64,000 nt of DNA, from NCBI GenBank assembly GCA_959347315.1, contig OY365809.1, forward strand, positions 42,772,542 to 42,836,541, written 5' to 3'. The notes beneath the pieces were generated by a model. It had not been told where the DNA came from, did not search any database, and saw only the letters and a list, made by a program, of their open reading frames with translations. Position numbers and translations under genes: made by a program. Within the stretch, counting starts at the first letter, position 1. The number at the start of each line of letters is the position of its first letter. Positions 1-64,000 of this stretch are shown here, in pieces. Source of the DNA: Bimastos eiseni. Its lineage: Eukaryota > Annelida > Clitellata > Crassiclitellata > Lumbricidae.

Positions 1-1071
1 GTTAATCAGAAGAGGAAATAATCAATGTGGCAAATCAATAATCATAAAACGTTGCAGATATAAGGACGGCAAGCGCGTTGAACTAAAACTGTATTTTTCT
101 CTCATATTGTCTGCATATAAACAATGCACCTTGATATCTCGTCGAACACAGCAAGCCTTCAGTTGACGAACATTCTCATGTGTCCGCCATTATTACCAAC
201 CTATGCCGCTTGATTCGTGATACAAACGAATTCAGAAAACGGGAAATTAGGCCTTTCGAAAGTTTAGGGTAGCTGGTACAACAGCTACTTAGGGTCAGAT
301 AAATATTTATTTAACCGTCTTTTAAGATAATATCTTAAGAGACATTTAAATAAATTTATATCAATCGTTTCTTCATCACCAAGCCTATATTATAGGCCTA
401 CAAAGTTTAAAGTCTTACGCGCAATTGTTTGGTGATGATGAAGCGATTGAAAATGACTCTCGATCCTCAGAACTACTTCCACTAGCTCCTGGTACCCATG
501 GATACTTGCAAATACATCCTCACATGTCTGCATAATTAACTCTCAATCACTACCTGTACCCTGGTAGCGCCAGTCCCAAGCTAGGGTAAAGAAGCAGGAC
601 AACGACAACGACGTTGTAGATAAAATGATGTCGTTAAACAGTGAAAACTACAAATGGACGTTAACTGAAAAGCTATAATTCAGTTCACTGAAACCAGAAT
701 ATAAACAGGACAGATCTGAAAATAGGAACTAAAACTAAACTGAAAGTACGAAACTACAACTTAAACTAAACTTAAAAGTTGGCAACTTAATTGGCATTTT
801 CTGTTGTTGGTCAACCAGATGAATGTCATTCATATAAAAATATAAGCCTACTGTAGCTGAAATATGCGCAAAATAAAATTAAAACTGAAAAGTTTTGAAA
901 ACTGAAACTAAAACTACAACAGTACTGAAAAGATAATTAAATTAAAAATAGAACAAAATTGCAAATTTAAAACAAAACTGCAACTATAACTGAGACAGAA
1001 AAGTAAACTAGAACTTGAACGTCACTGGTCAACAGCCTTTGATGTCACAAGATGTCTAAGAGACAACCTAC
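1..1071. other. AT-rich intron of the Niban-like gene
   Basis: No exon is visible here. It holds an imperfect inverted repeat, 362-382 against 431-451, and a short SINE-like fragment at about 569-640 (CAGTCCCAAGC core and a GTCGTTAAAC end). From about 600 to 1020 there is an A-rich stretch with many AACTGAAA and AACTAAAA words. Confidence 0.6.
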
Positions 1072-1185
1072 CCGAGCTAGTTCTCCATCTGCACGTATAG
1101 CCTTCTTTAGGTACTTGAGGACGAACTGTCGAATACCGTTCTTAACGACGTCCCGCTTCAGCTGAATTGCGTCGTGGTCGAAATC
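1072..1185 (-). CDS. Niban-like gene, last exon in window
   Basis: Acceptor cttttgaattctag, donor CGG|gtaggt, phase 0 to 0, 38 codons. It encodes DFDHDAIQLKRDVVKNGIRQ then FVLKYLKKAIRADGELAR, aligning with YDYDSSTIRKKIFQEALVQI in NIBAN1. The next exon must lie left of the window; 1-1071 shows no further exon. Confidence 0.8.
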
Positions 1186-3989
1186 CTAGAATTCAAAAGA
1201 AGATTGGATTTTTAAAAACAAAGAAGATGATGAGGATAATGAAGATGAAAATAATGAAATAGAAGAAGAAGATGTAGAGATAGAAGAAGAAGATATTTAG
1301 CAGTGTAATACAAATAGCAATGAATGATTTAATTATTTTTTAATGATCAAAAGAAGAAGAGCGAGAACAAGCTGTAGAGAAAAATAAGACTTTTAAATCT
1401 AAGTACAATATTATATTTCGATGGATTTTACAATATTGTGATTTTAATGTATATATAAAGTAAAAATTTATGACATATTCTATACAAGTATCACATACCT
1501 AATAAGCGTTGTGTGCCAGATATGTTACTATTATAGATTTGAAAACACCAAATTCATCTGCAGTAATTCAACTGACCTGGGTGAGAATCTTTTCCTGGAG
1601 CACTTCAAACTTATCCTCTCCACTTTCTAGTCGTAAATATAGCGTATAAACTGTTGCATCTAGACCCTAACAAGGAAAAGACATGGTTAGGCTAGCAATA
1701 ATTTGTCATGTATATATGAATGAATGAATGGATGGATGGAAGGATGGATGGATGGATTGATGGATGGATGAATGAATGAATGCATGAATACAATCATGTA
1801 AGATTGGATAAATGTATGCATGTATTTATTTATGCATGAACGAATGTGCGCATGTATGCGTGGCTCTATCTCTATGAATTAATGTATGTATTTTATGTTT
1901 AAACGATTAACTCCATGTACATGTATGTAAATAATTTTTATGTGTACAAAAATAAATGCATGTATATAGCCATGTATATATATACATGGCTATATACATG
2001 CATTTATATATATATATATACTCACCTACCGTGGCGCCCCCACGTGCATATACAATCCAACCCAGAAGCGATCAGACTGACCTTAAGTAGACTTTCCTCC
2101 GCATCTGCACACACATTCTGGGCATCTTCATCCTCCTCCTCCTCGTCGTCATTGTCGTCACCCTCCTCTCGGTCATCGTTGCCTCCTTTGATCACCTTGA
2201 AGTTGCTATCGATTAAACTCGACACAGAACGGAGGCCTCTCGACATTTTCAGTGCGAACAAGTATACCGCCTTCATCGTGCTTCGGTTTCTTGGTATCCC
2301 GTTCAGGTAATCTTTTCGCTTGATAGCCTTGCAAAATATAAACAGAACAGTTGATTTGCCCATCATAACACATGAAAATATTGCCTGTCTGTACGTTCGG
2401 CCAATGGCATGTCCGTTTATCCGTACGTCAGTATTCCAGACGGTCGAGAGACAAATCGGAACAGAAATGCTGGCTACAATCTGACGAATATTGCAGTGAG
2501 GAAAGGGCGTCACAAAAATAGTGACTGCACTACACATTTCATGTCACAAATCGTCAATTTTGGTTAGTTTATATAATTAATTCCGTAAATAACTTTATCG
2601 GTGTCGAGTCAAGGTATTGCTCTATTACAAATGCGGATTGAAGGCTTGTCATTATTGACCAAGGTAATGAGCATCAAGGTACCTGTATGGACACATTATC
2701 ACTGTCATAACTGTCATTACTGTCACATGTCTTACAAAAATCACTACCGACCACAACAGTAACCATCATCACCATCATTACTAGCGCTATCATCATCACC
2801 GTAATTATTATCATCATCATCGTCACCATATTCATCACAACTAACTGCTGATAAATAGAAGCCCATTAGGTCTATGCTTACTACCTCAGCTATGTACTGT
2901 ATGCTCCTAATAAGTTTTACCTTAGTGGTTGCACACCATGGAAATTCATCGTAGTCCACTGCAGTCCAGTATGTCTCTCGCACGTAGCTGATGCCTTCAG
3001 TCAACTGTAACGTGCAAGGAGCAGGGAGTCAGTGTTTGTCTGTGTCGTTTAACTATGACATAAAGCCGGTCAAGTTCAAAGGCCCCAGCGCTAATCTGCA
3101 TGTATATGATGATGTCAAATGTCGTAAAAAACGAAGAGGTTACACTTCTAAGCGAAGCAATGCACAGTAAGCGGAAAGGTTCACCAATGGTGGGCCCACA
3201 CACCGGTGTAATCAGCCAACGGATTCCCGTCGACAGTTGGCAGATGGCGTGGGTGTTCAGAGTTTGGGAGCGAAGATGGGTTGTAGCAACCATGGAACGA
3301 CTATTCGTTACTCGAGGGTTTAATATTCGTAAATATTCCTGAATGTCAGAGCATTTTTAATATTCGTTAATAGTCCTGAATATCAGGGCATTTATAATAA
3401 TATTCGTAAATATTCTTGAATATCAGAGCATTTTTAATATTCGTAAATATCCTTGAGCATAGGTCATTTTTAACTAAGTATTCGAAAATATTCGTTGCTG
3501 ACGTACATGTACTCTGATGTCACTGTCTGCGCTTTGTGTACAAAATGAATCATAGAGGTGTAAGTCGAAAAGATAGTTAATAGTTCTATGTACTGCCTAG
3601 TTGTGGTACATAATTCTATGCAATTATTCAAGATTGTAATGTTCGCTTCAGATCTTTTAAAACACTAAAGTAACAAAATAAAATTGTAATATTCGCTGGC
3701 AATTTTAAAATTCGTTGATATTCGCTATTTTTTGCATATCTTAATACTAGTTATATAAAATCGAATATTCGTTCCATGGTAGCGACCCCAGACCCAGACC
3801 ACATCTCTATGTAGGGCCTATACCTCGAAGCATAGAGCAGTATAGTGTTTAACATCGTTGGGCTGCCCATCTCTTATCATAAGTGTCGGAACTTGAGAGA
3901 GCAAAACATCCACGCTCTGTGTATTCACTGAATGCAATTGTCACTAGTCTGCCTGCTGTATACATAGTATGCGTGTCCTTATGTATGTA

Positions 3990-4021
<32 letters not shown>

Positions 4022-7000
4022 CGTGCGTGCTATGCATGTACAAGTAATGCGCAGTGCCAAATTGTCCAACATATTGCTCCATGGCATCCGTAATGCCGGA
4101 GATTTTCTTTTCAGTGTTAGATCGCAAATTATTCCTTTTGCTAATTATTATCCTGAATTAATTAAAAAAATACACCGATAATAAATTAATTATTCACCCA
4201 CCGGTTTCGCATAGGCCTTTATGAGTGGTTCAATCAATGGAGTAACATGTTTCGACAATAATTTACCCAACGTTTTATTCGTCGCAGCTGCAAACAATAC
4301 AGTCACTTGCAATTGTAATCAGTAAATTCTATAGTGCAGGTATTTTATGCACAAGGCATCAATTGATGGCACACCAAAAATAAGTCACAGTCAGGGTAGT
4401 ATCCAGAACTGAATCCGTAAGACGAATAGTAGCTTACAAGATTTCACATTTTTTGGTGTCCGCTCGATAATCCGAAGGTTTGATAATCCGAAGGTTTGAT
4501 AATCCGAAGGTTCAATAGTCCGAAGGTTTGATGGTAAGAAGGTTCTATACTTCCTCATTAATTTAACTAGAAGCTGGGTTATTTGATGAAAAGATGTGTA
4601 AAACTGGGAGCTGGATTGATATAAAAAAATCATGCCTAAATGGAAGCTGGACGAATGATAAGAATGGTGCAATCCAGCTTCTAGCCAAACGTAATTCGTT
4701 TAATCAAACCAGCTATCATTAAAACTACAATCTCATCACCTATCGACCGGACACCATGCAATCTTCGGGGTATAGAACCTTCGGACTATAGACACAGAAC
4801 CAATTATTTACATGGAGTCCTGAAAGACAACCTGTGCAAGATTTATACATCAGATGTTTATTGATGGAACCTTTCTTTGTAGTTACTCTGTGGTAGACCT
4901 ATTTTCTTAGCGTCACCAACCTCCATTATCATGACTTGGGACTGACATTACCAATATACGTACAGGTAATTGTTTTTAGTGCTCAACGAAATATCATGGC
5001 TGCCAGAGAATTTGAAAATTCTTTTTCCTCGCCTTCTGAGAAGCCTGTTAGTCTCCGAACAGATGACGTTTCCATTCATTAACCAAGAGATATATCCTAG
5101 TTTGCAATCCACTATTACGTACATATGGCAAAAATAAAAATGCATGAAGGGGTTTCTAAAAAGTGTAGTATTTGTATATCAATCAATCAATGAAGCTTGA
5201 TATAGCGCCTCTTAAGAAAATCTACGCAGAGGCGCTCCCAGTCCAAAGTCGACCAAAGTAAATAGATTTCAGAGTGGATTTTAAAGGAAATAAATATAGC
5301 AGTAGCCGCATGTATAGAAACGAATATCCCATGACCACTATTTGCATTCGGTCCAACCACTACTATTCAGCCAAATACTGATAAACTACTTGGTCCACTA
5401 TTCGGCTCCGAAGCTATAATGATACGGACCTAATAGGAACATTGTACGGACCCAGTGCGTGTGTATTTGCATCTATGTGCGTACATAATATTATGTGGTA
5501 TCCCGTACATCGTACCTTTGATTCCGTCTAGTATTTTGTTGTGGACCTTTGCGATTGGCGTCAGACCTCGTCTCAGAACTGGTTCGATCTTGTCAAGCAG
5601 GGCCTGAACGCCTTGTTGGATCTTCGCCCAAGCAACATTAAGGACAATCTGAATATGTTTCTTTATCACACCAACTACCTAAAGAATAAGCATTTAAATA
5701 ACCCATTAGTTGTTAATTAGCATCAAAATTTCTTTTTTATGAAAAGTAATTTAGGGATGAACATAATACAATTCACATTATAAAAAGTCACATAGAGAGA
5801 GACAGGCAGACAGCCAGCCAGACAGACAGCCAGACAGCCACAAAGAGACACATAATTATGCCATAGATAGAAAAACATAACGAGAGAGAGTCAGACTAAG
5901 ATGGAAATTTAAAATCTTCAACAATGCGAGTGAACCATAGGCGGTGCCTTGGTTCAGAGTTTGGAGGGGGCAGGTAGACAAACATTTAGATCTACCTAAC
6001 TTGGATGCAGCAAAAAAGATGAACAGTGGAAACACTGTAGAGATCTATAATAGTAATGAAATATTTATTAAATATTGAGGGGGGTACATAAGCAGCTCCA
6101 TCCTTTCAATCTGAAATTTCGAACGGGGCAATCCCCTCTGTCTCAACTAAGTTTTCGCCCCTGATTTGAACGCAGCCAAATCGGCATCTAATGATAATTA
6201 AACTTGTCATGAATCACAGGAATTCGTGATGGCATAAACAATACAGACATATATGCATATAATACATAATACATGCAAACATACAAGCACAATATATGCA
6301 TACATACATGCATGCGCAATATAGACACGCATAGCTACACTCTTGCATACATACGCCATGCATACACATGTTGTGTGTACTGAATAGGCGCAACCTTGCT
6401 CTATTCAGTTGGTAATGTTGAGAGTTCTCAAATGAGTCTGGACGATTTCTTACCGTATACCAGATTGGAATAAGAACTCGACTGGCTATAGTCGACGCAA
6501 AGGAGCGAAGTGGTGGGATTGGAATCGATAGGCGGCTTTTGATCTGTTCCAGGATGAGATCCAGCACTGGAGGCAGACAACTTGCCATCACCATTTCAAG
6601 CAACATCTGAAGATTCACACATGAAGTCCGCGTTACGTTTATATAAAATCAATATGGTTTATCGTGTAAAATCAATAGGGATTCATTAGTGTTGCCAACT
6701 CCAAACCCATCCGGGACATTTCCCAGTTCCAAAAACGACGAATGACAAACCCTCAAACCTGCGAAGTTCGCCACATTCCGCTAGACGTATGAAGTTATGA
6801 ATTTCGAATGATGTTAGAGACTTTCGAGTTCTTAATCGAAACACTTTTTAGTCGAAACACTTATGATTAAATTATGATATGAATATTGAGAATTAAGAGT
6901 TTGTATTACAGTATTGCCCATGTTGCTTGGATTTGGATAATGTCATTGAATCGCATAATCTTTTGTAATTCCATACCTGTTTCGGGATTTCGGGAATAAA

Positions 7001-10000
7001 TAAGCATTGCTCGGGACACAGCAGGGCCTGGGTAGATCAAGGGAGTGTTCCAGCCATTCCTGGACGGTTGGCAGCACTAGGTGGGATGAATAAGATTAGG
7101 CCTAATAGGTGCTACTTGGCATCAAACAGTTTTTGACATAAAGTTGACAGAGACAAAGAAAACACTATAGCTATACTTGACAATGATTTCCTTTCAAAGC
7201 GTAGAAAATTTCAAACGACTATACGACTGAATGACGATGGTGGAGAGCAATAGAGACAGACAGGCAGGCGTACAGAAAGGCAAGTTGATACATGCAGAAT
7301 GTAGCCTACTTCAAAGTACGACTTAGAAAAAGAAAGAGATAGATGCAGAGAAAGACAGAGTGTAAAAGAGTGATAGAGATAGAGAAAGACAGAATGAGAA
7401 ACAGAGACAGTCAGAGAGACATATTTAAGCAGACGATCTCTGTGACCTTCTGACCTCGTCTTCTGTCCCGTCGTCCTTCCAACCCTTCAAAGAATCGACT
7501 TTCTCTGAAATTTTGTCGAAAGTATTTTCGAACGCTCTTCCCATCACGGTGTCCGTATTTCGAGCTAGAATGAAGTACGAAACATATTCCATATTCCAGT
7601 AATTTCGGTATTAAACGCAGCTGTATATTCTCGGAATATGGTCAATATTCATTTGAAGGAATAACGCATAATTTTAAATTAATATAAATTCGTTTGATTG
7701 TATATCTACTTTTAATTGTAAGGAAGAAAATTAAATTTAATTTCATTTACAATCAACAGAAATTAATTAAATTTATTTGAAGATAGTTACAATTATTCCC
7801 AGATGTTTGTATCGTAGCATCCATTACTGGCAAGGCTGGATACGTGATCAAACAAGAGTAATTGTGATTTTGGAAAAAGATTATTTTAATAAGGATAGAA
7901 GATGAACAAAGGCACACCACGAACGCGCTGAAGAGAGAATAAGAATAAGGAGGTAACCAGCAGGAACTGCACAAACACTGAGACCTGACAAATGACCGAG
8001 TACAATGGGGTCATTTATTCGTACCAATCGCCGCCAGATGACTGGCACCAGGTACTGCTAATGATGAGAGGATGATGGTCAGTTTAGTAAGGCATGAGTA
8101 TGGGAAATAGAAGACTGTTACTTGTTACTAACGTTTGGACCTCCGAACGCATGTCTGGAAGAAGTAAATCCACTCTTTGCGCTCGATCACGTTTTCGCCA
8201 TTGGTGACTGGGAGCTCCTTCTTACGACCACCAAATCGAGGCTACAGAAGAAACAAAATGACAGACGTGGATTGTCGTTAGGTAGTCTGATGAAGAAAAA
8301 AGAAGATGATGATGACGAAGAAGAAAAAATTAATGATCATGAAGAAGAAAATGAAGACAGCGGCGGTGCAGAGGGAGAATGAAAGTTGAAGAAGGCGAGA
8401 AAAGAAGCCGGACATGAAGAGAAAAGGACAGACGAAATTGAGGAATTAGAAGAGTATGATAAACTTAATAATGAAGCTGACGATGAATAGGGTGAAGAAA
8501 AAGAGAAAACGTAGAAGGAAGAGGACACTGGCGAGGAGAAGGAAGAGAAAAAGAAGGTGGATACGAAGCAGGTCAAAAGAAGAAGATGGCGAATAGGAAG
8601 GAGAAGAGAAAGAAGAAAAGGGAAAAGGTAGAAACGGTAAAGAGGCGACGGAGTAGATGACGAAAGGAATATGAATAAGAATTGAATAATATTAGACAAA
8701 AATATAGGGAAGCAGAAGAGGAGGAGGAGGACAATGAAGATGAGGATATTCAGGAAAAGAAAGATTAATCAGAAAACTATTTTGAGGGGTGGATTTGAAA
8801 AAAGAAAGAAGATAAGGAAACCAGGGATCTCCATCACAATGTCATATAAGCCTTGCCTACCTTCTTGCCGTTCTTGCTCTCTCGGAAGACATACTTCGTT
8901 CTCTGCGGGTGAAACAGCGCCCAGCTATCATGCGGAAAGTTAATCATGCTATCGAGTGCACTTGGGTCGATATCTAAGACAATTAAAGCGGTAGTAAAAT
9001 CATCACTTGGATCACAGTGACATTTTCTGTAATCTAGAATTCTGAAGCAATCAGTTAAGTAGTAACTATTACGCAAGTTGGTAAGTTAGCCAGTGGCTAC
9101 TCCACTTCCTCTCTCAGTCATCACTGGTAAGCGGACTTGGACTTTCCCTCGACATCCTTGGACAACCGTCCTAACATGACGCAGCGCCCGTGAATTGACT
9201 GATGCCATGTACTACGCTTTTGACTAGAGCCTCAGAAATTTGGTGTTTACGCCTACGATTACTAGTAAGTCAATAGAACGTGCTGAGAAAATGTCAAGGC
9301 AGTCGAAGAGTTTTCGGTGTTGCAAAGTATTGGCGGAATTTTATTATAATCACTGATAATTACTTTGTTTGGTGTCTACACCAACGATTACTAGCAAGTT
9401 AGTCAACGGCGCTGTTTTGAAATAATGGTACGACAGTCGAAGAGGCTGTCGGTGTAAGAAAGTATTGGCAGCATTTGTTTGGTTAATAATATCTTCTTGT
9501 GATATTGCTACAGTGTATACTGTTTAACTTCTGTCTATGTTCAATAAAAAATACTTGATTGATTGACTGCATTAGTATTGGTACCAGCATTAGTAGTAGT
9601 AGTGTTATTATCGGTGTTAGTGTCAGTTATAGCATATTAGTATTTGTATTTGCATTATCCATTTGTAATTTTATTTATATTAGTATTCGTAATAGCATTA
9701 GTATTAGTATTAAATTATTAGCATTAGTGTTAGTGTTGATATAAGTATTGGTGTAAGCATCAGTATTATTAGTACCAGTAAGAGTATTAGTAAATAAGCC
9801 TTGGCAAACCAGAGGTAAAACCATGTAGAATAGGGAGCCAATGTAAATACAGACCGAGTCCCTCTGCGATGGGTTTAATGAGATCTCGAAAAGGTTTTGC
9901 GATGTTCTTCGTAAGGACTTTGTAACCAGTTGGTTGGATTGTGGTCTTCGGTTTCTTCTTACGGTCAAACGCCTGATAAAGAAATAAAGTGGATAAATCT

Positions 10001-12562
10001 TCACATGCAAGGCCTACTTCTTTTCCTATCCACCTTCATCATCTTCAACGCCATCATTATTGTCATCGTCATCGTCATCATCTTCGTCTTCTTCATCATC
10101 ATCAGTTCTACAATTCTTTCTCTCTTCTTACTCTTCTTCTTCTTTTTCTTTTTCTTCTTCTTCTTCTTCTCTACTTTCTTCATCTTCATCTTTCATCTTC
10201 TTCTTCATTTTGTTCTTTACATACATACATACATCACACATACACACATATATACATACTTTATTGTGCTTTTTCTTTTTCCACAACTGCTACTACAACT
10301 CCCCACTTCCCCTACTACTATCACTTCCCCTTCCACTTCACCTACTGTTTCCACTACTATTATTACTACTACTACTACTACTACCACTACTGCTACTACT
10401 ACTATTACTACCGTTTATTCTTTTCTACTTTCTTCGTCTTCATCTCCATCTTCATCTTCATATTTATCTTAATCTCCTTTATCTTCTTCTTCCCTTTATC
10501 TGCTTTACTTTTTGCCTGTTCTTCTTCTTCCTCCTCTTCTCCTCGTCAGTATTATTCGTCATCATTTTCTTCCTCGAAAGAGGGAATTTATTGACAGAGA
10601 GTGTTAGAGAAACAGAGAGGGAGAGGGAGTGAAACAGAGAGAGAGAGAGAGAGAGATAGAGTAAGTGAGAGAGAGAGAGAGATAGAGTAAGTGAGAGAGA
10701 GAGAGAGGGGGGAGAGTGAGAGAGAGAGGGGGGAGAGTGAGAGGAGAAAGAAACAGAGAGAGAGGCTGCCAGACAGAGACAGAGACAGACAGACAGAGAC
10801 AGACATAGACAGAGACAGAGAAGCAGACAGAGAGTGAGAGGCAGATAGCTAGATATGGAGAAGTATACCTACCACTTTATTTGAGTAGAATTCGATTCCA
10901 TAGTCGTTTCTTTCGACGCAGTAGACCCTCTTCCACCTTCTCATCGCTCCTGGTCCCTCGCCTTCCTTCACATCGATGTAGCCAGCCAACAGATCCGTTC
11001 GATCAACCGAATCGAACTGTCACCAAAGAAACCAAACCAAACATCGATCATTTTCGATGCTTGAATGTACGCAAGTGTGTGCATAAAAATGTACTGCTAA
11101 TAATACCAAAATACCAATACCAAAATACCAATACCAAAATACCAATACCAAAATACCAATACCAAAATACCAATACCAAAATACCAATACCAAAATACCA
11201 ATACCAAAATACCAATACCAAAATACCAATACCAAAATACCAATACCAAAATACCAATACCAAAATACCAATACCAAAATACCAATGCCAAAATACCAAT
11301 GCCAAAATACCGATACCAAAAGTCATTAAATTTAAAGGCGTCCATGTTGTCTTCTACACTTGAATGAATGCAAGCATGTGCGTATAATATACGCATATTA
11401 TGTATGTATGCACATAGGTATATGTGTATGTTTGTATGTGTATGTTTGTATGTGTATGTTTGTATGTGTATGTTTGTATGTGTATGTTTGTATGTGTATG
11501 AACTAGTAAGTTTGTACACGTAGGAATAATATATGCTGCTTGAGTGTTTGTGCATCACTCTGTTTATGTATGCATGTATGTGAGAATATGTATATATTTA
11601 TGTGTTTGAATATTATTGTATATTATGTATGCATTAAAAGCGGTGCAGAGCGCACAAGTAGGCATTTGAGAGAGACAACAACAGAGAGAGTCACGCTCTT
11701 TCACTTCCTCGTCCTTCTATTCCAGTTCCTGTTCCTCTTCAGATTCCCTTTCTTCCTCCACTCTTTCTACTTCTCTATCTCTTCAGGTTCCTCTCCCTAA
11801 TCTCTTTCTTTATCTCTTTCTCATCCTCTCCATTATTACTCTATATCCTTCCCCTTCTCTTTCTCTTCCTCTACATCTTCCTCTACCTCTTCCTCTCCAT
11901 ATTCTCCTGCTTTTTCTCTTCCTCTTCCTCTCCCTATTCTCTTTTCCCTCCTCTTCCTCTTTATGTACCTTGTCTTAGTCCTCCTCCTTCTCCATCTTCT
12001 TCTTCCTCCTCTTCTTCTTCTTTTTCACCATCTTGTTCATCTTCTTATGTCACAGGTTCACCGGAGAAAAGCTTTCCATTTATAGGTAATAAGGCAATAC
12101 CTTTTGTCTCAATAGTGAGGCACTGTGCTGTATTCGGTAGAACCCCTGGATCTTTGATAAAACGATTACGAACCAACTCATTCTGAACAATCTCATTGTT
12201 TCCACCCCGAATAAGTTATATAAAGCAATTGCGTATCGTGATTTTAATAAACTCATAATAATTAAGAACAGTGAAACAGAAGCTAGTAATAATGAACTAT
12301 TGGTTCATACACGATCCGATCAATTCTCATCAAGACTGAGGCTTGGAACTTCATGCTAGACCATATACTTACCAGCCTCGGTCTATTCCTGAAATATAAA
12401 GCTTAAAAGTCTTGGCCCTTAATGGACTTACCTCTCTGTACTTAAGTTTCAAGGTCTCTGGCTCCTTTTTCTCCGCTGCTTCTCTGGCTCTCTCGTATAT
12501 TGTCCAAGCTGCATTTAGAGAATATGAGATCCCGAACTGCCCCGCTAGGTCTGTTGCTCTTT
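1072..12562 (-). CDS. NIBAN-like: Niban/FAM129-family protein gene, 12 exons, both ends missing
   Basis: Twelve exons, read from high to low coordinates, have AG acceptors, GT donors and compatible phases, giving about 520 codons. Spans are 12432-12562, 10873-11016, 9855-9972, 8861-8973, 8133-8241, 7455-7564, 6454-6606, 5516-5678, 2921-2994, 2082-2327, 1577-1666 and 1072-1185. The PH-domain exon has RRWKRVYCVERNDYGIEFYS, close to the KKWKERYVVVKNDYAVESY stretch of human NIBAN1. The exon after it keeps the same spacing to a G-x-KVLT motif (GYKVLT here, GGKVLT in human). Later exons match the Niban helical core, for example EMLLEMVMASCLPPVLDLIL and DFDHDAIQLKRDVV. Niban proteins are cytosolic, PH-containing stress-response and anti-apoptotic phosphoproteins; that role is family knowledge only. 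An acidic insert (DDNDDEEEEDEDAQN) lies in the 2082-2327 exon. The start-codon exon was not found, and the C-terminus runs off the left edge. The 9855 donor and the 2994 acceptor are the least certain sites. Confidence 0.75.
1577..1666 (-). CDS. Niban-like gene, core exon GLDATVY
   Basis: Acceptor cttttccttgttag, donor CAG|gtcagt, phase 0 to 0, 30 codons. It encodes GLDATVYTLYLRLESGEDKF then EVLQEKILTQ, corresponding to the part of NIBAN1 just before the YDYDSSTIRKK segment. Confidence 0.75.
1716..1793. repeat. (ATGG/ATGA)n microsatellite
   Basis: Imperfect tetranucleotide array of ATGA and ATGG units in the intron between the 2082 and 1577 exons of the Niban-like gene. Confidence 0.9.
1954..2003. 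repeat. near-perfect 50 bp palindrome
   Basis: AAATGCATGTATATAGCCAT is followed by a TATA-rich centre and then its reverse complement ATGGCTATATACATGCATTT. The arms are about 23-25 bp with essentially no loop. It lies in an intron about 80 bp from an exon donor. Confidence 0.85.
2082..2327 (-). CDS. Niban-like gene, core exon with acidic insert
   Basis: Acceptor tatattttgcaag, donor AAG|gtcagt, phase 0 to 0, 82 codons. Helical sequence such as MKAVYLFALKMSRGLRSVSS is followed by the acidic block DDREEGDDNDDEEEEDEDAQ and then a short return to helix before the donor. The acidic block looks like an expanded GAN/GAC codon tract in a surface loop. It is not in human NIBAN1 as I know it. Confidence 0.75.
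2921..2994 (-). CDS. Niban-like gene, small core exon
   Basis: Donor AAG|gtaaaa is clear. It encodes ISYVRETYWTAVDYDEFPWC. An acceptor at gactgaag (start 2994) fits the incoming phase 1. The better-looking acceptor cgttacag (start 3004) would give an immediate stop unless a further exon lies between 3010 and 5515. Confidence 0.55.
3284..3787. mobile_element. TIR-bearing ATTCG-rich nonautonomous element
   Basis: The ends read ACCATGGAACGACTATTCG on the left, and the reverse complement of the right end reads ACCATGGAACGAATATTCG. Inside is a tandem array (about 3319-3480) of some four units of about 45-50 bp built on AATATTCGTAAATATTC, followed by more ATATTCG words near the right end. There is no transposase. 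A target-site duplication was not obvious, so exact ends are uncertain. It could be a hAT-like MITE. Confidence 0.55.
3966..4030. repeat. (GT)n microsatellite
   Basis: GTATGT and GTGTGT dinucleotide-rich tract ending in GCGTGCGTGC. Confidence 0.85.
4465..4795. mobile_element. foldback-like element with inverted 16 bp arrays
   Basis: Five head-to-tail copies of a 16 bp unit (AATCCGAAGGTTTGAT) lie at about 4468-4548. Two copies in opposite orientation (GAACCTTCGGACTAT) lie at about 4765-4795. Inside these is a 14 bp inverted repeat, CTAGAAGCTGGGTT near 4567 against AATCCAGCTTCTAG near 4671. A further array of the same motif occurs at 29645-29718. Nested inverted terminal arrays are typical of foldback or MITE-type elements. 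Confidence 0.55.
5180..5245 (-). mobile_element. SINE-like 3' tail, minus orientation
   Basis: TTGATATAGCGCCTCTTAAG, then AGGCGCTCCCAGTCC, is the reverse complement of the AGAGGCGCTATATCAA tail found on the plus strand at 22331, 48120 and 51790. It is in an intron of the Niban-like gene. Confidence 0.55.
5516..5678 (-). CDS. Niban-like gene, helical core exon 2
   Basis: Acceptor gcttattctttag, donor AAAG|gtacga, phase 0 in and 1 out, 54 full codons. It encodes VQALLDKIEPVLRRGLTPIA, similar to the LEELMGPVSSGFSEVR region of NIBAN1. The AT-rich flanks and coding-like composition agree with an exon. Confidence 0.8.
6454..6606 (-). CDS. Niban-like gene, helical core exon 1
   Basis: Acceptor gtgtgaatcttcag, donor ACG|gtaaga, phase 0 to 0, 51 codons. 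It encodes MLLEMVMASCLPPVLDLILE then QIKSRL, aligning by eye with the NIBAN1 helix LVMEELLPTLQTDLLPKMKG. The leading ATG is an internal methionine, not the gene start. Confidence 0.8.
6620..7450. other. intron, no feature seen
   Basis: Intron of the Niban-like gene. It is AT-rich unique-looking sequence with short GACAGA/AGAGAC-rich patches at 7240-7430 and no recognisable coding or repeat family. Confidence 0.5.
7455..7564 (-). CDS. Niban-like gene, linker exon
   Basis: Acceptor cttcattctag, donor GAG|gtcaga, phase 1 in and 0 out. The 36 codons include GRAFENTFDKISEKVDSLKG and a GW residue pair where NIBAN1 has GSWEM. The incoming phase fits the 8133 donor exactly. Confidence 0.75.
8133..8241 (-). 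CDS. Niban-like gene, end of PH domain
   Basis: Acceptor gtttcttctgtag, donor AAAC|gttagt, phase 0 in and 1 out. It encodes ERKEWIYFFQTCVRRSK, matching the C-terminal PH helix of Niban proteins, where human NIBAN1 has RFSALLSDCVRHLN. A TAG directly after the donor site supports splicing here. Confidence 0.75.
8861..8973 (-). CDS. Niban-like gene, PH-domain exon (SWALFHP)
   Basis: Acceptor ttaattgtcttag, donor AAG|gtaggc, phase 1 in and 0 out, 37 full codons. It encodes FPHDSWALFHPQRTKYVFRE, occupying the place of the tryptophan-containing late PH-domain strand in NIBAN1. Confidence 0.75.
9235..9485. repeat. diverged tandem duplication, unit about 130 bp
   Basis: TTTGGTGTTTACGCCTACGA at 9239 recurs as TTTGGTGTCTACACCAACGA at about 9369. 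Both copies continue through ATTACTAG, CAGTCGAAGAG, TCGGTGT and AAAGTATTGGC in the same order. It lies in an intron of the Niban-like gene. Confidence 0.75.
9559..10860. repeat. intronic low-complexity block
   Basis: TTAGTATT words from 9559-9790 are followed by the exon at 9855-9972. Then come TCATC/TTC-rich sequence, (TAC)n at about 10359-10412, CTT-rich sequence and GAGA-rich sequence at 10580-10860. Long ORFs in all frames here are pure low-complexity artefacts. Confidence 0.85.
9855..9972 (-). CDS. Niban-like gene, PH-domain exon with KVLT motif
   Basis: Acceptor ctttatcag, phase 0 in. The exon encodes AFDRKKKPKTTIQPTGYKVL and continues TKNIAKPFRDLIKPIAEGL. Phase 1 is needed to join the next exon, so the donor is CTCG|gtctgt at 9855. 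Two other phase-1 donors, ending at 9822 and 9810, would add about 11 or 15 residues. The reading frame stops shortly after those. Confidence 0.65.
10873..11016 (-). CDS. Niban-like gene, PH-domain exon
   Basis: Acceptor tttctttggtgacag; donor GTG|gtaggt. The exon is 48 codons, phase 0 to 0. It contains RRWKRVYCVERNDYGIEFYS, the most recognisable Niban PH-domain stretch in the window. The donor at 10873 was preferred over 10876 because keeping the valine gives exactly the human NIBAN1 spacing from N-K to the following KVLT motif. Confidence 0.8.
11101..11318. repeat. 14 bp minisatellite, about 15 copies
   Basis: Unit ACCAATACCAAAAT is repeated almost perfectly. The last three copies carry ATGCC or CGATACC variants. 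The unit length is not a multiple of three and the unit has no stop codons in several frames, which explains long spurious ORFs on both strands. Confidence 0.95.
11413..11502. repeat. 14 bp minisatellite, about 6 copies
   Basis: Unit TGTATGTGTATGTT is tandemly repeated, about 100 bp from the previous array and with the same period but a different sequence. Confidence 0.9.
11690..12060. repeat. CT-rich low-complexity intron
   Basis: TCTTCCTCT-type polypyrimidine sequence on the plus strand (purine-rich in the gene's sense strand). No coding signal. Confidence 0.8.
12432..12562 (-). CDS. Niban-like gene, first recognised exon (N-terminal helix)
   Basis: The acceptor ttcttgcacag and the donor GAG|gtaagt are both strong. 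The exon enters in phase 1 and leaves in phase 0, with 43 complete codons including GISYSLNAAWTIYERAREAA. It sits where Niban proteins have the helix before the PH domain. An upstream exon ending in phase 1 with the start codon must exist, but I could not identify it between here and 18 kb. Confidence 0.65.
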
Positions 12563-12569
12563 CTGTGCA

Positions 12570-14620
12570 AGAACACAACGGAAAATCCATTCCAGTCATA
12601 ACTAATTACAGGGCCGTCCAGATTGGTGTGTCCATGGGCAAATGCCTCCAATTTCAGATAGGGGGAATATTTTTTGAGTCTCGAGGGGATATGTTGCCTC
12701 TGAACACTTGGGACCGGGGGGGGGGGGGTTTGCCTCCATCATTCATGGAGTATTGACGCCCATGACTAATTGATCATCTATACATCACAGGCTTATTGTA
12801 ATTGTAGGGGTCCATTTTCCAATTTATGGGACGTTTTTACCTGAACAAGCGATTCAATTAATATAATCTGCCTGACAGTATATCGCAACCAATTCCACAG
12901 TACAGATGAATATCTGTACCATGTTAAAGATAGTAATCGCGCAACTAAAAGTGTGAATTCAACTTCTAATCAATGATTTATCCTATTCTGTGCATACAGT
13001 AATTTCCAATTTTATATATTTATTATGTTACACATTCATTGTGGCAATTGGTTTGGTTTGGTTAAAATAAAATTATCGTTATCGCCATTGCTATGAGTGA
13101 TCAAGTCAGTCAGTCAGTCAGTCAGTCAGTCAGTCAGTCAGTCAGTCAGTCAGTCAGTCAGTCAGTCAGTCAGTCAGTCAACATCCAATCAATCAAGTTC
13201 TAAATCAAACGGCAATCAATCGATATGCATTCAGTCAATCAGTCGTTGACCCAGTCAGTGGCCATTTATTTAGCGCCGGTACAAATTCAGGCTAGTCTAG
13301 TAGTTCAATTATCACTCAGATCAGTCAGCAACAAGTGGGTTCCAATACCTCGCAGTTCCTGTAGAGTTTCTTGACTGATTGGCAATGACATGGTTGCTAA
13401 TCTCAGCTCTGTAAGTTAAGCAAAATTCGCTGTGCATACGCCAATCCACGGTTCACTAGTTTTATACCGACGAATGCTTTGATATTGAACTGTTTGAAGA
13501 GTATACTCCACTCAATGTTCAATCTAGAGTCTTCAGTGCTTAGCTCTGCACATGATACAATACGTGTTCAAAATGCTCTCTGCAGCCTTAACTGTTCAAC
13601 TATGTCCTGTAAGTTGCTTTTAAGTCTCTCTGACGCGCTTCCTCGTTCTATGATGGCGTCGCACACGGTCGCTCGGTTCATGAATATCAAGCCAGAGACA
13701 TTCAACACCTGTTCAAGACTTGTCAAAGCTCAAAGCTGTAAACTCATCAAAGCGTAAACCTCCAAATGTCTAACTCTTACTCAAGATCATCATTTGAATA
13801 ATTATTACGAACGGTGCTGGTAATTCTGAGGCTATTTTGATCCTTTGAAACATCGACCTACGCAAAGACGTAGGGGCCTAGCCCTTCCCTCCATGTCGAA
13901 GTACTTTTGCAACTTGCTTTCAACCACCCAACTCTCCTACACCTTTAGAAGACCTTCCGTCGATAGGCTTGGCTGTTTTGGGTTTCAAGTTATGAGTGGC
14001 GTGGTTTTGTTAAATGAAATTTGTTAGGCAAACAATCGCCTTATTCAAAGCGCTTGATGGAGCGCGAAGCGTCAACTTCAGATGACACACGGTCCTCGCA
14101 TGAATGCTTTATACTCACACTTTTCCTCTACTATTACTGTGAACCAGGACCAAACATTGCTTCCCATCAGTTTATACAACGTACGTACGTATGGCATTGT
14201 TTGCATATTCGTTTAGGTTATGTATTTCTATGGCCAGTAACATAACATAGTGCCTTACAAGAACCTCACGTTGGCGCTCTGATAATTTATCATAGGCATC
14301 CGGAATTGAACGGGCGACCCCCAATAAACACTTTTTAAAGTCAACAAACCACAACTTCATTGAAAATACCTTAAATCTTACCGACAAATCCAAGTAATGC
14401 CTGACATTTCTGAGTTTTTAAGGTGACTTGTCATTCTGGATACGCCTGTGATTTAGATCATGTTTTGTCTTTGCCGCTATAGAGTGTAGACGTAACAAAA
14501 GCCTTGCTAGGTAGCACTATATCACATCAGTCCTAATTGTTGCTGGCTGAATTATTGCTACATGAATTACAGTATAGCCTGTTCACATCATACTAAATGA
14601 AGCATTGCTGTGAGTACGTA
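12570..14620. other. no convincing gene
   Basis: AT-rich sequence with a G13 run near 12715 and a (CAGT)n array at 13109-13178. Several 60-90 codon ORFs are present on both strands but none has both splice or start context and a recognisable protein. The missing first exon of the Niban-like gene may lie here or further right. Confidence 0.4.
13105..13178. repeat. (CAGT)n microsatellite, about 18 copies
   Basis: Perfect tetranucleotide array GTCAGTCAGTCA. Looser CAATCAGT words continue to about 13260. Confidence 0.95.
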
Positions 14621-14621
14621 C

Positions 14622-14776
14622 CAAACAGTCGCGATTAGCTAGAGCGTTCGGTATCGTGAAGTGGACAAGTTCAAGATTGTTATGTGAAGGACCGCTGAGC
14701 AAGTCAGTCACCCACAACTGCTCAGTTCCATCGACTGAAGCCTGTCTACTCGTTTGTGGCGCTTGATAAATGGATA
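14622..14776 (-). CDS. candidate isolated exon, unknown product
   Basis: Acceptor gatatcaacag and donor TTTG|gtacgt bound 51 codons (phase 1 in, 0 out). They include ASVDGTEQLWVTDLLSGPSH and LELVHFTIPNALANRDCL. Its phase does not fit directly onto the Niban-like exon at 12562. No family is recognised; it could be chance. Confidence 0.25.
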
Positions 14777-15243
14777 CTGTTGATATCATACGTCATTACG
14801 TTGCGATACACAAGTCACGCTGTTCCTATCTAGGGTTCGTCAGATAATGTTCGAGGTATTATCAAGGCTCTATATAAAGGCTTTTGAGCATGATATTATA
14901 GGCAAGTACTTCTTCATACATGTACATTACATTATGAAACTTTCAGTGTCGGTCGGCTTGAACTAAAGTATACATGAAGTACATACTTGAAGTCACGCAT
15001 GACCTGTCGATGAAATCGTGCTCATTTTGTGCGTCAATGAACAATCAGAGGCCAATCCCATAAAATGTTTAGCATGAAGTACATGGAGCGTATAGGCCTA
15101 TTGTTCCGCTTTGGCACGCCAGCGCAACATGCAAATGGTTCAAATGATAAGTAATTCTAAGCTTACAGCTTGATTTCTAACAAGTCGATGCTCGTCCATA
15201 ATATTAAAATGAAGAAGCATCGACTATGTTAAATGTCGAATGT

Positions 15244-15500
15244 GTCGTATCCCAAGGCTTCATTCTGGGTCCACTTCTGTGGCTGATGTATGCAAATGAC
15301 ATCTCGCATTCCTCATCAATGCTCCAGCTCATCATGTTTGCAGTCGATGCTAATGTGTTTGTATCCAGCAAATCTCTAACCGAAACTAACTAACCAGCTA
15401 AACATTGAGCTAGAGAAGGTTATTGTTTAGTTATAAGGAAATAAATTGTCTGCAAACCATGATGAAATAAGTTGTATCGTGTTCCGATCGAAGTGACGCA
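15244..15500 (+). pseudogene. LINE reverse-transcriptase relic
   Basis: Plus-strand translation gives SQGFILGPLLWLMYANDI, then MFAVDANVFVSS, then NKLSANHDEISCIVFRSK. These correspond to RT motifs (PQGSILGPLLFLIYINDI, the FADD catalytic box and the NKLSLN...FIVF block) of CR1/jockey-type LINEs. The FADD box is mutated to FAVD and there are in-frame stops between blocks. It belongs to the same LINE group as the 40430 and 53460 fragments. Confidence 0.75.
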
Positions 15501-15719
15501 CCTAACTATATCCGCATCCTCGGTTGCAGCGAACATCTCAGGAACTAATTACCCATTAATTCGAGATTCAACTTTGAACGTAGATCGCTCAATTTAGAAT
15601 CAACACCCATTGTATAATGCCCATTAAGAAATTAGATCACAGCACCATCAAGGACCTCCTGTTAACGTGTTTTCTGTTAACGTACATTCATGAATTTGTA
15701 TATAAATACACTGACACCT

Positions 15720-15755
15720 CGTGTATTTATATCGTATATATATATATATATTATG
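15720..15755. repeat. (TA)n microsatellite
   Basis: ATCGTATATATATATATATTATG tract within AT-rich sequence without genes. Confidence 0.8.
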
Positions 15756-16249
15756 TACTGCAATCCTGGATATGATTCAATTTTTCAATGAGGAGAGTAC
15801 AAGATATTGAAACTGCTTATCATGTCATCCCAAAAATCGAATAAGCAGTAAATGGGCATCAACTACTGATTAATATTAGCAGTCTTGACTATGAAACACG
15901 TGGGCGCAGTTGACTGAGGCTGTCACGGCTTTCGAGGAGCAAAGGTGAGCTCACAGTACACGGTGATTCCAAGATCACAGAGTAGAGGGGAAGGTGAAAT
16001 GAGAGAAGAAGGCAGCCATTTAAAACCTATGGTCAGTTGCTGGCGGGAGCCCAGTCTGATGAACTGGGTTTAGTGGAGTTAAGCTGCGGCAGGTTAAACG
16101 ACATCAAGGACTCAAGAGTTCCCATGAGTAACCTCGTGACCAATATATTATTCTCTATTGACCCAGCTATGAAATCATGCAGACAATGTCCAGACCTATG
16201 GAAGATGCGTCATAGGCAGAGCAATGCAGGTAGGCCTCGGAGTTGTTTG

Positions 16250-16395
16250 CATGATTGATGGTACTGAGCAGCTGTGCGTGAAAAACTTGCTCAAGGTCCC
16301 TACACCGTACACAATCACCTACATGTACTCGGACGAAGCTCGAACCCGTACTCTCCAAGTTACTGGGCACGCACTCTGACCAATCGACTGCCGTG
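16250..16395 (-). mobile_element. tRNA-derived SINE head
   Basis: Minus strand, from 16395 down, reads like a tRNA. It has a D-arm/A-box region CAGTCGATTGGTCAGAG, then an anticodon-arm-like segment, then B-box GGGTTCGAGCTTC. It continues into GGACCTTGAGCAAG and CAGCTGCTCAGT, a body block of the CCTTGGGCAAG type common in metazoan SINEs. It is not a functional tRNA because the acceptor stem does not close. Confidence 0.6.
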
Positions 16396-16574
16396 CTTCA
16401 AGTTAAATTATCTCATTCCATGTAACAAATAAGAACACAAGAAAGTGGAAAATGATAACGGCGGTTCGTGAGAGACCTCGGGCTCAATATTTGGTGAACT
16501 AATGTATCTGTGCTCATGATGCGCAGTCGAGCTCAGAGTTCAAGGGTGTAACTGGTTTGAACTTCCGCGATGTA

Positions 16575-16630
16575 TAATATATATATATATATATAGGTAT
16601 GTATATATAGAGAGAGAGAGAAAAAAAAAG
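16575..16630. repeat. (TA)n plus (GA)n plus A-run
   Basis: TATATATAT, then AGAGAGAGAG, then AAAAAAAAAG. Confidence 0.8.
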
Positions 16631-17089
16631 AGGCGCTATATACATTTGAAGACACGAGATTGCGGTATCAACATGATCGCATCAATTCAACAGTGCCTGT
16701 AGCCTCGACACCTACAGTTGGCCCACAGGTAGGTCTATGTTGGTACAAATGTATTGGCGCCTAAGATTATGGCCTCTTGGTTGCAATGTTGCGTGAAATT
16801 GCACTCATATGATTATTGACGGTCGATTAATTATATTGCCCGTTAGCAGTATAATTATTTTGTCATTACACAATATTATCTTTGTTTTCATGTCGTTGGT
16901 GGTCTTGTCTTCTGCATTTTTCACATTCTACGCATTCTTATACTCGGCATTGTCTGCGTTCTTTGTCGCACACTTGCTTGCAATCCTCTTGCTCCTTTAG
17001 CATTCTTTTATTTTTGCAGTGACATTACTGTTGCCAATGCTACCATCAGTTGTTACCATTACTAATAACATATTATTGTTATTACCATC

Positions 17090-17225
17090 GCTACTGCAAC
17101 TACTATTATTATTGTTGTTTTTACGATTATTGTTATAATTATAATTTATTATTATTATTATTGTTAGCACTTTTATCATTAGTATTAGTATTGTAACTTA
17201 CATTATTATTATGATTATTATTATG

Positions 17226-17258
<33 letters not shown>

Positions 17259-17400
17259 GTTATTATTGCCATCATCATCACCATCATTATTATTATTGTT
17301 GTAATTATTCTTATTATTATCACATCATCATTACGATTATTATTGTATGTAAAAGTGATAATGACAATAATAATAATCTTACTGTAATAGTAATGGCAAT
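17090..17400. repeat. (ATT)n-rich microsatellite block
   Basis: ATT/TTA trinucleotide arrays, densest at about 17205-17265, giving poly-Ile spurious ORFs. Confidence 0.9.
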
Positions 17401-17454
17401 AAGAAAACCTCAATCTGTGGGCATCATATCAACACTTCAAGCGGTCATCTGTTT

Positions 17455-17650
17455 GGTCTGATTCAGTGCTGTGTGTCTCGACATTGCCTTCAGCAAGACA
17501 CAGATCGAGTAACATCCACCTCGATTCACCTCTCAACTGAATTTATTACTTATCATAAGACTGGTTCCTGTTTCCAGTGGAGTTGATAAATAAAGCTACA
17601 GTAGAATGAAACTGCATCAATTGGATTGCAATAATCAATCACAAGGAGGC
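17455..17650 (+). mobile_element. decayed SINE body
   Basis: ATTGCCTTCAGCAAGACACA resembles the same CCTTGGGCAAGACAC body motif. It is followed by CACCTCGATTCACC and a tail with ATAAATAAAGC and ATTGGATTGCAATAATCAATC. No intact tRNA head is seen. Confidence 0.35.
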
Positions 17651-17659
17651 TGGTGGGCG

Positions 17660-18490
17660 AACAAGAAAAACTGGACGTAAGCCATTGCACCTTCAGAGAC
17701 AGAAGATTAATTTTCCATTCGCTCAGAGTGCCAGCAAACTTTGAAGTGCAAACTGACCTATAGGCCTACTCTCCATATTACAAGCATTACACAATTTGAA
17801 GACTGAAAAGATTTAAAGGTTTAATTGTTGAGTGCCATATTAGGCGCTGCGTCCAAGCAATTAGTCCGGGTGTGATGGTATTAATGGTTTTCTGTTTAAC
17901 TAAACTGTGTCGTAACGCTTGTGATTAGCGACGCCCTCCTTTATTTTAGCTGTTGAATGGCGCCAACAGAAATGGAAGTGGCAAGATTACTGCCAAATGC
18001 GACAGAACGCAATAAAGGATATTTGGTTATATAATATAATGACTTTTTTATGTTCGTCAGAAGGTTTCACAGGGAATCGTAATCAGTTTCAAGTTTAAAA
18101 AATTAAAATAAAGTGTTTTACCTAGATACGGTACGTTCTGAAAGAATGGTCATTTATTCCACTAAAATAGGAGATTAATAAAATGTGTATTGCACTAAAC
18201 AATTCTACGAAAAAAAAGAAGCAAAGAAACAAAGTTTCGAATTTCTGCATTGAACAGTTACTTAGTCTATTTGATCTGCTTACAGTCAGAAATATGCAAA
18301 CAGAATTGATGAAACCCAAATATTCTCTAAGTTTTATGTGGTCGGACTTATATAAATGGTTCGCCGTATTTGCACCTTTGTCGTTACTGAAATCCTCCAC
18401 CGATTGTTTGGAGTTTTCCACATCACATTAAAATAAGGTCAAGGATTGAATGTTGCTAAAGTCACTTTGCCATGATCATTCTCGATTATA
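17660..18490. other. no convincing gene
   Basis: AT-rich sequence downstream (3') of the peptide-precursor gene on the minus strand. ORFs at 18122-18431 are AT-driven and lack start or splice context. Polyadenylation-type AATAAA words occur on the minus strand but no single one stands out. Confidence 0.4.
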
Positions 18491-18494
18491 AACG

Positions 18495-19265
18495 CTAGAC
18501 AATCTGGTGGTGTCCAAAACGATCAAACGGTTTTCTTGAATCTTTTGCTTCACGACAACCTTTGTCTTTGATGCCGTCGGAATAGAATAAAGGCAGAAGT
18601 GGGGAAGTGGTGAAACTGCTGAGTGGAAACTCTTGTTTTCCAAATGTTTCTGCTTCTTGTGGATCAATTGATTGATCAAAATGATCATCGCGCGAACGCT
18701 TTCGTCTTTTCCCAAAGTTAACCAGAAATTGATGCAACAGTCTGTGCCTTTGTGATGCTCGATCGTTCAGTTTGAAGTAACTTGTTCGCCAGTCCGAATT
18801 CTTGCCTAGGTCAGCAGGAAAGGGTTTCGCGTTCGCATTAGATCTTTTTCCAAGGTCTGCTCGAAAAGATTTCAGTTTAATCGGCATTCGGGCAGGTCGT
18901 CTCTTCGGTAACAGTCGAATGTCTACTCCAGGAATTCCGGAAAGCTCCTGGATTCTGGAAAGTTCGAGGATGTCAGGATTCTTTTGAAGAACATGCAATA
19001 TTCTTGAATATCTCTTTACGGAAGGAATTGTGCGAAGCACCTTTTGAATTCTGCTGAGAGTGAAGTCAGGTTGTATGGCTTGGAGTTTCACAGGTTGCAC
19101 CAAGGACATGATGCGTTGAGGTGGCGTCTCACCTGGTAATGGCACAAGCCAAGTAAGTTTTGGTGGAGAGATCGCATCGGAAGCTGTATCGTCTGCTCGA
19201 GCGATATTCCGACTCAGCGACCAACAGATGTTGAGACACAGCAGAGCAATAATTATGACCGCCAT
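18495..19265 (-). CDS. putative neuropeptide / peptide-hormone precursor
   Basis: A 256-codon ORF starts at ATG 19265 in a strong context (AGCAGCATGG). The frame is open for 21 more codons upstream but has no ATG there. Residues 1-24 are a clear signal peptide (MAVIIIALLCLNICWS). Basic sites follow: KR 84-85, KRR 121-123, GKR 139-141 after SFRADL, and GKRRKR 185-190 after LLHQFLVNF; the two glycines would give C-terminal amides. Cleavage after KR-141 and at 185 would release a 43-residue amidated peptide. Internal repeats are LSRIQ-x5-IP-x-V (70-83, 102-114) and SFRADLGK/PFPADLGK (133-140, 148-155). Only one cysteine lies outside the signal peptide. I recognise no family. The length of the amidated peptide is like CRH/DH44-type hormones, but the sequence match is not convincing. 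Confidence 0.6.
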   Translation of the reverse strand: MAVIIIALLCLNICWSLSRNIARADDTASDAISPPKLTWLVPLPGETPPQRIMSLVQPVKLQAIQPDFTLSRIQKVLRTIPSVKRYSRILHVLQKNPDILELSRIQELSGIPGVDIRLLPKRRPARMPIKLKSFRADLGKRSNANAKPFPADLGKNSDWRTSYFKLNDRASQRHRLLHQFLVNFGKRRKRSRDDHFDQSIDPQEAETFGKQEFPLSSFTTSPLLPLFYSDGIKDKGCREAKDSRKPFDRFGHHQIV

Positions 19266-19351
19266 GCTGCTTAGGAATTTTCCGATGTTCTTCAATGAAA
19301 AAAGTTTGAGTATCTTATTAATGTCCACAGATAATTTGCTCTGGCGGTGAA

Positions 19352-19362
19352 CCTGTGTTGGT
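19352..19362 (-). promoter_or_regulatory. possible 5'-UTR splice acceptor of the peptide-precursor gene
   Basis: Minus-strand ggtaccaacacag|GTTCACC lies 87 bp before the ATG. If used, a noncoding exon lies further right, consistent with the promoter-like sequence near 20000. Confidence 0.3.
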
Positions 19363-19959
19363 ACCTTAATTAAATTTTATTATCGGATTGAATGACTTCA
19401 AAATTGATCTAAACCATGCATTTCAATTGGTGAGATCGAATGTCATAATCAATAAGCAATACGGTTTTTCTTCAAGCCAGGACTACAAGTTACTATAAAT
19501 AACTTAGTTCTATGACTTCTATTCAGTCATAAATGCAAGATCGCAATTGACTTTCGCGACAAAGGTACGTAGACAATTAATATAATTCATAAAATTCAAT
19601 ATAATTTAACTAATTAAATCAATCATCTCAAAATCCCTAGAACTTCATATATCTGCAGATTCCCTTTCTAAATTAAAGTTACCAAAATCTCACACATCCA
19701 TTCACAATTAGGTCGGTAAATATGATGACAATGATCAACGAAGTAGAATTCCTTACAAAATCAGTTTGATGAGCACACAACACAACGTTATCAGAGCTTC
19801 CGCCTGTCTTCAATCTGTGACACGTATTTATATCCTCAGTCCTTGATACTCTTAAAATCTTATGGTAGATCGTCCCATACGCCGTTTTGTTCCATCCCGC
19901 TGACAAGTTGTCTGTTTTGATCGTCTATTGAACACCTATCACCAGAATAGACGACTCGC

Positions 19960-20012
19960 CAGAACTCTAATGCTCAGAGCGTGGCCCTGTGCAGCCTATA
20001 TATGCAGACACA
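19960..20012 (-). promoter_or_regulatory. possible core promoter of the peptide-precursor gene
   Basis: The minus strand has GCATATATAGGC (a TATA box) followed about 30 bp on by CTCTGAGCATTAG, which could hold an initiator. The region is GC-richer than its flanks and lies about 740 bp upstream of the ATG, so it needs a 5'-UTR intron. Confidence 0.3.
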
Positions 20013-20219
20013 GTCAACGCGTGCGCCCTGCTTTGATATCAATTTTCTTGCGGTCTTGGCAGAGCTGACCTGTAGAATTGAGAATTCATTTCAATGAGAT
20101 TAGTTACTAAGGGCAGCATAGTTTCCAATCGCAATTACGCAACATCGAATAAGATCAAAGATTAAGGTATCATAGCTTTGCGTAATTAAATTACTATGAC
20201 GTGATATGAAATAATGTAG

Positions 20220-20480
20220 CGAAACACAATTGTATTAATCCAGTCATTGATTGACTGACTCAGTGATTGACCAGCTGATTGATTGACCGAATGACTGAAT
20301 GACAGAATGACGTACAATGGGATGAGGAACTGACTGATTTACGACTGACTGGGTGACTGACCGACTGACTGCTTCACATATTGACTGACTGACTTACTGA
20401 TTGATTGATTGGCCGATTGACTGACTCACTGGCTGACTGAGTCCTAACGACTGATGGTCTCACTGATTGCTTGGTTGACA
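20220..20480. repeat. degenerate (GACT/GATT)n region
   Basis: Imperfect GATTGACTGACT words over about 260 bp. Confidence 0.75.
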
Positions 20481-20679
20481 ATTATAATGTTTTGGAATGT
20501 CCTATTCCCTCCCAGCGAATCCATCTGAACAAACTGACTGCACAACGTCAGTAGTCAACCGTCGTCGTACGTCGAGACAAAGTTAAGCGAGGTGGCAATG
20601 ACATTCCCGTTGGGAGAGTGACTCTTTAAGTGCGGCTAATGGGAATGCCATAAGCGATGAAAAAACTAGACTTTACTGG

Positions 20680-20950
20680 AGTCTGAAGGCGATTTCCTTT
20701 CGACGCCATAGAGAGCGAGAGCGCGAACGGTTCCTTGGGCTTGGAATGACGTCATAAAAGAAACATTGAGCGTTGATGCAAAGTACAGGCGCTATAAAGG
20801 TCAACTGCATTATGACCCGATTAGCAGGACTTAATGTGCGCGAACACTGCAACTGGCAGTGCCGGTCCCAAGCCCGGATAGAGGAGGAGGGCGACCAAAT
20901 GATCTGCGTTATCACACAGTGTCGTTATACTGAAACTGCTATAATAAAAT
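20680..20950 (+). mobile_element. SINE-like family copy
   Basis: Contains CAGTGCCGGTCCCAAGCC, then GGAGGAGGGCGACC and GTTATCACACAGTGTCGTTA. The same blocks in the same order occur at 49460-49560 and 61570-61640. The repeat boundary upstream is unclear. Confidence 0.6.
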
Positions 20951-21112
20951 TGAAATTTATGTAGCACCATCGTTGGGTTTTTATTGAGTGCGTCAGGGTT
21001 TCTAGAAACTGTGTTCCGTAGATTTTCGTTCTTAGGAAGACCATCTGAGGGGTGGGGAGTGGCGTCGGGGAGAAGGGACCAACTGGCTTTGGAAGCATGT
21101 CAGGTTCAATTC

Positions 21113-21329
21113 CTGTCTTGGATGTCTTGGATATCTTGGATGCCTTTGATGTCTTGAATGTCTTGAATGTCTTGAATGTCTTGGATATCTTGGATGCCTT
21201 TGATGTCTTGAATGTCTTGGATGTCTTGAATGTCTTGGATGTCTTGGATGTCTTGAATGTCTTGAATGTCTTGAATGTCTTGAATGTCTTGAATGTCTTG
21301 AATGTCTTGGATGTCTTGGATGTCGATTG
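21113..21329. repeat. 9 bp minisatellite, about 24 copies
   Basis: Unit GAATGTCTT/GGATGTCTT in tandem with scattered GATATCTTG and GATGCCTTT variants. The period is a multiple of three, so all frames stay open, for example (DVLNVLNVL)n on plus and (IQD)n on minus. Confidence 0.95.
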
Positions 21330-21499
21330 AAAAGAGGTTTGTTATATATCTAGGATCATCTGGCGGTCTTGTATGTTGCATCTGTCTGATTGCCTCTGCC
21401 TATCTGCATCTCTGTTCGTCCGTTTGTGTAACCTACCTGTCTGCTTATCTCCTCCTCTTTGCCTCTTTGTATTTGCTTTTGTCTCTGTCTATTTCTCTG

Positions 21500-21517
21500 T
21501 ATATCTGTCTGTTTGTC

Positions 21518-21554
<37 letters not shown>

Positions 21555-21566
21555 ATATATATATCT

Positions 21567-21632
<66 letters not shown>
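21500..21632. repeat. (TC)n then (TA)n microsatellite
   Basis: CTCTCTGTCTCT sequence grading into about 35 TA units. Confidence 0.9.
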
Positions 21633-21799
21633 GTAATCTGTTTAGTTGTCTGTAATGTTTGTTTGTAGGCGCCTATCTGTCTACTTACCTCTGGTCAATA
21701 TTATGTCTATGAGCATAATTTTACTGTCTTGACTTGCAGCATCGTGTAACCATGCATGGTCCTGGCTTGAGCTGCTCGCTTGTCGTTTTTATCTACTCC

Positions 21800-22300
21800 C
21801 ACAATGCACCGCAATACGTAGAGGTCCTTTGAAAGCGCTATATAAGCTGTCGATTGTGATACGATTATTAAGTACAAAACATAGAGTGTGTATTTTTAGT
21901 CACAAGTTTATATAGCGTCACTGTGAGTCAACATGATCTACTTCCGAAGCGCTCAGTTTAACTGAGACTGCCGCTGATAATGTTATAGCGCCATAGTAAT
22001 CCTTTATTTTAAATGCGTAACAAAACTTTAATTCCCAAATGTAATAGGCCCTATACATGGCGGACTTTCACCCGGTCATGGTCATCGGGTCGTTCTCTGT
22101 GCTTCCATCTAGCGAATTCAATGGCAGTTTTTAGACAAGGATAGGACGAAGTCAACTGAGGCAACGATCACAATAGAATCTGCTGATACATCGGGAATCT
22201 GGTGGTAGATCACTTACGCTGTCGACTAACTATAATTGTTTCCGTGAGGTAAGATGATTTGCTCTCAGTCTAAGAAACCTACAATTAATTACTACTTCCA
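21800..22300. other. no gene; SINE tail at 21836
   Basis: AAAGCGCTATATAAGC at 21833-21848 is a variant of the dispersed SINE tail. The rest is unannotated. Confidence 0.4.
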
Positions 22301-22324
22301 GTTGAACCCTCTAACTATTACAAT

Positions 22325-22395
22325 CCTTGGAGCGCCTCTGAGTAGATATATTGAAGTGGTGCTATATCAAGTATTTTTGATTGATTTTGATTGAA
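22325..22395 (+). mobile_element. SINE tail copy
   Basis: GAGCGCCTCTGAGTAGATAT, then GAAGTGGTGCTATATCAAG and a GATTGATTTTGATTGA tail, matching the copies at 48120 and 51785. Confidence 0.6.
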
Positions 22396-22399
22396 TCGT

Positions 22400-22680
22400 G
22401 TTACTATCATCATTTCCTATTGTTATATTAAATTATTCATATCACAATAAAATTATTCGAAACTATTTTATCCAATCGATCAATCATGTGATATTCAATC
22501 CTATCACTCCAGTTCAATTTTTATCCTACTCTATGTTTAAACTCTCACCTGGCACATGATTATTGATGACCTCAATAATAAAATTCTATCATATCCTAAT
22601 TTATGCTATCCTATTAAGATATCATATCATATCCTAATTAATCCCATTCAATTCCTATCTAGTGTATCCTGCCCTGTGTC
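22400..22680. repeat. degenerate TATCCTA-rich sequence
   Basis: Short words such as CTATC, CCTATCA and TTATCCTA recur irregularly; simple-sequence decay. Confidence 0.5.
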
Positions 22681-22999
22681 AAATGATCGATGATTGGTGT
22701 CACCCTCCTCCTTTACCCAGGATTGGTACTCGCACTACCAGAGCACAAGTAGTGACACAGTTAGCCGTAGTCGCTAATCTTTAAAGCCTTGAAAGAATAT
22801 TCGCCACTTCAAGAAACTTATCGACATTTCAAAGAGCAAATCCCTAGTCACGGCTATCAAGTATCATCGACTTTATCTTCTTAGAGGTGGCTAGTCCTCC
22901 CCTCGCCTTCTGATCTTCTCATCGTCAGTGTTTGGTCGATACACAAGCCTACTACACTGTGCTCTCTAGCAAAAGGAATTCTATAGAATCCCATCTTAC

Positions 23000-23198
23000 C
23001 CGACCATATATTACTCGCTCTCCTGTTGGAATTTGAATCGTCGACATTTGTTTCGCTAGGACTGACGAAGCCGTTTGCACCAGAAAAATCAATTGACAAG
23101 TGCCCAAGAGCGCAATGTATGCAATGAGTGCTGACTTGGGTGCAGCGATTGACACCAATGAATTGCCATGCAACGGATAGAGATTGGAGGCGTCTCTG
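23000..23198 (-). CDS. candidate exon with a transmembrane or signal segment
   Basis: Acceptor acaactttcag and donor CGG|gtaaga bound 66 full codons (phase 2 in, 0 out). Near the middle is the hydrophobic stretch SALIAYIALLGTCQLIFLVQ followed by TASSVLA, like a signal or signal-anchor segment. No in-frame ATG precedes the helix, so this would be an internal exon. No family recognised and no partner exon found. Confidence 0.35.
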
Positions 23199-23239
23199 CT
23201 GAAAGTTGTGCTGACTACGTGCTAACCACTCCAGAGCTG

Positions 23240-23560
23240 AACTGATTGCGTGTCGAAAAGTAATAAATGAATAGTTGCATGACTAAAAGTTAAATGAATG
23301 GTTGCATTGAAAGTTATGTGATGAATAGTAATGAATAGTTATACGATGAAAAGAATATATTTATTAATGAGTTGCATATGTCGTGTATAATATATTATGA
23401 TGTTTTATGAATAGTTAATGGTTTTAGAATGACAAATTAAATGAGCAGTAGTATTAGTAATTTATATGGTGAAAGGTCAGATGAACTATTTTATTGATAG
23501 TAACGAATAGTTTCATAAATAGTTATATTATGAAAGGTTGTCGGTGTAGATATAAAGTTA
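23240..23560. repeat. degenerate AT-rich tandem words
   Basis: ATGAATAGTTATATGATGAAAAGTT-like words recur imperfectly about eight times. Confidence 0.6.
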
Positions 23561-23716
23561 TCGAACCAATTATAAAGTTGTTTTAATGGTTACATGTGTT
23601 GAACACTATCACATCTTTCTTTGAAGAATCAGATCTATAAAACAGATGATCTTTCAATGTTTATTCGATGGTAACAATAATCTATTAATATAATATATTT
23701 TTTTGCCCTGAGGTAC

Positions 23717-23768
<52 letters not shown>

Positions 23769-23769
23769 G
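23717..23769. repeat. (ATT)n microsatellite at the 3' end of the RLE element
   Basis: About 17 ATT units. On the minus strand this is the TAA-type run directly after the stop codon and an 18 bp 3' sequence of the retrotransposon at 23787. Confidence 0.95.
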
Positions 23770-23786
23770 TTATCGCCCATGATGAG

Positions 23787-26225
23787 CTAAGTGAGGGTTG
23801 GCAATGTCCCGAAGAAGCAGGCTGCGTTCCCACGCTGAAGGACAACTGAGATACGTTGGAACAGAAATGACGTCTCCATTGGATCGTGGGTTGCAGCACT
23901 CGTTCGACTACCCAACTCTGAGATGAACTCCAGTCCTTCACTGCTCCAAGCGCCGCCGGATTCCAAGGAGAGGGCTACGAAGTCGTGGGTGTTGGTTATG
24001 GTGGAATACTTGGTCCTCTTCGTCTTAGCTGCGCGTTCGGCTGCTTCGCCAGCTCTGATAGATGTGTCGACAAGATGTGACTTGGCGTAGGTGTCGGGCA
24101 CTGTCACATCCCATGCCAGACATCGACCACGTGTCCAAGGAATGAGCGTGACGCCGTCCGGTCGCTTTCCATCTTCTCTTAGCAAGCCGAGAGGTTCCTT
24201 TTGCGCTGGAATCTTCGCCCTGCCAAGAGCTCTCCAGATGACATCGTTCAACATGCTGTGTCGTTGATGTTTTCCGCTGCCTCTTCTACAAATTAGTCCA
24301 TGGAGCCCTTTTGCGTCGACGCTCTCTTGACATTGGTGACACAAATGTGGCTCGCAGAGCGTCGTTCCTAGCCTCAACCCGGCTGCCAGTCGTACATCCT
24401 CGTTTGAGAGGCGCAGGCCTAGGGCAGTCACAGGGGGCGCTAGCATCCAGTCTCCAGAATGAGGTGCTCGTGAGGCCAGCAGGCGAGCACGGTCGCATGG
24501 ATTGTTATTGGAATCCAGCAGACCTTTCCATGCCTTGTCTGTGAATCGGAGGTCCCATTCTTTCTGGCGATAACTTGCTGCTCCTGTTGGTGGTTCTGCA
24601 TCTGTCAGGGTCTTCCAAGCGTTGAGTGCTGAACTCGCAAGTTCATATGGTTCCTCAGCAGACTCTGTTGGTAGGATGCATGCCTGGAGTTCGCTTGTAC
24701 TCGCAGCAGAAGCCAGAAAGGCAGAAAGTGCCAGCGTAGATGCACAACGAACTCCCAGACCACCATCTCTCACCGGCAAAGAAGCCTGGAGCCAGCGGTC
24801 ACCGTCAAGGTCCACATTTAAAATGGTTGACAGTCCTTCTCTCAGCAGTTGATCAAACCGAGCCAAGCCCGGGCAATCAGCGCAGACGGCTGTGCGCAGA
24901 CTGTACAAGAGCTTCGGTACACTTAGACTGTTTCTTAGCAGAACCAGAGCGTCATGTGTATAAAGCAAGGACAATCTTCCGATTGCCCTCTCGAGGTCAT
25001 TGGCCTTTGAATTAACGACCATGTTCACAGCTGGACCTGAAATTAGAGGTGCACCCAACAAGGTCATGTCCTCGAGGGCTATGCTCGTGAACTCTTGGAA
25101 CGCAGGGTCATTGTTCGGCATCTGGGTGTTGTGACACGCGATTTCGCATTTGCTGCGGTTCAATAGCAATCCCAGATTCTTTGATTCCTGCTCGATTAAT
25201 TGAACGTCGTCGGCCACTGTTTCCTTGTTACCTCCCAATGTCAGGTCATCCAGATATCCGATACGCAGATCCGAACGAAGCTTCATCAGAATCGGTTGCA
25301 GCACAAGACAGAATTCCAGAGGTCCCAAAGGATCGCCTTGCTGCGTTCCTTCTTCGGATCGAATTGTGTTTGAACCATAGCGCAACAGTGGACGGTTTGA
25401 ATAGGCAGCGTGAGCAAAGTGGTAGAGCTCTGGGATCTCTCTAGCAACTGCCTCTAGAAGACAATCTCTGCGCAGAGTGTTAAAGGCATTGGCGAAGTCG
25501 AGCTTCACTAGGACGCTGTCCTCAGGCATTGTGGAAATCCAGCGACGTGTCGCATGGACAGCTGCCTCAGCGCCTCCTGGAATGCCTACCCCAAGCTGAA
25601 TGGGGGCGAGCAGTTGAGACAGCCTTGTTACCGCATGCGAATTAGCGCACTTTGCCGCCAGACGACGCCATGTGTAGCCCACGGCGATCGGTCTTATGCC
25701 TCCGTCCTTCTTGCTCAGGGCTAAAAGGTTTGCCCCATAGATGACCTCATTCACCTCTTCGGATAGACCTCCCTTTAGGAGCAGATTGACAAGGTCAGAT
25801 AGATGTTGCCCGATGTTGTCATCTACTCCATAGGCCATCAGATCCTTTAAGTGTTGTGGAGTAATGCCATCTGGACCACCAGCCGAATCCGCAGGGAAAG
25901 AGGAGATTGCCCTAGCGACATCTTCTTTAGAAACTTGAAGCGGGATGAAGCGATCGGAACTGTCTGGATCACATGGGGTTCTCCTGTCCACTGGTGCAGG
26001 CGGGTGCTTTTTCTTAAGCGCGGCCAGAGTTTCAGGTGTGTCCAGTGCCGGTTTGTCCTCGCTGCAGATGAGACGGATGGCTGCCTTGAAATTGCCTTCC
26101 TCCAGCTTGCTTGCAACTGTTGAGGCTAAATACCTGGCGTGGTCGCATTTAGCGGACTTGAGCTTACGACTTGACGTCAGTGGCAATTCATCGTTAGTTG
26201 ACTGGTCTGGTCCCTGCAGTTTTTT
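23787..26225 (-). mobile_element. RLE-type non-LTR retrotransposon (R2/R4/Dong-like), 5'-truncated
   Basis: One uninterrupted frame encodes 799 residues from codon 26186 and stays open through 13 more codons into the flanking TAA repeat. Codon 26186 is TTG, and no ATG opens the frame, so the 5' end is missing. Residues 104-115 are GPDGITPQHLKD; the RT boxes follow at 228-236 (KLDFANAFN), 280-289 (GTQQGDPLGP) and 311-314 (YLDD). C-terminal to RT come a CCHC-like cluster (C616, C619, H629, C633), then KRPDG (674-678), WDVT (692-695) and KRTKY (723-727), the restriction-like endonuclease layout of R2/R4/NeSL-type LINEs. The R2 zinc fingers upstream of RT are absent. The lack of stops or frameshifts means a young copy. 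R4/Dong is my best clade guess because Dong targets TAA repeats. Confidence 0.85.
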
Positions 26226-26271
26226 TATTATTATTATTTTATTATTTTATTATTTTATTATTTTATTATTA

Positions 26272-26315
<44 letters not shown>

Positions 26316-26345
26316 ATTATTGATATTATTACTATTTTTGTTATC
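26226..26345. repeat. (TTA)n microsatellite at the 5' side of the RLE element
   Basis: ATTATTATTTTATT units then pure ATT, about 120 bp. Together with 23717-23769 it brackets the retrotransposon, as expected for insertion into a TAA array. Confidence 0.95.
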
Positions 26346-26430
26346 ATTATTATTATTATTGTATTAATATTAAGTAGGTTTGTAACGCTCGCTAGGTTAC
26401 ACTGAAATGTGAATCTGAAATAGAAAGTTT
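26346..26430 (-). mobile_element. 3' end of an old L2/CR1-like LINE
   Basis: TTTGTAACGCTCGCTAGGTT, then ACACTGAAATGTGAATCTGA, resembles TTTGTAACGCGCACAAGATC, then ACACCTAAATGGGAATCTGA, at the 3' end of the LINE at 36285-36330. Both sit next to an (ATT)n tail in the same orientation. Confidence 0.6.
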
Positions 26431-26439
26431 CATGTATTG

Positions 26440-26850
26440 AGAACTGATCCATTGGCCGTGATGTTCCATAATGTATGGAATGTGAGATTTAACTCAGATC
26501 ATGTACGCCGACCGTAGTATACACTAAAGAAATGTGAACGAAGGTAAAATAATGTACCTGCGGATAATGTAAGTAAACGAAAATTAAGCTAAAGAAAATG
26601 TTGGCTAGGAAAATCTTAGACAAGGATAAGTGCGCTATCATGGTAATGCGTGAAAAGGAAAAGTACGGTAGAGCCATGTGAGCAAGGGCGATGCATGTAA
26701 AGGTAATGGTTATAAACTAAAAAATGTGAGCCAACGTAATGCATGCAAAGGTAACTGTACAGTGGCTAAGGAATGCGAACTAAGATAATGTACACTCAGG
26801 AATGCAATGTTCAGTTGCGTTCAGTTAATTTACTCCACGCGCGACTGTGT
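26440..26850. other. AT-rich, weak internal repeats
   Basis: AAGGTAATG, AATGTAC and GCATGTAAAGGTAATG words recur; no gene seen. Confidence 0.4.
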
Positions 26851-27051
26851 AGTGTTGCGTCGTGTTTTACCTAGCATACAGACGGAGACAGACACAGTTA
26901 CAGAAGGATAGTGCAAGGGAGAGAGATACCCAGAAGCAGGATCAGGCAGTGAGCGAGACATACAGAAAGAAAGAAAAAGAAACAACGGGAGTTAGAAAGA
27001 CGGAGACAGAGACATATATGGAACCAACACACCGATCCAAGCAGAAAGATA

Positions 27052-27052
27052 T

Positions 27053-27093
<41 letters not shown>
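27052..27093. repeat. (CAGA)n microsatellite
   Basis: Ten perfect CAGA units. Confidence 0.95.
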
Positions 27094-27094
<1 letters not shown>

Positions 27095-27379
27095 GTAGAT
27101 CAATTGACATTCGTGCTCTGGCGGATATTATTCCGTTTTCGTTCTGATTGTGTCCATCTTTTTATTGGATGGCAAACAGTTGACCGTCTCAGTTGGCACG
27201 TCGCCTCATTTATTTACACCAGTGCCACTACTATGGCATGGCTACCACCACCTCCACACGGCTACCATTACCACCACCCTGATGACTACCACCACCAATA
27301 CCACCGCTATCACCACCATGTTTGCGGCTGTGGATCCATCTACCTTGATTGACCGTCCTCCATCACTAAGGGTTGAACT

Positions 27380-27500
27380 AGTGACTGGTTCTCGCCATCA
27401 GCTTCTCGCTCTTTAATGGCGTTTCTTTCTCGGCGGGGTTTTCGTGCTGAGAGCGCAACTGAATAGTTATTCTACAGGGGCGCTATATAAATCTAAAGAT
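27380..27500 (+). mobile_element. SINE-like family copy (3' half)
   Basis: TTTCTCGGCGGGGTTTTCGT, then CTGAATAGTTATTCTACAGG and GGCGCTATATAAATC. It is the reverse complement of the 61385-61470 copy, showing that the GGCGCTATATAAAT tail belongs to this family. Confidence 0.6.
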
Positions 27501-27551
27501 ACAATACGATACTATAGCTACCACTACTATTACCAAAGCTATAGTAGTAGG

Positions 27552-27552
<1 letters not shown>

Positions 27553-27614
<62 letters not shown>
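27553..27614. repeat. (TA)n microsatellite
   Basis: About 30 TA units; produces poly-YI ORFs on both strands. Confidence 0.95.
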
Positions 27615-27619
<5 letters not shown>

Positions 27620-27989
27620 CCATGAGGCATTTGAAGAAAAGATGGAGTGACGGAGAAAAGAGAGGGATAAAGTGAGATAGAGGAAGCCAGGCGAGAAGGC
27701 AGAGTGACAGAAAGGCAGGGAGAGACAGGGGTTAAATTATAATGGAGATGGAGGAATTTGTGAGACGTGGACGTGGAGAGAGAACGTGGAATATAGGCCT
27801 GGCTGTGGATGAATAGATCGAGGGCGACTAATCGAGAGCAACTCAAAAACACGAATGTGTAGCAAAATACGATTAGGATGAGGTTGAGGAAGAGATGGTC
27901 GTGCTCAAGCATCGGATGGACTCCTCCGCTGTGGCATCAGATACCATGACACCATGACCCCAGATGGCACTACACAACCACTAATGGCA

Positions 27990-28116
27990 TACACACTCAC
28001 TCACTCACTCACTCACTCACTCACTCACTGTCTCTCTCTCTCTCTGTCTCTCTCTCTGTTTCTCTCTCTGTCTCTCTCTCTGTCTCTCTCTCTGTCTCTC
28101 TCTCACGCTCTCTCTG

Positions 28117-28204
<88 letters not shown>

Positions 28205-28320
28205 GCTCTGCATCTCTCACCTCCTTCTCTCTCATCACTCACTCTTTCACTAATTCTGCCTCTGCCTCTCCCTGCCTACCTCTCTCTCTCTCTCTCTCTG
28301 TCTGTCTTTGTCTCTGTCTT
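27990..28320. repeat. (ACTC)n then (TC)n microsatellite
   Basis: CACTCACTCACT to 28028, then about 180 bp of CTCTCT with GTCTCT interruptions, and further CTCT at 28280-28320. Confidence 0.95.
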
Positions 28321-28769
28321 TCTCAGATTTCATGATTCGTCACAAAGGTCTTCAAGGTTGACTGCCAGAGGGGCAAAAGAAGCAGTTGCGGGGATTGTGT
28401 TTGTTTTTTCTGATCCCGTTTTTCTGCCGTACGTCCTTCGTCTTGCCTCATTCACAGTATTCCATTTTCATTGAAAATGTTGCGCTGTATAGCGTGGACT
28501 TCTGAATAACAATTATTGGACGCACAGTCTGGATCCGCCAATCCAAGATTCGACGGCATTTTATGTTACTTAGTTCATGAGGGCGCAGAATAAAATGTAC
28601 ATGTTCATGACAATGAATGCATACATGTATACACATTGTAGCTGCATGTGCGACATATGTATATGTATGTATGTGTGTACGTATGTATGTATGTACGTGT
28701 TGTGGCATAGTTATCGGCAAACACGTATGAGTGCCTGCATGCTTTTTATGCCTTGTATGCATTTGCATA

Positions 28770-28977
28770 TGTGACAGGCATTGCACTAAAACCGGAATTT
28801 TGTAAAAATGCATGCATTTAAGGCGATTTGTAAAATCCCCCCATTTAGGGTTAGTGGTAGGTATGGGGTTCGGGTTAGGGTTAGGGTTAGTGTGGCGTCA
28901 GGTTTACTATAGGAATAGGTTTTATAAATTGCCTAGGCATTTACAAAATTCTCGGTTTCCAGACATTGCCTGTCACA
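28770..28977. mobile_element. MITE-like TIR element with telomere-like core
   Basis: The left end is TGTGACAGGCATTG and the right end reversed is TGTGACAGGCAATG. The inverted similarity continues through AACCGGAATTTTGTAAA / AACCGAGAATTTTGTAAA to about 60 bp. The 70 bp between the arms contains GGGTTAGTGGTAGG and TTCGGGTTAGGGTTAGGGTTA (28870-28890), that is, TTAGGG-type repeats. No coding capacity. No exact target-site duplication was seen. Confidence 0.65.
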
Positions 28978-28979
28978 TC

Positions 28980-29640
28980 ATGTATGCATGCATACTTCTC
29001 GATGACACGGAACGAAAACTCAACGGTCGGTCAATATCGTGAGTTACAGTGTGTCTATGATGAGGTTTTCCTGCAAAAGTCATTGAAACCCACAGAGCTC
29101 GATGAGGATTTTTTACCAAGAGACTTTCTGCTTCATATTCTGTTTTAGAGCAATTGATATTTAGACATATGTATTATCTATTTACATATATATATTGTAT
29201 AATTTCAATATAATAAACTAAATAGACCCTACAATATAATGCGCAATGTACACTGTGTCCGGAAATAAAAGTACCTCTAATAATTATAGGAAAATAAATA
29301 GTATATATTCGTCGATTTTTAAATTCCAAAACCGTTTCGTCTACAATCTCCCATGGCAATTACATAATATATTATAGTATAATATATTATATTACATGGG
29401 AAATGAGTATGTAATTTCCATGGAACATTGTAATGTTACTGTATTGCATTGTATCGATTGTTTTCACATAGACAAATTTCTTTTCTATTGCAGTTTATCA
29501 TCTTGGCGTTGTGCTGTGAGTCAAGTTATCTTGGCGACTAGCAATAAAAATAAATCTGTTTCGAGCACAGAAAAAGACATTTTATTTTATTTCATCCAAA
29601 ATTGGTGTTGCCAAATTCTCTCATAATACCAGCGGCGTCC
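28980..29640. other. AT-rich, no gene seen
   Basis: Unique-looking AT-rich DNA with a TATAATATATTATATTA palindromic patch near 29370. Confidence 0.4.
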
Positions 29641-29644
29641 ACGT

Positions 29645-29718
29645 GTATTGCCTTCGGACTATCCAACCTTCGGAAGAGCTATCGAACCTTCGGAGTATCG
29701 AACCTTCTGACTACCAAC
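29645..29718 (+). repeat. array of the CCTTCGGACTATC motif
   Basis: Four to five copies of GCCTTCGGACTATCCAA-like units (AACCTTCGGAAGAGCTATCG, AACCTTCGGAGTATCG), the same 16 bp motif as in the foldback element at 4465-4795. Confidence 0.6.
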
Positions 29719-29719
29719 A

Positions 29720-31525
29720 TGGAACCGTCTATTTATCAATCATCTATTCAACTACTCTTGCTGATCGGTAGTATAACACTGTGTTTGTTCATCAGGGTAA
29801 ACCATCTTAACACATGACCGTGTTACTCTAAAATCGTAGCCTCTGACCGGTCTAATTTTGTGATCTATGTCCCAGCCTCCTTATCTCAACCCTAGCCTTG
29901 TAATAAATCGCTTGATATCGACCCTTCGATGTATCTATCTCTAGACCACGACCCTAATGATGTCTATCATGGGGCTCGTTTTACAATCATCTTTGCCATT
30001 TCAAGACACAACCCCGTCGACAGTTCGCCCGTATTTTCGTCAACAATTTAGGTTCATCTTATACGATTCCGCTTCGCAGGATTCAACCTTAGAGCGTTAT
30101 TATACTTTAACGGCTAAAGCATAAAATTCTCTTTCGATTTCCTCCCACGACACTCAGATCAGTTAATATTTTCTATCGATCTGCCAAACAATGTTAGTCT
30201 CCTGATGCGTGGGTCCAATGGGCGCAGACCACTAGAACAGATAAAAGATGTACGGGTCCATATATCTGGGTATTTATTGAGCGCTATTTGGGAATTATCG
30301 ATGGGACTGGTTTTGTAATTATGTGATGCCATCGCAACCCATCATCTGATTGGAATTAAGCTGAAGAATGTGATATCAGCGATCGAGGTTGAATAGAGCG
30401 TAAAAGAAAGATGTCGGCTGGTCGGTATGAACGTGCTGTGCAGGAGGCATACCTAGTGTTCAGTGGGTCAGCAATGTGTTCTATGACTTACTCGAATGAG
30501 GTTTCACCTGAGACGGGAGCTGGCTATCTATGTCTGCTGACTGTGTCTGGTTTTCTATCTGTCTGCTTGTGTCTGTCCATTTAATTTTATTTTCATTGAA
30601 TAATAGAAAAAATATTTCATGATGCAGTGTACAATTATGTCTCAGAAGAACATGGAACACACCTACATGTGGAAGCAATCTGTGTTCAGCTCATTAGGGT
30701 CACCTATTTGACAACAACTTGTGTCTAATAAAATAGTCTTACAATACTTTAACACAGCAGAATAAAAAGAACCATTCCTATCAAGAACAACAACTTATTC
30801 CATGTTTTGTTCATTCGATACTGCTCGCACGGACGCTTTAAATAAAGCTATGGTAGGCTAGACATTTACGATAAGAAGGCCGATACTTAATTGAAAATAG
30901 GTGTATGTTATTGCGGGCAGGAACTTTCGGACTAAGTTCAGCGTCCTGCCATATAATGAGCGTGATTTTCAGAATTAGGCTTACTCGCGAAATTGCTATG
31001 AATGTACATTGTAGATGGAAGTAAATCAAGTGCATTACTTCACTGATAGTTGCGTAGATGTAGCTTAAAACGAGATCAATTACAAGAACTGAGAGCAATG
31101 AAAAATTACTGAGTACAAAATAATGAATGTGTGAATATCTTACTGCATGCAATAATGAGGATGGTTCGTTTCTGGAAAACCGTATACAGCCGGCAACTGC
31201 GGGTAAGGTGATTGATATGCGATGGTTAGCTAAGTTCTTGGTCTAAGTCTCGGTCAGAGCAAAGAAAGGCAGGATGCGGAAAAGTTGCTATGGTGACCGG
31301 CTTGCAACGAATCAGAAGGCAAGAAGCGGATCTTCGAAAATGGCGATATGTAGATGAGTTTGACGGCTGCGAGAGTAGAATCGTAAGTTTGAAAATAGGA
31401 AGACTGCGGATTTTTCTTTTGAATTCTAAAGAATTAGAGTAACGTGACCATCAATTTAAGATCGAATACGCGGATGTGACGTGATGAAAGTTAGGATCCA
31501 ATAAAAAAATCACTCAAAAGGATTC
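29720..31525. other. no convincing gene
   Basis: Mixed-composition noncoding DNA. The longest ORF (30838-31152, minus) is AT-rich, without start or splice context, and looks random. Confidence 0.4.
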
Positions 31526-31526
31526 G

Positions 31527-31528
<2 letters not shown>

Positions 31529-31558
<30 letters not shown>

Positions 31559-31786
31559 ATATCTATATATATATCTATATATATATATATCTATATATAT
31601 ATCTATATATATATCTATATATATATATATCTATATATATATCTATATATATATCTATATATATATATATCTATATATATATCTATATATATATATATCT
31701 ATATATATATCTATATATATATCTATATATATATATATCTATATATATATATATCTATATATATATATATCTATATATATATATCG
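31529..31786. repeat. compound (AT)n/ATCTATATAT array, 258 bp
   Basis: TA runs are interrupted by ATC at quasi-regular 10-14 bp spacing, giving units such as CTATATATAT and CTATATATATATAT. Confidence 0.95.
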
Positions 31787-32397
31787 CCCCTTTAATATAT
31801 CTACTATGAGGCGTTCTTAACCTAACCGTGGCTGCAAAGGATTTATTGCGGTACAGAGAGGTGTAAAATGCAAAGATCGTAAAAGAACCACAAATGAAAT
31901 TCTCAACTAACAAGAGCTATTAATTATTCATGCAATATTTTGAAGACTGTAACGCTGCTGTAAACCAATCGAATCTTCTCGAACTGCAAGCAGTGCGAGG
32001 GTTGAGCCTTGAACGATCGAATTGCGATATCGGGCGACAACTTGACAGCCTAGATTGCGCATTTATCCCTTTCAACACGATGGTCGACAATTCATCCAAA
32101 CGACAGAAACTCTCATCATTGAATTGAATGATGTTCACAAAATACGAGGATTTGAATTGAACTATTGAAATATTACATAATTATATTTAGCAAATAACGT
32201 CGCTCATTGGTTGTTAGATGTTGCTAATATTTGATATATATATATATAAATGCCTGATCTCAATTACTCAATTATATAATCATCGAAGTGCTGCATAGAT
32301 ACCTGATGCGTATACGAGTGAGGAATTTACTCGATGCAATGTGACTTTTCTCATCAGCCATGTGCAACGAGGCAATGAAGCAATCTTAGATTAGCAA

Positions 32398-32399
<2 letters not shown>

Positions 32400-32432
<33 letters not shown>

Positions 32433-32690
32433 TGTGTGTATACAATGCACGTGTATTTTATGTGCATATTATTCAATCACAATTTAATGGTTTCACAGCA
32501 ACAAATATGTATGTGAGTATATATATATATATATGACGAATATATATAGGCCTATATGTACACTATATATATATATATATATATATGTACATTTATGTAT
32601 AATATTATATATATTCTTGGATCAGCCTGAGGAAATGGCGCACTGTGTAAAAGCGATCATGTATATATACATATATATATATATATCCAA
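32400..32690. repeat. cluster of short (TA)n arrays
   Basis: TA runs at 32401-32428, 32518-32534, 32563-32586 and 32665-32686, with TATAGGCCTATA and ATATTCTTGGAT between them. Confidence 0.9.
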
Positions 32691-32929
32691 GAATCCACCG
32701 ATATCATTATCCCATGTTCTGTGTCTCCTTGTTTGGTCATGTTTCTCACCATTTGTCATATTGGACGTGTTGCCTTCTTTGTTTTACAAGCAACAATGTT
32801 TTACAGTAATTTGTATGCCTCGATGAACTGTTGTTTTTGTCGACATCTTACGGTCTACCATGCACGACGGGTACTGAGGAATAATAATGGTAATAATAAT
32901 AATAATAGAAATGGGTCATAAATATTCAA

Positions 32930-33292
32930 CATGGGAGGGAATAGGTAGGTCCACAATTTGGCAGAATAGAAATGGTCCTTGGTTTGGATATATCATTGAG
33001 CCATAATTGAATGAACAGAAGGACAGGTTACCAGGCAGAATAGAATTGGTTCACAGTGTGGATATCATAGGTCCTGAACTGAATTAATAGAAGGATAGGT
33101 TCTGATGCAGAATAGAATTGGTTCACAGTGTAAATAGCATGGGTCCCGGATTAACGAATAGAAAGATTGGTCCTCAGGCAAAATGTATAACGGTCCTCAG
33201 GTTGGATGTCATGAGCCATGAAATGAATAAATGGAAGTATTGGTCCTGAGACAGAATAGAAATGGTACTCCGTTTGAGCATCATGGATCCTG
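32930..33292. repeat. about 72 bp minisatellite, 5 diverged copies
   Basis: GGCAGAATAGAAATGGTCCT recurs at about 32961, 33035, 33107, 33178 and 33250, that is, every 71-74 bp. GGATATCAT, GAATTAATAGAAGGA and TTGGTCCTGAG are in the same order in each. Confidence 0.85.
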
Positions 33293-33299
33293 CACATAC

Positions 33300-34865
33300 T
33301 ACTTTCCGGTACAACTGGCGCCTTGTCGCATCGCAACTCAGACCAGAGTCATTAAACGTCATCCACTAAACAAATTCGTGCGTCGTCGTGGGAAAATAGT
33401 CCGACAAAAAACGGCAACGCTTGTTTTTCATAAACATCAAGTATACGCCGTGTACTAAGCATTCGGTCAAGCCATATTTATGCATGCACGTGTAGTAACT
33501 TGTGTAAATGTACGTATGTATATTTGGACTTTTACAAGGCTCATTTTGGAAACTAAGCAAAAGCGTCATACGAACACGAAGGCAGACTTTTTAGAACAGG
33601 TGGTGAAAGTAACTTCTGTAGAGTTTAACGGATCAGCTCGAATGTCAGCTGGAAGATTGTTTCAAAAGATGGACCATGGCACCTTGCACTGGTGGTAACA
33701 ATCGGTAGCGAGGGACCTGAAGATCTCCATGAGCGTTTGATTAGACTGGTGATCTGAATGAAATGAAACCAGCACAAACAGCTCTCGTATACGTGTGATA
33801 TAAAGCACAGCTAGCCGACCAGAAGAAACAGTCAGGCGTTATTATGTTCATTAGCGAAATATATTCTACAGTTAAGTTATACGGAATATATGTATATATA
33901 TATAATTATATATATATTAACTGATGGTGCAAGACGCAAGCGCGCAGTCAGTTTTATTTCACTTGCAACTGCTTACGAATTATTAATAACCATTGAAGAC
34001 CTATAATGCAAGACTTTTCGCGAGTGCATAGTAATTAACAGCGAACAATAAATGATCTGTGATGCCATTCTCTCTCGAATTTAATTGTTTAAACGAATCT
34101 CGCAGTCTATTCTTTCATGATTTTCACCTTCAACTCTTTCACGTCTTAGCCAATCAAATCGATCAGGTTGGTTTATTGCTCGAGTGTCTGAGTGTCAGTG
34201 TGCGTATGTATGCAACCATGCATGATGCACCTCATAGAAATGAAGCGACCAAAATTATTTGTATGACTGAATTGTATGGGTTTTGTTCTTCTACTATAAA
34301 ACTACCCTGAAACTATAAGAAGCAAATTTGATGTCATCTTTATGCCCGCTTTTGTTGGCGCACGTTACTCTGAACGCTAAGGACGGGTCACCATAGGGCC
34401 TAATCATATATTGAGGCAGGGCTGAATATATGTATATATGTATTTATATGATAAATATATAATATTATCTGAACATTTGCTAAGTGATACAGTCCTGAAA
34501 GCATGTCCGAGACCAGCCAAGGGTATACATTCAGAAGATGGCTGCAGCACTTTCTGAGATTCGTCACACAGGTGAGCGGGTGGCCAGTCTTCTCCGTCAC
34601 CATCGGATCTCGTCACCGTTGACAGTATCCGACACGTGTAGGAAGGGTTGGGTCGTGTGACCTGAATAGAATGTTATAAGGGACGACCATCCCGGGAGGG
34701 AGAATGTCGTCAGGCTTATTACAAATGTTTAATGGAACTGAGTGAATAAGGGCAAAGTCAGCTCACGAGCACTGTTTTTCAAAAGGAGTGTCGCCAGCAG
34801 TTAGGATGCCAGAACGGGTCGATTTTGTGGGAGACGATAAGGGCCAGGCGACGCTAAACGTCCCT
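33300..34865. other. no convincing gene
   Basis: Noncoding AT-rich DNA with a TATA patch at 33890-33920. Small ORFs are scattered and unsupported. Confidence 0.4.
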
Positions 34866-34868
34866 ATC

Positions 34869-35730
34869 AATCAATCAGTCAATCAATCAGTCAATCAATT
34901 AATCATTTATTTATTTCCATAACAGACAGGTATTCTCATTTGCAAATTAGTCACATCACAATATTATGTCAGTTATTAATTGATAGATAGCCCAGCAATA
35001 GTGGAACAAATAGGCCCCAAAAGGAAGAATCCCGTTAACTATCAACATATGGTTACATTGACGATGGACGGCTGATTTGGAAGTATTTGTCAATAAATGA
35101 TGTAATTGTTTGTATTTAATGTTTTGGTTTCCAGCATACAGTAAGTAACATACCAGTATTCAAACAATAGATGAGAGTTTTGGACCATGAAGCCAAAGTA
35201 ATAACGTCAGTATATACACTTATCTAAACTTAACTAAACAATATTAATGACTAGATTCGTCAATTTCAAGTATGAAACCCAATAGAGTAGATATATCTAC
35301 ACAATAATCTTATACATATCTCTATTTACATACATATATGTTCAATACAAGGGTGAGCAATCCTATTTTTGAATCCATGATTAAATGACATTTAGACATA
35401 TTATGACAGTAAAACTATTGGACTATTTGGCAAAAACACGACAAAGTATAGAAGCCAAGCGACAATCCTTTAAGAGCCCGTTCCAAATTAATGAACCCTG
35501 ATAGGTTAGGGCTAGCTTACGAAGGTTTTTTACGCATAATATAATACATGTACTCACTACTCAGGTCTTTTTCTAGTGTCTATTGTGTGTGAGAAGCGAG
35601 TAAGCAACGATCTGAATACAGGTGGAAGAAGGTTATAAGTATATTTATGCATAAAAATGTTAATTCGCCATAGTCGAATTAAAAATTTTATATGCCATAG
35701 TTGAGATAAGCTTATACTGAACAGTATCAT
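34869..35730 (-). pseudogene. decayed LINE 3' region with GATT-type tail
   Basis: Minus-strand codons at 35652-35558 read MHKYTYNLLPPVFRSLLTRF then SHTIDTRKRPE-stop. This is the M-Y-K-Y-x2-x-LLP-x-F...Y-N-T-R block near the C-terminus of CR1/jockey-type LINEs. Further on, YQGSLIWNGLLKDCRL matches the G-x-x-x-W-N-x-L block. A long 3' UTR follows to a (GATT)n-type tail at 34869-34905. Many stops and shifts; an old copy. Confidence 0.6.
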
Positions 35731-35739
35731 ATCAGAAAA

Positions 35740-36255
35740 GCGAAATGAAAAACGACGTTCTTATTCAGGTGTATACTGTTGTTTTGTAAGAAACTTTCAA
35801 AGTAATATTTCAATGAACCATTGAAATATCACCCCTTTCAAAGTAAAACACGGGCATTTCGTAAAAAAAACGACGCAGAGGAGAGAAGACATTAATTATT
35901 GTGCAGATAACAGATAGTGTGCTGACAACAGGTGTTTTCGACTCAAGCACAGGTATTGAAACATCCTCTTTTAATATTATATTACTAGAGTAGACTACTG
36001 ATTACTGTTCATAGCAGTCGACCTACGACGATCCAGCTGGGTTCCTGACTTGGAAAATCGGCAGAATATAGAATATCCGAATAAAGGTATACACAATAAT
36101 CCATCCAGGTATAGACTACATAATGAATAGATTTACCAATATTGACATATTTATATTTACAGACGGATGTGCACAATTTATAGAAATGTATTTATATACA
36201 TATACACGTGAATATACACTGTGAACGGAAAAACACGAACCTATACAATAAATAT
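35740..36255. other. AT-rich, no gene seen
   Basis: Unique-looking noncoding sequence between two LINE copies. Confidence 0.4.
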
Positions 36256-36259
36256 ACAA

Positions 36260-39251
36260 ATTATTATTATTATTATTATTAATAAATTTGTAACGCGCAC
36301 AAGATCACACCTAAATGGGAATCTGAGGCGTGGATAGTCAGTTGCCAGGAGAAGATGCAATTAGATTTCCAAATCCTTGAAAGCCAAAGAGAAATAGTGA
36401 GTTTTGAGTCGCTCTTTGAAGGAAGGAAGTGAATTTGAGCAGGCTCTCTCTTTGAGAGAGTGGCAGTCGATTCCATTCCCTAGGAGCAGAGACATGAAAT
36501 ACATGAGAGCCCATAACTGTTCTGCATCGTGGTTCAACTAAAAGACCTGTACTTTATGATGGTAAGCAACGAGGAGGAATGTAAGGAGTTAGTTGAGCAT
36601 GAAGGTAGGTGTACTGGTGATGAACGCTTTGTAGGTCAAACAAGCTAACTTAAATTTGATTCTGAATTCAACAGGGAGCCAATGCAGCTGGTGGAGTTGG
36701 GCAGAGGAGCATGTTCGTAGTGGGACACGTAGCACTACTCGAGCTAACGTATTTTGGATACGTTGAAGCCTTTTGAGTTCAAGGTCTGAGAGACCGACAA
36801 AAAGTGAATTAGCATAATCGAGGCGAGAGGAGACAAGTGAGCAGGCTATAGTCTCAGACATATTTTGGGTTAGAGCCGACCTTATGTGATGTATTGCCCT
36901 GATGTGGTAGAAACAAGATTTACAAAGGCTGGTTATGTGAGGTCGAAATGTGAGCTTGCTGTCGAGGGTAACCCCAAGTGTTTTGACAGAGTCTGAAAGC
37001 GGCACAGCTGTGCCCGCCTGTTCAATGCTAGAGAGCCTAGGGAAAGAACGCAGGCGTTGACATGAGCCAAATACAATTGCTTCAGACTTGTCTGGGTTTA
37101 TGGCCAAACCATTGAAACAGAACCATGCATATATGGATGAGAGGCATTCTTCCAGTTTTAGTTTACCAGACTGATCAGTGTGTGACAGGGAGCTGAGTAT
37201 CATCTGTATACTGTTGTAATTGAATTCCAAAGTGTTTAGCTATACGACTGATTGGGGAAGTAAAGACTGTAAATAATAAAGGGCCGAGGACAGATCCTTG
37301 TGGCACTCCAGCAGTGCAAAGTGTGGGCTCCGACCGAGCAGATCCAATGCCCATCTGCTGATTGCGGTCAACCAGGTATGAAGCTAACCAGTGTAAGGCA
37401 GTCCCAGAGACACCAAAGCTTTTTGCAAGTCTTGCAAGGAGTTACTGGTGGTCTACAGTGTCAAAGGCTGCATTACGGTCAAGACACACGTAGAGGCAGG
37501 CTTTACCATTGTCAATAGATGAGAAGATGTAATCCAATGTAGAGACAAGAGCAGTTTCCGGGGAGTAGCCTTCGCGATATGCTGACTGGTAGGGACTGAA
37601 GTTGGGAGAGGAAGTAATGTGTCTCTTGACACCCATAAGAAAAAGACGTTCAAGGATCTTCGAAATGTTATTGAGGTTGGAGATAGGTCTGAAGTTAGAC
37701 AAATTGCTAGTGTCAAGGTCAGGCTTTTTAAGTAAAGGCGCGACTAAAGCAGATTTGAAGCATGAAGGAAAGAACCCTTCAGCAAAAGATAGATTGGCCA
37801 AGTGTGCAATGAGGTGAGAGAATACATCAGAACAAGAGACGATGAGTGATGTAGGTATGAAGTCCAATGCTGATGATTTAGGAACCATGCTATTGAGAAG
37901 ATTAAAGACTTCAAAGAATGTGACAGGAGTTATGTCATCGAAGGCAGGGCCGGAGAATTCGGAGTCGAGCAGCAGGTCACTCCACACTAAATTAGCAGCA
38001 CATCTAGCAATTTTACATTTAAGATCAATAAGTTTTTTAACAAAAATTGCAGCAAAATTTGCACACATAGTCTGATTTTCTGTGTCTGAGCGTTTGCCGT
38101 TATTTCTATCCTTTGAGTGTAGAAGACGCTGAGCAATGCGCCATCCGTCCCGAGGATTATCAACACTTTCAAGTTGACTGCAGAAATACGAGCTTCGTGA
38201 ATCGTTTATGAGTTTATTTGTTACACGACAGTGTCGACGATAACACTGCCTATCCTCATCAAGTCCAGAATGTTTCCACTTTCTTTCAAGTCGACGACGT
38301 TCCTTCTTCGCACCGGATGCTTCAGATGAGAGCCATCTAGTAATAGGTTTAGATGGTCGCCTGTAGCAAGTCTGAATCGGAGCGAGTTTGTCCAATATCA
38401 GTGACACTGTTGTTTTCATTTTTTCGGCAAAATCGTTTGCACTGCTTGCAGAAGCTAAAGTACTAATTTGTGATCCGATATAAGACCAGCATCGTTCACG
38501 TGCGTGTCATAGACTGTTGTTCGATCATCGGCTGCTGGAACGTCTAAGATGTTACCTTCTCGGGTAGGGATTTCAATATACTGGTGGAGACCGTAGGTAT
38601 CGAAGTTATCGGCCAGTGTGCTATTCATTCGACCTCCAGATCCAGGGCAATTAAGAACTCCACAGAGCACAAGTCTTTCACCAGCCTCAACACAAATGGA
38701 TGAAACTAGGTTGGCGAGGTCGTTGTAGAAATCTCCTATTGTACCCGGTGGGCGGTAGATGTTTCCAATAGTTATAGATGAAGATGATCTGCCCAATCCA
38801 ACTAGTTGAAGTTCACACGAGGAAGTGCAGAGCTTGAGGATTGAGGATGTACGCTGACCTCTAACGTGGACCTGTAGATAAGAGCGAGACCCCCGCCAGA
38901 CACTGAGCGACCTGAGGATCCATTCTGATGAACATGGAGAACAGAGAAGCCTTCAGGAGCGATGTCACGCTTGATACAATCAAGAGTGTCAGCACAGATC
39001 CACGTTTCACATAGTGCCAGTATGTCCAGCCTCTCGTCTCTGATGAGGTCATGTATGATGGCTGAGCGACGGATGGCTGAACGGATGTTGAAGCTACCAA
39101 AGTTTATAGACGATGGTTTCAATGTAGGCTTATTGGACTGGACTTGGCGGGAGAGTGGCCCAGGGCTGCTTTCAGTATCACCCGATAGTAACAGAAGCAG
39201 TGCAACAGATATGCATGATAAAGAACGACGGTGCTGGGGACGAAAGGGCAT
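36260..39251 (-). pseudogene. L2/CR1-like LINE ORF2, near full length, inactivated
   Basis: Starts at ATG 39251. The N-terminus has a hydrophobic run and a degenerate 2A-like motif (LLLLLSGDTESSPGP, residues 18-32). The AP endonuclease has FNIRS, CETW and, after a frameshift near 38820, IGNIYRPPG, CGVLN in place of the usual GDFN, and SDHK. A second shift lies near 38440. RT covers 37442-38419: NFRPISNLNNISKILERL and CLDRNAAFDTVDH. A TAA stop at 37442-37444 breaks D-T-V-D-H-Q|LLARL, but the frame continues to VPQGSVLGPLLF and YTDD (about 37199-37210). A third shift leads to NPDKSEAIVFG, LGVTLDSKLTFRPHI and LHWLPVEFRIKFK. The element ends in an (ATT)n tail at 36260-36281. At least three frameshifts and one stop make it dead, but all domains remain recognisable. 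Confidence 0.85.
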
Positions 39252-39261
39252 TTATATACGG

Positions 39262-39299
39262 CATATATGGCATTTATTTACAAATAAATGCCATATATG
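39262..39299. repeat. perfect 38 bp inverted repeat at the LINE 5' end
   Basis: CATATATGGCATTTATTT, a 2 bp loop, then AAATAAATGCCATATATG. Its arm lies 11 bp upstream of the LINE start codon, at the junction with flanking DNA. Confidence 0.9.
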
Positions 39300-39309
39300 T
39301 AAATTGATA

Positions 39310-40425
39310 TTTCGACTCAAAGTATTTTATTCCCAACCATAATGGTAATTGTAATTATGCGCTGTGCAAGTTAAAATTGGCTAATAATGATATATATGCG
39401 CTTCATATTCATTAAACTTACATTTTTCATATCTGATTAAAATGTGCAAACTATTGCTCAAATTATTGAGATAATTCTGGAGGCTGGTTTTTCGTTTACT
39501 GCATATATGTATATATTTTTTCATACATCTATTATAGAACATATGTATCTTATGGAAAGGGTAGGCCCGGCTAGAGGGATCTTTGGGTCCCTTTGGGTTC
39601 TTCTTTGCATCCACTTGTATTTATTTCGTCACCGTATATCCGTTGCCGGTCTATTAGCTGTGCTGGCGTCTAAAAGGGCAAACGGTTTCCGCCATGACGA
39701 TGGCCAATTGCCTGCCTGCGACGACGGTACCAGATGCATTGCGAATTTAGTCGCAGCAGCAACCCATCTCACTCTTCCGTTGAATTCGCCGGACTGAACA
39801 CCAGCCTCCGTAACTGCTCGTCTTCTTTCGCACCCGCAACATCCTTGTTCAATTCGGACAAAAGAAGTCTGAAATTTCATCTGAAAGATTTAATACTGTT
39901 GGGAGAAAGAGAAAGTATACGATTCGGTGCGTTTCAATTGAAGACTGTTATCAACCGTTGGATATATAAGACTGAGCTCCTGAATAATCTCTCGTTGATC
40001 GATACAAGTAAGTGACTGCGAAGAAAGCAGGGCGTCAGAAGCTTATAACTTGTAATCTCTATAGATTATTCAATAGCCGTTTTATATATCTTCTTCTTCT
40101 TCTAGTTCTCTGCCCTTCAATGTCGCAATTCGTAAAGTTTTCAAGCTCTCTCCTTCAAATTGTTGTAGCCCTCCTTCATCATCCGGTTCAACGGTTCAAT
40201 AACACCATAGCGTCCTCTTTCGAGTCTCGACACAACTTGGCGCTGAGACGCTGAACATCCATGCCATCTGTCAGCTGTCGACGGCAATCCGTTGGCCAAC
40301 CACCGATGACTCTTTCAGCTTACTCTGCACTGTTTTGCTTTTACTAAAGTAATTTATGCGTATAAAATGACAAATTTTTTACATCATTTAGGCCAGCGCA
40401 GAGAGCGCATCAAATGAGTCAAATC
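39310..40425. other. unassigned, with a coding-like patch at 39600-40010
   Basis: 39600-40010 is GC-richer than its surroundings and open on both strands, but neither reading has a recognised domain. On minus, acceptor gaggctggtgttcag and donor TACG|gtgacg could bound a 54-codon exon at about 39635-39798. On plus, a donor CAA|gtaagtg lies at 40007. At about 40240-40310 the minus strand shares about 60 bp with 3205-3265. Confidence 0.3.
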
Positions 40426-40429
40426 AAAT

Positions 40430-41690
40430 CAAATATGTTTTTATTGATCCCGTTAGTATTGTTCACCGTTAATACATAACAAGTATAAAAGCGAAAATAA
40501 TTATGCAAAGAACATTTTAACAATACCGTAATATTCTAAGGGACGGGAAAATAGGGAAAAAGAGGGACCCTAAGGGACCAAAAAATCCGCAAGCCAGGCA
40601 TACTCTACCCATGAAATGTTAGTCAACAGTAGGTCAAGGTGCAGTTAACAGAAGTTGTTTTTGTCTCAACTAGTTAACTAATCTAGTTCGTGTAAGCAAA
40701 TCCCAAGATATTGATAGTGGCATTAAGTAATGATGATTAGAATGATTAAGCATTAACATGAATAAGATGATTAAACAGTAATAAGATAATAACGAAGTAT
40801 TAGTTGCAGATAGGTGTGTCTTGAGTTTTTTCTTAAATATTCTGATACTCTGAGGTTGTCGAATATAAATGGGCGTCTTATTCCATTCATTGGGGCCCGT
40901 ATATTTAATGGAGAATAATCGAGTGTTCGTTCTAAAAAAATGGTCTTTAATTAGACGAAGAGCAAACATTGTATGGGTTAGTACTACTTAGTAGAAGATT
41001 TTTGGATGAATTGATTGGAGAAGATTGGTGGCAATGACTTATTAACATATTTATACGTGAACTCATTAATTTGGAGCCTTGTTATTTGATGGAGACTTAA
41101 AATGCGAGAATAACTAAACATGTCATTAGAGTGCCAATGACGAACCTCATAGTGACCAAGGACTACCCGGAGAGCTCTTTTTTTGGAGAGTAATTAACGG
41201 AATAAGTCTGGATGAGTAATTTGAAGCCCATACTAAATTACAATAAGAGAGGTATGGATGAATCGTGGTATAATATAGGCTAATCAAGATGTAAGTTGGA
41301 AGGAGATAGGCTATTCTAGATATAATGCCTATGTTTTTAGCAATTATTGATGAAATGTTAGCAATGTGAGCCTTCCAAGATAGATAGTCATCAATCTGAA
41401 TGCCAAAAAATTTGGTGGTAGAGACTTTAGGAATTGAAGTGTTAGTAATAAAGAACAGGCCTTCAGTAAGCGGAACGTGCTTGCGGTGCGATCTGAATAG
41501 AATGAAATTGGTTCTAGAAACATTTAATGATAACTTGTTAGCAAGAAACCAGTCAAGGACATGGGACAGTTCTTTGTTCACTAGTTAATTCAAATAAGGC
41601 ATCATAAGATTTATGCGAGACAAAAATATTAGTGTCATCGGCAAAAAGAAGGAAGTGAAGCAGAGGTGAAGCATTCTGTAAGTCGCTTCT
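40430..41690 (-). pseudogene. 5'-truncated CR1/jockey-type LINE fragment
   Basis: Begins mid-RT with DLQNASPLLHFLLFADDTNI, then ELSHVLDWFLANKLSLNVSR, IGIISRIAYLLPTYILISLY and, after frame breaks, TGPNEWNKTPIYIRQPQSIR. The catalytic FADD is intact, but there is a shift near 41585 and others after 41150. The 3' end has a run of ATTTG units (minus-strand sense) at 40415-40435. It resembles the 53460 fragment block for block, including AACTAGTTAACTAA in the 3' region. Confidence 0.75.
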
Positions 41691-41734
41691 GAATAGATAA
41701 CTTGAAGGGTCGCTATTTAAATGTTCGGTTGCAT

Positions 41735-41970
41735 TATCCATCTTCCGCTTGTCTTTTTCTCAAGCATTCTTCCTTAAGTTGTAGTTCTCAGGAGAAAGTC
41801 TCCTCTTATTAAGAAGCCGAACCATTTTCTCCGTTGGTATCTAAATTTTTGCTACCAGGATTCTATTTTGTCCTCCATGTGTAGCATCTCTTCATTTGTC
41901 CTGTCTTCCTTCCAGCTGACTCTCTCCATTTTTCTCCACAACCGCATCTGAAAGGCCTACAATAGTACAG
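41735..41970 (-). pseudogene. C-terminal relic of a different LINE (RTE-like)
   Basis: The minus strand reads FQMRLWRKMERVSWKEDRTN then EEMLHMEDKIESW-stop. A second frame gives RYQRRKWFGFLIRGDFLL. These match the W-x-R-M-x-R-[IV]-S-W-x-D-x2-TNEEVL and KWLGH-x2-R-x-D-x-LL blocks at the end of many LINE RT proteins. It abuts the 5' break of the LINE fragment at 41690. Confidence 0.6.
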
Positions 41971-42360
41971 TCTTTTTATGTCTTTCTTCCGCAAGGTCTT
42001 TGTCAACTGAACTTCTGCATATCTTTGGCCGAGAATGAGGGGCAGCGAGGGCGATTACATAGGAGCCCATGGCGTTTTTATGGGCTCAGGTTCGCAATTA
42101 ACTTATGAGTGTGTTACAAACAATTTGCTGCCGCGACATCTATAAAAGTTGCTTTTTCAAAGATTTAAGAGAGGCGCGTGCACGACAGCTCTGCCGTGGT
42201 ACCCCCTCCTGAAAACGAGTAAGGGCAATGACTTCGATATAAACACGACATCGAGATGAGCTTCCTCAGCAGTCAGCATCTCTAGAAATTTATCAATTGA
42301 CAACCGAACATAAAATTATAAAAGCGCAATACTTCAGTGTAAATTAATATTCATGTAGCT

Positions 42361-42535
42361 TAAATAGCAATACAATACTTCTTTCCTCCATTATTATCAT
42401 AATTATTTGAGAGTCTTTCTACTCTACTCTACTCTACTCTGCGAACTTGACATCAAAATTCCATAGAGTAGAGTAGAATGGCCCTCAAATAATTACGATA
42501 ATAATGCAGGAAAGAAGTATTGCATTGTATTTTAA
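42361..42535. mobile_element. foldback / MITE-like inverted repeat
   Basis: Left arm 42361-42436 and right arm 42462-42535 are reverse complements at roughly 85-90 percent, for example AATACTTCTTTCCTCCATTA against AATACTTCTTTCCTGCATTA, and AATTATTTGAG in both. The inner ends carry (TCTAC)n pentamers, and the spacer is about 25 bp. No coding sequence. Confidence 0.75.
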
Positions 42536-42545
42536 ATTTTGTAGA

Positions 42546-43330
42546 GCTCCTCTAATATGGTGAACCATTCAGAAGCGCTGCCAGTACGCAAGGCCCCTCG
42601 AGAAGAAGCAGGTTTTTAGATAAACAAAAGAGGATGATAAACGGACAGATAGAATTTTGAGTAACTCAATTCATGAGTCATGAGTTCAGGTCAATGAGTC
42701 AGATAAGTACACGGATAATTTGGTCGTGGTTTATTTTTAAGGAGGAATCTGTAACGAGGACGGGTGTGAAAAACGACTTCCGTAACATATAAATTGACTG
42801 ATTCCTCTATAGTGTGCTAGAAATCATTAGTAGGCCTATAGACGGAGCCCCGGGATTGGTCTAAATTGAAAGTTATGCGCCATTATCGTTCTGTGTCTTT
42901 CTATACTTTCACGAGGTTTTTAACGTTATTTACCGTCGAATCTCGTGACCTATAACACTTTTTGAGGTCAGATAATTAGCTGACTGATGAAAACAACAAC
43001 ACGTTTGAATCGGTTCCTATACACCAAAAATAAGCCTTTACGGTGCTTTATTTTGTGCTCTCTATTTTTTATCTGATCTTACTCGTTACCAGACGGACAG
43101 AAAAATCGGGTCTTCAGCACACAATCCTTCTTACTGCCATTTTCAGGTGTTGCTAGTCCCAAGATTTGTAAAAAGAGGTGGGCAACGCTAATTATCATTA
43201 TTGTCATATACCACAGCGCCTCTAAGCAATTACTGACCAGCCTTTGCCAAAACCGCCACTGTATCTAGCTGTCTATGCATCTGGGTCTGTCTGACTCTCG
43301 AGATCTGTCTGTCCGTCGCATTCACTACCT
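42546..43330. other. no gene seen
   Basis: AT-rich noncoding DNA. Confidence 0.4.
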
Positions 43331-43334
43331 CACT

Positions 43335-43343
43335 CATTCTCTG

Positions 43344-43386
<43 letters not shown>

Positions 43387-43462
43387 TCTCTCTCTTTCCT
43401 TTTTTCTGTCTCTGTCTCTCTGTCTGTCTGTGTCTCTCTCTGTCTCTCCGTCTCTCTCCTCG

Positions 43463-43520
<58 letters not shown>

Positions 43521-43679
43521 CCTCTCTTTGTCTCTCTGTTACTGTCTCTGTCTCTCTGTCTCTCTGTCTCTCTGTCTCTCTCTCTCTCTCTGTCTCTCTC
43601 TCTTCTCTCTCTTTCCTTTTTTCTGTCTCTGTCTCTCTGTCTGTCTGTGTCTCTCTCTGTCTCTCCGTCTCTCTCCTCG

Positions 43680-43735
<56 letters not shown>

Positions 43736-43830
43736 CCTCTCTTTGTCTCTCTGTTACTGTCTCTGTCTCTCTGTCTCTCTGTCTCTCTCTCTCTCTCTGT
43801 CTCTCTCTCTCTCACTATCTCTGACTATCT
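43335..43830. repeat. (TC)n region with a 217 bp tandem duplication
   Basis: CTCTCTTTCCTTTTTTCTGT at about 43391 recurs at about 43608. Both copies run through CCGTCTCTCTCCTCGCTC, a (TC)n array, a (TA)n array and CCTCTCTTTGTCTCTCTGTT. The 217 bp unit is a recent duplication of a composite microsatellite. Confidence 0.9.
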
Positions 43831-43834
43831 CTGT

Positions 43835-44053
43835 CTATCCTGCGATGCCCAGTATCAATAAGCGAGCACCTTTCATTGGCAGTAGCTGCTCATCCATTGG
43901 CATTCTTCGCGGTACATGGCGGTCAGTCTCAGCAAGCCAGCCATCACCAGTGAACATTCTTAAGCGCTCAGGCTGAGCACCTTGTTGCTCAAGAAGAGAG
44001 CCAGACCGTTCCAATTTCTTCCTCTTCGGGGTCGCTCCTGATCTGCTCGTACC
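43835..44053 (-). other. coding-like open frame, unknown
   Basis: A 72-codon frame between stops reads TSRSGATPKRKKLERSGSLL, then MFTGDGWLAETDRHVPRRMP. The same frame is open for about 20 further codons beyond the upstream TGA (LNIVDGDEMSLGWNTPE). It has ordinary amino-acid composition in a low-complexity neighbourhood, but no domain, start or splice pair is certain. It may be a decayed transposon or an exon. Confidence 0.25.
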
Positions 44054-44279
44054 TCATTCTGGAGTGTTCCACCCCAGTGACATTTCGTCGCCGTCGACGA
44101 TATTAAGGAGATGGATCCCGTCGTCGTTTTTTTTATCCGCAGCACCTGCTCATCAAATGAAACTCAACTCCTTACGACCATCGAGATGCTACGGCTGCAG
44201 AAGCTGGTGATGCGATGACGGACGTATATATGACCCACTTAGGTTTATCGTTGTGGCCGTCCTTGCCGTTCTTTCTGTT

Positions 44280-44606
44280 AGAGTCTGTCGGTTTTATTAT
44301 CTGTATGTCTAATTGTGCGTCTGTCTGTTCTTATCTCTGTCTATATTTTTCTTGCTGTTTGGCTCTGTATCTGCATCTCTGCGTCCTTGCTGCATTCCTC
44401 TCTCTTTCACTCCCTCTTACTCTCTGTTATTGCTCTTTCTCTCTCTCTCCTTCTCTTTCTCTATTTTTCTCTCTTTCCGTCTATTTCTCTCTGCTTCTCT
44501 CTCACTTTCTTTTTCTCTTTCTATCTCGTTCTTTCTCTGTTTCTCTCTATCTTTCTATCTCCCTATATCTCTTTCCCTCTTCATCCATTTTTCTCTCATT
44601 TTTTCT

Positions 44607-44642
<36 letters not shown>

Positions 44643-44790
44643 TTTCCTTCTCTCTCACTTCCCTCTCTCTCTATCTCTATCTCTGTCTCTTTCTATCTCC
44701 CTGTTTTGTGTGTGTGTCTCTCTCTTTCTCTCCCTCTCTCTTTTTCTCGCTATCTCACTCCCTTCCCTCAGCCTTTCTTATGAACCGCCT
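44280..44790. repeat. CT-rich low-complexity block
   Basis: TCTCTTTCTCTC sequence giving long Ser/Leu/Phe ORFs in three frames; not coding. Confidence 0.9.
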
Positions 44791-45239
44791 TTTCAGAGAA
44801 ACGTGAAAGTCGATTGTCTATTTTGTATATCTGGGTCTAATCGGCTGTTCTTCCAATTGCTTTTCCTAGCATACTTCTTCGATCGTCGAAAGGCGCTTAG
44901 CTTCATTTGATGTGCAGGTGCTCAGGATAAAATGAAACGACTCTTGCCTTTAATATCACAATTAACTGATTTCAAAGCCATTGTTGGCGTTGCAGTTAGG
45001 GCTTTTGTTGCTACCATTGAATTTTCTGTACATTTTATTCCCAAAGTTAGAACGATCTCTAAACATCAAAAATTATTTTTATTATTACTGTTGCATGTTT
45101 TGACCGTTAGGAGAGAGATTTAATCTTTGAGAAATCTGGCTACTGGTCCAAGTCTCACGGTCATCAGGAAATATGCATCTCGGTGGAATGGCGTTATGTA
45201 GACGAGGACATAGTAGTGATAGTGGAAGTAATGGAAGTA

Positions 45240-45475
45240 GTGATGGTGGAAGTGTAAGTAGTAGTAGTAGTAGTAGAAGTAGTAGGTGGTGAAGTAGTAG
45301 TAGTAGTAGCAGTGGAAGTGGAAGAAGTGAAAGTAATAGTAGTAGTAGCAATAATAATAATAATAATAATAAAAATGATAATAGTAATAATAATAATAAT
45401 AATGAAAATAATAATAATAATAATTATTATTATAATAATAAAAATGACAATAGTAATAATAATAATAATAATGAA

Positions 45476-45528
<53 letters not shown>

Positions 45529-45700
45529 TAACGATGCCAATATTAAATATAATAATTATAACATAAATAATAAAAATGATGATAATAATAATAGTTGTCG
45601 TTGTAGTAATAGTGGAGGTAGTTGCTGTTATCGTAGTCGTAGTAGTAGCAGCAATTATTGTCGTAGTCATAGTCGCCTGTGGCGTTGGTAGTAGTAGCAG
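45240..45700. repeat. (AGT)n then (AAT)n microsatellite
   Basis: AGTAGTAGT from 45255-45345, then AATAATAAT with AAAATGA interruptions to 45525, then GTAGTAGTAG remnants to 45690. It lies about 100 bp upstream of the exon at 45805. Confidence 0.95.
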
Positions 45701-45804
45701 ATAGCATTATTATCACCATTGCAATTATTATCATCATCACGTAAATTCATCGTTGTCTCGTATATTCACTTAATTAAATTAATTTATCCATGATTTCTGT
45801 GCAG

Positions 45805-45961
45805 AATTACTGACGTCAGCGATGGCCAAGGGAAGCGCATCAAGACCTGGGAACATCTCCTCAATGTTCTTCCTGGCTATTGTCGTCCTTTTCTTTCTCT
45901 TTCTTCTGGCGCTTGGTTCAGACGGAAGACTGGCACCTACAGTGGATGAACAACTACAGCG
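45805..45961 (+). CDS. secreted-peptide gene, exon with signal peptide
   Basis: Acceptor catgatttctgtgcag and donor CAGCG|gtgagt are both strong. ATG 45822 opens 46 codons plus two bases. Residues 1-14 are polar (MAKGSASRPGNISS), 15-32 are a hydrophobic core (MFFLAIVVLFFLFLLALG), then SDGRLAPTVDEQLQ. This is a signal peptide or a short signal anchor. A perfect CRE-type octamer TGACGTCA (45811-45818) sits in the 17 bp of 5' UTR on this exon. The acceptor means a noncoding upstream exon exists. Phase 2 joins exactly to 48255. Confidence 0.6.
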
Positions 45962-46329
45962 GTGAGTAGGGACATCAAGTTACTATGACTCAGGGAATTA
46001 TAATTCACCCTCCAGAGCAAGGGATATCTCCCGGGAGATGCCTCGACATGCACCTAAGATGGCCGACTAAAATGTTTCCTACACGTACCTGCTTTTAACT
46101 TAACCACATTGTTGGTTGTCTTCCATGTATTTCACTGAATTGTTTCGCGCTACCGAATTGCTCTGTTTTGCATTGTCTCATTTTTTATGGTATTGTATTA
46201 TGCTGTACATCAGTTGCGTTGTATTATTGCATTGAAATGTATTCTTTGTATTGTATTGCATCGCAATGCGTTGGGTAATGTATTATACTGTATTGCACAG
46301 CAAAGTGTTATGTAATATTATATTTAATT

Positions 46330-46445
46330 GGAGTCAATTCTGTTGAAATGTATGCTTGTAACATTCCTCGGCTGCCGAAGTCACAGCATCCCTCCCATTA
46401 GGGAGATATGACACAGGCGCTATATAATTATTCCAATCTTAAACC
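46330..46445 (+). mobile_element. SINE-like copy
   Basis: CCGAAGTCACAGCATCCCTC, then GAGATATGACACAGGCGCTATATAATTATT: the dispersed tail in the intron of the secreted-peptide gene. Confidence 0.45.
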
Positions 46446-46564
46446 TTATCCTGGTGATGTTTGATTCTATATCATGATTTGTTATCTTCTCCAAAAACCT
46501 TTACAGTGCTGCTTTCATGATATACACATCATGGATCGACGGATGAGTGGATGAATGAATGGAT

Positions 46565-46732
46565 GGATTTATATATAGATATATAAATAGACAGATGGAT
46601 GAATGGATGAATGAATGGATGGATTTATATATAGATATATAAATAGACAGATGGATGAATGGATGAATGAATGGATGGATTTATATATAGATATATAAAT
46701 AGACAGATGGATGAATGGATGGTAGATCTATC
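46565..46732. repeat. 56 bp tandem repeat, 3 copies
   Basis: GGATTTATATATAGATATAT, then AAATAGACAGATGGATGAAT, then GGATGAATGAATGGAT recurs at 46565, 46621 and 46677 with no visible mismatch. It is intronic. Confidence 0.95.
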
Positions 46733-46739
46733 CATCAAT

Positions 46740-47460
46740 TTCACTGTCATCGATACTCCTTGTATATCTTGTATATCTCCTTTTCCCCTCTGTGCCGTAA
46801 GTATTTGACAATCAGTTGTTTCAGTCCTTGTTTTCTGTTTATACTTCGATGTCGCCCCAGATATATCTGTTTTGAAGCGACGCTATAAAAATCGATGTTT
46901 ACACTACGATTACAATACCTCCACCCACAGTCGAACAGGCGTTTTCGACAAGCCAATCTATGCTCGACTAAATCTGTAATTGTCGCTCTTCCGTTAGATT
47001 GTCTTTCGAGTCCCGTGGCGCTTTGGATTTCTCGTCGCAATTCCCCCTAGAGATCGGTCCTGTCGACTCCTTTTACGCAGCGCAGTCGAGTGTTCACTGT
47101 CCTGAGGGATGGGTCTTGTTCGCTCCAATTAAGAAATCGATTTGTGGGTTTTTTCCGTCACCGTACTTTGTCGCCTGGGAACCCACTGCATTGCCTGTTG
47201 TGTTGGTCGAAAAGGAATTCTCTTTTTGTCAGATTCTCTCGTATGTTGCGAAATGAGCAAATACCCCGAGAGAAATTGACCCTTTCGCTCGTGACACGTT
47301 TCCCGTCGTAGCGGGCCCTCTTTTATTTGTCTCTGCCCCTCACGTCCAACTCGGATTGAGTTTTGAGTGTTGTCTACTCTCAATCACGTAGTTCATTGGT
47401 TCATGCGTCGTTCAAAAAGTTTACCATCAAAATATTAACAATCTATCAATGAATCAGCAA
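46740..47460. other. intron, no feature recognised
   Basis: Slightly GC-richer DNA with ORFs on both strands (46747-47383) lacking domain or splice support. Confidence 0.35.
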
Positions 47461-47702
47461 CAATTTACATATATGATCCACAAAATAGCGATAAATCTAA
47501 GCGTTAGATGAAGCAGAAAATAGGTAGTCTTGGTCGAGTGCAAGCAGGCTGAGATACGCATTGGAGACCTGATTAGGGATCAAGGGTCCGCCAAGTTAGT
47601 AGAATAGTTGATATTGGAAAGTTATGGCCGTTTTGAGGAGATATAAGGGAACAAGAATAAATTCTTTACGGTTTACAGATATTCTTAGACAATGATAGTA
47701 AA

Positions 47703-48003
47703 CCTATCGTTTCGGTCGTCTATCGGTAGCATGCCTCGCCTCTTACTTAACGATTGCTGGTTCGATGCAACTTAGTTGACTCTGTGATCGCCACTATGTT
47801 AGTTCACACAATGGAATAATTGTAAATTGGCCACCATAATGGTCGACCCCTCCCTCCCGTTGGCATTGCGCTTGTTCCCAGGGTCCACTTTGACTCATTT
47901 TAATAAATCGCTTTACCTTTTCAGTCGTGCTGGGGTGGGGATCACTCCTAAATAGTGACCTGATGGGGCGCCATATAAATCTCTCCTATGGATGAATGAA
48001 TGG
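47703..48003 (+). mobile_element. full-length tRNA-derived SINE
   Basis: The tRNA-like head is at 47703-47775: TTTCGGTCGTCTATCGGTAG (D-arm/A-box region), then the B-box CTGGTTCGATGCAAC. The body runs through GTTCCCAGGGTCC and ends GGGGCGCCATATAAATCTC, followed by GGATGAATGAATGG. It shows a tRNA head and the dispersed GCGCTATATAAAT tail in one unit. It lies in the intron of the secreted-peptide gene. Confidence 0.65.
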
Positions 48004-48104
48004 CTAGTGGCGTGTGCCTACCATTCATCACTCTTTTCAGCTAACCGTGCATTTATTAGGTTTGCTAACAAGTGTATTTTAGCTTAATTAGTTCACTGTG
48101 TCAT

Positions 48105-48165
48105 TGAGGTCAGCGTAGAGGGCGCCTCTCAGTAGAAATCTTAAAGAGGCGCTATATAAATGATT
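48105..48165 (+). mobile_element. SINE tail copy
   Basis: GGGCGCCTCTCAGTAGAAAT, then AAAGAGGCGCTATATAAATG: a short hairpin (GGCGCCTCT against AGAGGCGC) plus the tail. It lies about 90 bp upstream of the 48255 exon. Confidence 0.6.
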
Positions 48166-48254
48166 GTTTAGATTACATTGCATCAAGATCTCACTTCATC
48201 ACGTCATTAGTTTGTTGAAGGTGTTATCGTTATCTGATCTGTGTCTGCTCACAG

Positions 48255-48365
48255 AGTGAGAAGAATCTCCGCCGATCAGCGAATAGCAGAGCTGCAGGCC
48301 CTAGCAGCCATGGACAGCGACGCGAAGACCATCTACGGTCACGGGCAAGTGGATCCTGACTTCGC
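48255..48365 (+). CDS. secreted-peptide gene, second exon with RVRR site
   Basis: Acceptor tctgctcacag and donor TTCGC|gtaagt bound 111 bp (phase 2 in and out). Joined to the 45805 exon it gives Q-R-V-R-R, a furin-type site, then ISADQRIAELQALAAMDSDA and KTIYGHGQVDPDF. The alternative acceptor two bases on hits a stop. Having the convertase site at the start of the exon after the signal peptide is the layout of small hormone precursors such as PTH-type, but I see no convincing match to any family. If the N-terminus is instead a membrane anchor, this is the stalk of a type II protein. No following exon was found. Confidence 0.6.
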
Positions 48366-48369
48366 GTAA

Positions 48370-49330
48370 GTAGTTTCTGTAGCTCTTTTTTGTTATCCGT
48401 AGGCCTAGTGCCGACCTTTGTTCTCTGCAGGCATAGATATCAAGATACACTGAATGCGCGATGTGATATTATTGATGTGATATTATTGGCTACAAAGGTT
48501 TTTCGATAGCACGGCCGCTAAATCGTTAATAGCCAACGACAGTCAAATTCGACTTCTGTTTACAACACCTTTTCATCAGTCGTTTATTTTCGATCACACT
48601 GCAGTTTGTCAGTTTGAAACAAGCGAAAATTGTTTTCTCCGCTATTTGCCAGATTCCAGAAATACCGCAGCCCGCATGATGTCATTATAATAATCATATA
48701 TTAATAATTATATTACCTCCCTTGATTTCTTGAACCTTTTACGCTCACCACTGCAATCATAACTGCAAGGGCAGAATTTACAGTCGTGGCTATAACGTTA
48801 ATCTGGGCAATCAGCCAAACTTTAATTGTTGACATATATATTATATGCCCGACATACGTATGCGTGAACCTATCATAGGCTAAAAAAATCGGAATATATG
48901 TCTTTAAAGGCTCACCTCAGGTTCAATCCCTATAGCAATTATATATATATATATTTATATATATATTGGCTTATATATATACACCCACACTCCTACAGTT
49001 TTACACACGTGTTTTATATATAATGTATATACATGTATAAACAAACCTTAAACAAACCGCATACGGTACGTATTTATATGAATATATAAATATATTCCTT
49101 TATATAATTTTTAGATATAACCCATACATGTATTCTACAGTATGGTATAGAGTATATATAGGCCTATCTGTTTATGTAAACACGTGGCATTTAGATGTGT
49201 ACGTCTATGTAAGCTGTACTTGACCAAAACAACGGATCGTTTTGCAACGACGTACGTTAACTAAATCTATCTGTTGAGACCACCTGTCACGATCGCCGTC
49301 GGAGCAATAGTCCACAGCACGTGCCTTCTT
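48370..49330. other. AT-rich, no exon found
   Basis: Contains TATATA patches near 48940-48985 and AT-rich palindromic sequence. The next exon of the 45805 gene was not recognised. Confidence 0.4.
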
Positions 49331-49369
49331 CATGAGACCAGAGATTCAGTTATGTACATACAACTGATG

Positions 49370-49760
49370 GGGACGGTTGTTTGTGCGATTACTTTCAAAC
49401 CCCTGGGAAAAAGAAACACCTTTAAGAGTGAGAAGCCGCAGGAGAGAAGCCAATGCATGCACTCTGACAGTGCTAGTTCCAAACCTGGAGAAAGGAGGAG
49501 GGCCACGCTAATGACCTATGTTATCACACATTGTCGTTAAACTGAAATTACGAGAGAAGTCAGGCGTTATCTTTGCCCGTAGTGATGGAGGAAGGTCATT
49601 CCAAGTGGAGGGTTCTACGTCAGTAACAACCATAGTATCGTATCATATCTTTATATTTATATAACGCCTCTCGGAGAATAACTGTTAGTTCAGCCCTTAG
49701 CGATGGAGGAAGGACATTATAAGTAGAGGGGGACCCACAACAGCAAACAGAGTGGGCTAA
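49370..49760 (-). mobile_element. two overlapping or nested SINE-like copies
   Basis: AGAGTGAGAAGCCGCAGGAG, CAGTGCTAGTTCCAAACC and GTTATCACACATTGTCGTTA at 49420-49540 match 61470-61640. Then GTGATGGAGGAAGGTCATTC at 49581, and TATATAACGCCTCTCGGAGAATAACT at 49657 followed by GCGATGGAGGAAGGACATTA at 49698, repeat blocks of the same family. The tail is reverse-oriented. Confidence 0.6.
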
Positions 49761-49769
49761 CTACCGTTT

Positions 49770-50640
49770 CGAACCTCTCCAGGGACGGTTGCTGTTTAGA
49801 GAGACAGTAGCGGAATGGAAAGAGCTCGAAATGTAACGCAGAGACTGCGGACTCGAATCTTACAACAGGCGAACACTGTGATGAGAAAATTGAACAAAGA
49901 CAATTGATCAGAGTCATCGACGTTATGTCATTCGCGTACGTGCATAAAGAATTATGAGAAAAGATGGTAGTTTATAACATTTCGCCAGCTAAGTCGCAGT
50001 CCCATAGTGCCAGTCCAAAGCCTGGGAGGGTCGCGTCAACCATAAACACTGGGACTACTACAATATCAAGCAGATATTTTGTTTTGTCCTGCATCGTATT
50101 GTATTTCATTTAATTAATTTTATTGACCACGAGAAATGCTTTTAAGTCCTTTCTTCCCAGAAGCTTTCAAACCCCAACCCCTCGAGGTTAGACTCCCGTG
50201 GAGGTCCCCTCACATAATGAAAACAACACCGGGGCACTTGACCACACACTGTCCAAAGACGTACGCGTCCAATTGGTCGCCTAACATTACTGGAAAGCCT
50301 TAAGTGGCACCGTAGTTTCCCTAAGCATTTTCAGCCCATTATTGGCGTCTCGGCGACAAATTCCCTAATTGCTGAGCGTCCTGTCTTATTTACTGAGCAG
50401 CAGCTGATTGTAATCGGTCGGGTTACGCCTGCCATTCGGGGGATTACGGTAAACTCGGCATCAGCCGCCAGCGGCCATCAGGATGCAGGTCCAACGGATG
50501 GGGAAAAGGAGGTTGTGCCTAGTTGTTGGTTGTCTTCTTTATATGATAAAGTAGGTACGGAGGCTGGGGAGGGCGTATGGATGCGGAGAGCGAAGGTTGC
50601 GCGTTGTAGGAGTTTGCGGAGCATCTGTGCATAGCTGGAT
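49770..50640. other. no convincing gene
   Basis: Mixed sequence, GC-richer at 50400-50640. A fragment CCATAGTGCCAGTCCAAAGC at about 50005 is another piece of the SINE-like family. Confidence 0.35.
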
Positions 50641-50649
50641 GAGGCGATT

Positions 50650-51145
50650 TACCTCATAGTCATCCTACTTTCTTCTTTCTTCCCCGTCTGCTCTTCATTC
50701 TCCGCATTCTCCTCTTCATTCTCTTCCGATTTCTCCTCTTCATCCTTCCATTTTATTCCTCTTTATCTCTTTCTTCTCCTATTCCCTTCTTTCTTCTTAT
50801 TCTCCTTTTCATTCTTCTCCGATTCCTCTTCTTCATCCTTCCAGCTCTATTCTCATTCTCCTATTTCTTCTCTTCTCCTCCATCTTCTGCTCACTCTCTT
50901 CCACTTCATCTCCTTCTCGTCTCTCTTCTCGTACTCCTCTTCCTTCTCCTCATTTCTCTTGTTAATCCTCTTCCCACTTCTATTTTGTAAACCCTTTACC
51001 TTCTTCTTCTCAGTTTCCTCTTTATCCTCATTCCTCATCTGTTCATTATCGTCCAACTTCTCTTCTTCATGTGTCTTTCTCTTCCTTCTCCTGCTCGTTC
51101 TCCTCCTACTCCTCCTCCTCCTCGTCCTCCTCCTCCTTTCCTATT
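50650..51145. repeat. TTCTCC-rich polypyrimidine block
   Basis: CTTCTTTCTTCC and CTCCTCCTC sequence over about 500 bp; ORFs on both strands are compositional. Confidence 0.85.
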
Positions 51146-51774
51146 CCCCTATTCATTTTCCGCCAATGACCTCCTGCCATCTAGCGACCAAACACCGATT
51201 TCCGGTGTCAATCTTTTCGACCTTAACATGAAACGCAAATCCGATTGACTCGATCCTCAACAATGCGCTACAAGTCTCAAACAACTTTTATCGAGAGCAT
51301 CCGTCGTGTCTCAAGGGATGCAATGAACAGATGACGTTGTGCTGCTGAGACAGAGACGATGAGAGCAGAGCATCTCTGGCGGCGAAAGATCAAAAGGCGA
51401 TGAGATATGACGTCTTTTGGGTGACCATGACATTTTGCACTTTCTCGACCTCGGCGATCAATCAGAGTTTCTCAGAGCGACGTTGCTATACAAATGTAGC
51501 TGAGGATTGGTCCATCGTATTTGCATGTACTCCCACTTGTCGGGCTTTTATGCAATTTACTGCTGTGCAATAGATTGCAATAAATATTACACAACGCAGT
51601 GGGACTTAGATCGAGTACAATTCAATGAAATACTCGGAATATCCACGCCATCTTGACGGGAATGCGTTGATTGGGTCCACGCTTGTGTGTGGGCCCACCA
51701 TTGAGGATTTTTTCAGCTTATTGCTAACTGGTGCATTATAATCATTCTTAATTACATTTAATTGACAACCTATA

Positions 51775-51845
51775 GGCCTGCGCCGAGTGCGCCTCTTGAT
51801 AGATTTTCTTGAAGAGGCGCTATATCAAGTCTTTGAATATTATCG
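51775..51845 (+). mobile_element. SINE tail copy
   Basis: GTGCGCCTCTTGATAGATTT, then GAAGAGGCGCTATATCAAG. Same hairpin and tail as at 22325 and 48105. Confidence 0.6.
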
Positions 51846-52034
51846 ATGAAAGCATTGCGATTCAATGCAGTAGAATAATTATAATTGAAAAAATGCAAAG
51901 CCACAGGATACCATAGAATACAATACAATATTAAGCGCAACTATGACACAATATAATGTAGTGCAAAATGCAGCAAAACAACAGAAAAGAGTGCACCATA
52001 ACGTATATGTAATACGGTAATGTCTGTCTGTCGA

Positions 52035-52114
52035 TACATATATACATACATACATACATACATACATACATACACGCATACATACATACATACATACATA
52101 CATACATACATACA
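52035..52114. repeat. (CATA)n microsatellite
   Basis: About 19 CATA units with one CACGCATA variant. Confidence 0.95.
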
Positions 52115-52379
52115 TAATCTAGTGACTGCTATATGACTTATCTAATCTACTTACTTAAAACTAATAATCATGATCAACTCTATTGATTTCTATGGAACCG
52201 TTTTCATATAGCCCAAGATGTCAATCGATATTCGTCTGACGTGTATCGTCATAAGAAATCTTATTGAGTGAAGACGTTGTGTTGAATTTAATCGAGTTTA
52301 AGATTTATTTGCATTGACCGTTATGAGAAAACAGATAAATACCACGATCTATTCAATGTTTATTTGGACGAAGAGTAAG

Positions 52380-52960
52380 CCTACCTAATTAAGAGAAGCA
52401 GAGAGCGTCAGACAGACAGACAGAATGACAGACAGACATAGAGAGAGGGACAGACAGACAGACTGACTGAAGGAATGACTGAATGACTGACGAACTGAAT
52501 GAGTGCGGTTGATAGACGTTGTTACGCTAACAGAGACACATAGCCAGACACTTGGAGGGACACGCAGGTACACAAGGAGATACGAAGAACGATATATAGG
52601 CAGACTGTGAGAGCATTTGAAAGAAGATTCTCTGTATAGATATATATGGAAATTGAGATACACAGACAATAATGGCAGAGGGGGAGAGAGATATAAAAGA
52701 GAGTTGGACAGAGACAGAGAGAGACATAGAGGGAGATGGGAAAAGAATAAGATGGAGAGGGAAAAATAAAGACCGGTAGAGATGGAAACAGGAAGAAGGA
52801 GAGGGAGATACAGAAGGAAATACAAAATAGTAAGTTGGAGAAAAGGTAAATATCGATAGAGAAGGAGTGATATTATAAATGTATATATACATTAGGATAG
52901 GGATATATACACATTACATATAAATATGTATATGTATATATATATGTATATATATATACC
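52380..52960. repeat. GACAGA/GAGA-rich and TA-rich sequence
   Basis: Purine-rich imperfect repeats then TATATGTATATA; minus-strand ORFs here are compositional. Confidence 0.8.
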
Positions 52961-52986
52961 AATAAAGAGTAAGTCGATATCCTTAG

Positions 52987-53144
52987 CAGCCGCATCATTT
53001 GACCATCATCATTATGACAGGGATCGTCGTCCCTTGGAAATGCCATTGAGTTCCACCTCTGGGAATCCCTTGGTTACTGCTCTTCAAAGGGAACAGATTC
53101 CTCGTCCGTTGTACCGCTTGACCTCCGATCAGTTCATGCAATAA
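52987..53144 (+). CDS. candidate terminal exon, unknown product
   Basis: Acceptor gatatccttag opens 51-52 codons (phase 1 in): HHHYDRDRRPLEMPLSSTSG, then ALQREQIPRPLYRLTSDQFM and Q-stop. The TAA stop lies inside a polyadenylation-type hexamer (CAATAAAACC). The residue mix looks like real coding sequence in a low-complexity setting. It could be the last exon of the 45805 gene, but a bridging exon with phase 2 in and 1 out would be needed and was not seen. Confidence 0.35.
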
Positions 53145-53407
53145 AACCGTCAACAGGTGGCCACGCTGAAGACGCCATCCGACGCTTGGTTGTTTATAAG
53201 GCGCAATTCTTTTGATATGCTCGAGGGAACGAATCAGCTGTGGCTATACACAGGACGAATCTGGACGATTAGTTTGTCGCACGAGTGTCGCAGTCGATAC
53301 ATGTTTGGTACGATCGTCAAGGAAATGACTTGGTCCTGGCTAATTGGTAACGACTAGATAGCAGCGATAACTATTTATTTCTCTATTTATTTATATTTTT
53401 ACATAGT

Positions 53408-53409
53408 CA

Positions 53410-53445
<36 letters not shown>
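53408..53445. repeat. (TA)n microsatellite
   Basis: About 17 TA units just beyond the 3' end of the LINE at 53460. Confidence 0.9.
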
Positions 53446-53459
53446 GCATACATAATAAC

Positions 53460-54600
53460 CATAACCGTAACCATAACCATGTGTTTTATTGTACCAAACA
53501 TAAACAATTATCATTTTAGAACAGAAGAACGAGATTGGAAGGGTACAATCGGGATACAATATAAGCCCTAAAGGGACCAACTGGTCCCGCTAGCAGGGCC
53601 ACCCTTACTAAAAGTTCACGGCAGCAGGTTAAATAAACATAAGATAACATAAAGTAAACTAACTTAACTAGTTAACTAAAAGAACAAGAGTGACATACAG
53701 AAAGTGCAGAAAATGTTATCACACAAAATTAGAAAACAGGTAATCTTTAAGTTTAGATTTGAAGAGATAGTAGCTGCTAACACCACGTATTTCAACAGGG
53801 GTTTGATTCCAGGAAATTGGGCCAGCACATTTGATGGAAAATCTTCTTGTATTGGTCCTACCAAAAACAGGTCTATAATTTTGAGAGGAGCGTGGGCTGT
53901 AAGGATTAACAGTGGAAGTAAGGGTAAAGTACTTCCTAAAAACAGGGAGCAACTGATTGTTGGTGTATCTATACATGAACTCGTTTAATTGCAGAAGTGT
54001 TATTTGGTCAAACCTAGGTATTAGAAGCTGACTGAAAATGTGGTCTATGTTGTGGATGTAAGACAGGCCAGTGATCATGCGCATTGCCTTCCTTTGCAGA
54101 GTGTGTAGTCTATTTAGTCTAGATTGGTAGTTGGATGCCCAAATTAGATTGCAGTATGTTAAGTATGGATGAATCATAGTGAAATATAAGTTAGTTCGGA
54201 TGTTTGCAGGTAACAAGTAGGCAATTCTTGACAAGATTCCTATATTTTTTGCTATTTTTAGTGAAATATTCACAATATGGTCATTCCATGTGAGAGATTG
54301 ATCAATATATATATACAAAGAAATTGAACAGATTTAACTTTGGATATGGGGATGTTGTTAATAAGCAAATATTCAGTTATATTGTGTAAACGTTTACGAT
54401 GTGAGCAAAAGAGTATATAGTTGGTTTTAGAAATATTTAGTGATAACTTATTCGAAATAAACCAGTCATTCACATGGGACAATTCTTGATTCATGAGCTG
54501 GAATAATTTTTCATAAGATTCATGTGAAGCAAAAATATTGGTGTCATCTGCAAAGAGGAAGAAGTTTAGTAAGGAGGAGGCATTGGGCAGATCATTTATG
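53460..54600 (-). pseudogene. 5'-truncated CR1/jockey-type LINE fragment
   Basis: The minus strand begins INDLPNASSLLNFFLFADDT (catalytic FADD), then DWFISNKLSLNISKTNYILF. After one frameshift near 54310 come 199 uninterrupted codons: IGILSRIAYLLPANIRTNLY, LQRKAMRMITGLSYIHNID and RRFSIKCAGPISWNQTPVEI, ending SNFV-stop at 53719. The 3' UTR ends in GGTTAT/GGTTAC hexamers (about 53455-53482). The 5' break is fused to a (TATG)n array. Younger than the 40430 copy because only one frame break is seen. Confidence 0.85.
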
Positions 54601-54626
54601 TACATACATACGTACATACATACATG

Positions 54627-54658
<32 letters not shown>

Positions 54659-54870
54659 CATACATACATACATACATACATACATACATACATACATACA
54701 CGCATACATACATACATACATACATACATACATACATACATACATACATACATACATGCATACATACATACATACTTACATACATACATACACGCATACA
54801 TACATACATACATACATACATACATACATACACGCATACATACATACATACACGCATACATACATACAAA
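54598..54870. repeat. (CATA)n microsatellite, 270 bp
   Basis: CATA units with periodic CACGCATA and CATGCATA variants. It begins exactly at the 5' break of the LINE fragment. Confidence 0.95.
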
Positions 54871-55492
54871 CATAGATTAGATGTGTGTCTATTTCTGTCG
54901 TATGCATGTGACGATACGTGGCTCCGTCTGTTGCTTGCTATTTCTATTAAACGCTTTCTGTAAAAGGCCAAATGTATTTCCAATGTGTATGTAATTATGT
55001 GACGCCTTTAACTGCAATTCTCATTGTCCTTTCCTGTGGATCACAGCGTTAAGGTCAATCGTTTGAGCTTATCTGTTCGTTTGTAGGTTTCCTATGTCTG
55101 TCTATCCGTCTGTCTGTGTGTCTATCTGTCTGTATGCTGGTTAACTGCATATTAGTTGTTTATCGGGAACTCCATCCTACGTCAGGTACACTTCATTAGA
55201 AGGCCCTTCTAACATGCAATGCGTCCTCGGACATGCGCACTGCGCAGACGGATAGTCACGCCGTGCGGACGATAGCAAATACCGTAAAAGAACTAATTAG
55301 TCACGTATTCACATAAAAAAGACTTAAATAAAGAAATATATGGCACGAAGAGATGAGGAAAGATACTAAAATGTTGAAATGTGCACTTTGATCGGCGCTG
55401 TTTAGGCGCAGTTCATTGCACACTTTAGTTAATGTTCTGAAACGACAATTTAAGGGCCTAAAAATACATGAATGACTAGATATATGTAGGCC

Positions 55493-55494
<2 letters not shown>

Positions 55495-55526
<32 letters not shown>

Positions 55527-55580
55527 TGTATGTATGTATGTATGTATGTATGTATATATGTATGTATATATGTATGTATG

Positions 55581-55614
<34 letters not shown>

Positions 55615-55640
55615 TGTATGTATGTATGTATGTATGCATG
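55495..55640. repeat. (TATG)n microsatellite
   Basis: About 36 TATG/TATA units, the same motif on the opposite strand as the 54598 array. Confidence 0.95.
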
Positions 55641-55649
55641 AATGCATAT

Positions 55650-56150
55650 ATACATACATACACTTTCTCTGAAAGGTCTCAAAGTTTATCGGGACTCAAG
55701 CACTTGCGCCCCTCACGCCAAGGTTAAGCCCCTTATCTAGCGCCAGAGTACCAATTATAATACCACACGAGATATTTAAGCATTTTCAGCGGTGTTATTA
55801 ACATGAAGAAATTCTGGTTAAAGTTTTGCTCGAATATCATAAATGGCGAATGTCTTTCGATTTTCTCATAATTTGATCTGTCGGAATTTCTTGAACAGAG
55901 GTCGCAGGAAAAGAATCGGAGGAATAGTGGAAAGAGAGAGGCGAGGATATTCGAAAAGACTTATTGAAGCGATGAAGACGGACGTATAGAGACAAAGAGG
56001 GCGTCACTGAGATGAGATCGACTTCCCCATGGTCGTCGTCATCGTCATCAACCGCCTCAGAAACAGCCAAAGAAGATGTATTGTTGGAGATCCTGTATTT
56101 CCATCGCCTGAACAGTGTTCTTGTCAGTGACTTTGATGTTGTAACTTCGA
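55650..56150. other. no gene seen
   Basis: Short ORFs without splice or start support, including an acidic minus-strand ORF at 55837-56070. Confidence 0.35.
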
Positions 56151-56189
56151 CTCTAAGTGATACCCACTAACTTGCTCTTCTTCTTCTAT

Positions 56190-56194
56190 TACTG

Positions 56195-56226
<32 letters not shown>

Positions 56227-56285
56227 GTTTATTATTTCTCTTTCAATCTCTGTCCCTTCCCTCGCTATATCTCTCTCGCTCTCTG

Positions 56286-56336
<51 letters not shown>

Positions 56337-56400
56337 GCCTCTTCTATCTCCATATCACCATTTCTCTGTGTCTCTTTGCCTTTCTGTCTCTCTCTTTGTC
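56190..56400. repeat. (TC)n microsatellite
   Basis: CTCTCT arrays with TGTC and TTTC interruptions. Confidence 0.9.
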
Positions 56401-56404
56401 GCTA

Positions 56405-57530
56405 AGTCATTTTCGTCTGTTTGTCTCGAGGCTTTTTCTCGCCAACTCTCTCTACATGTAGATCTCTTTTACTCTGGTCACTTTTTAGCTCTTACTGTCT
56501 CTATCTTCAGCTCTGCCTCGCTGTAATTCTATCTAACTATCTATCTTAACTTTCATCCAGAGAAATCTGAACTCACAGTGATTATCGATAGCTTCCTTCA
56601 CCGCCATAAGAACTTGAAAGTAAATAATCTAAAAAAAATAAATCCAATGAAGCGCAAATTTAATTGATGTTCATTCTATGTAGTCTTAGATTTATTTCAT
56701 TATTCAATTATGAAATATTGGTATGTGGAATCTAATTTAAGTCACTCATCGACTTGACTTCTGCCATTTCCTTAACATCATCTGTAATATATTTATTTTA
56801 TTGTTTCGTTCGTTTAACTTTGTGTATTTTCGTTAAAACTAGTTTTTAGTCTATGTCCACATTCCACATTTATTTATTCAGTTAGATGATAATTCAGCCA
56901 GTCATGTATTCTGCAACCAAGTCAGTCAGGCACTCAGTCGGTCAGTCAGTCAGTCAGTCAGTTATTCCTTCATCTATGCAGTCAGTCAGACCCCTGTTGA
57001 TTAGGATTTGGCCGAGAACAAGTACTTATTTCGCAAGCACCATACACTAAATATATAGTATTTTGATGAATATGATCAAACAGTTGTATGCACCAAACAT
57101 TAACAATATCTTATTACCAAATTATAATCCAATTAGCGGTGCTATTTGCTAGAATTTAATATATTCATCAATTCAATCAACTTTTTGATCCCCTTTGACT
57201 GTAGTTCAGTTGCAGTGGTCGCTTGCGAAGTAGGATGCATGGATAATACTCAGTGAAGGCCAGAGAGCTAAGGTCACACTCTAGTTACGAATACTGAGAG
57301 TGTTGAATTGGGAACTCTTCAGAAAGTAAAGTGTAGTTGAGTTTCCTGATTTAGGAAGGGCAGGGAAGCGCCAAACCACATGACTTGGGATATGGAGGAA
57401 TTAACGAAAGATGATTAGAGGACATCCATGGGTCCGATTGTTTGGAATGACCTACCATTGTCTATTGTCCAGGTACTCTCTCTCCCCCTATTCTATTCTA
57501 CTCTGAAATCGGTCCTCTATGCTCGAGGTT
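56405..57530. other. no gene seen
   Basis: AT-rich sequence with a CAGTCAGTCAGT patch near 56925-56965. Confidence 0.4.
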
Positions 57531-57544
57531 GTACCGTGAGCACC

Positions 57545-57730
57545 TCTTGGCAGAGAAATTCTAGATCCCCAGGCACGTAAATTCCTGGCCCCTGGGCAGA
57601 GAAATTCCGGCCCACAATGCGGATACATTTTGAGCGCTAGGCAGAGAAATTCCGGGCACCTTGGCAAATAAATACCAGCCCGTAGGCAGAGAGATTTCTG
57701 GCCCCTATGCAGAAAAATTTCCCTGGCCTC
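57545..57730. repeat. about 22 bp minisatellite, 8 diverged copies
   Basis: GGCAGAGAAATTCCGGCCCC-like units start at about 57549, 57572, 57594, 57621, 57641, 57662, 57683 and 57705. The minus strand stays open, giving repeated E-F-L-C words. Confidence 0.75.
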
Positions 57731-58125
57731 TGAGACGGCGTGTTCAATAGGAAATAGAAATAAATGACAAGTACGGACATAATACAGTTGCTTGGAGATT
57801 AAACTGACTTTAATCAATTGCCAGTGAAAGAGCATTAATCATATATTTGTTAAACCGATAATAATATGTTTCGTAAGTTGATTGCCCTCTGCCACCATCT
57901 TGGCAGATCTGACACTAAGTCACACTTGCAATGCATTCCATTGTGGGAAATATTATATAAGTTCATTGTACAGATTATAGGGTATATTAGCCCATATTAT
58001 AATATCGAATATGGTATTTATCCGTATAGACTTACAGTCCGACAGGGAACTTCTTAATGACTGTTTAAATGGTTTTTACGTGGAACATTTAAGAAGGTCT
58101 TTGCAGGCGACGATTGACTTTGATC

Positions 58126-58296
58126 TATGCTTCGACTAAAAGCATCAGCGGGATCGGTGACAATCTACAGACCAGCGAATGGAGCCATTTCAGCGATGAC
58201 GGCATATGATCAAAGAGACCGCTGCCGCCGTCGCACCTGCTACCTCCGAAACACAAAGGGCCGCCGCCGCATCTTAGACGGACGTGCCCTATGAAG
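58126..58296 (+). other. 56-codon arginine-rich small ORF
   Basis: ATG to TGA: ASAGSVTIYRPANGAISAMT then RDRCRRRRTCYLRNTKGRRR. GC-richer than its flanks. No homology recognised; it may be chance. Confidence 0.15.
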
Positions 58297-58529
58297 TGCC
58301 TGTGTATGTGTGCTTATACGTCTGTGTGTGTTTGTCTGTGTTTGTGCATTCATAACTTACATCCCTAGATGCTTCTGTAGCCATGTTATCCTCCAGCGTT
58401 TCTTTGGCCACGATGGATGGAGACGGATGGAACGATGAACGGCGTTCTAGGGATGACGATGATGACAGACCGATCGATCTACGGTACTTGTTGGAACGAG
58501 CAACGACAGATTATAATGCCCCTTCTTTT

Positions 58530-58665
58530 ACTCAAAAAATAATCGTAGAGCTGAAGGGAGAGCTTGAGTGAGGAAGTACGAAAGGACGAACGGAGGATTC
58601 GTCCTTTTTCCCTTCCTCGCGTCCTCCCTCAAGCCCTCCCGTCACCTCTACGATTATTTTTTTTG
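58530..58665. mobile_element. about 135 bp hairpin / foldback
   Basis: AAAAAATAATCGTAGAGCTG at 58534, and the reverse complement of the right end AAAAAATAATCGTAGAGGTG. The arms continue through GGGAGAGCTTGAG / GGGAGGGCTTGAG and GGACGAA to a very short loop near 58598. The tail of a small plus-strand ORF (58383-58571) lies in the left arm. Confidence 0.75.
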
Positions 58666-58679
58666 GCCGCAGCCTGGCA

Positions 58680-58740
58680 TGAGAGCGCCTCTGAAGTGGA
58701 TCCTGAAGGGGAGCTATATAAATCTCCAGAATAAATGACT
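58680..58740 (+). mobile_element. SINE tail copy
   Basis: GAGAGCGCCTCTGAAGTGGA, then GGAGCTATATAAATCTCCAG and AATAAATGACTGGATGAA. It follows directly on the hairpin element. Confidence 0.55.
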
Positions 58741-58744
58741 GGAT

Positions 58745-60108
58745 GAATTATCTGCCACTCTTTATGTCTGTCTCCCTCCCCTTACTCTTTCTCTGTGTCT
58801 GTCATCACTTTTACCATCCGACTCACTTTCTTTTCTGTCCCTAACTTGCGCTCTTCCTTTCCTTCCTTTGTCCTGACTCGTGCCTTCCACCTTCCTGCTC
58901 CATTCCATTCCGGACAGACGGACGGAAGGATGGATAGCAAAAGACAGAGAGGAGAGACTGAAGAGAAGAGTGTGCGAGAGAAGCAGAATGGAATGAACAC
59001 CTGACCTAGTATTCCACTCTAGATTCATTTAAGATAGATTGGATTTTACTTGATGATGCAATTTCGTTAGAAAAGTATTTTGATCAAGGTAGCAATTGTA
59101 GACACAGTATAGTTAGTGTTACTTGGTGCATTTGCGAGTGCTAGATAGCGTCGAACACCTGTCATTATGAACTCTTACCTTTCCCAGGAATCTCTGTTCC
59201 ACTCATATCACCCTTTCCAAATTTCACTAATTCTGAAAGCAACTAACTGCAAGAGCTATTCTGCCTTTGTCCGTGTATTTGTCAGTCTATAAATGTCTGT
59301 CTCTGGTCTTAAGACAAACAGCATTTTGTTCTTCGCTACATGCCCCTCGTATTTGGATCAGCTGGTGCAGTGCTGAAGAGAAGCTTGACTGAGTCAAATG
59401 ACGTCTGACTGATGGGACGTTTTCACGAGGAATCGAATCCGAGACACATTGACAGACGATCAGTCACTCACTCACTCACGCCTCAACAACATTGTCTGTG
59501 TGTCTGTATGGATGAACGTGTCTGCGAATTTATGTAGAGGCTGTAAATGACAGATTCAGTCGTTTACATACACACCATTTCGTTTTTCACTCTGTCCTTC
59601 TTTATCCTCGTGTGCTGTTTCTTTTTGTCTCTCCGTTTGTTGGTTTAAATCTCATTCTGCCCTTCTACTAGTCTGTCTTCATGTCCGTTCGTCCAGGCTT
59701 GATAGTATGTCTGTATCTAGCCTGGCATCTATAGGATATCCTCTACCTCCTTTAAAATAGTCTTACCTACTCACTCCGTCTTCGATTGCACTTGCCCCGT
59801 GTGGTCGTATCACCCGAATGCTGTACAGATGACTCTATTTCTATCGCTCAGATGACGTCTGCTTTGTAATTGGTTATTTTGATTTATTGTGGACTATTTG
59901 ACTGCTTAAATAAATCGAGAGATGAGGATTGACAGAGAGCGAGAGAGAAACAAAGAGACACACACACAAAGAGAGAGACAGCCAGACAGACAGAGAGTGA
60001 AACAGAGGAGATGAAATAGAAATAGAGAATGGCACAGAAGATGAGATAGAAATTGATGAGATAGATACTGAGAAGAATGAAATATATAGATAATGAGATA
60101 ATTATAGG

Positions 60109-60110
<2 letters not shown>
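58745..60110. other. no convincing gene
   Basis: Mixed CT-rich and AT-rich sequence; small ORFs unsupported. Confidence 0.4.

Positions 60111-60112
<2 letters not shown>

Positions 60113-60152
<40 letters not shown>
60113..60152. repeat. (TA)n microsatellite
   Basis: About 18 TA units. Confidence 0.9.
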
Positions 60153-60155
<3 letters not shown>

Positions 60156-60479
60156 AGCTAGAGCAATGCTTCCCAATCGTTTTGACTACCGAACCCTTCC
60201 TGAAAAATATTCTGGCGTAACACCAACCTGAACAAAACATACTATGGTCTTATCGTTCTAAACCGCAATTGTGGTATATACAGTTTTAATCTTAAGAAAC
60301 TTAAATTATAAATTAGTTTTAATTAAATTCATCCACAGAAGAACCCTAGTCTTTACCTCAGAACCTCAGACACTGATTAATCATATTCCACGTAACTCGT
60401 CCGATTTCCAGGCGGGATCCCTGGCTTCAGATCACGGAACCCTAAAGTTCCGCGGAACTCACTCTGGGAACTACTGAGC

Positions 60480-60625
60480 TAGAGAACTAGATAGAGATAG
60501 AGACAGAGAAAGTGAAAGAGAGAATGATACAGAGACAGAGAAATACAGAGACAGAGAGAGGGAGAGTGTGTGTGTATTAGTGTGTGTGTGAGAGAGAGAG
60601 AGACAGACAGACAGAGAGAATGGAG
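60480..60625. repeat. GAGA/GTGT low-complexity
   Basis: AGACAGAGA and GTGTGTGT sequence. Confidence 0.85.
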
Positions 60626-61284
60626 ATATTTTGATAAGTGTTGCTTGGATCCGGTTTGTTTATGCACAATTGACTGCTGTGCTTATGATAGATTTCGAGA
60701 TTTGAACGGAAGCAAATGAAGATTCCTATCAACGCCCAACAGAGACGACTACTTAGAGGCACAATTCACACGCTGTGTCTAGAATATGTATACGTGGATG
60801 GACAACTTTACATGCATATACACAGGTCGACGTACATATGTACGACTTCACGCGGTTCTGACACCTTGAGATCTTATAATCACGTATGTAGGTCAATCTG
60901 AATGGTTCTCAATACGAATTGCAATGCCGATGTCTGTATTCGAAGAAGAAGGAAGCCCAACTAGCGGGACAGTCAGTTCCTTACGGGTTTCTTACTTCCC
61001 TATTGTTCCCACATCTGTTAATTAAAAATGTATGTATATCCCTCACATGTTGTTCCACTGGGTTCAATAGAAACATATTGAATTGAATTGTAACTGAGCG
61101 TGTGTGTCCAGTTTCCGCCCTTATCAGGGCCGCCCAAGTGCTCTCTCACACATGCATCCGTGCAGTTTGGATTGCGCCAAGCCGCAGGTCCCGTCGGTGC
61201 CTTACCGTGCGAGGATTGTTCTTCCACGGTTGTCTCAGAGAGACTCGTCTTCTTTCTTGTCCTCGACATTGCCAGCCTTACCAA

Positions 61285-61348
61285 ATGCGATCTGCAGCGG
61301 CCATTGTCACAACTTTCTTCATACTCCAATTAACCATTGCATCTGAAG
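61285..61348 (+). CDS. signal-peptide first exon, unknown secreted protein
   Basis: ATG 61285 begins MRSAAAIVTTFFILQLTIAS-E, 21 codons plus one base, then donor GAAG|gtaaaa. This is a textbook short signal peptide ending in phase 1, the usual arrangement for secreted or receptor proteins built from phase-1 modules. The GC-richer 180 bp upstream would be 5' UTR. No phase-1 downstream exon was identified before the window end, so the gene may continue beyond it or be chance. Confidence 0.4.
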
Positions 61349-61384
61349 GTAAAAACCGCCGCCAACTCCCAGGCGAATTATCGC

Positions 61385-61645
61385 ATGGTATCGCATCTTA
61401 TTTATATAGCGCCTCTCGCAGAATAACTATTCAGAGGCTCAGCACAGAAATCCCGAGGAAAGAGCCGCCTTTGAAAAGTGAGAAGCCGATGGAGAGAAGT
61501 CCTTAGTGATGGAGGAAGGTCATTCCTGGTAGGCTTATATATGGACCCACAACAGCTGTTTTGACCTTGACAGTGCCAGTCCCAAGCCTGGAGCAAGGAG
61601 AAGATCGACACCAAGTCATCTTCTATATGGAACGGTGTCGTTAAA
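61385..61645 (-). mobile_element. SINE-like family copy, best-preserved
   Basis: Plus-strand order: TTTATATAGCGCCTCTCGCA (reverse tail), GAATAACTATTCAGAGGC, AGTGAGAAGCCGATGGAGAG, GTGATGGAGGAAGGTCATTC, GACAGTGCCAGTCCCAAGCC, then GGTGTCGTTAAAA. It spans about 260 bp. Read on minus, it ends with GGCGCTATATAAATAAG. Other copies at 20680, 27380, 49420 and 49640 share subsets of these blocks. Confidence 0.65.
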
Positions 61646-62146
61646 AAAAACATCACACAGCAAACATCCAATGTTGGGGCAAGGCAGTCTTAGTCCTAAG
61701 AAGAAACAGCTGAAAACGATCAACAGAGCACAAGGAACGAGATGAAGCTTCATATGATGCTATCGCAATATATCATCCCTAGAATTACCACAGGTTCGAC
61801 CGCTTTGTAGTCGGAGTCATCGCCCTCATATTTGTTCCAGCTCTTACCCTCTGCACTTGAAGCACCAGCCAGGAGGCGACAAGTCCTTCGATTAGAGCTC
61901 ATCTAGCCAAAGAAGCGAAATACGATTCAATCTAAGCGATCGGTCAGTAATTCTATACTGTGTTGCGCTAAAGAGAAACATCTTTTGCAAACTGTCAAGA
62001 GCACAAAATATACCATTATCACTTAAATGTACATATATTATAGAGCACAATGTCAATAAATCAATATGTCTTGTTTCGTCCAAACAGAAGGACATGTGAG
62101 TAAAAAATTCACGCATTGATTATCGACAGAAGTGGGAACAATACTC

Positions 62147-62434
62147 AAAAGCACACACAGAGACAAACAGAAAAGCACACACAGAGACAAACAGAAAAGC
62201 ACACACAGAGACAAACAGAAAAGCACACACAGAGACAAACAGAAAAGCACACACAGAGACAAACAGAAAAGCACACACAGAGACAAACAGAAAAGCACAC
62301 ACAGAGACAAACAGAAAAGCACACACAGAGACAAACAGAAAAGCACACACAGAGACAAACAGAAAAGCACACACAGAGACAAACAGAAAAGCACACACAG
62401 AGACAAACAGAAAAGCACACACAGAGACAAACAG
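62147..62434. repeat. 24 bp minisatellite, 12 copies
   Basis: Unit AAAAGCACACACAGAGACAA then ACAG, exactly 288 bp, with no mismatch seen. The unit lacks stops in several frames on both strands, so the 24 bp period gives five or more spurious repeat ORFs. Confidence 0.97.
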
Positions 62435-62599
62435 AGTGCTGTCCCAGTGACCATGAGAAGTGTTAGCATTTCCAATGTTGAAATTTCAACCAAAATTTCT
62501 TCATCCAATCAGTTAGTGGCGCCTCTAGCGAATGAAATGTACTTTCTTAATGTTCCATGGTGTTGCCTATAATATAGGCGCAAGATTATATTAAAACTA

Positions 62600-63060
62600 T
62601 TATTATCGCTACTAAAATAAAACTATTATTATTATTATTATTACTATAATATTATACTTAGATTCTACGATTAAGCCAACATAAAAGTTCCTATTTCTTC
62701 CTGTAAATACTAATTTCGACTATTCGTGTTTTTTGCTAAAAAGCACAAGAAATAAGCCTATATGGAAAAACTATCCGGTGCAAAGAGCAGGTATTAAAGT
62801 TGGATAAAGAGGCCATCTAGCCATGGTCAACGTCCTTCCCTAGGCTCAAACGGATGACGGGTCGAGGGCCAAAAATTACGCCCTTGGTTCCTTAATTTTG
62901 GATATGCTATTTTCTCTAAGATATTGCAATTTGCATGCCGATAGTCGATGCAGGCCCTACAATTTTATTTTACATGTGTACTGAAGGTCATAAGGTCATT
63001 ACCACCATCTGACTAATAATAGAGCATTAATCGATGGCGCTGAGAAATTTCGAGCAAAGG
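62600..63060. other. AT-rich, no gene seen
   Basis: A short (TTA)n at 62628-62645; otherwise unremarkable. Confidence 0.4.
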
Positions 63061-63084
63061 TTGACTACAAGTCTCATTTTCATG

Positions 63085-63755
63085 ACCCGACCCGACTAAT
63101 CCAAAATAAAACCGACCTGACCAGACTAATTAAGTCGAATATCTTGCCCAACTCGACCCATGAAGTGTATGCTCCGACCCAACCCGACCCGCATTTGTGC
63201 CAATTTTACTAATATTATTTTGCGTCAAATTCTACTGTCGTAAAACTCTAAACAGTAGGACCACCATATACTGGATGATAATATTGATATTTTACGTTCA
63301 GGATCATTAAACCTATCAGCGAAGATGACCTTCGTTTGCACCATATATTTCAACCTAAAGATACCTTAGCCATAGATTCATGCAAAGGAATTCCGGATGC
63401 GACTCTATACGTAAGAGTCCTGTCCGCATGCCCCAGTTGTAACCAGTCAGTGATCAGTTCTTTGTCTTAGAAGTCAATCGCCTTGGTCTGCCGTTCAATC
63501 GGCTTTGAGCTAGCCTTGGGGACTATAATTTATTCCTCAATTATGTTCGCTTAGGGGTCCTTGCCAATGAACGCACGAACACACAGATTCGAAGATGTAG
63601 GCCTAAGCTGGAACGAATCATCACGAAAAGCACAGAGTTGAAAATAAAGAATGGTGGGTTGAAATGGGTGCGGGCTTGGGAGCCGACCCAGCAGGATCTG
63701 AACCCCACCCGCCGAACGTCCAGACATTCGTGACCCGACCTGGCCCAAGGGTAGA
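63085..63755. mobile_element. possible element with CCCGACCCGA ends
   Basis: Plus-strand ACCCGACCCGACTAA and CCGACCCAACCCGACCC occur at 63085-63192. Further GACCCGACC, GCCGACCCAGC and CACCCGCC words occur at 63680-63745. Clusters of CCGACCCGA at both ends of a noncoding segment are seen in some MITEs, but the orientation and ends are not clean. Confidence 0.3.
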
Positions 63756-63834
63756 TCCGAACCGTGGCCAACTCGGGTGCACATGAGCTCCCTACGTAGT
63801 ATCTGATACCCTGCACCTCTGAATAGTTATCATG

Positions 63835-63995
63835 CGTGAGTAGAAATAAGTCTAATGATACAATACAATTCTATACGATGCGACAATACAGTCTGGATCC
63901 AAAAGTCAGCTTCCTCTGACCCTGGAAACTGGATTCGAACCTCTTTCGGACCACCCATTGGACAACGATATGACTACAGACACATTGCTCCTGAA
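63835..63995 (-). mobile_element. possible tRNA-derived SINE, B-box
   Basis: The minus strand has GGTGGTCCGAAAGAGGTTCG-AATCCAG, containing the B-box consensus GGTTCGAATCC, followed by an AT-rich tail with AATTGTATTGTATCA. The A-box is weak and the right end is near the window edge. Confidence 0.4.
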
Positions 63996-64000
63996 ATGCC

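Follow-up and report, generated by a model that had tools for sequence, protein, structure and literature searches.

A probable earthworm precursor gene for amidated peptides of FRxDL-amide type

The minus-strand open frame at 18495..19265 of the window (the whole 64,000-nucleotide stretch of Bimastos eiseni DNA analysed here, C4:42772542-42836541) is very probably the precursor gene of an annelid (earthworm) family of amidated peptides with the C-terminal consensus FRxDL-amide. This reading draws on a signal-like start, conserved dibasic sites, glycine donors, one intact copy of the motif, and six further frames in the same genome that carry the motif. As is general among precursors of amidated peptides, the frame has dibasic sites with a glycine donor (GKR and GKRRKR) together with a KRR site, and these are conserved in a homologous protein, P0002.

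The precursor frame and its homologue

The 256-codon frame runs from a start codon at 19265, the first in-frame ATG after an upstream stop, to a stop codon ending at 18495; on the plus strand, the frame tried across the same interval contains many stops. The protein of the frame was used as a search query (P0001). The features below were read from the frame and its flanks.

18495..19265, minus strand: precursor coding frame by translation, 256 aa plus stop, intronless inside; P0002 covers 99% of it, and its own-genome match is single at E<=1e-3
19212..19265, minus strand: putative signal peptide, residues 1-18, predicted cleavage after SLS; hydrophobic stretch with mean 3.1-3.4; 12/18 residues identical in P0002
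19014..19064, minus strand: block FTLxRIxKVLRTIPSVK, residues 68-84, the best conserved outside the amidated cassette
18897..18905, minus strand: KRR cleavage site, residues 121-123, identical in P0002
18852..18896, minus strand: likeliest mature peptide, PARMPIKLKSFRADL-amide, residues 124-138; 12/15 identical in P0002, with KRR and GKR flanks in both
18843..18851, minus strand: GKR amidation and cleavage site, residues 139-141, identical in P0002
18714..18842, minus strand: predicted 43-residue peptide ending in FLVNF-amide, residues 142-184, containing PFPADLGKN; its P0002 counterpart is split by GKK
18798..18824, minus strand: second motif copy, altered, PFPADLGKN (PFRADLGKK in P0002)
18705..18731, minus strand: third motif copy, altered, QFLVNFGKR (PFRVDLGKR in P0002)
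18696..18713, minus strand: GKRRKR amidation and cleavage site, residues 185-190; 5/6 residues identical in P0002
19267..19756, minus strand: possible 5' UTR intron with a GTAAGG donor at 19756 (motif scan only)
19827..19832, minus strand: possible TATA box, TATAAA (motif scan only)
18153..18158, minus strand: possible polyadenylation signal, AATAAA (motif scan only)

The CAG acceptor of the possible 5' UTR intron ends, in the motif scan, one base before the start codon; as motif matches only, the GTAAGG, CAG and TATAAA elements suggest a non-coding first exon.

A whole-protein search of 5.8 billion proteins returned a single relative, P0002, a protein of 301 aa that is 55% identical over 99% of the window protein (E 1.7e-63). 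Searches of this collection rely on shared 5-residue words and similar length, and they gave two homologues in total, P0002 and P0003, the latter described below. At the protein level the window protein aligns to P0002 throughout, and conservation peaks at the processing cassette and at one block ahead of it. Within the cassette, KRR (3/3), residues 124-138 (12/15) and GKR (3/3) are identical to the extents given, while the spacers diverge, with 19/49 residues identical over residues 19-67 and 13/41 over residues 216-256. In the block ahead of the cassette, residues 68-83 are identical at 14/16 positions; immediately to their right the window reads KR and P0002 reads KG, so this cleavage site is not conserved. 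It could represent an additional peptide, or else a helix that acts in sorting.

Simulations agree with a coding frame. None of 60 order-3 Markov windows contained an ATG frame of at least 256 aa, and when the sequence was evolved neutrally to about 60% identity, only 2/300 copies kept the frame open; the copies averaged 5.4 stops. The frame also holds two G[KR][KR] sites; at the rate seen in the six-frame translation of the window, a stretch of 256 residues would have 0.2. Together, the match to P0002, the simulations and the conservation of the cassette show that the frame at 18495..19265 is protein-coding. The hydrophobic N-terminus, MAVIIIALLCLNIC, is by itself weaker evidence of coding, since its mean hydrophobicity is reached by 5 of the 103 ATG frames of at least 60 aa in the window, the precursor included.

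Much of the original prediction stands on these data. It had described a peptide-hormone or neuropeptide precursor, which the conserved dibasic and amidation sites appear to bear out, with a hydrophobic signal-like N-terminus, which is present as described. The dibasic sites (KR at residue 84, KRR at 121) and the two amidation signals it listed are likewise there and, for the amidation signals and KRR, conserved in P0002. Cys 237 is, as it had noted, the sole cysteine beyond the signal peptide, and its internal repeats (an LSRIQ.../LSRIQ... pair and a SFRADLGK/PFPADLGK pair) and the 43-residue interval that separates the GKR sites were all found. It had also named in advance the conservation of the GKR-flanked segment in relatives as a check, and that segment is conserved in P0002.

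The best-supported product of the precursor is likely PARMPIKLKSFRADL-amide, and the longer peptide ending in FLVNF-amide is also a likely one; read from the sequence, the intact peptide end is FRADL-amide. Cleavage at the single Lys 132 would instead give SFRADL-amide. No dibasic site lies within six residues ahead of a motif copy in the window protein (0/3) or in P0002 (0/3), compared with 24/28 copies in the other seven precursors discussed below, so the short SFRADL-amide would not be freed by dibasic cleavage alone, and the peptides of precursors of the window type would extend further towards the N-terminus. The 43-residue peptide is predicted to stay uncut because the Lys-Lys site found mid-peptide in P0002 reads Lys-Asn here.

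In neurons or endocrine cells the precursor would enter the secretory pathway, where prohormone convertases would cleave at KRR and GKR, a carboxypeptidase would remove the basic residues, and PAM would convert the exposed glycine to an amide. Cu2_monoox_C, the family of the C domain of copper type II monooxygenases, has matches in the same genome, but these are not specific to PAM. Once released, PARMPIKLKSFRADL-amide would be secreted and act on a putative G-protein-coupled receptor; the longer FLVNF-amide peptide would also be secreted, possibly with a weaker or a different activity.

Motif copies across the genome

The genome searched comprises 660 Mb in 118 contigs. Because the window protein found only its own locus there at E<=1e-3, the tie between this gene and other precursors rests on the motif, and the longest word that it shares with any other own-genome precursor is the nine residues SFRADLGKR. 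When the DNA was searched with the pattern F-[R/S]-[A/G/V]-D-L-G-K-R, 11 sites were found compared with 1 for the reversed control; ten read FRxDLGKR, and one, on C12, reads FSGDLGKR. These sites fall in five precursor-like open frames, the window gene and four others. With a looser pattern that allowed K, N, S, R, H or Q as second residue and any residue as third, there were 30 sites compared with 6 for the control, 19 of the 30 within seven precursor frames.

C4 45.35 Mb, C10 5.92 Mb, C12 1.91 Mb and C12 15.26 Mb: other precursor loci from the strict pattern, each frame 151-300 aa long and carrying two to six copies
C2 25.85 Mb and C9 11.03 Mb: precursor frames added by the looser pattern

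The remaining 11 looser-pattern sites were dropped as not precursor-like, two (L033 and L038) on account of a stop codon within the matched letters and nine for lying in frames without a second copy. Among the nine are three identical FREDLGKR sites (C2:2585692, 2604413 and 2617096), 31 kb from first to last and each in a 22-residue frame, which we take as repeat copies or a decayed exon.

The seven own-genome frames hold 25 copies, of which 20 are strict FRxDLG, and in three precursors (C4 45.35, C12 1.91 and C9 11.03) an FRxDLG is directly followed by the stop. Peptides predicted from the other precursors include ALPFRSDL-amide and GLPFRSDL-amide. A hydrophobic stretch precedes the first copy in five of the six frames other than the window gene, with 11-residue means of 2.3 to 3.4; in the C12 1.91 frame the stretch is present but no Met comes before it, and no signal-like stretch was found ahead of the first copy in the C4 45.35 frame (0.4) or the P0003 frame. 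P0003, a 113 aa protein from another source, has six copies (e.g., KR-TPFRGDL-GKR), five of them with a dibasic pair no more than six residues upstream. By score alone its match is weak (E 0.18, in a search with fragments of the window protein and P0002), and a genome search with P0003 matched C4 45.35 and C2 25.85 no better than E 0.004-0.006. A further candidate from that search (L050, E 5.3) was dropped because it lies within a tandem repeat. The octamer FRADLGKR is common to the window protein, C4 45.35, C12 1.91 and P0003. IMG/VR and GTDB contigs searched with A1 and P0003 held no relatives.

Across nine precursors (the seven own-genome frames, P0002 and P0003), the copies that fit F-x-x-[D/N]-[L/F]-G number 34; 28 of them have R as second residue, 32 have D as fourth and 33 have L as fifth, and in 31 a dibasic pair or the protein end comes after the glycine. 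Altered copies occur in members other than the window gene as well, namely FTVDLGKP and FRVNLGKQ in P0003 and FSGDLGKR on C12. When loci are compared codon by codon at the five fixed residues, 503/800 comparisons (0.63) show a difference, where the codon usage of these frames leads one to expect 0.44-0.82 per residue. Since this mixing is near expectation, it is the amino acids and not the DNA that are conserved, and the copies are old. The members have the motif in common and little else.

We assign a protein to the FRxDL-amide family here if FRxDLG occurs in it at least once with a dibasic pair or the protein end after it, and the window protein carries such a sequence in SFRADLGKR at residues 133-141. 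Two further traits are usual in the family without defining it. One is the possession of several intact copies; P0002 has three (SFRADLGKR, PFRADLGKK and PFRVDLGKR), and the window protein has one intact copy, SFRADLGKR, and the two altered ones. The other, a dibasic site no more than six residues before a copy, is absent from both. Seven or more precursor-like genes bearing the FRxDL motif in one earthworm genome point to a multigene peptide family, within which the window frame is, on its sequence, the furthest drifted of the seven, as two of its three copies are no longer FRxDL. Judged against the family consensus, P0002 would show the older state of the copies.

This comparison alters how the C-termini of the window precursor are to be read. 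FLVNF-amide had been put forward as the defining end, yet P0002 has PFRVDLGKR at that place and R follows F in 28 of the 34 copies; it follows that the family ends in FRADL and that FLVNF is the exception, most likely a derived end produced by alteration of a motif copy. Nor does the 43-residue peptide look like the ancestral product, given that its counterpart in P0002 is split by a Lys-Lys after PFRADLG.

With two of three copies altered, the gene may be losing its function. A decaying paralogue, that is, a former FRxDL-amide precursor with little or no expression here that is on its way to becoming a pseudogene, would account for the substitutions that separate the window copies from those of P0002 at key positions (R to P, R to L, D to N, L to F, and KK to KN). 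It would also suit the finding that the last 45 residues of P0002 have no significant counterpart beyond the window stop, the score there being matched by 26/60 shuffles. (An alignment started within the shared FDRFG passes the stop only via a frameshift, and we base no claim on it.) Nevertheless, we regard such decay as improbable, for all 256 codons are open in a protein that can be aligned to P0002 throughout, the first copy, KRR and GKR are unchanged, the second site keeps five of its six residues, and altered copies are known from other members too. Far less probable is a helical amidated peptide of the CRH/DH44 or ELH type, of about 30-43 residues and ending at GKRRKR. The length and the basic, leucine-containing stretch RASQRHRLLHQFLVNF before GKR resemble such peptides by eye. 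However, neither P0001 (at E<=1) nor P0002 (at E<=10) matched any Pfam family, no relevant solved structure came out of PDB sequence searches with P0001, P0002 and P0003, and the segment in P0002 ends as an FR[A/V]DL copy with another amidation site before it. Pfam gave only a chance match (E 0.27) for P0003. A chance open frame without function is scarcely credible: simple repeats abound in the window and yield long spurious frames, but such a frame would have neither a homologue at the E-value of P0002 nor a motif family in its own genome, and no simulated window held a frame as long.

Returning to the reading of the frame as an FRxDL-amide precursor, we tentatively entertain a further possibility, which we consider on balance rather unlikely. 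The FRxDL-amides could be an undescribed multigene family expanded to at least seven precursors in the earthworm (clitellate) lineage, in which the window member has become specialised, with FRADL-amide carried in a 15-residue peptide and FLVNF-amide as a new active ending. If the reading of the frame as an FRxDL-amide precursor is true, earthworms would carry a large set of amidated-peptide genes that ordinary sequence searches overlook because conservation hardly extends beyond FRxDLGKR; there would be a concrete list of peptides for receptor screening, and an example of copy-by-copy drift inside peptide precursors.

Surroundings in the genome and the window

The original prediction had looked to echinoderms, hemichordates, amphioxus and molluscs for relatives, and the mitochondrial gene order and the erythrocruorin linkers instead identify the host as an annelid. 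A 4.3-kb stretch of the 15.3-kb contig C118 reads ND3, a tRNA with TCT anticodon, ND2, COX1, trnN, COX2, trnD, trnY, trnG and COX3, all on one strand and in the invertebrate mitochondrial code. The identities of ND3, ND2, COX2 and COX3 are probable, the TCT tRNA we take to be trnS1, and ATP8 presumably lies between trnD and trnY; the order is that of annelid mitochondria. The annelid erythrocruorin linker family has matches at 11 places in the genome. The same search found none in 14 control genomes, of which those named are prokaryotic, so that it provides no control on other animals. The best linker match is to the hemoglobin linker L1 of 2gtl (120 residues, E 1.7e-67, 228 bits, about 97/120 identical), and the same linker matches 4u8u less well (161 bits); 2gtl is from Lumbricus and 4u8u from Glossoscolex. 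A lumbricid earthworm is the likeliest source. An initial placement among marine deuterostomes or molluscs, prompted by the original prediction and by an excess of TAGGCCTA, was abandoned in the light of the gene order and the linker match.

COX1 has 35 matches in the genome in all, including six COX1-length copies on large contigs (C15:21.21 Mb, C16:17.60, C6:9.53, C6:24.03, C5:29.76 and C4:35.37). In these six TGA is the only in-frame standard-code stop, and they are apparently recent mitochondrial inserts. At C1:62.49-62.63 Mb, eight Cu2_monoox_C matches lie within about 140 kb, likely as a tandem array.

Elsewhere in the window, frames of LINE-like elements lie at 23787-26186, 36589-38419 and 53719-54983. 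RVT_1 scored over the cut-off at 23787-26186 and 37442-38419 and below it at 36589-37230 and 54270-54983, with no match at 53719-54318. Perfect or nearly perfect tandem arrays occur at 62147-62435 (a 24-base unit, 12 times) and 11102-11321 (a 14-base unit, 15.7 times), and TAGGCCTA was seen 10 times on both strands where base composition predicts 0.8. Rfam and tRNA scans of the window found nothing, and ten other exon-like frames in the window had no Pfam match over the cut-off.

Comparison with known peptide families

No FRADL-, FRGDL- or FRSDL-amide neuropeptides were found in the open-licence PMC literature, a search that sequences given only in figures or supplements would escape. Precursors of the myomodulin and FMRFamide types are multi-copy, with C-termini -LRL-amide and -RF-amide, respectively; they resemble the FRxDL precursors in having a signal peptide, many short copies and G-K-R, and differ in those C-termini. 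The xenacoelomorph WDLamides (PMC6188537) share the -DL-amide ending, but they have a Trp before the amidated DL and no FRxDL core, and the phylum is a different one.

The closest likeness is to the annelid DLamides. According to PMC3503879, the Platynereis DLamide is YYGFNNDLamide and the family is reported from Platynereis, Capitella and Helobdella; two other papers describe DLamide orthologues as confined to annelids (PMC3890597; PMC7737342). In Platynereis larvae, according to PMC5130983, DLamide brings about upward swimming via ciliary beating. The middle of the FRxDL-amides is mostly R-x (x being A, G, S, V or Q) and not N-N, and the earthworm genome holds no fewer than seven precursor loci; in the window precursor one copy is intact, and no dibasic sites adjoin its copies. 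Since earthworms are not known to have a swimming larva, such peptides would serve another purpose there.

These differences leave some room for the FRxDL-amides being an independent family of the earthworm lineage unrelated to the annelid DLamides, which we consider a serious prospect, albeit with less than even chances. Only F-x-x-D-L-amide is common to both. The pattern F-x-N-D-[L/F]-G-K-R gave 4 own-genome matches against 2 in the control, none of the four with the FNNDL core and none with a second copy in frame, and the search of 5.8 billion proteins, with its need for shared words and similar length, gave only the two homologues. Against independence stand the identical spacing of F-x-x-D-L-amide, the shared phylum, and the report of DLamides from Platynereis, Capitella and Helobdella (PMC3503879).

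The FRxDL-amides are not without kin, as the original prediction had supposed when it knew of no family with these C-termini: the motif occurs in seven own-genome precursor frames, and the peptides are probably allied to the annelid DLamides. Helobdella, like the earthworm, is a clitellate. DLamide precursors contain repeated copies cut at KR, an arrangement seen from sequence in the earthworm genes studied here, and the lack of an FNNDL core among the four F-x-N-D-[L/F]-G-K-R matches would fit the FRxDL-amides being a local form of DLamides. Both have an amidated -DL C-terminus in an annelid, the window reading FRADLGKR; and in both, as in the YYGFNNDLamide that PMC3503879 gives for Platynereis, F lies five, and D and L two and one, residues from the amidated C-terminus.
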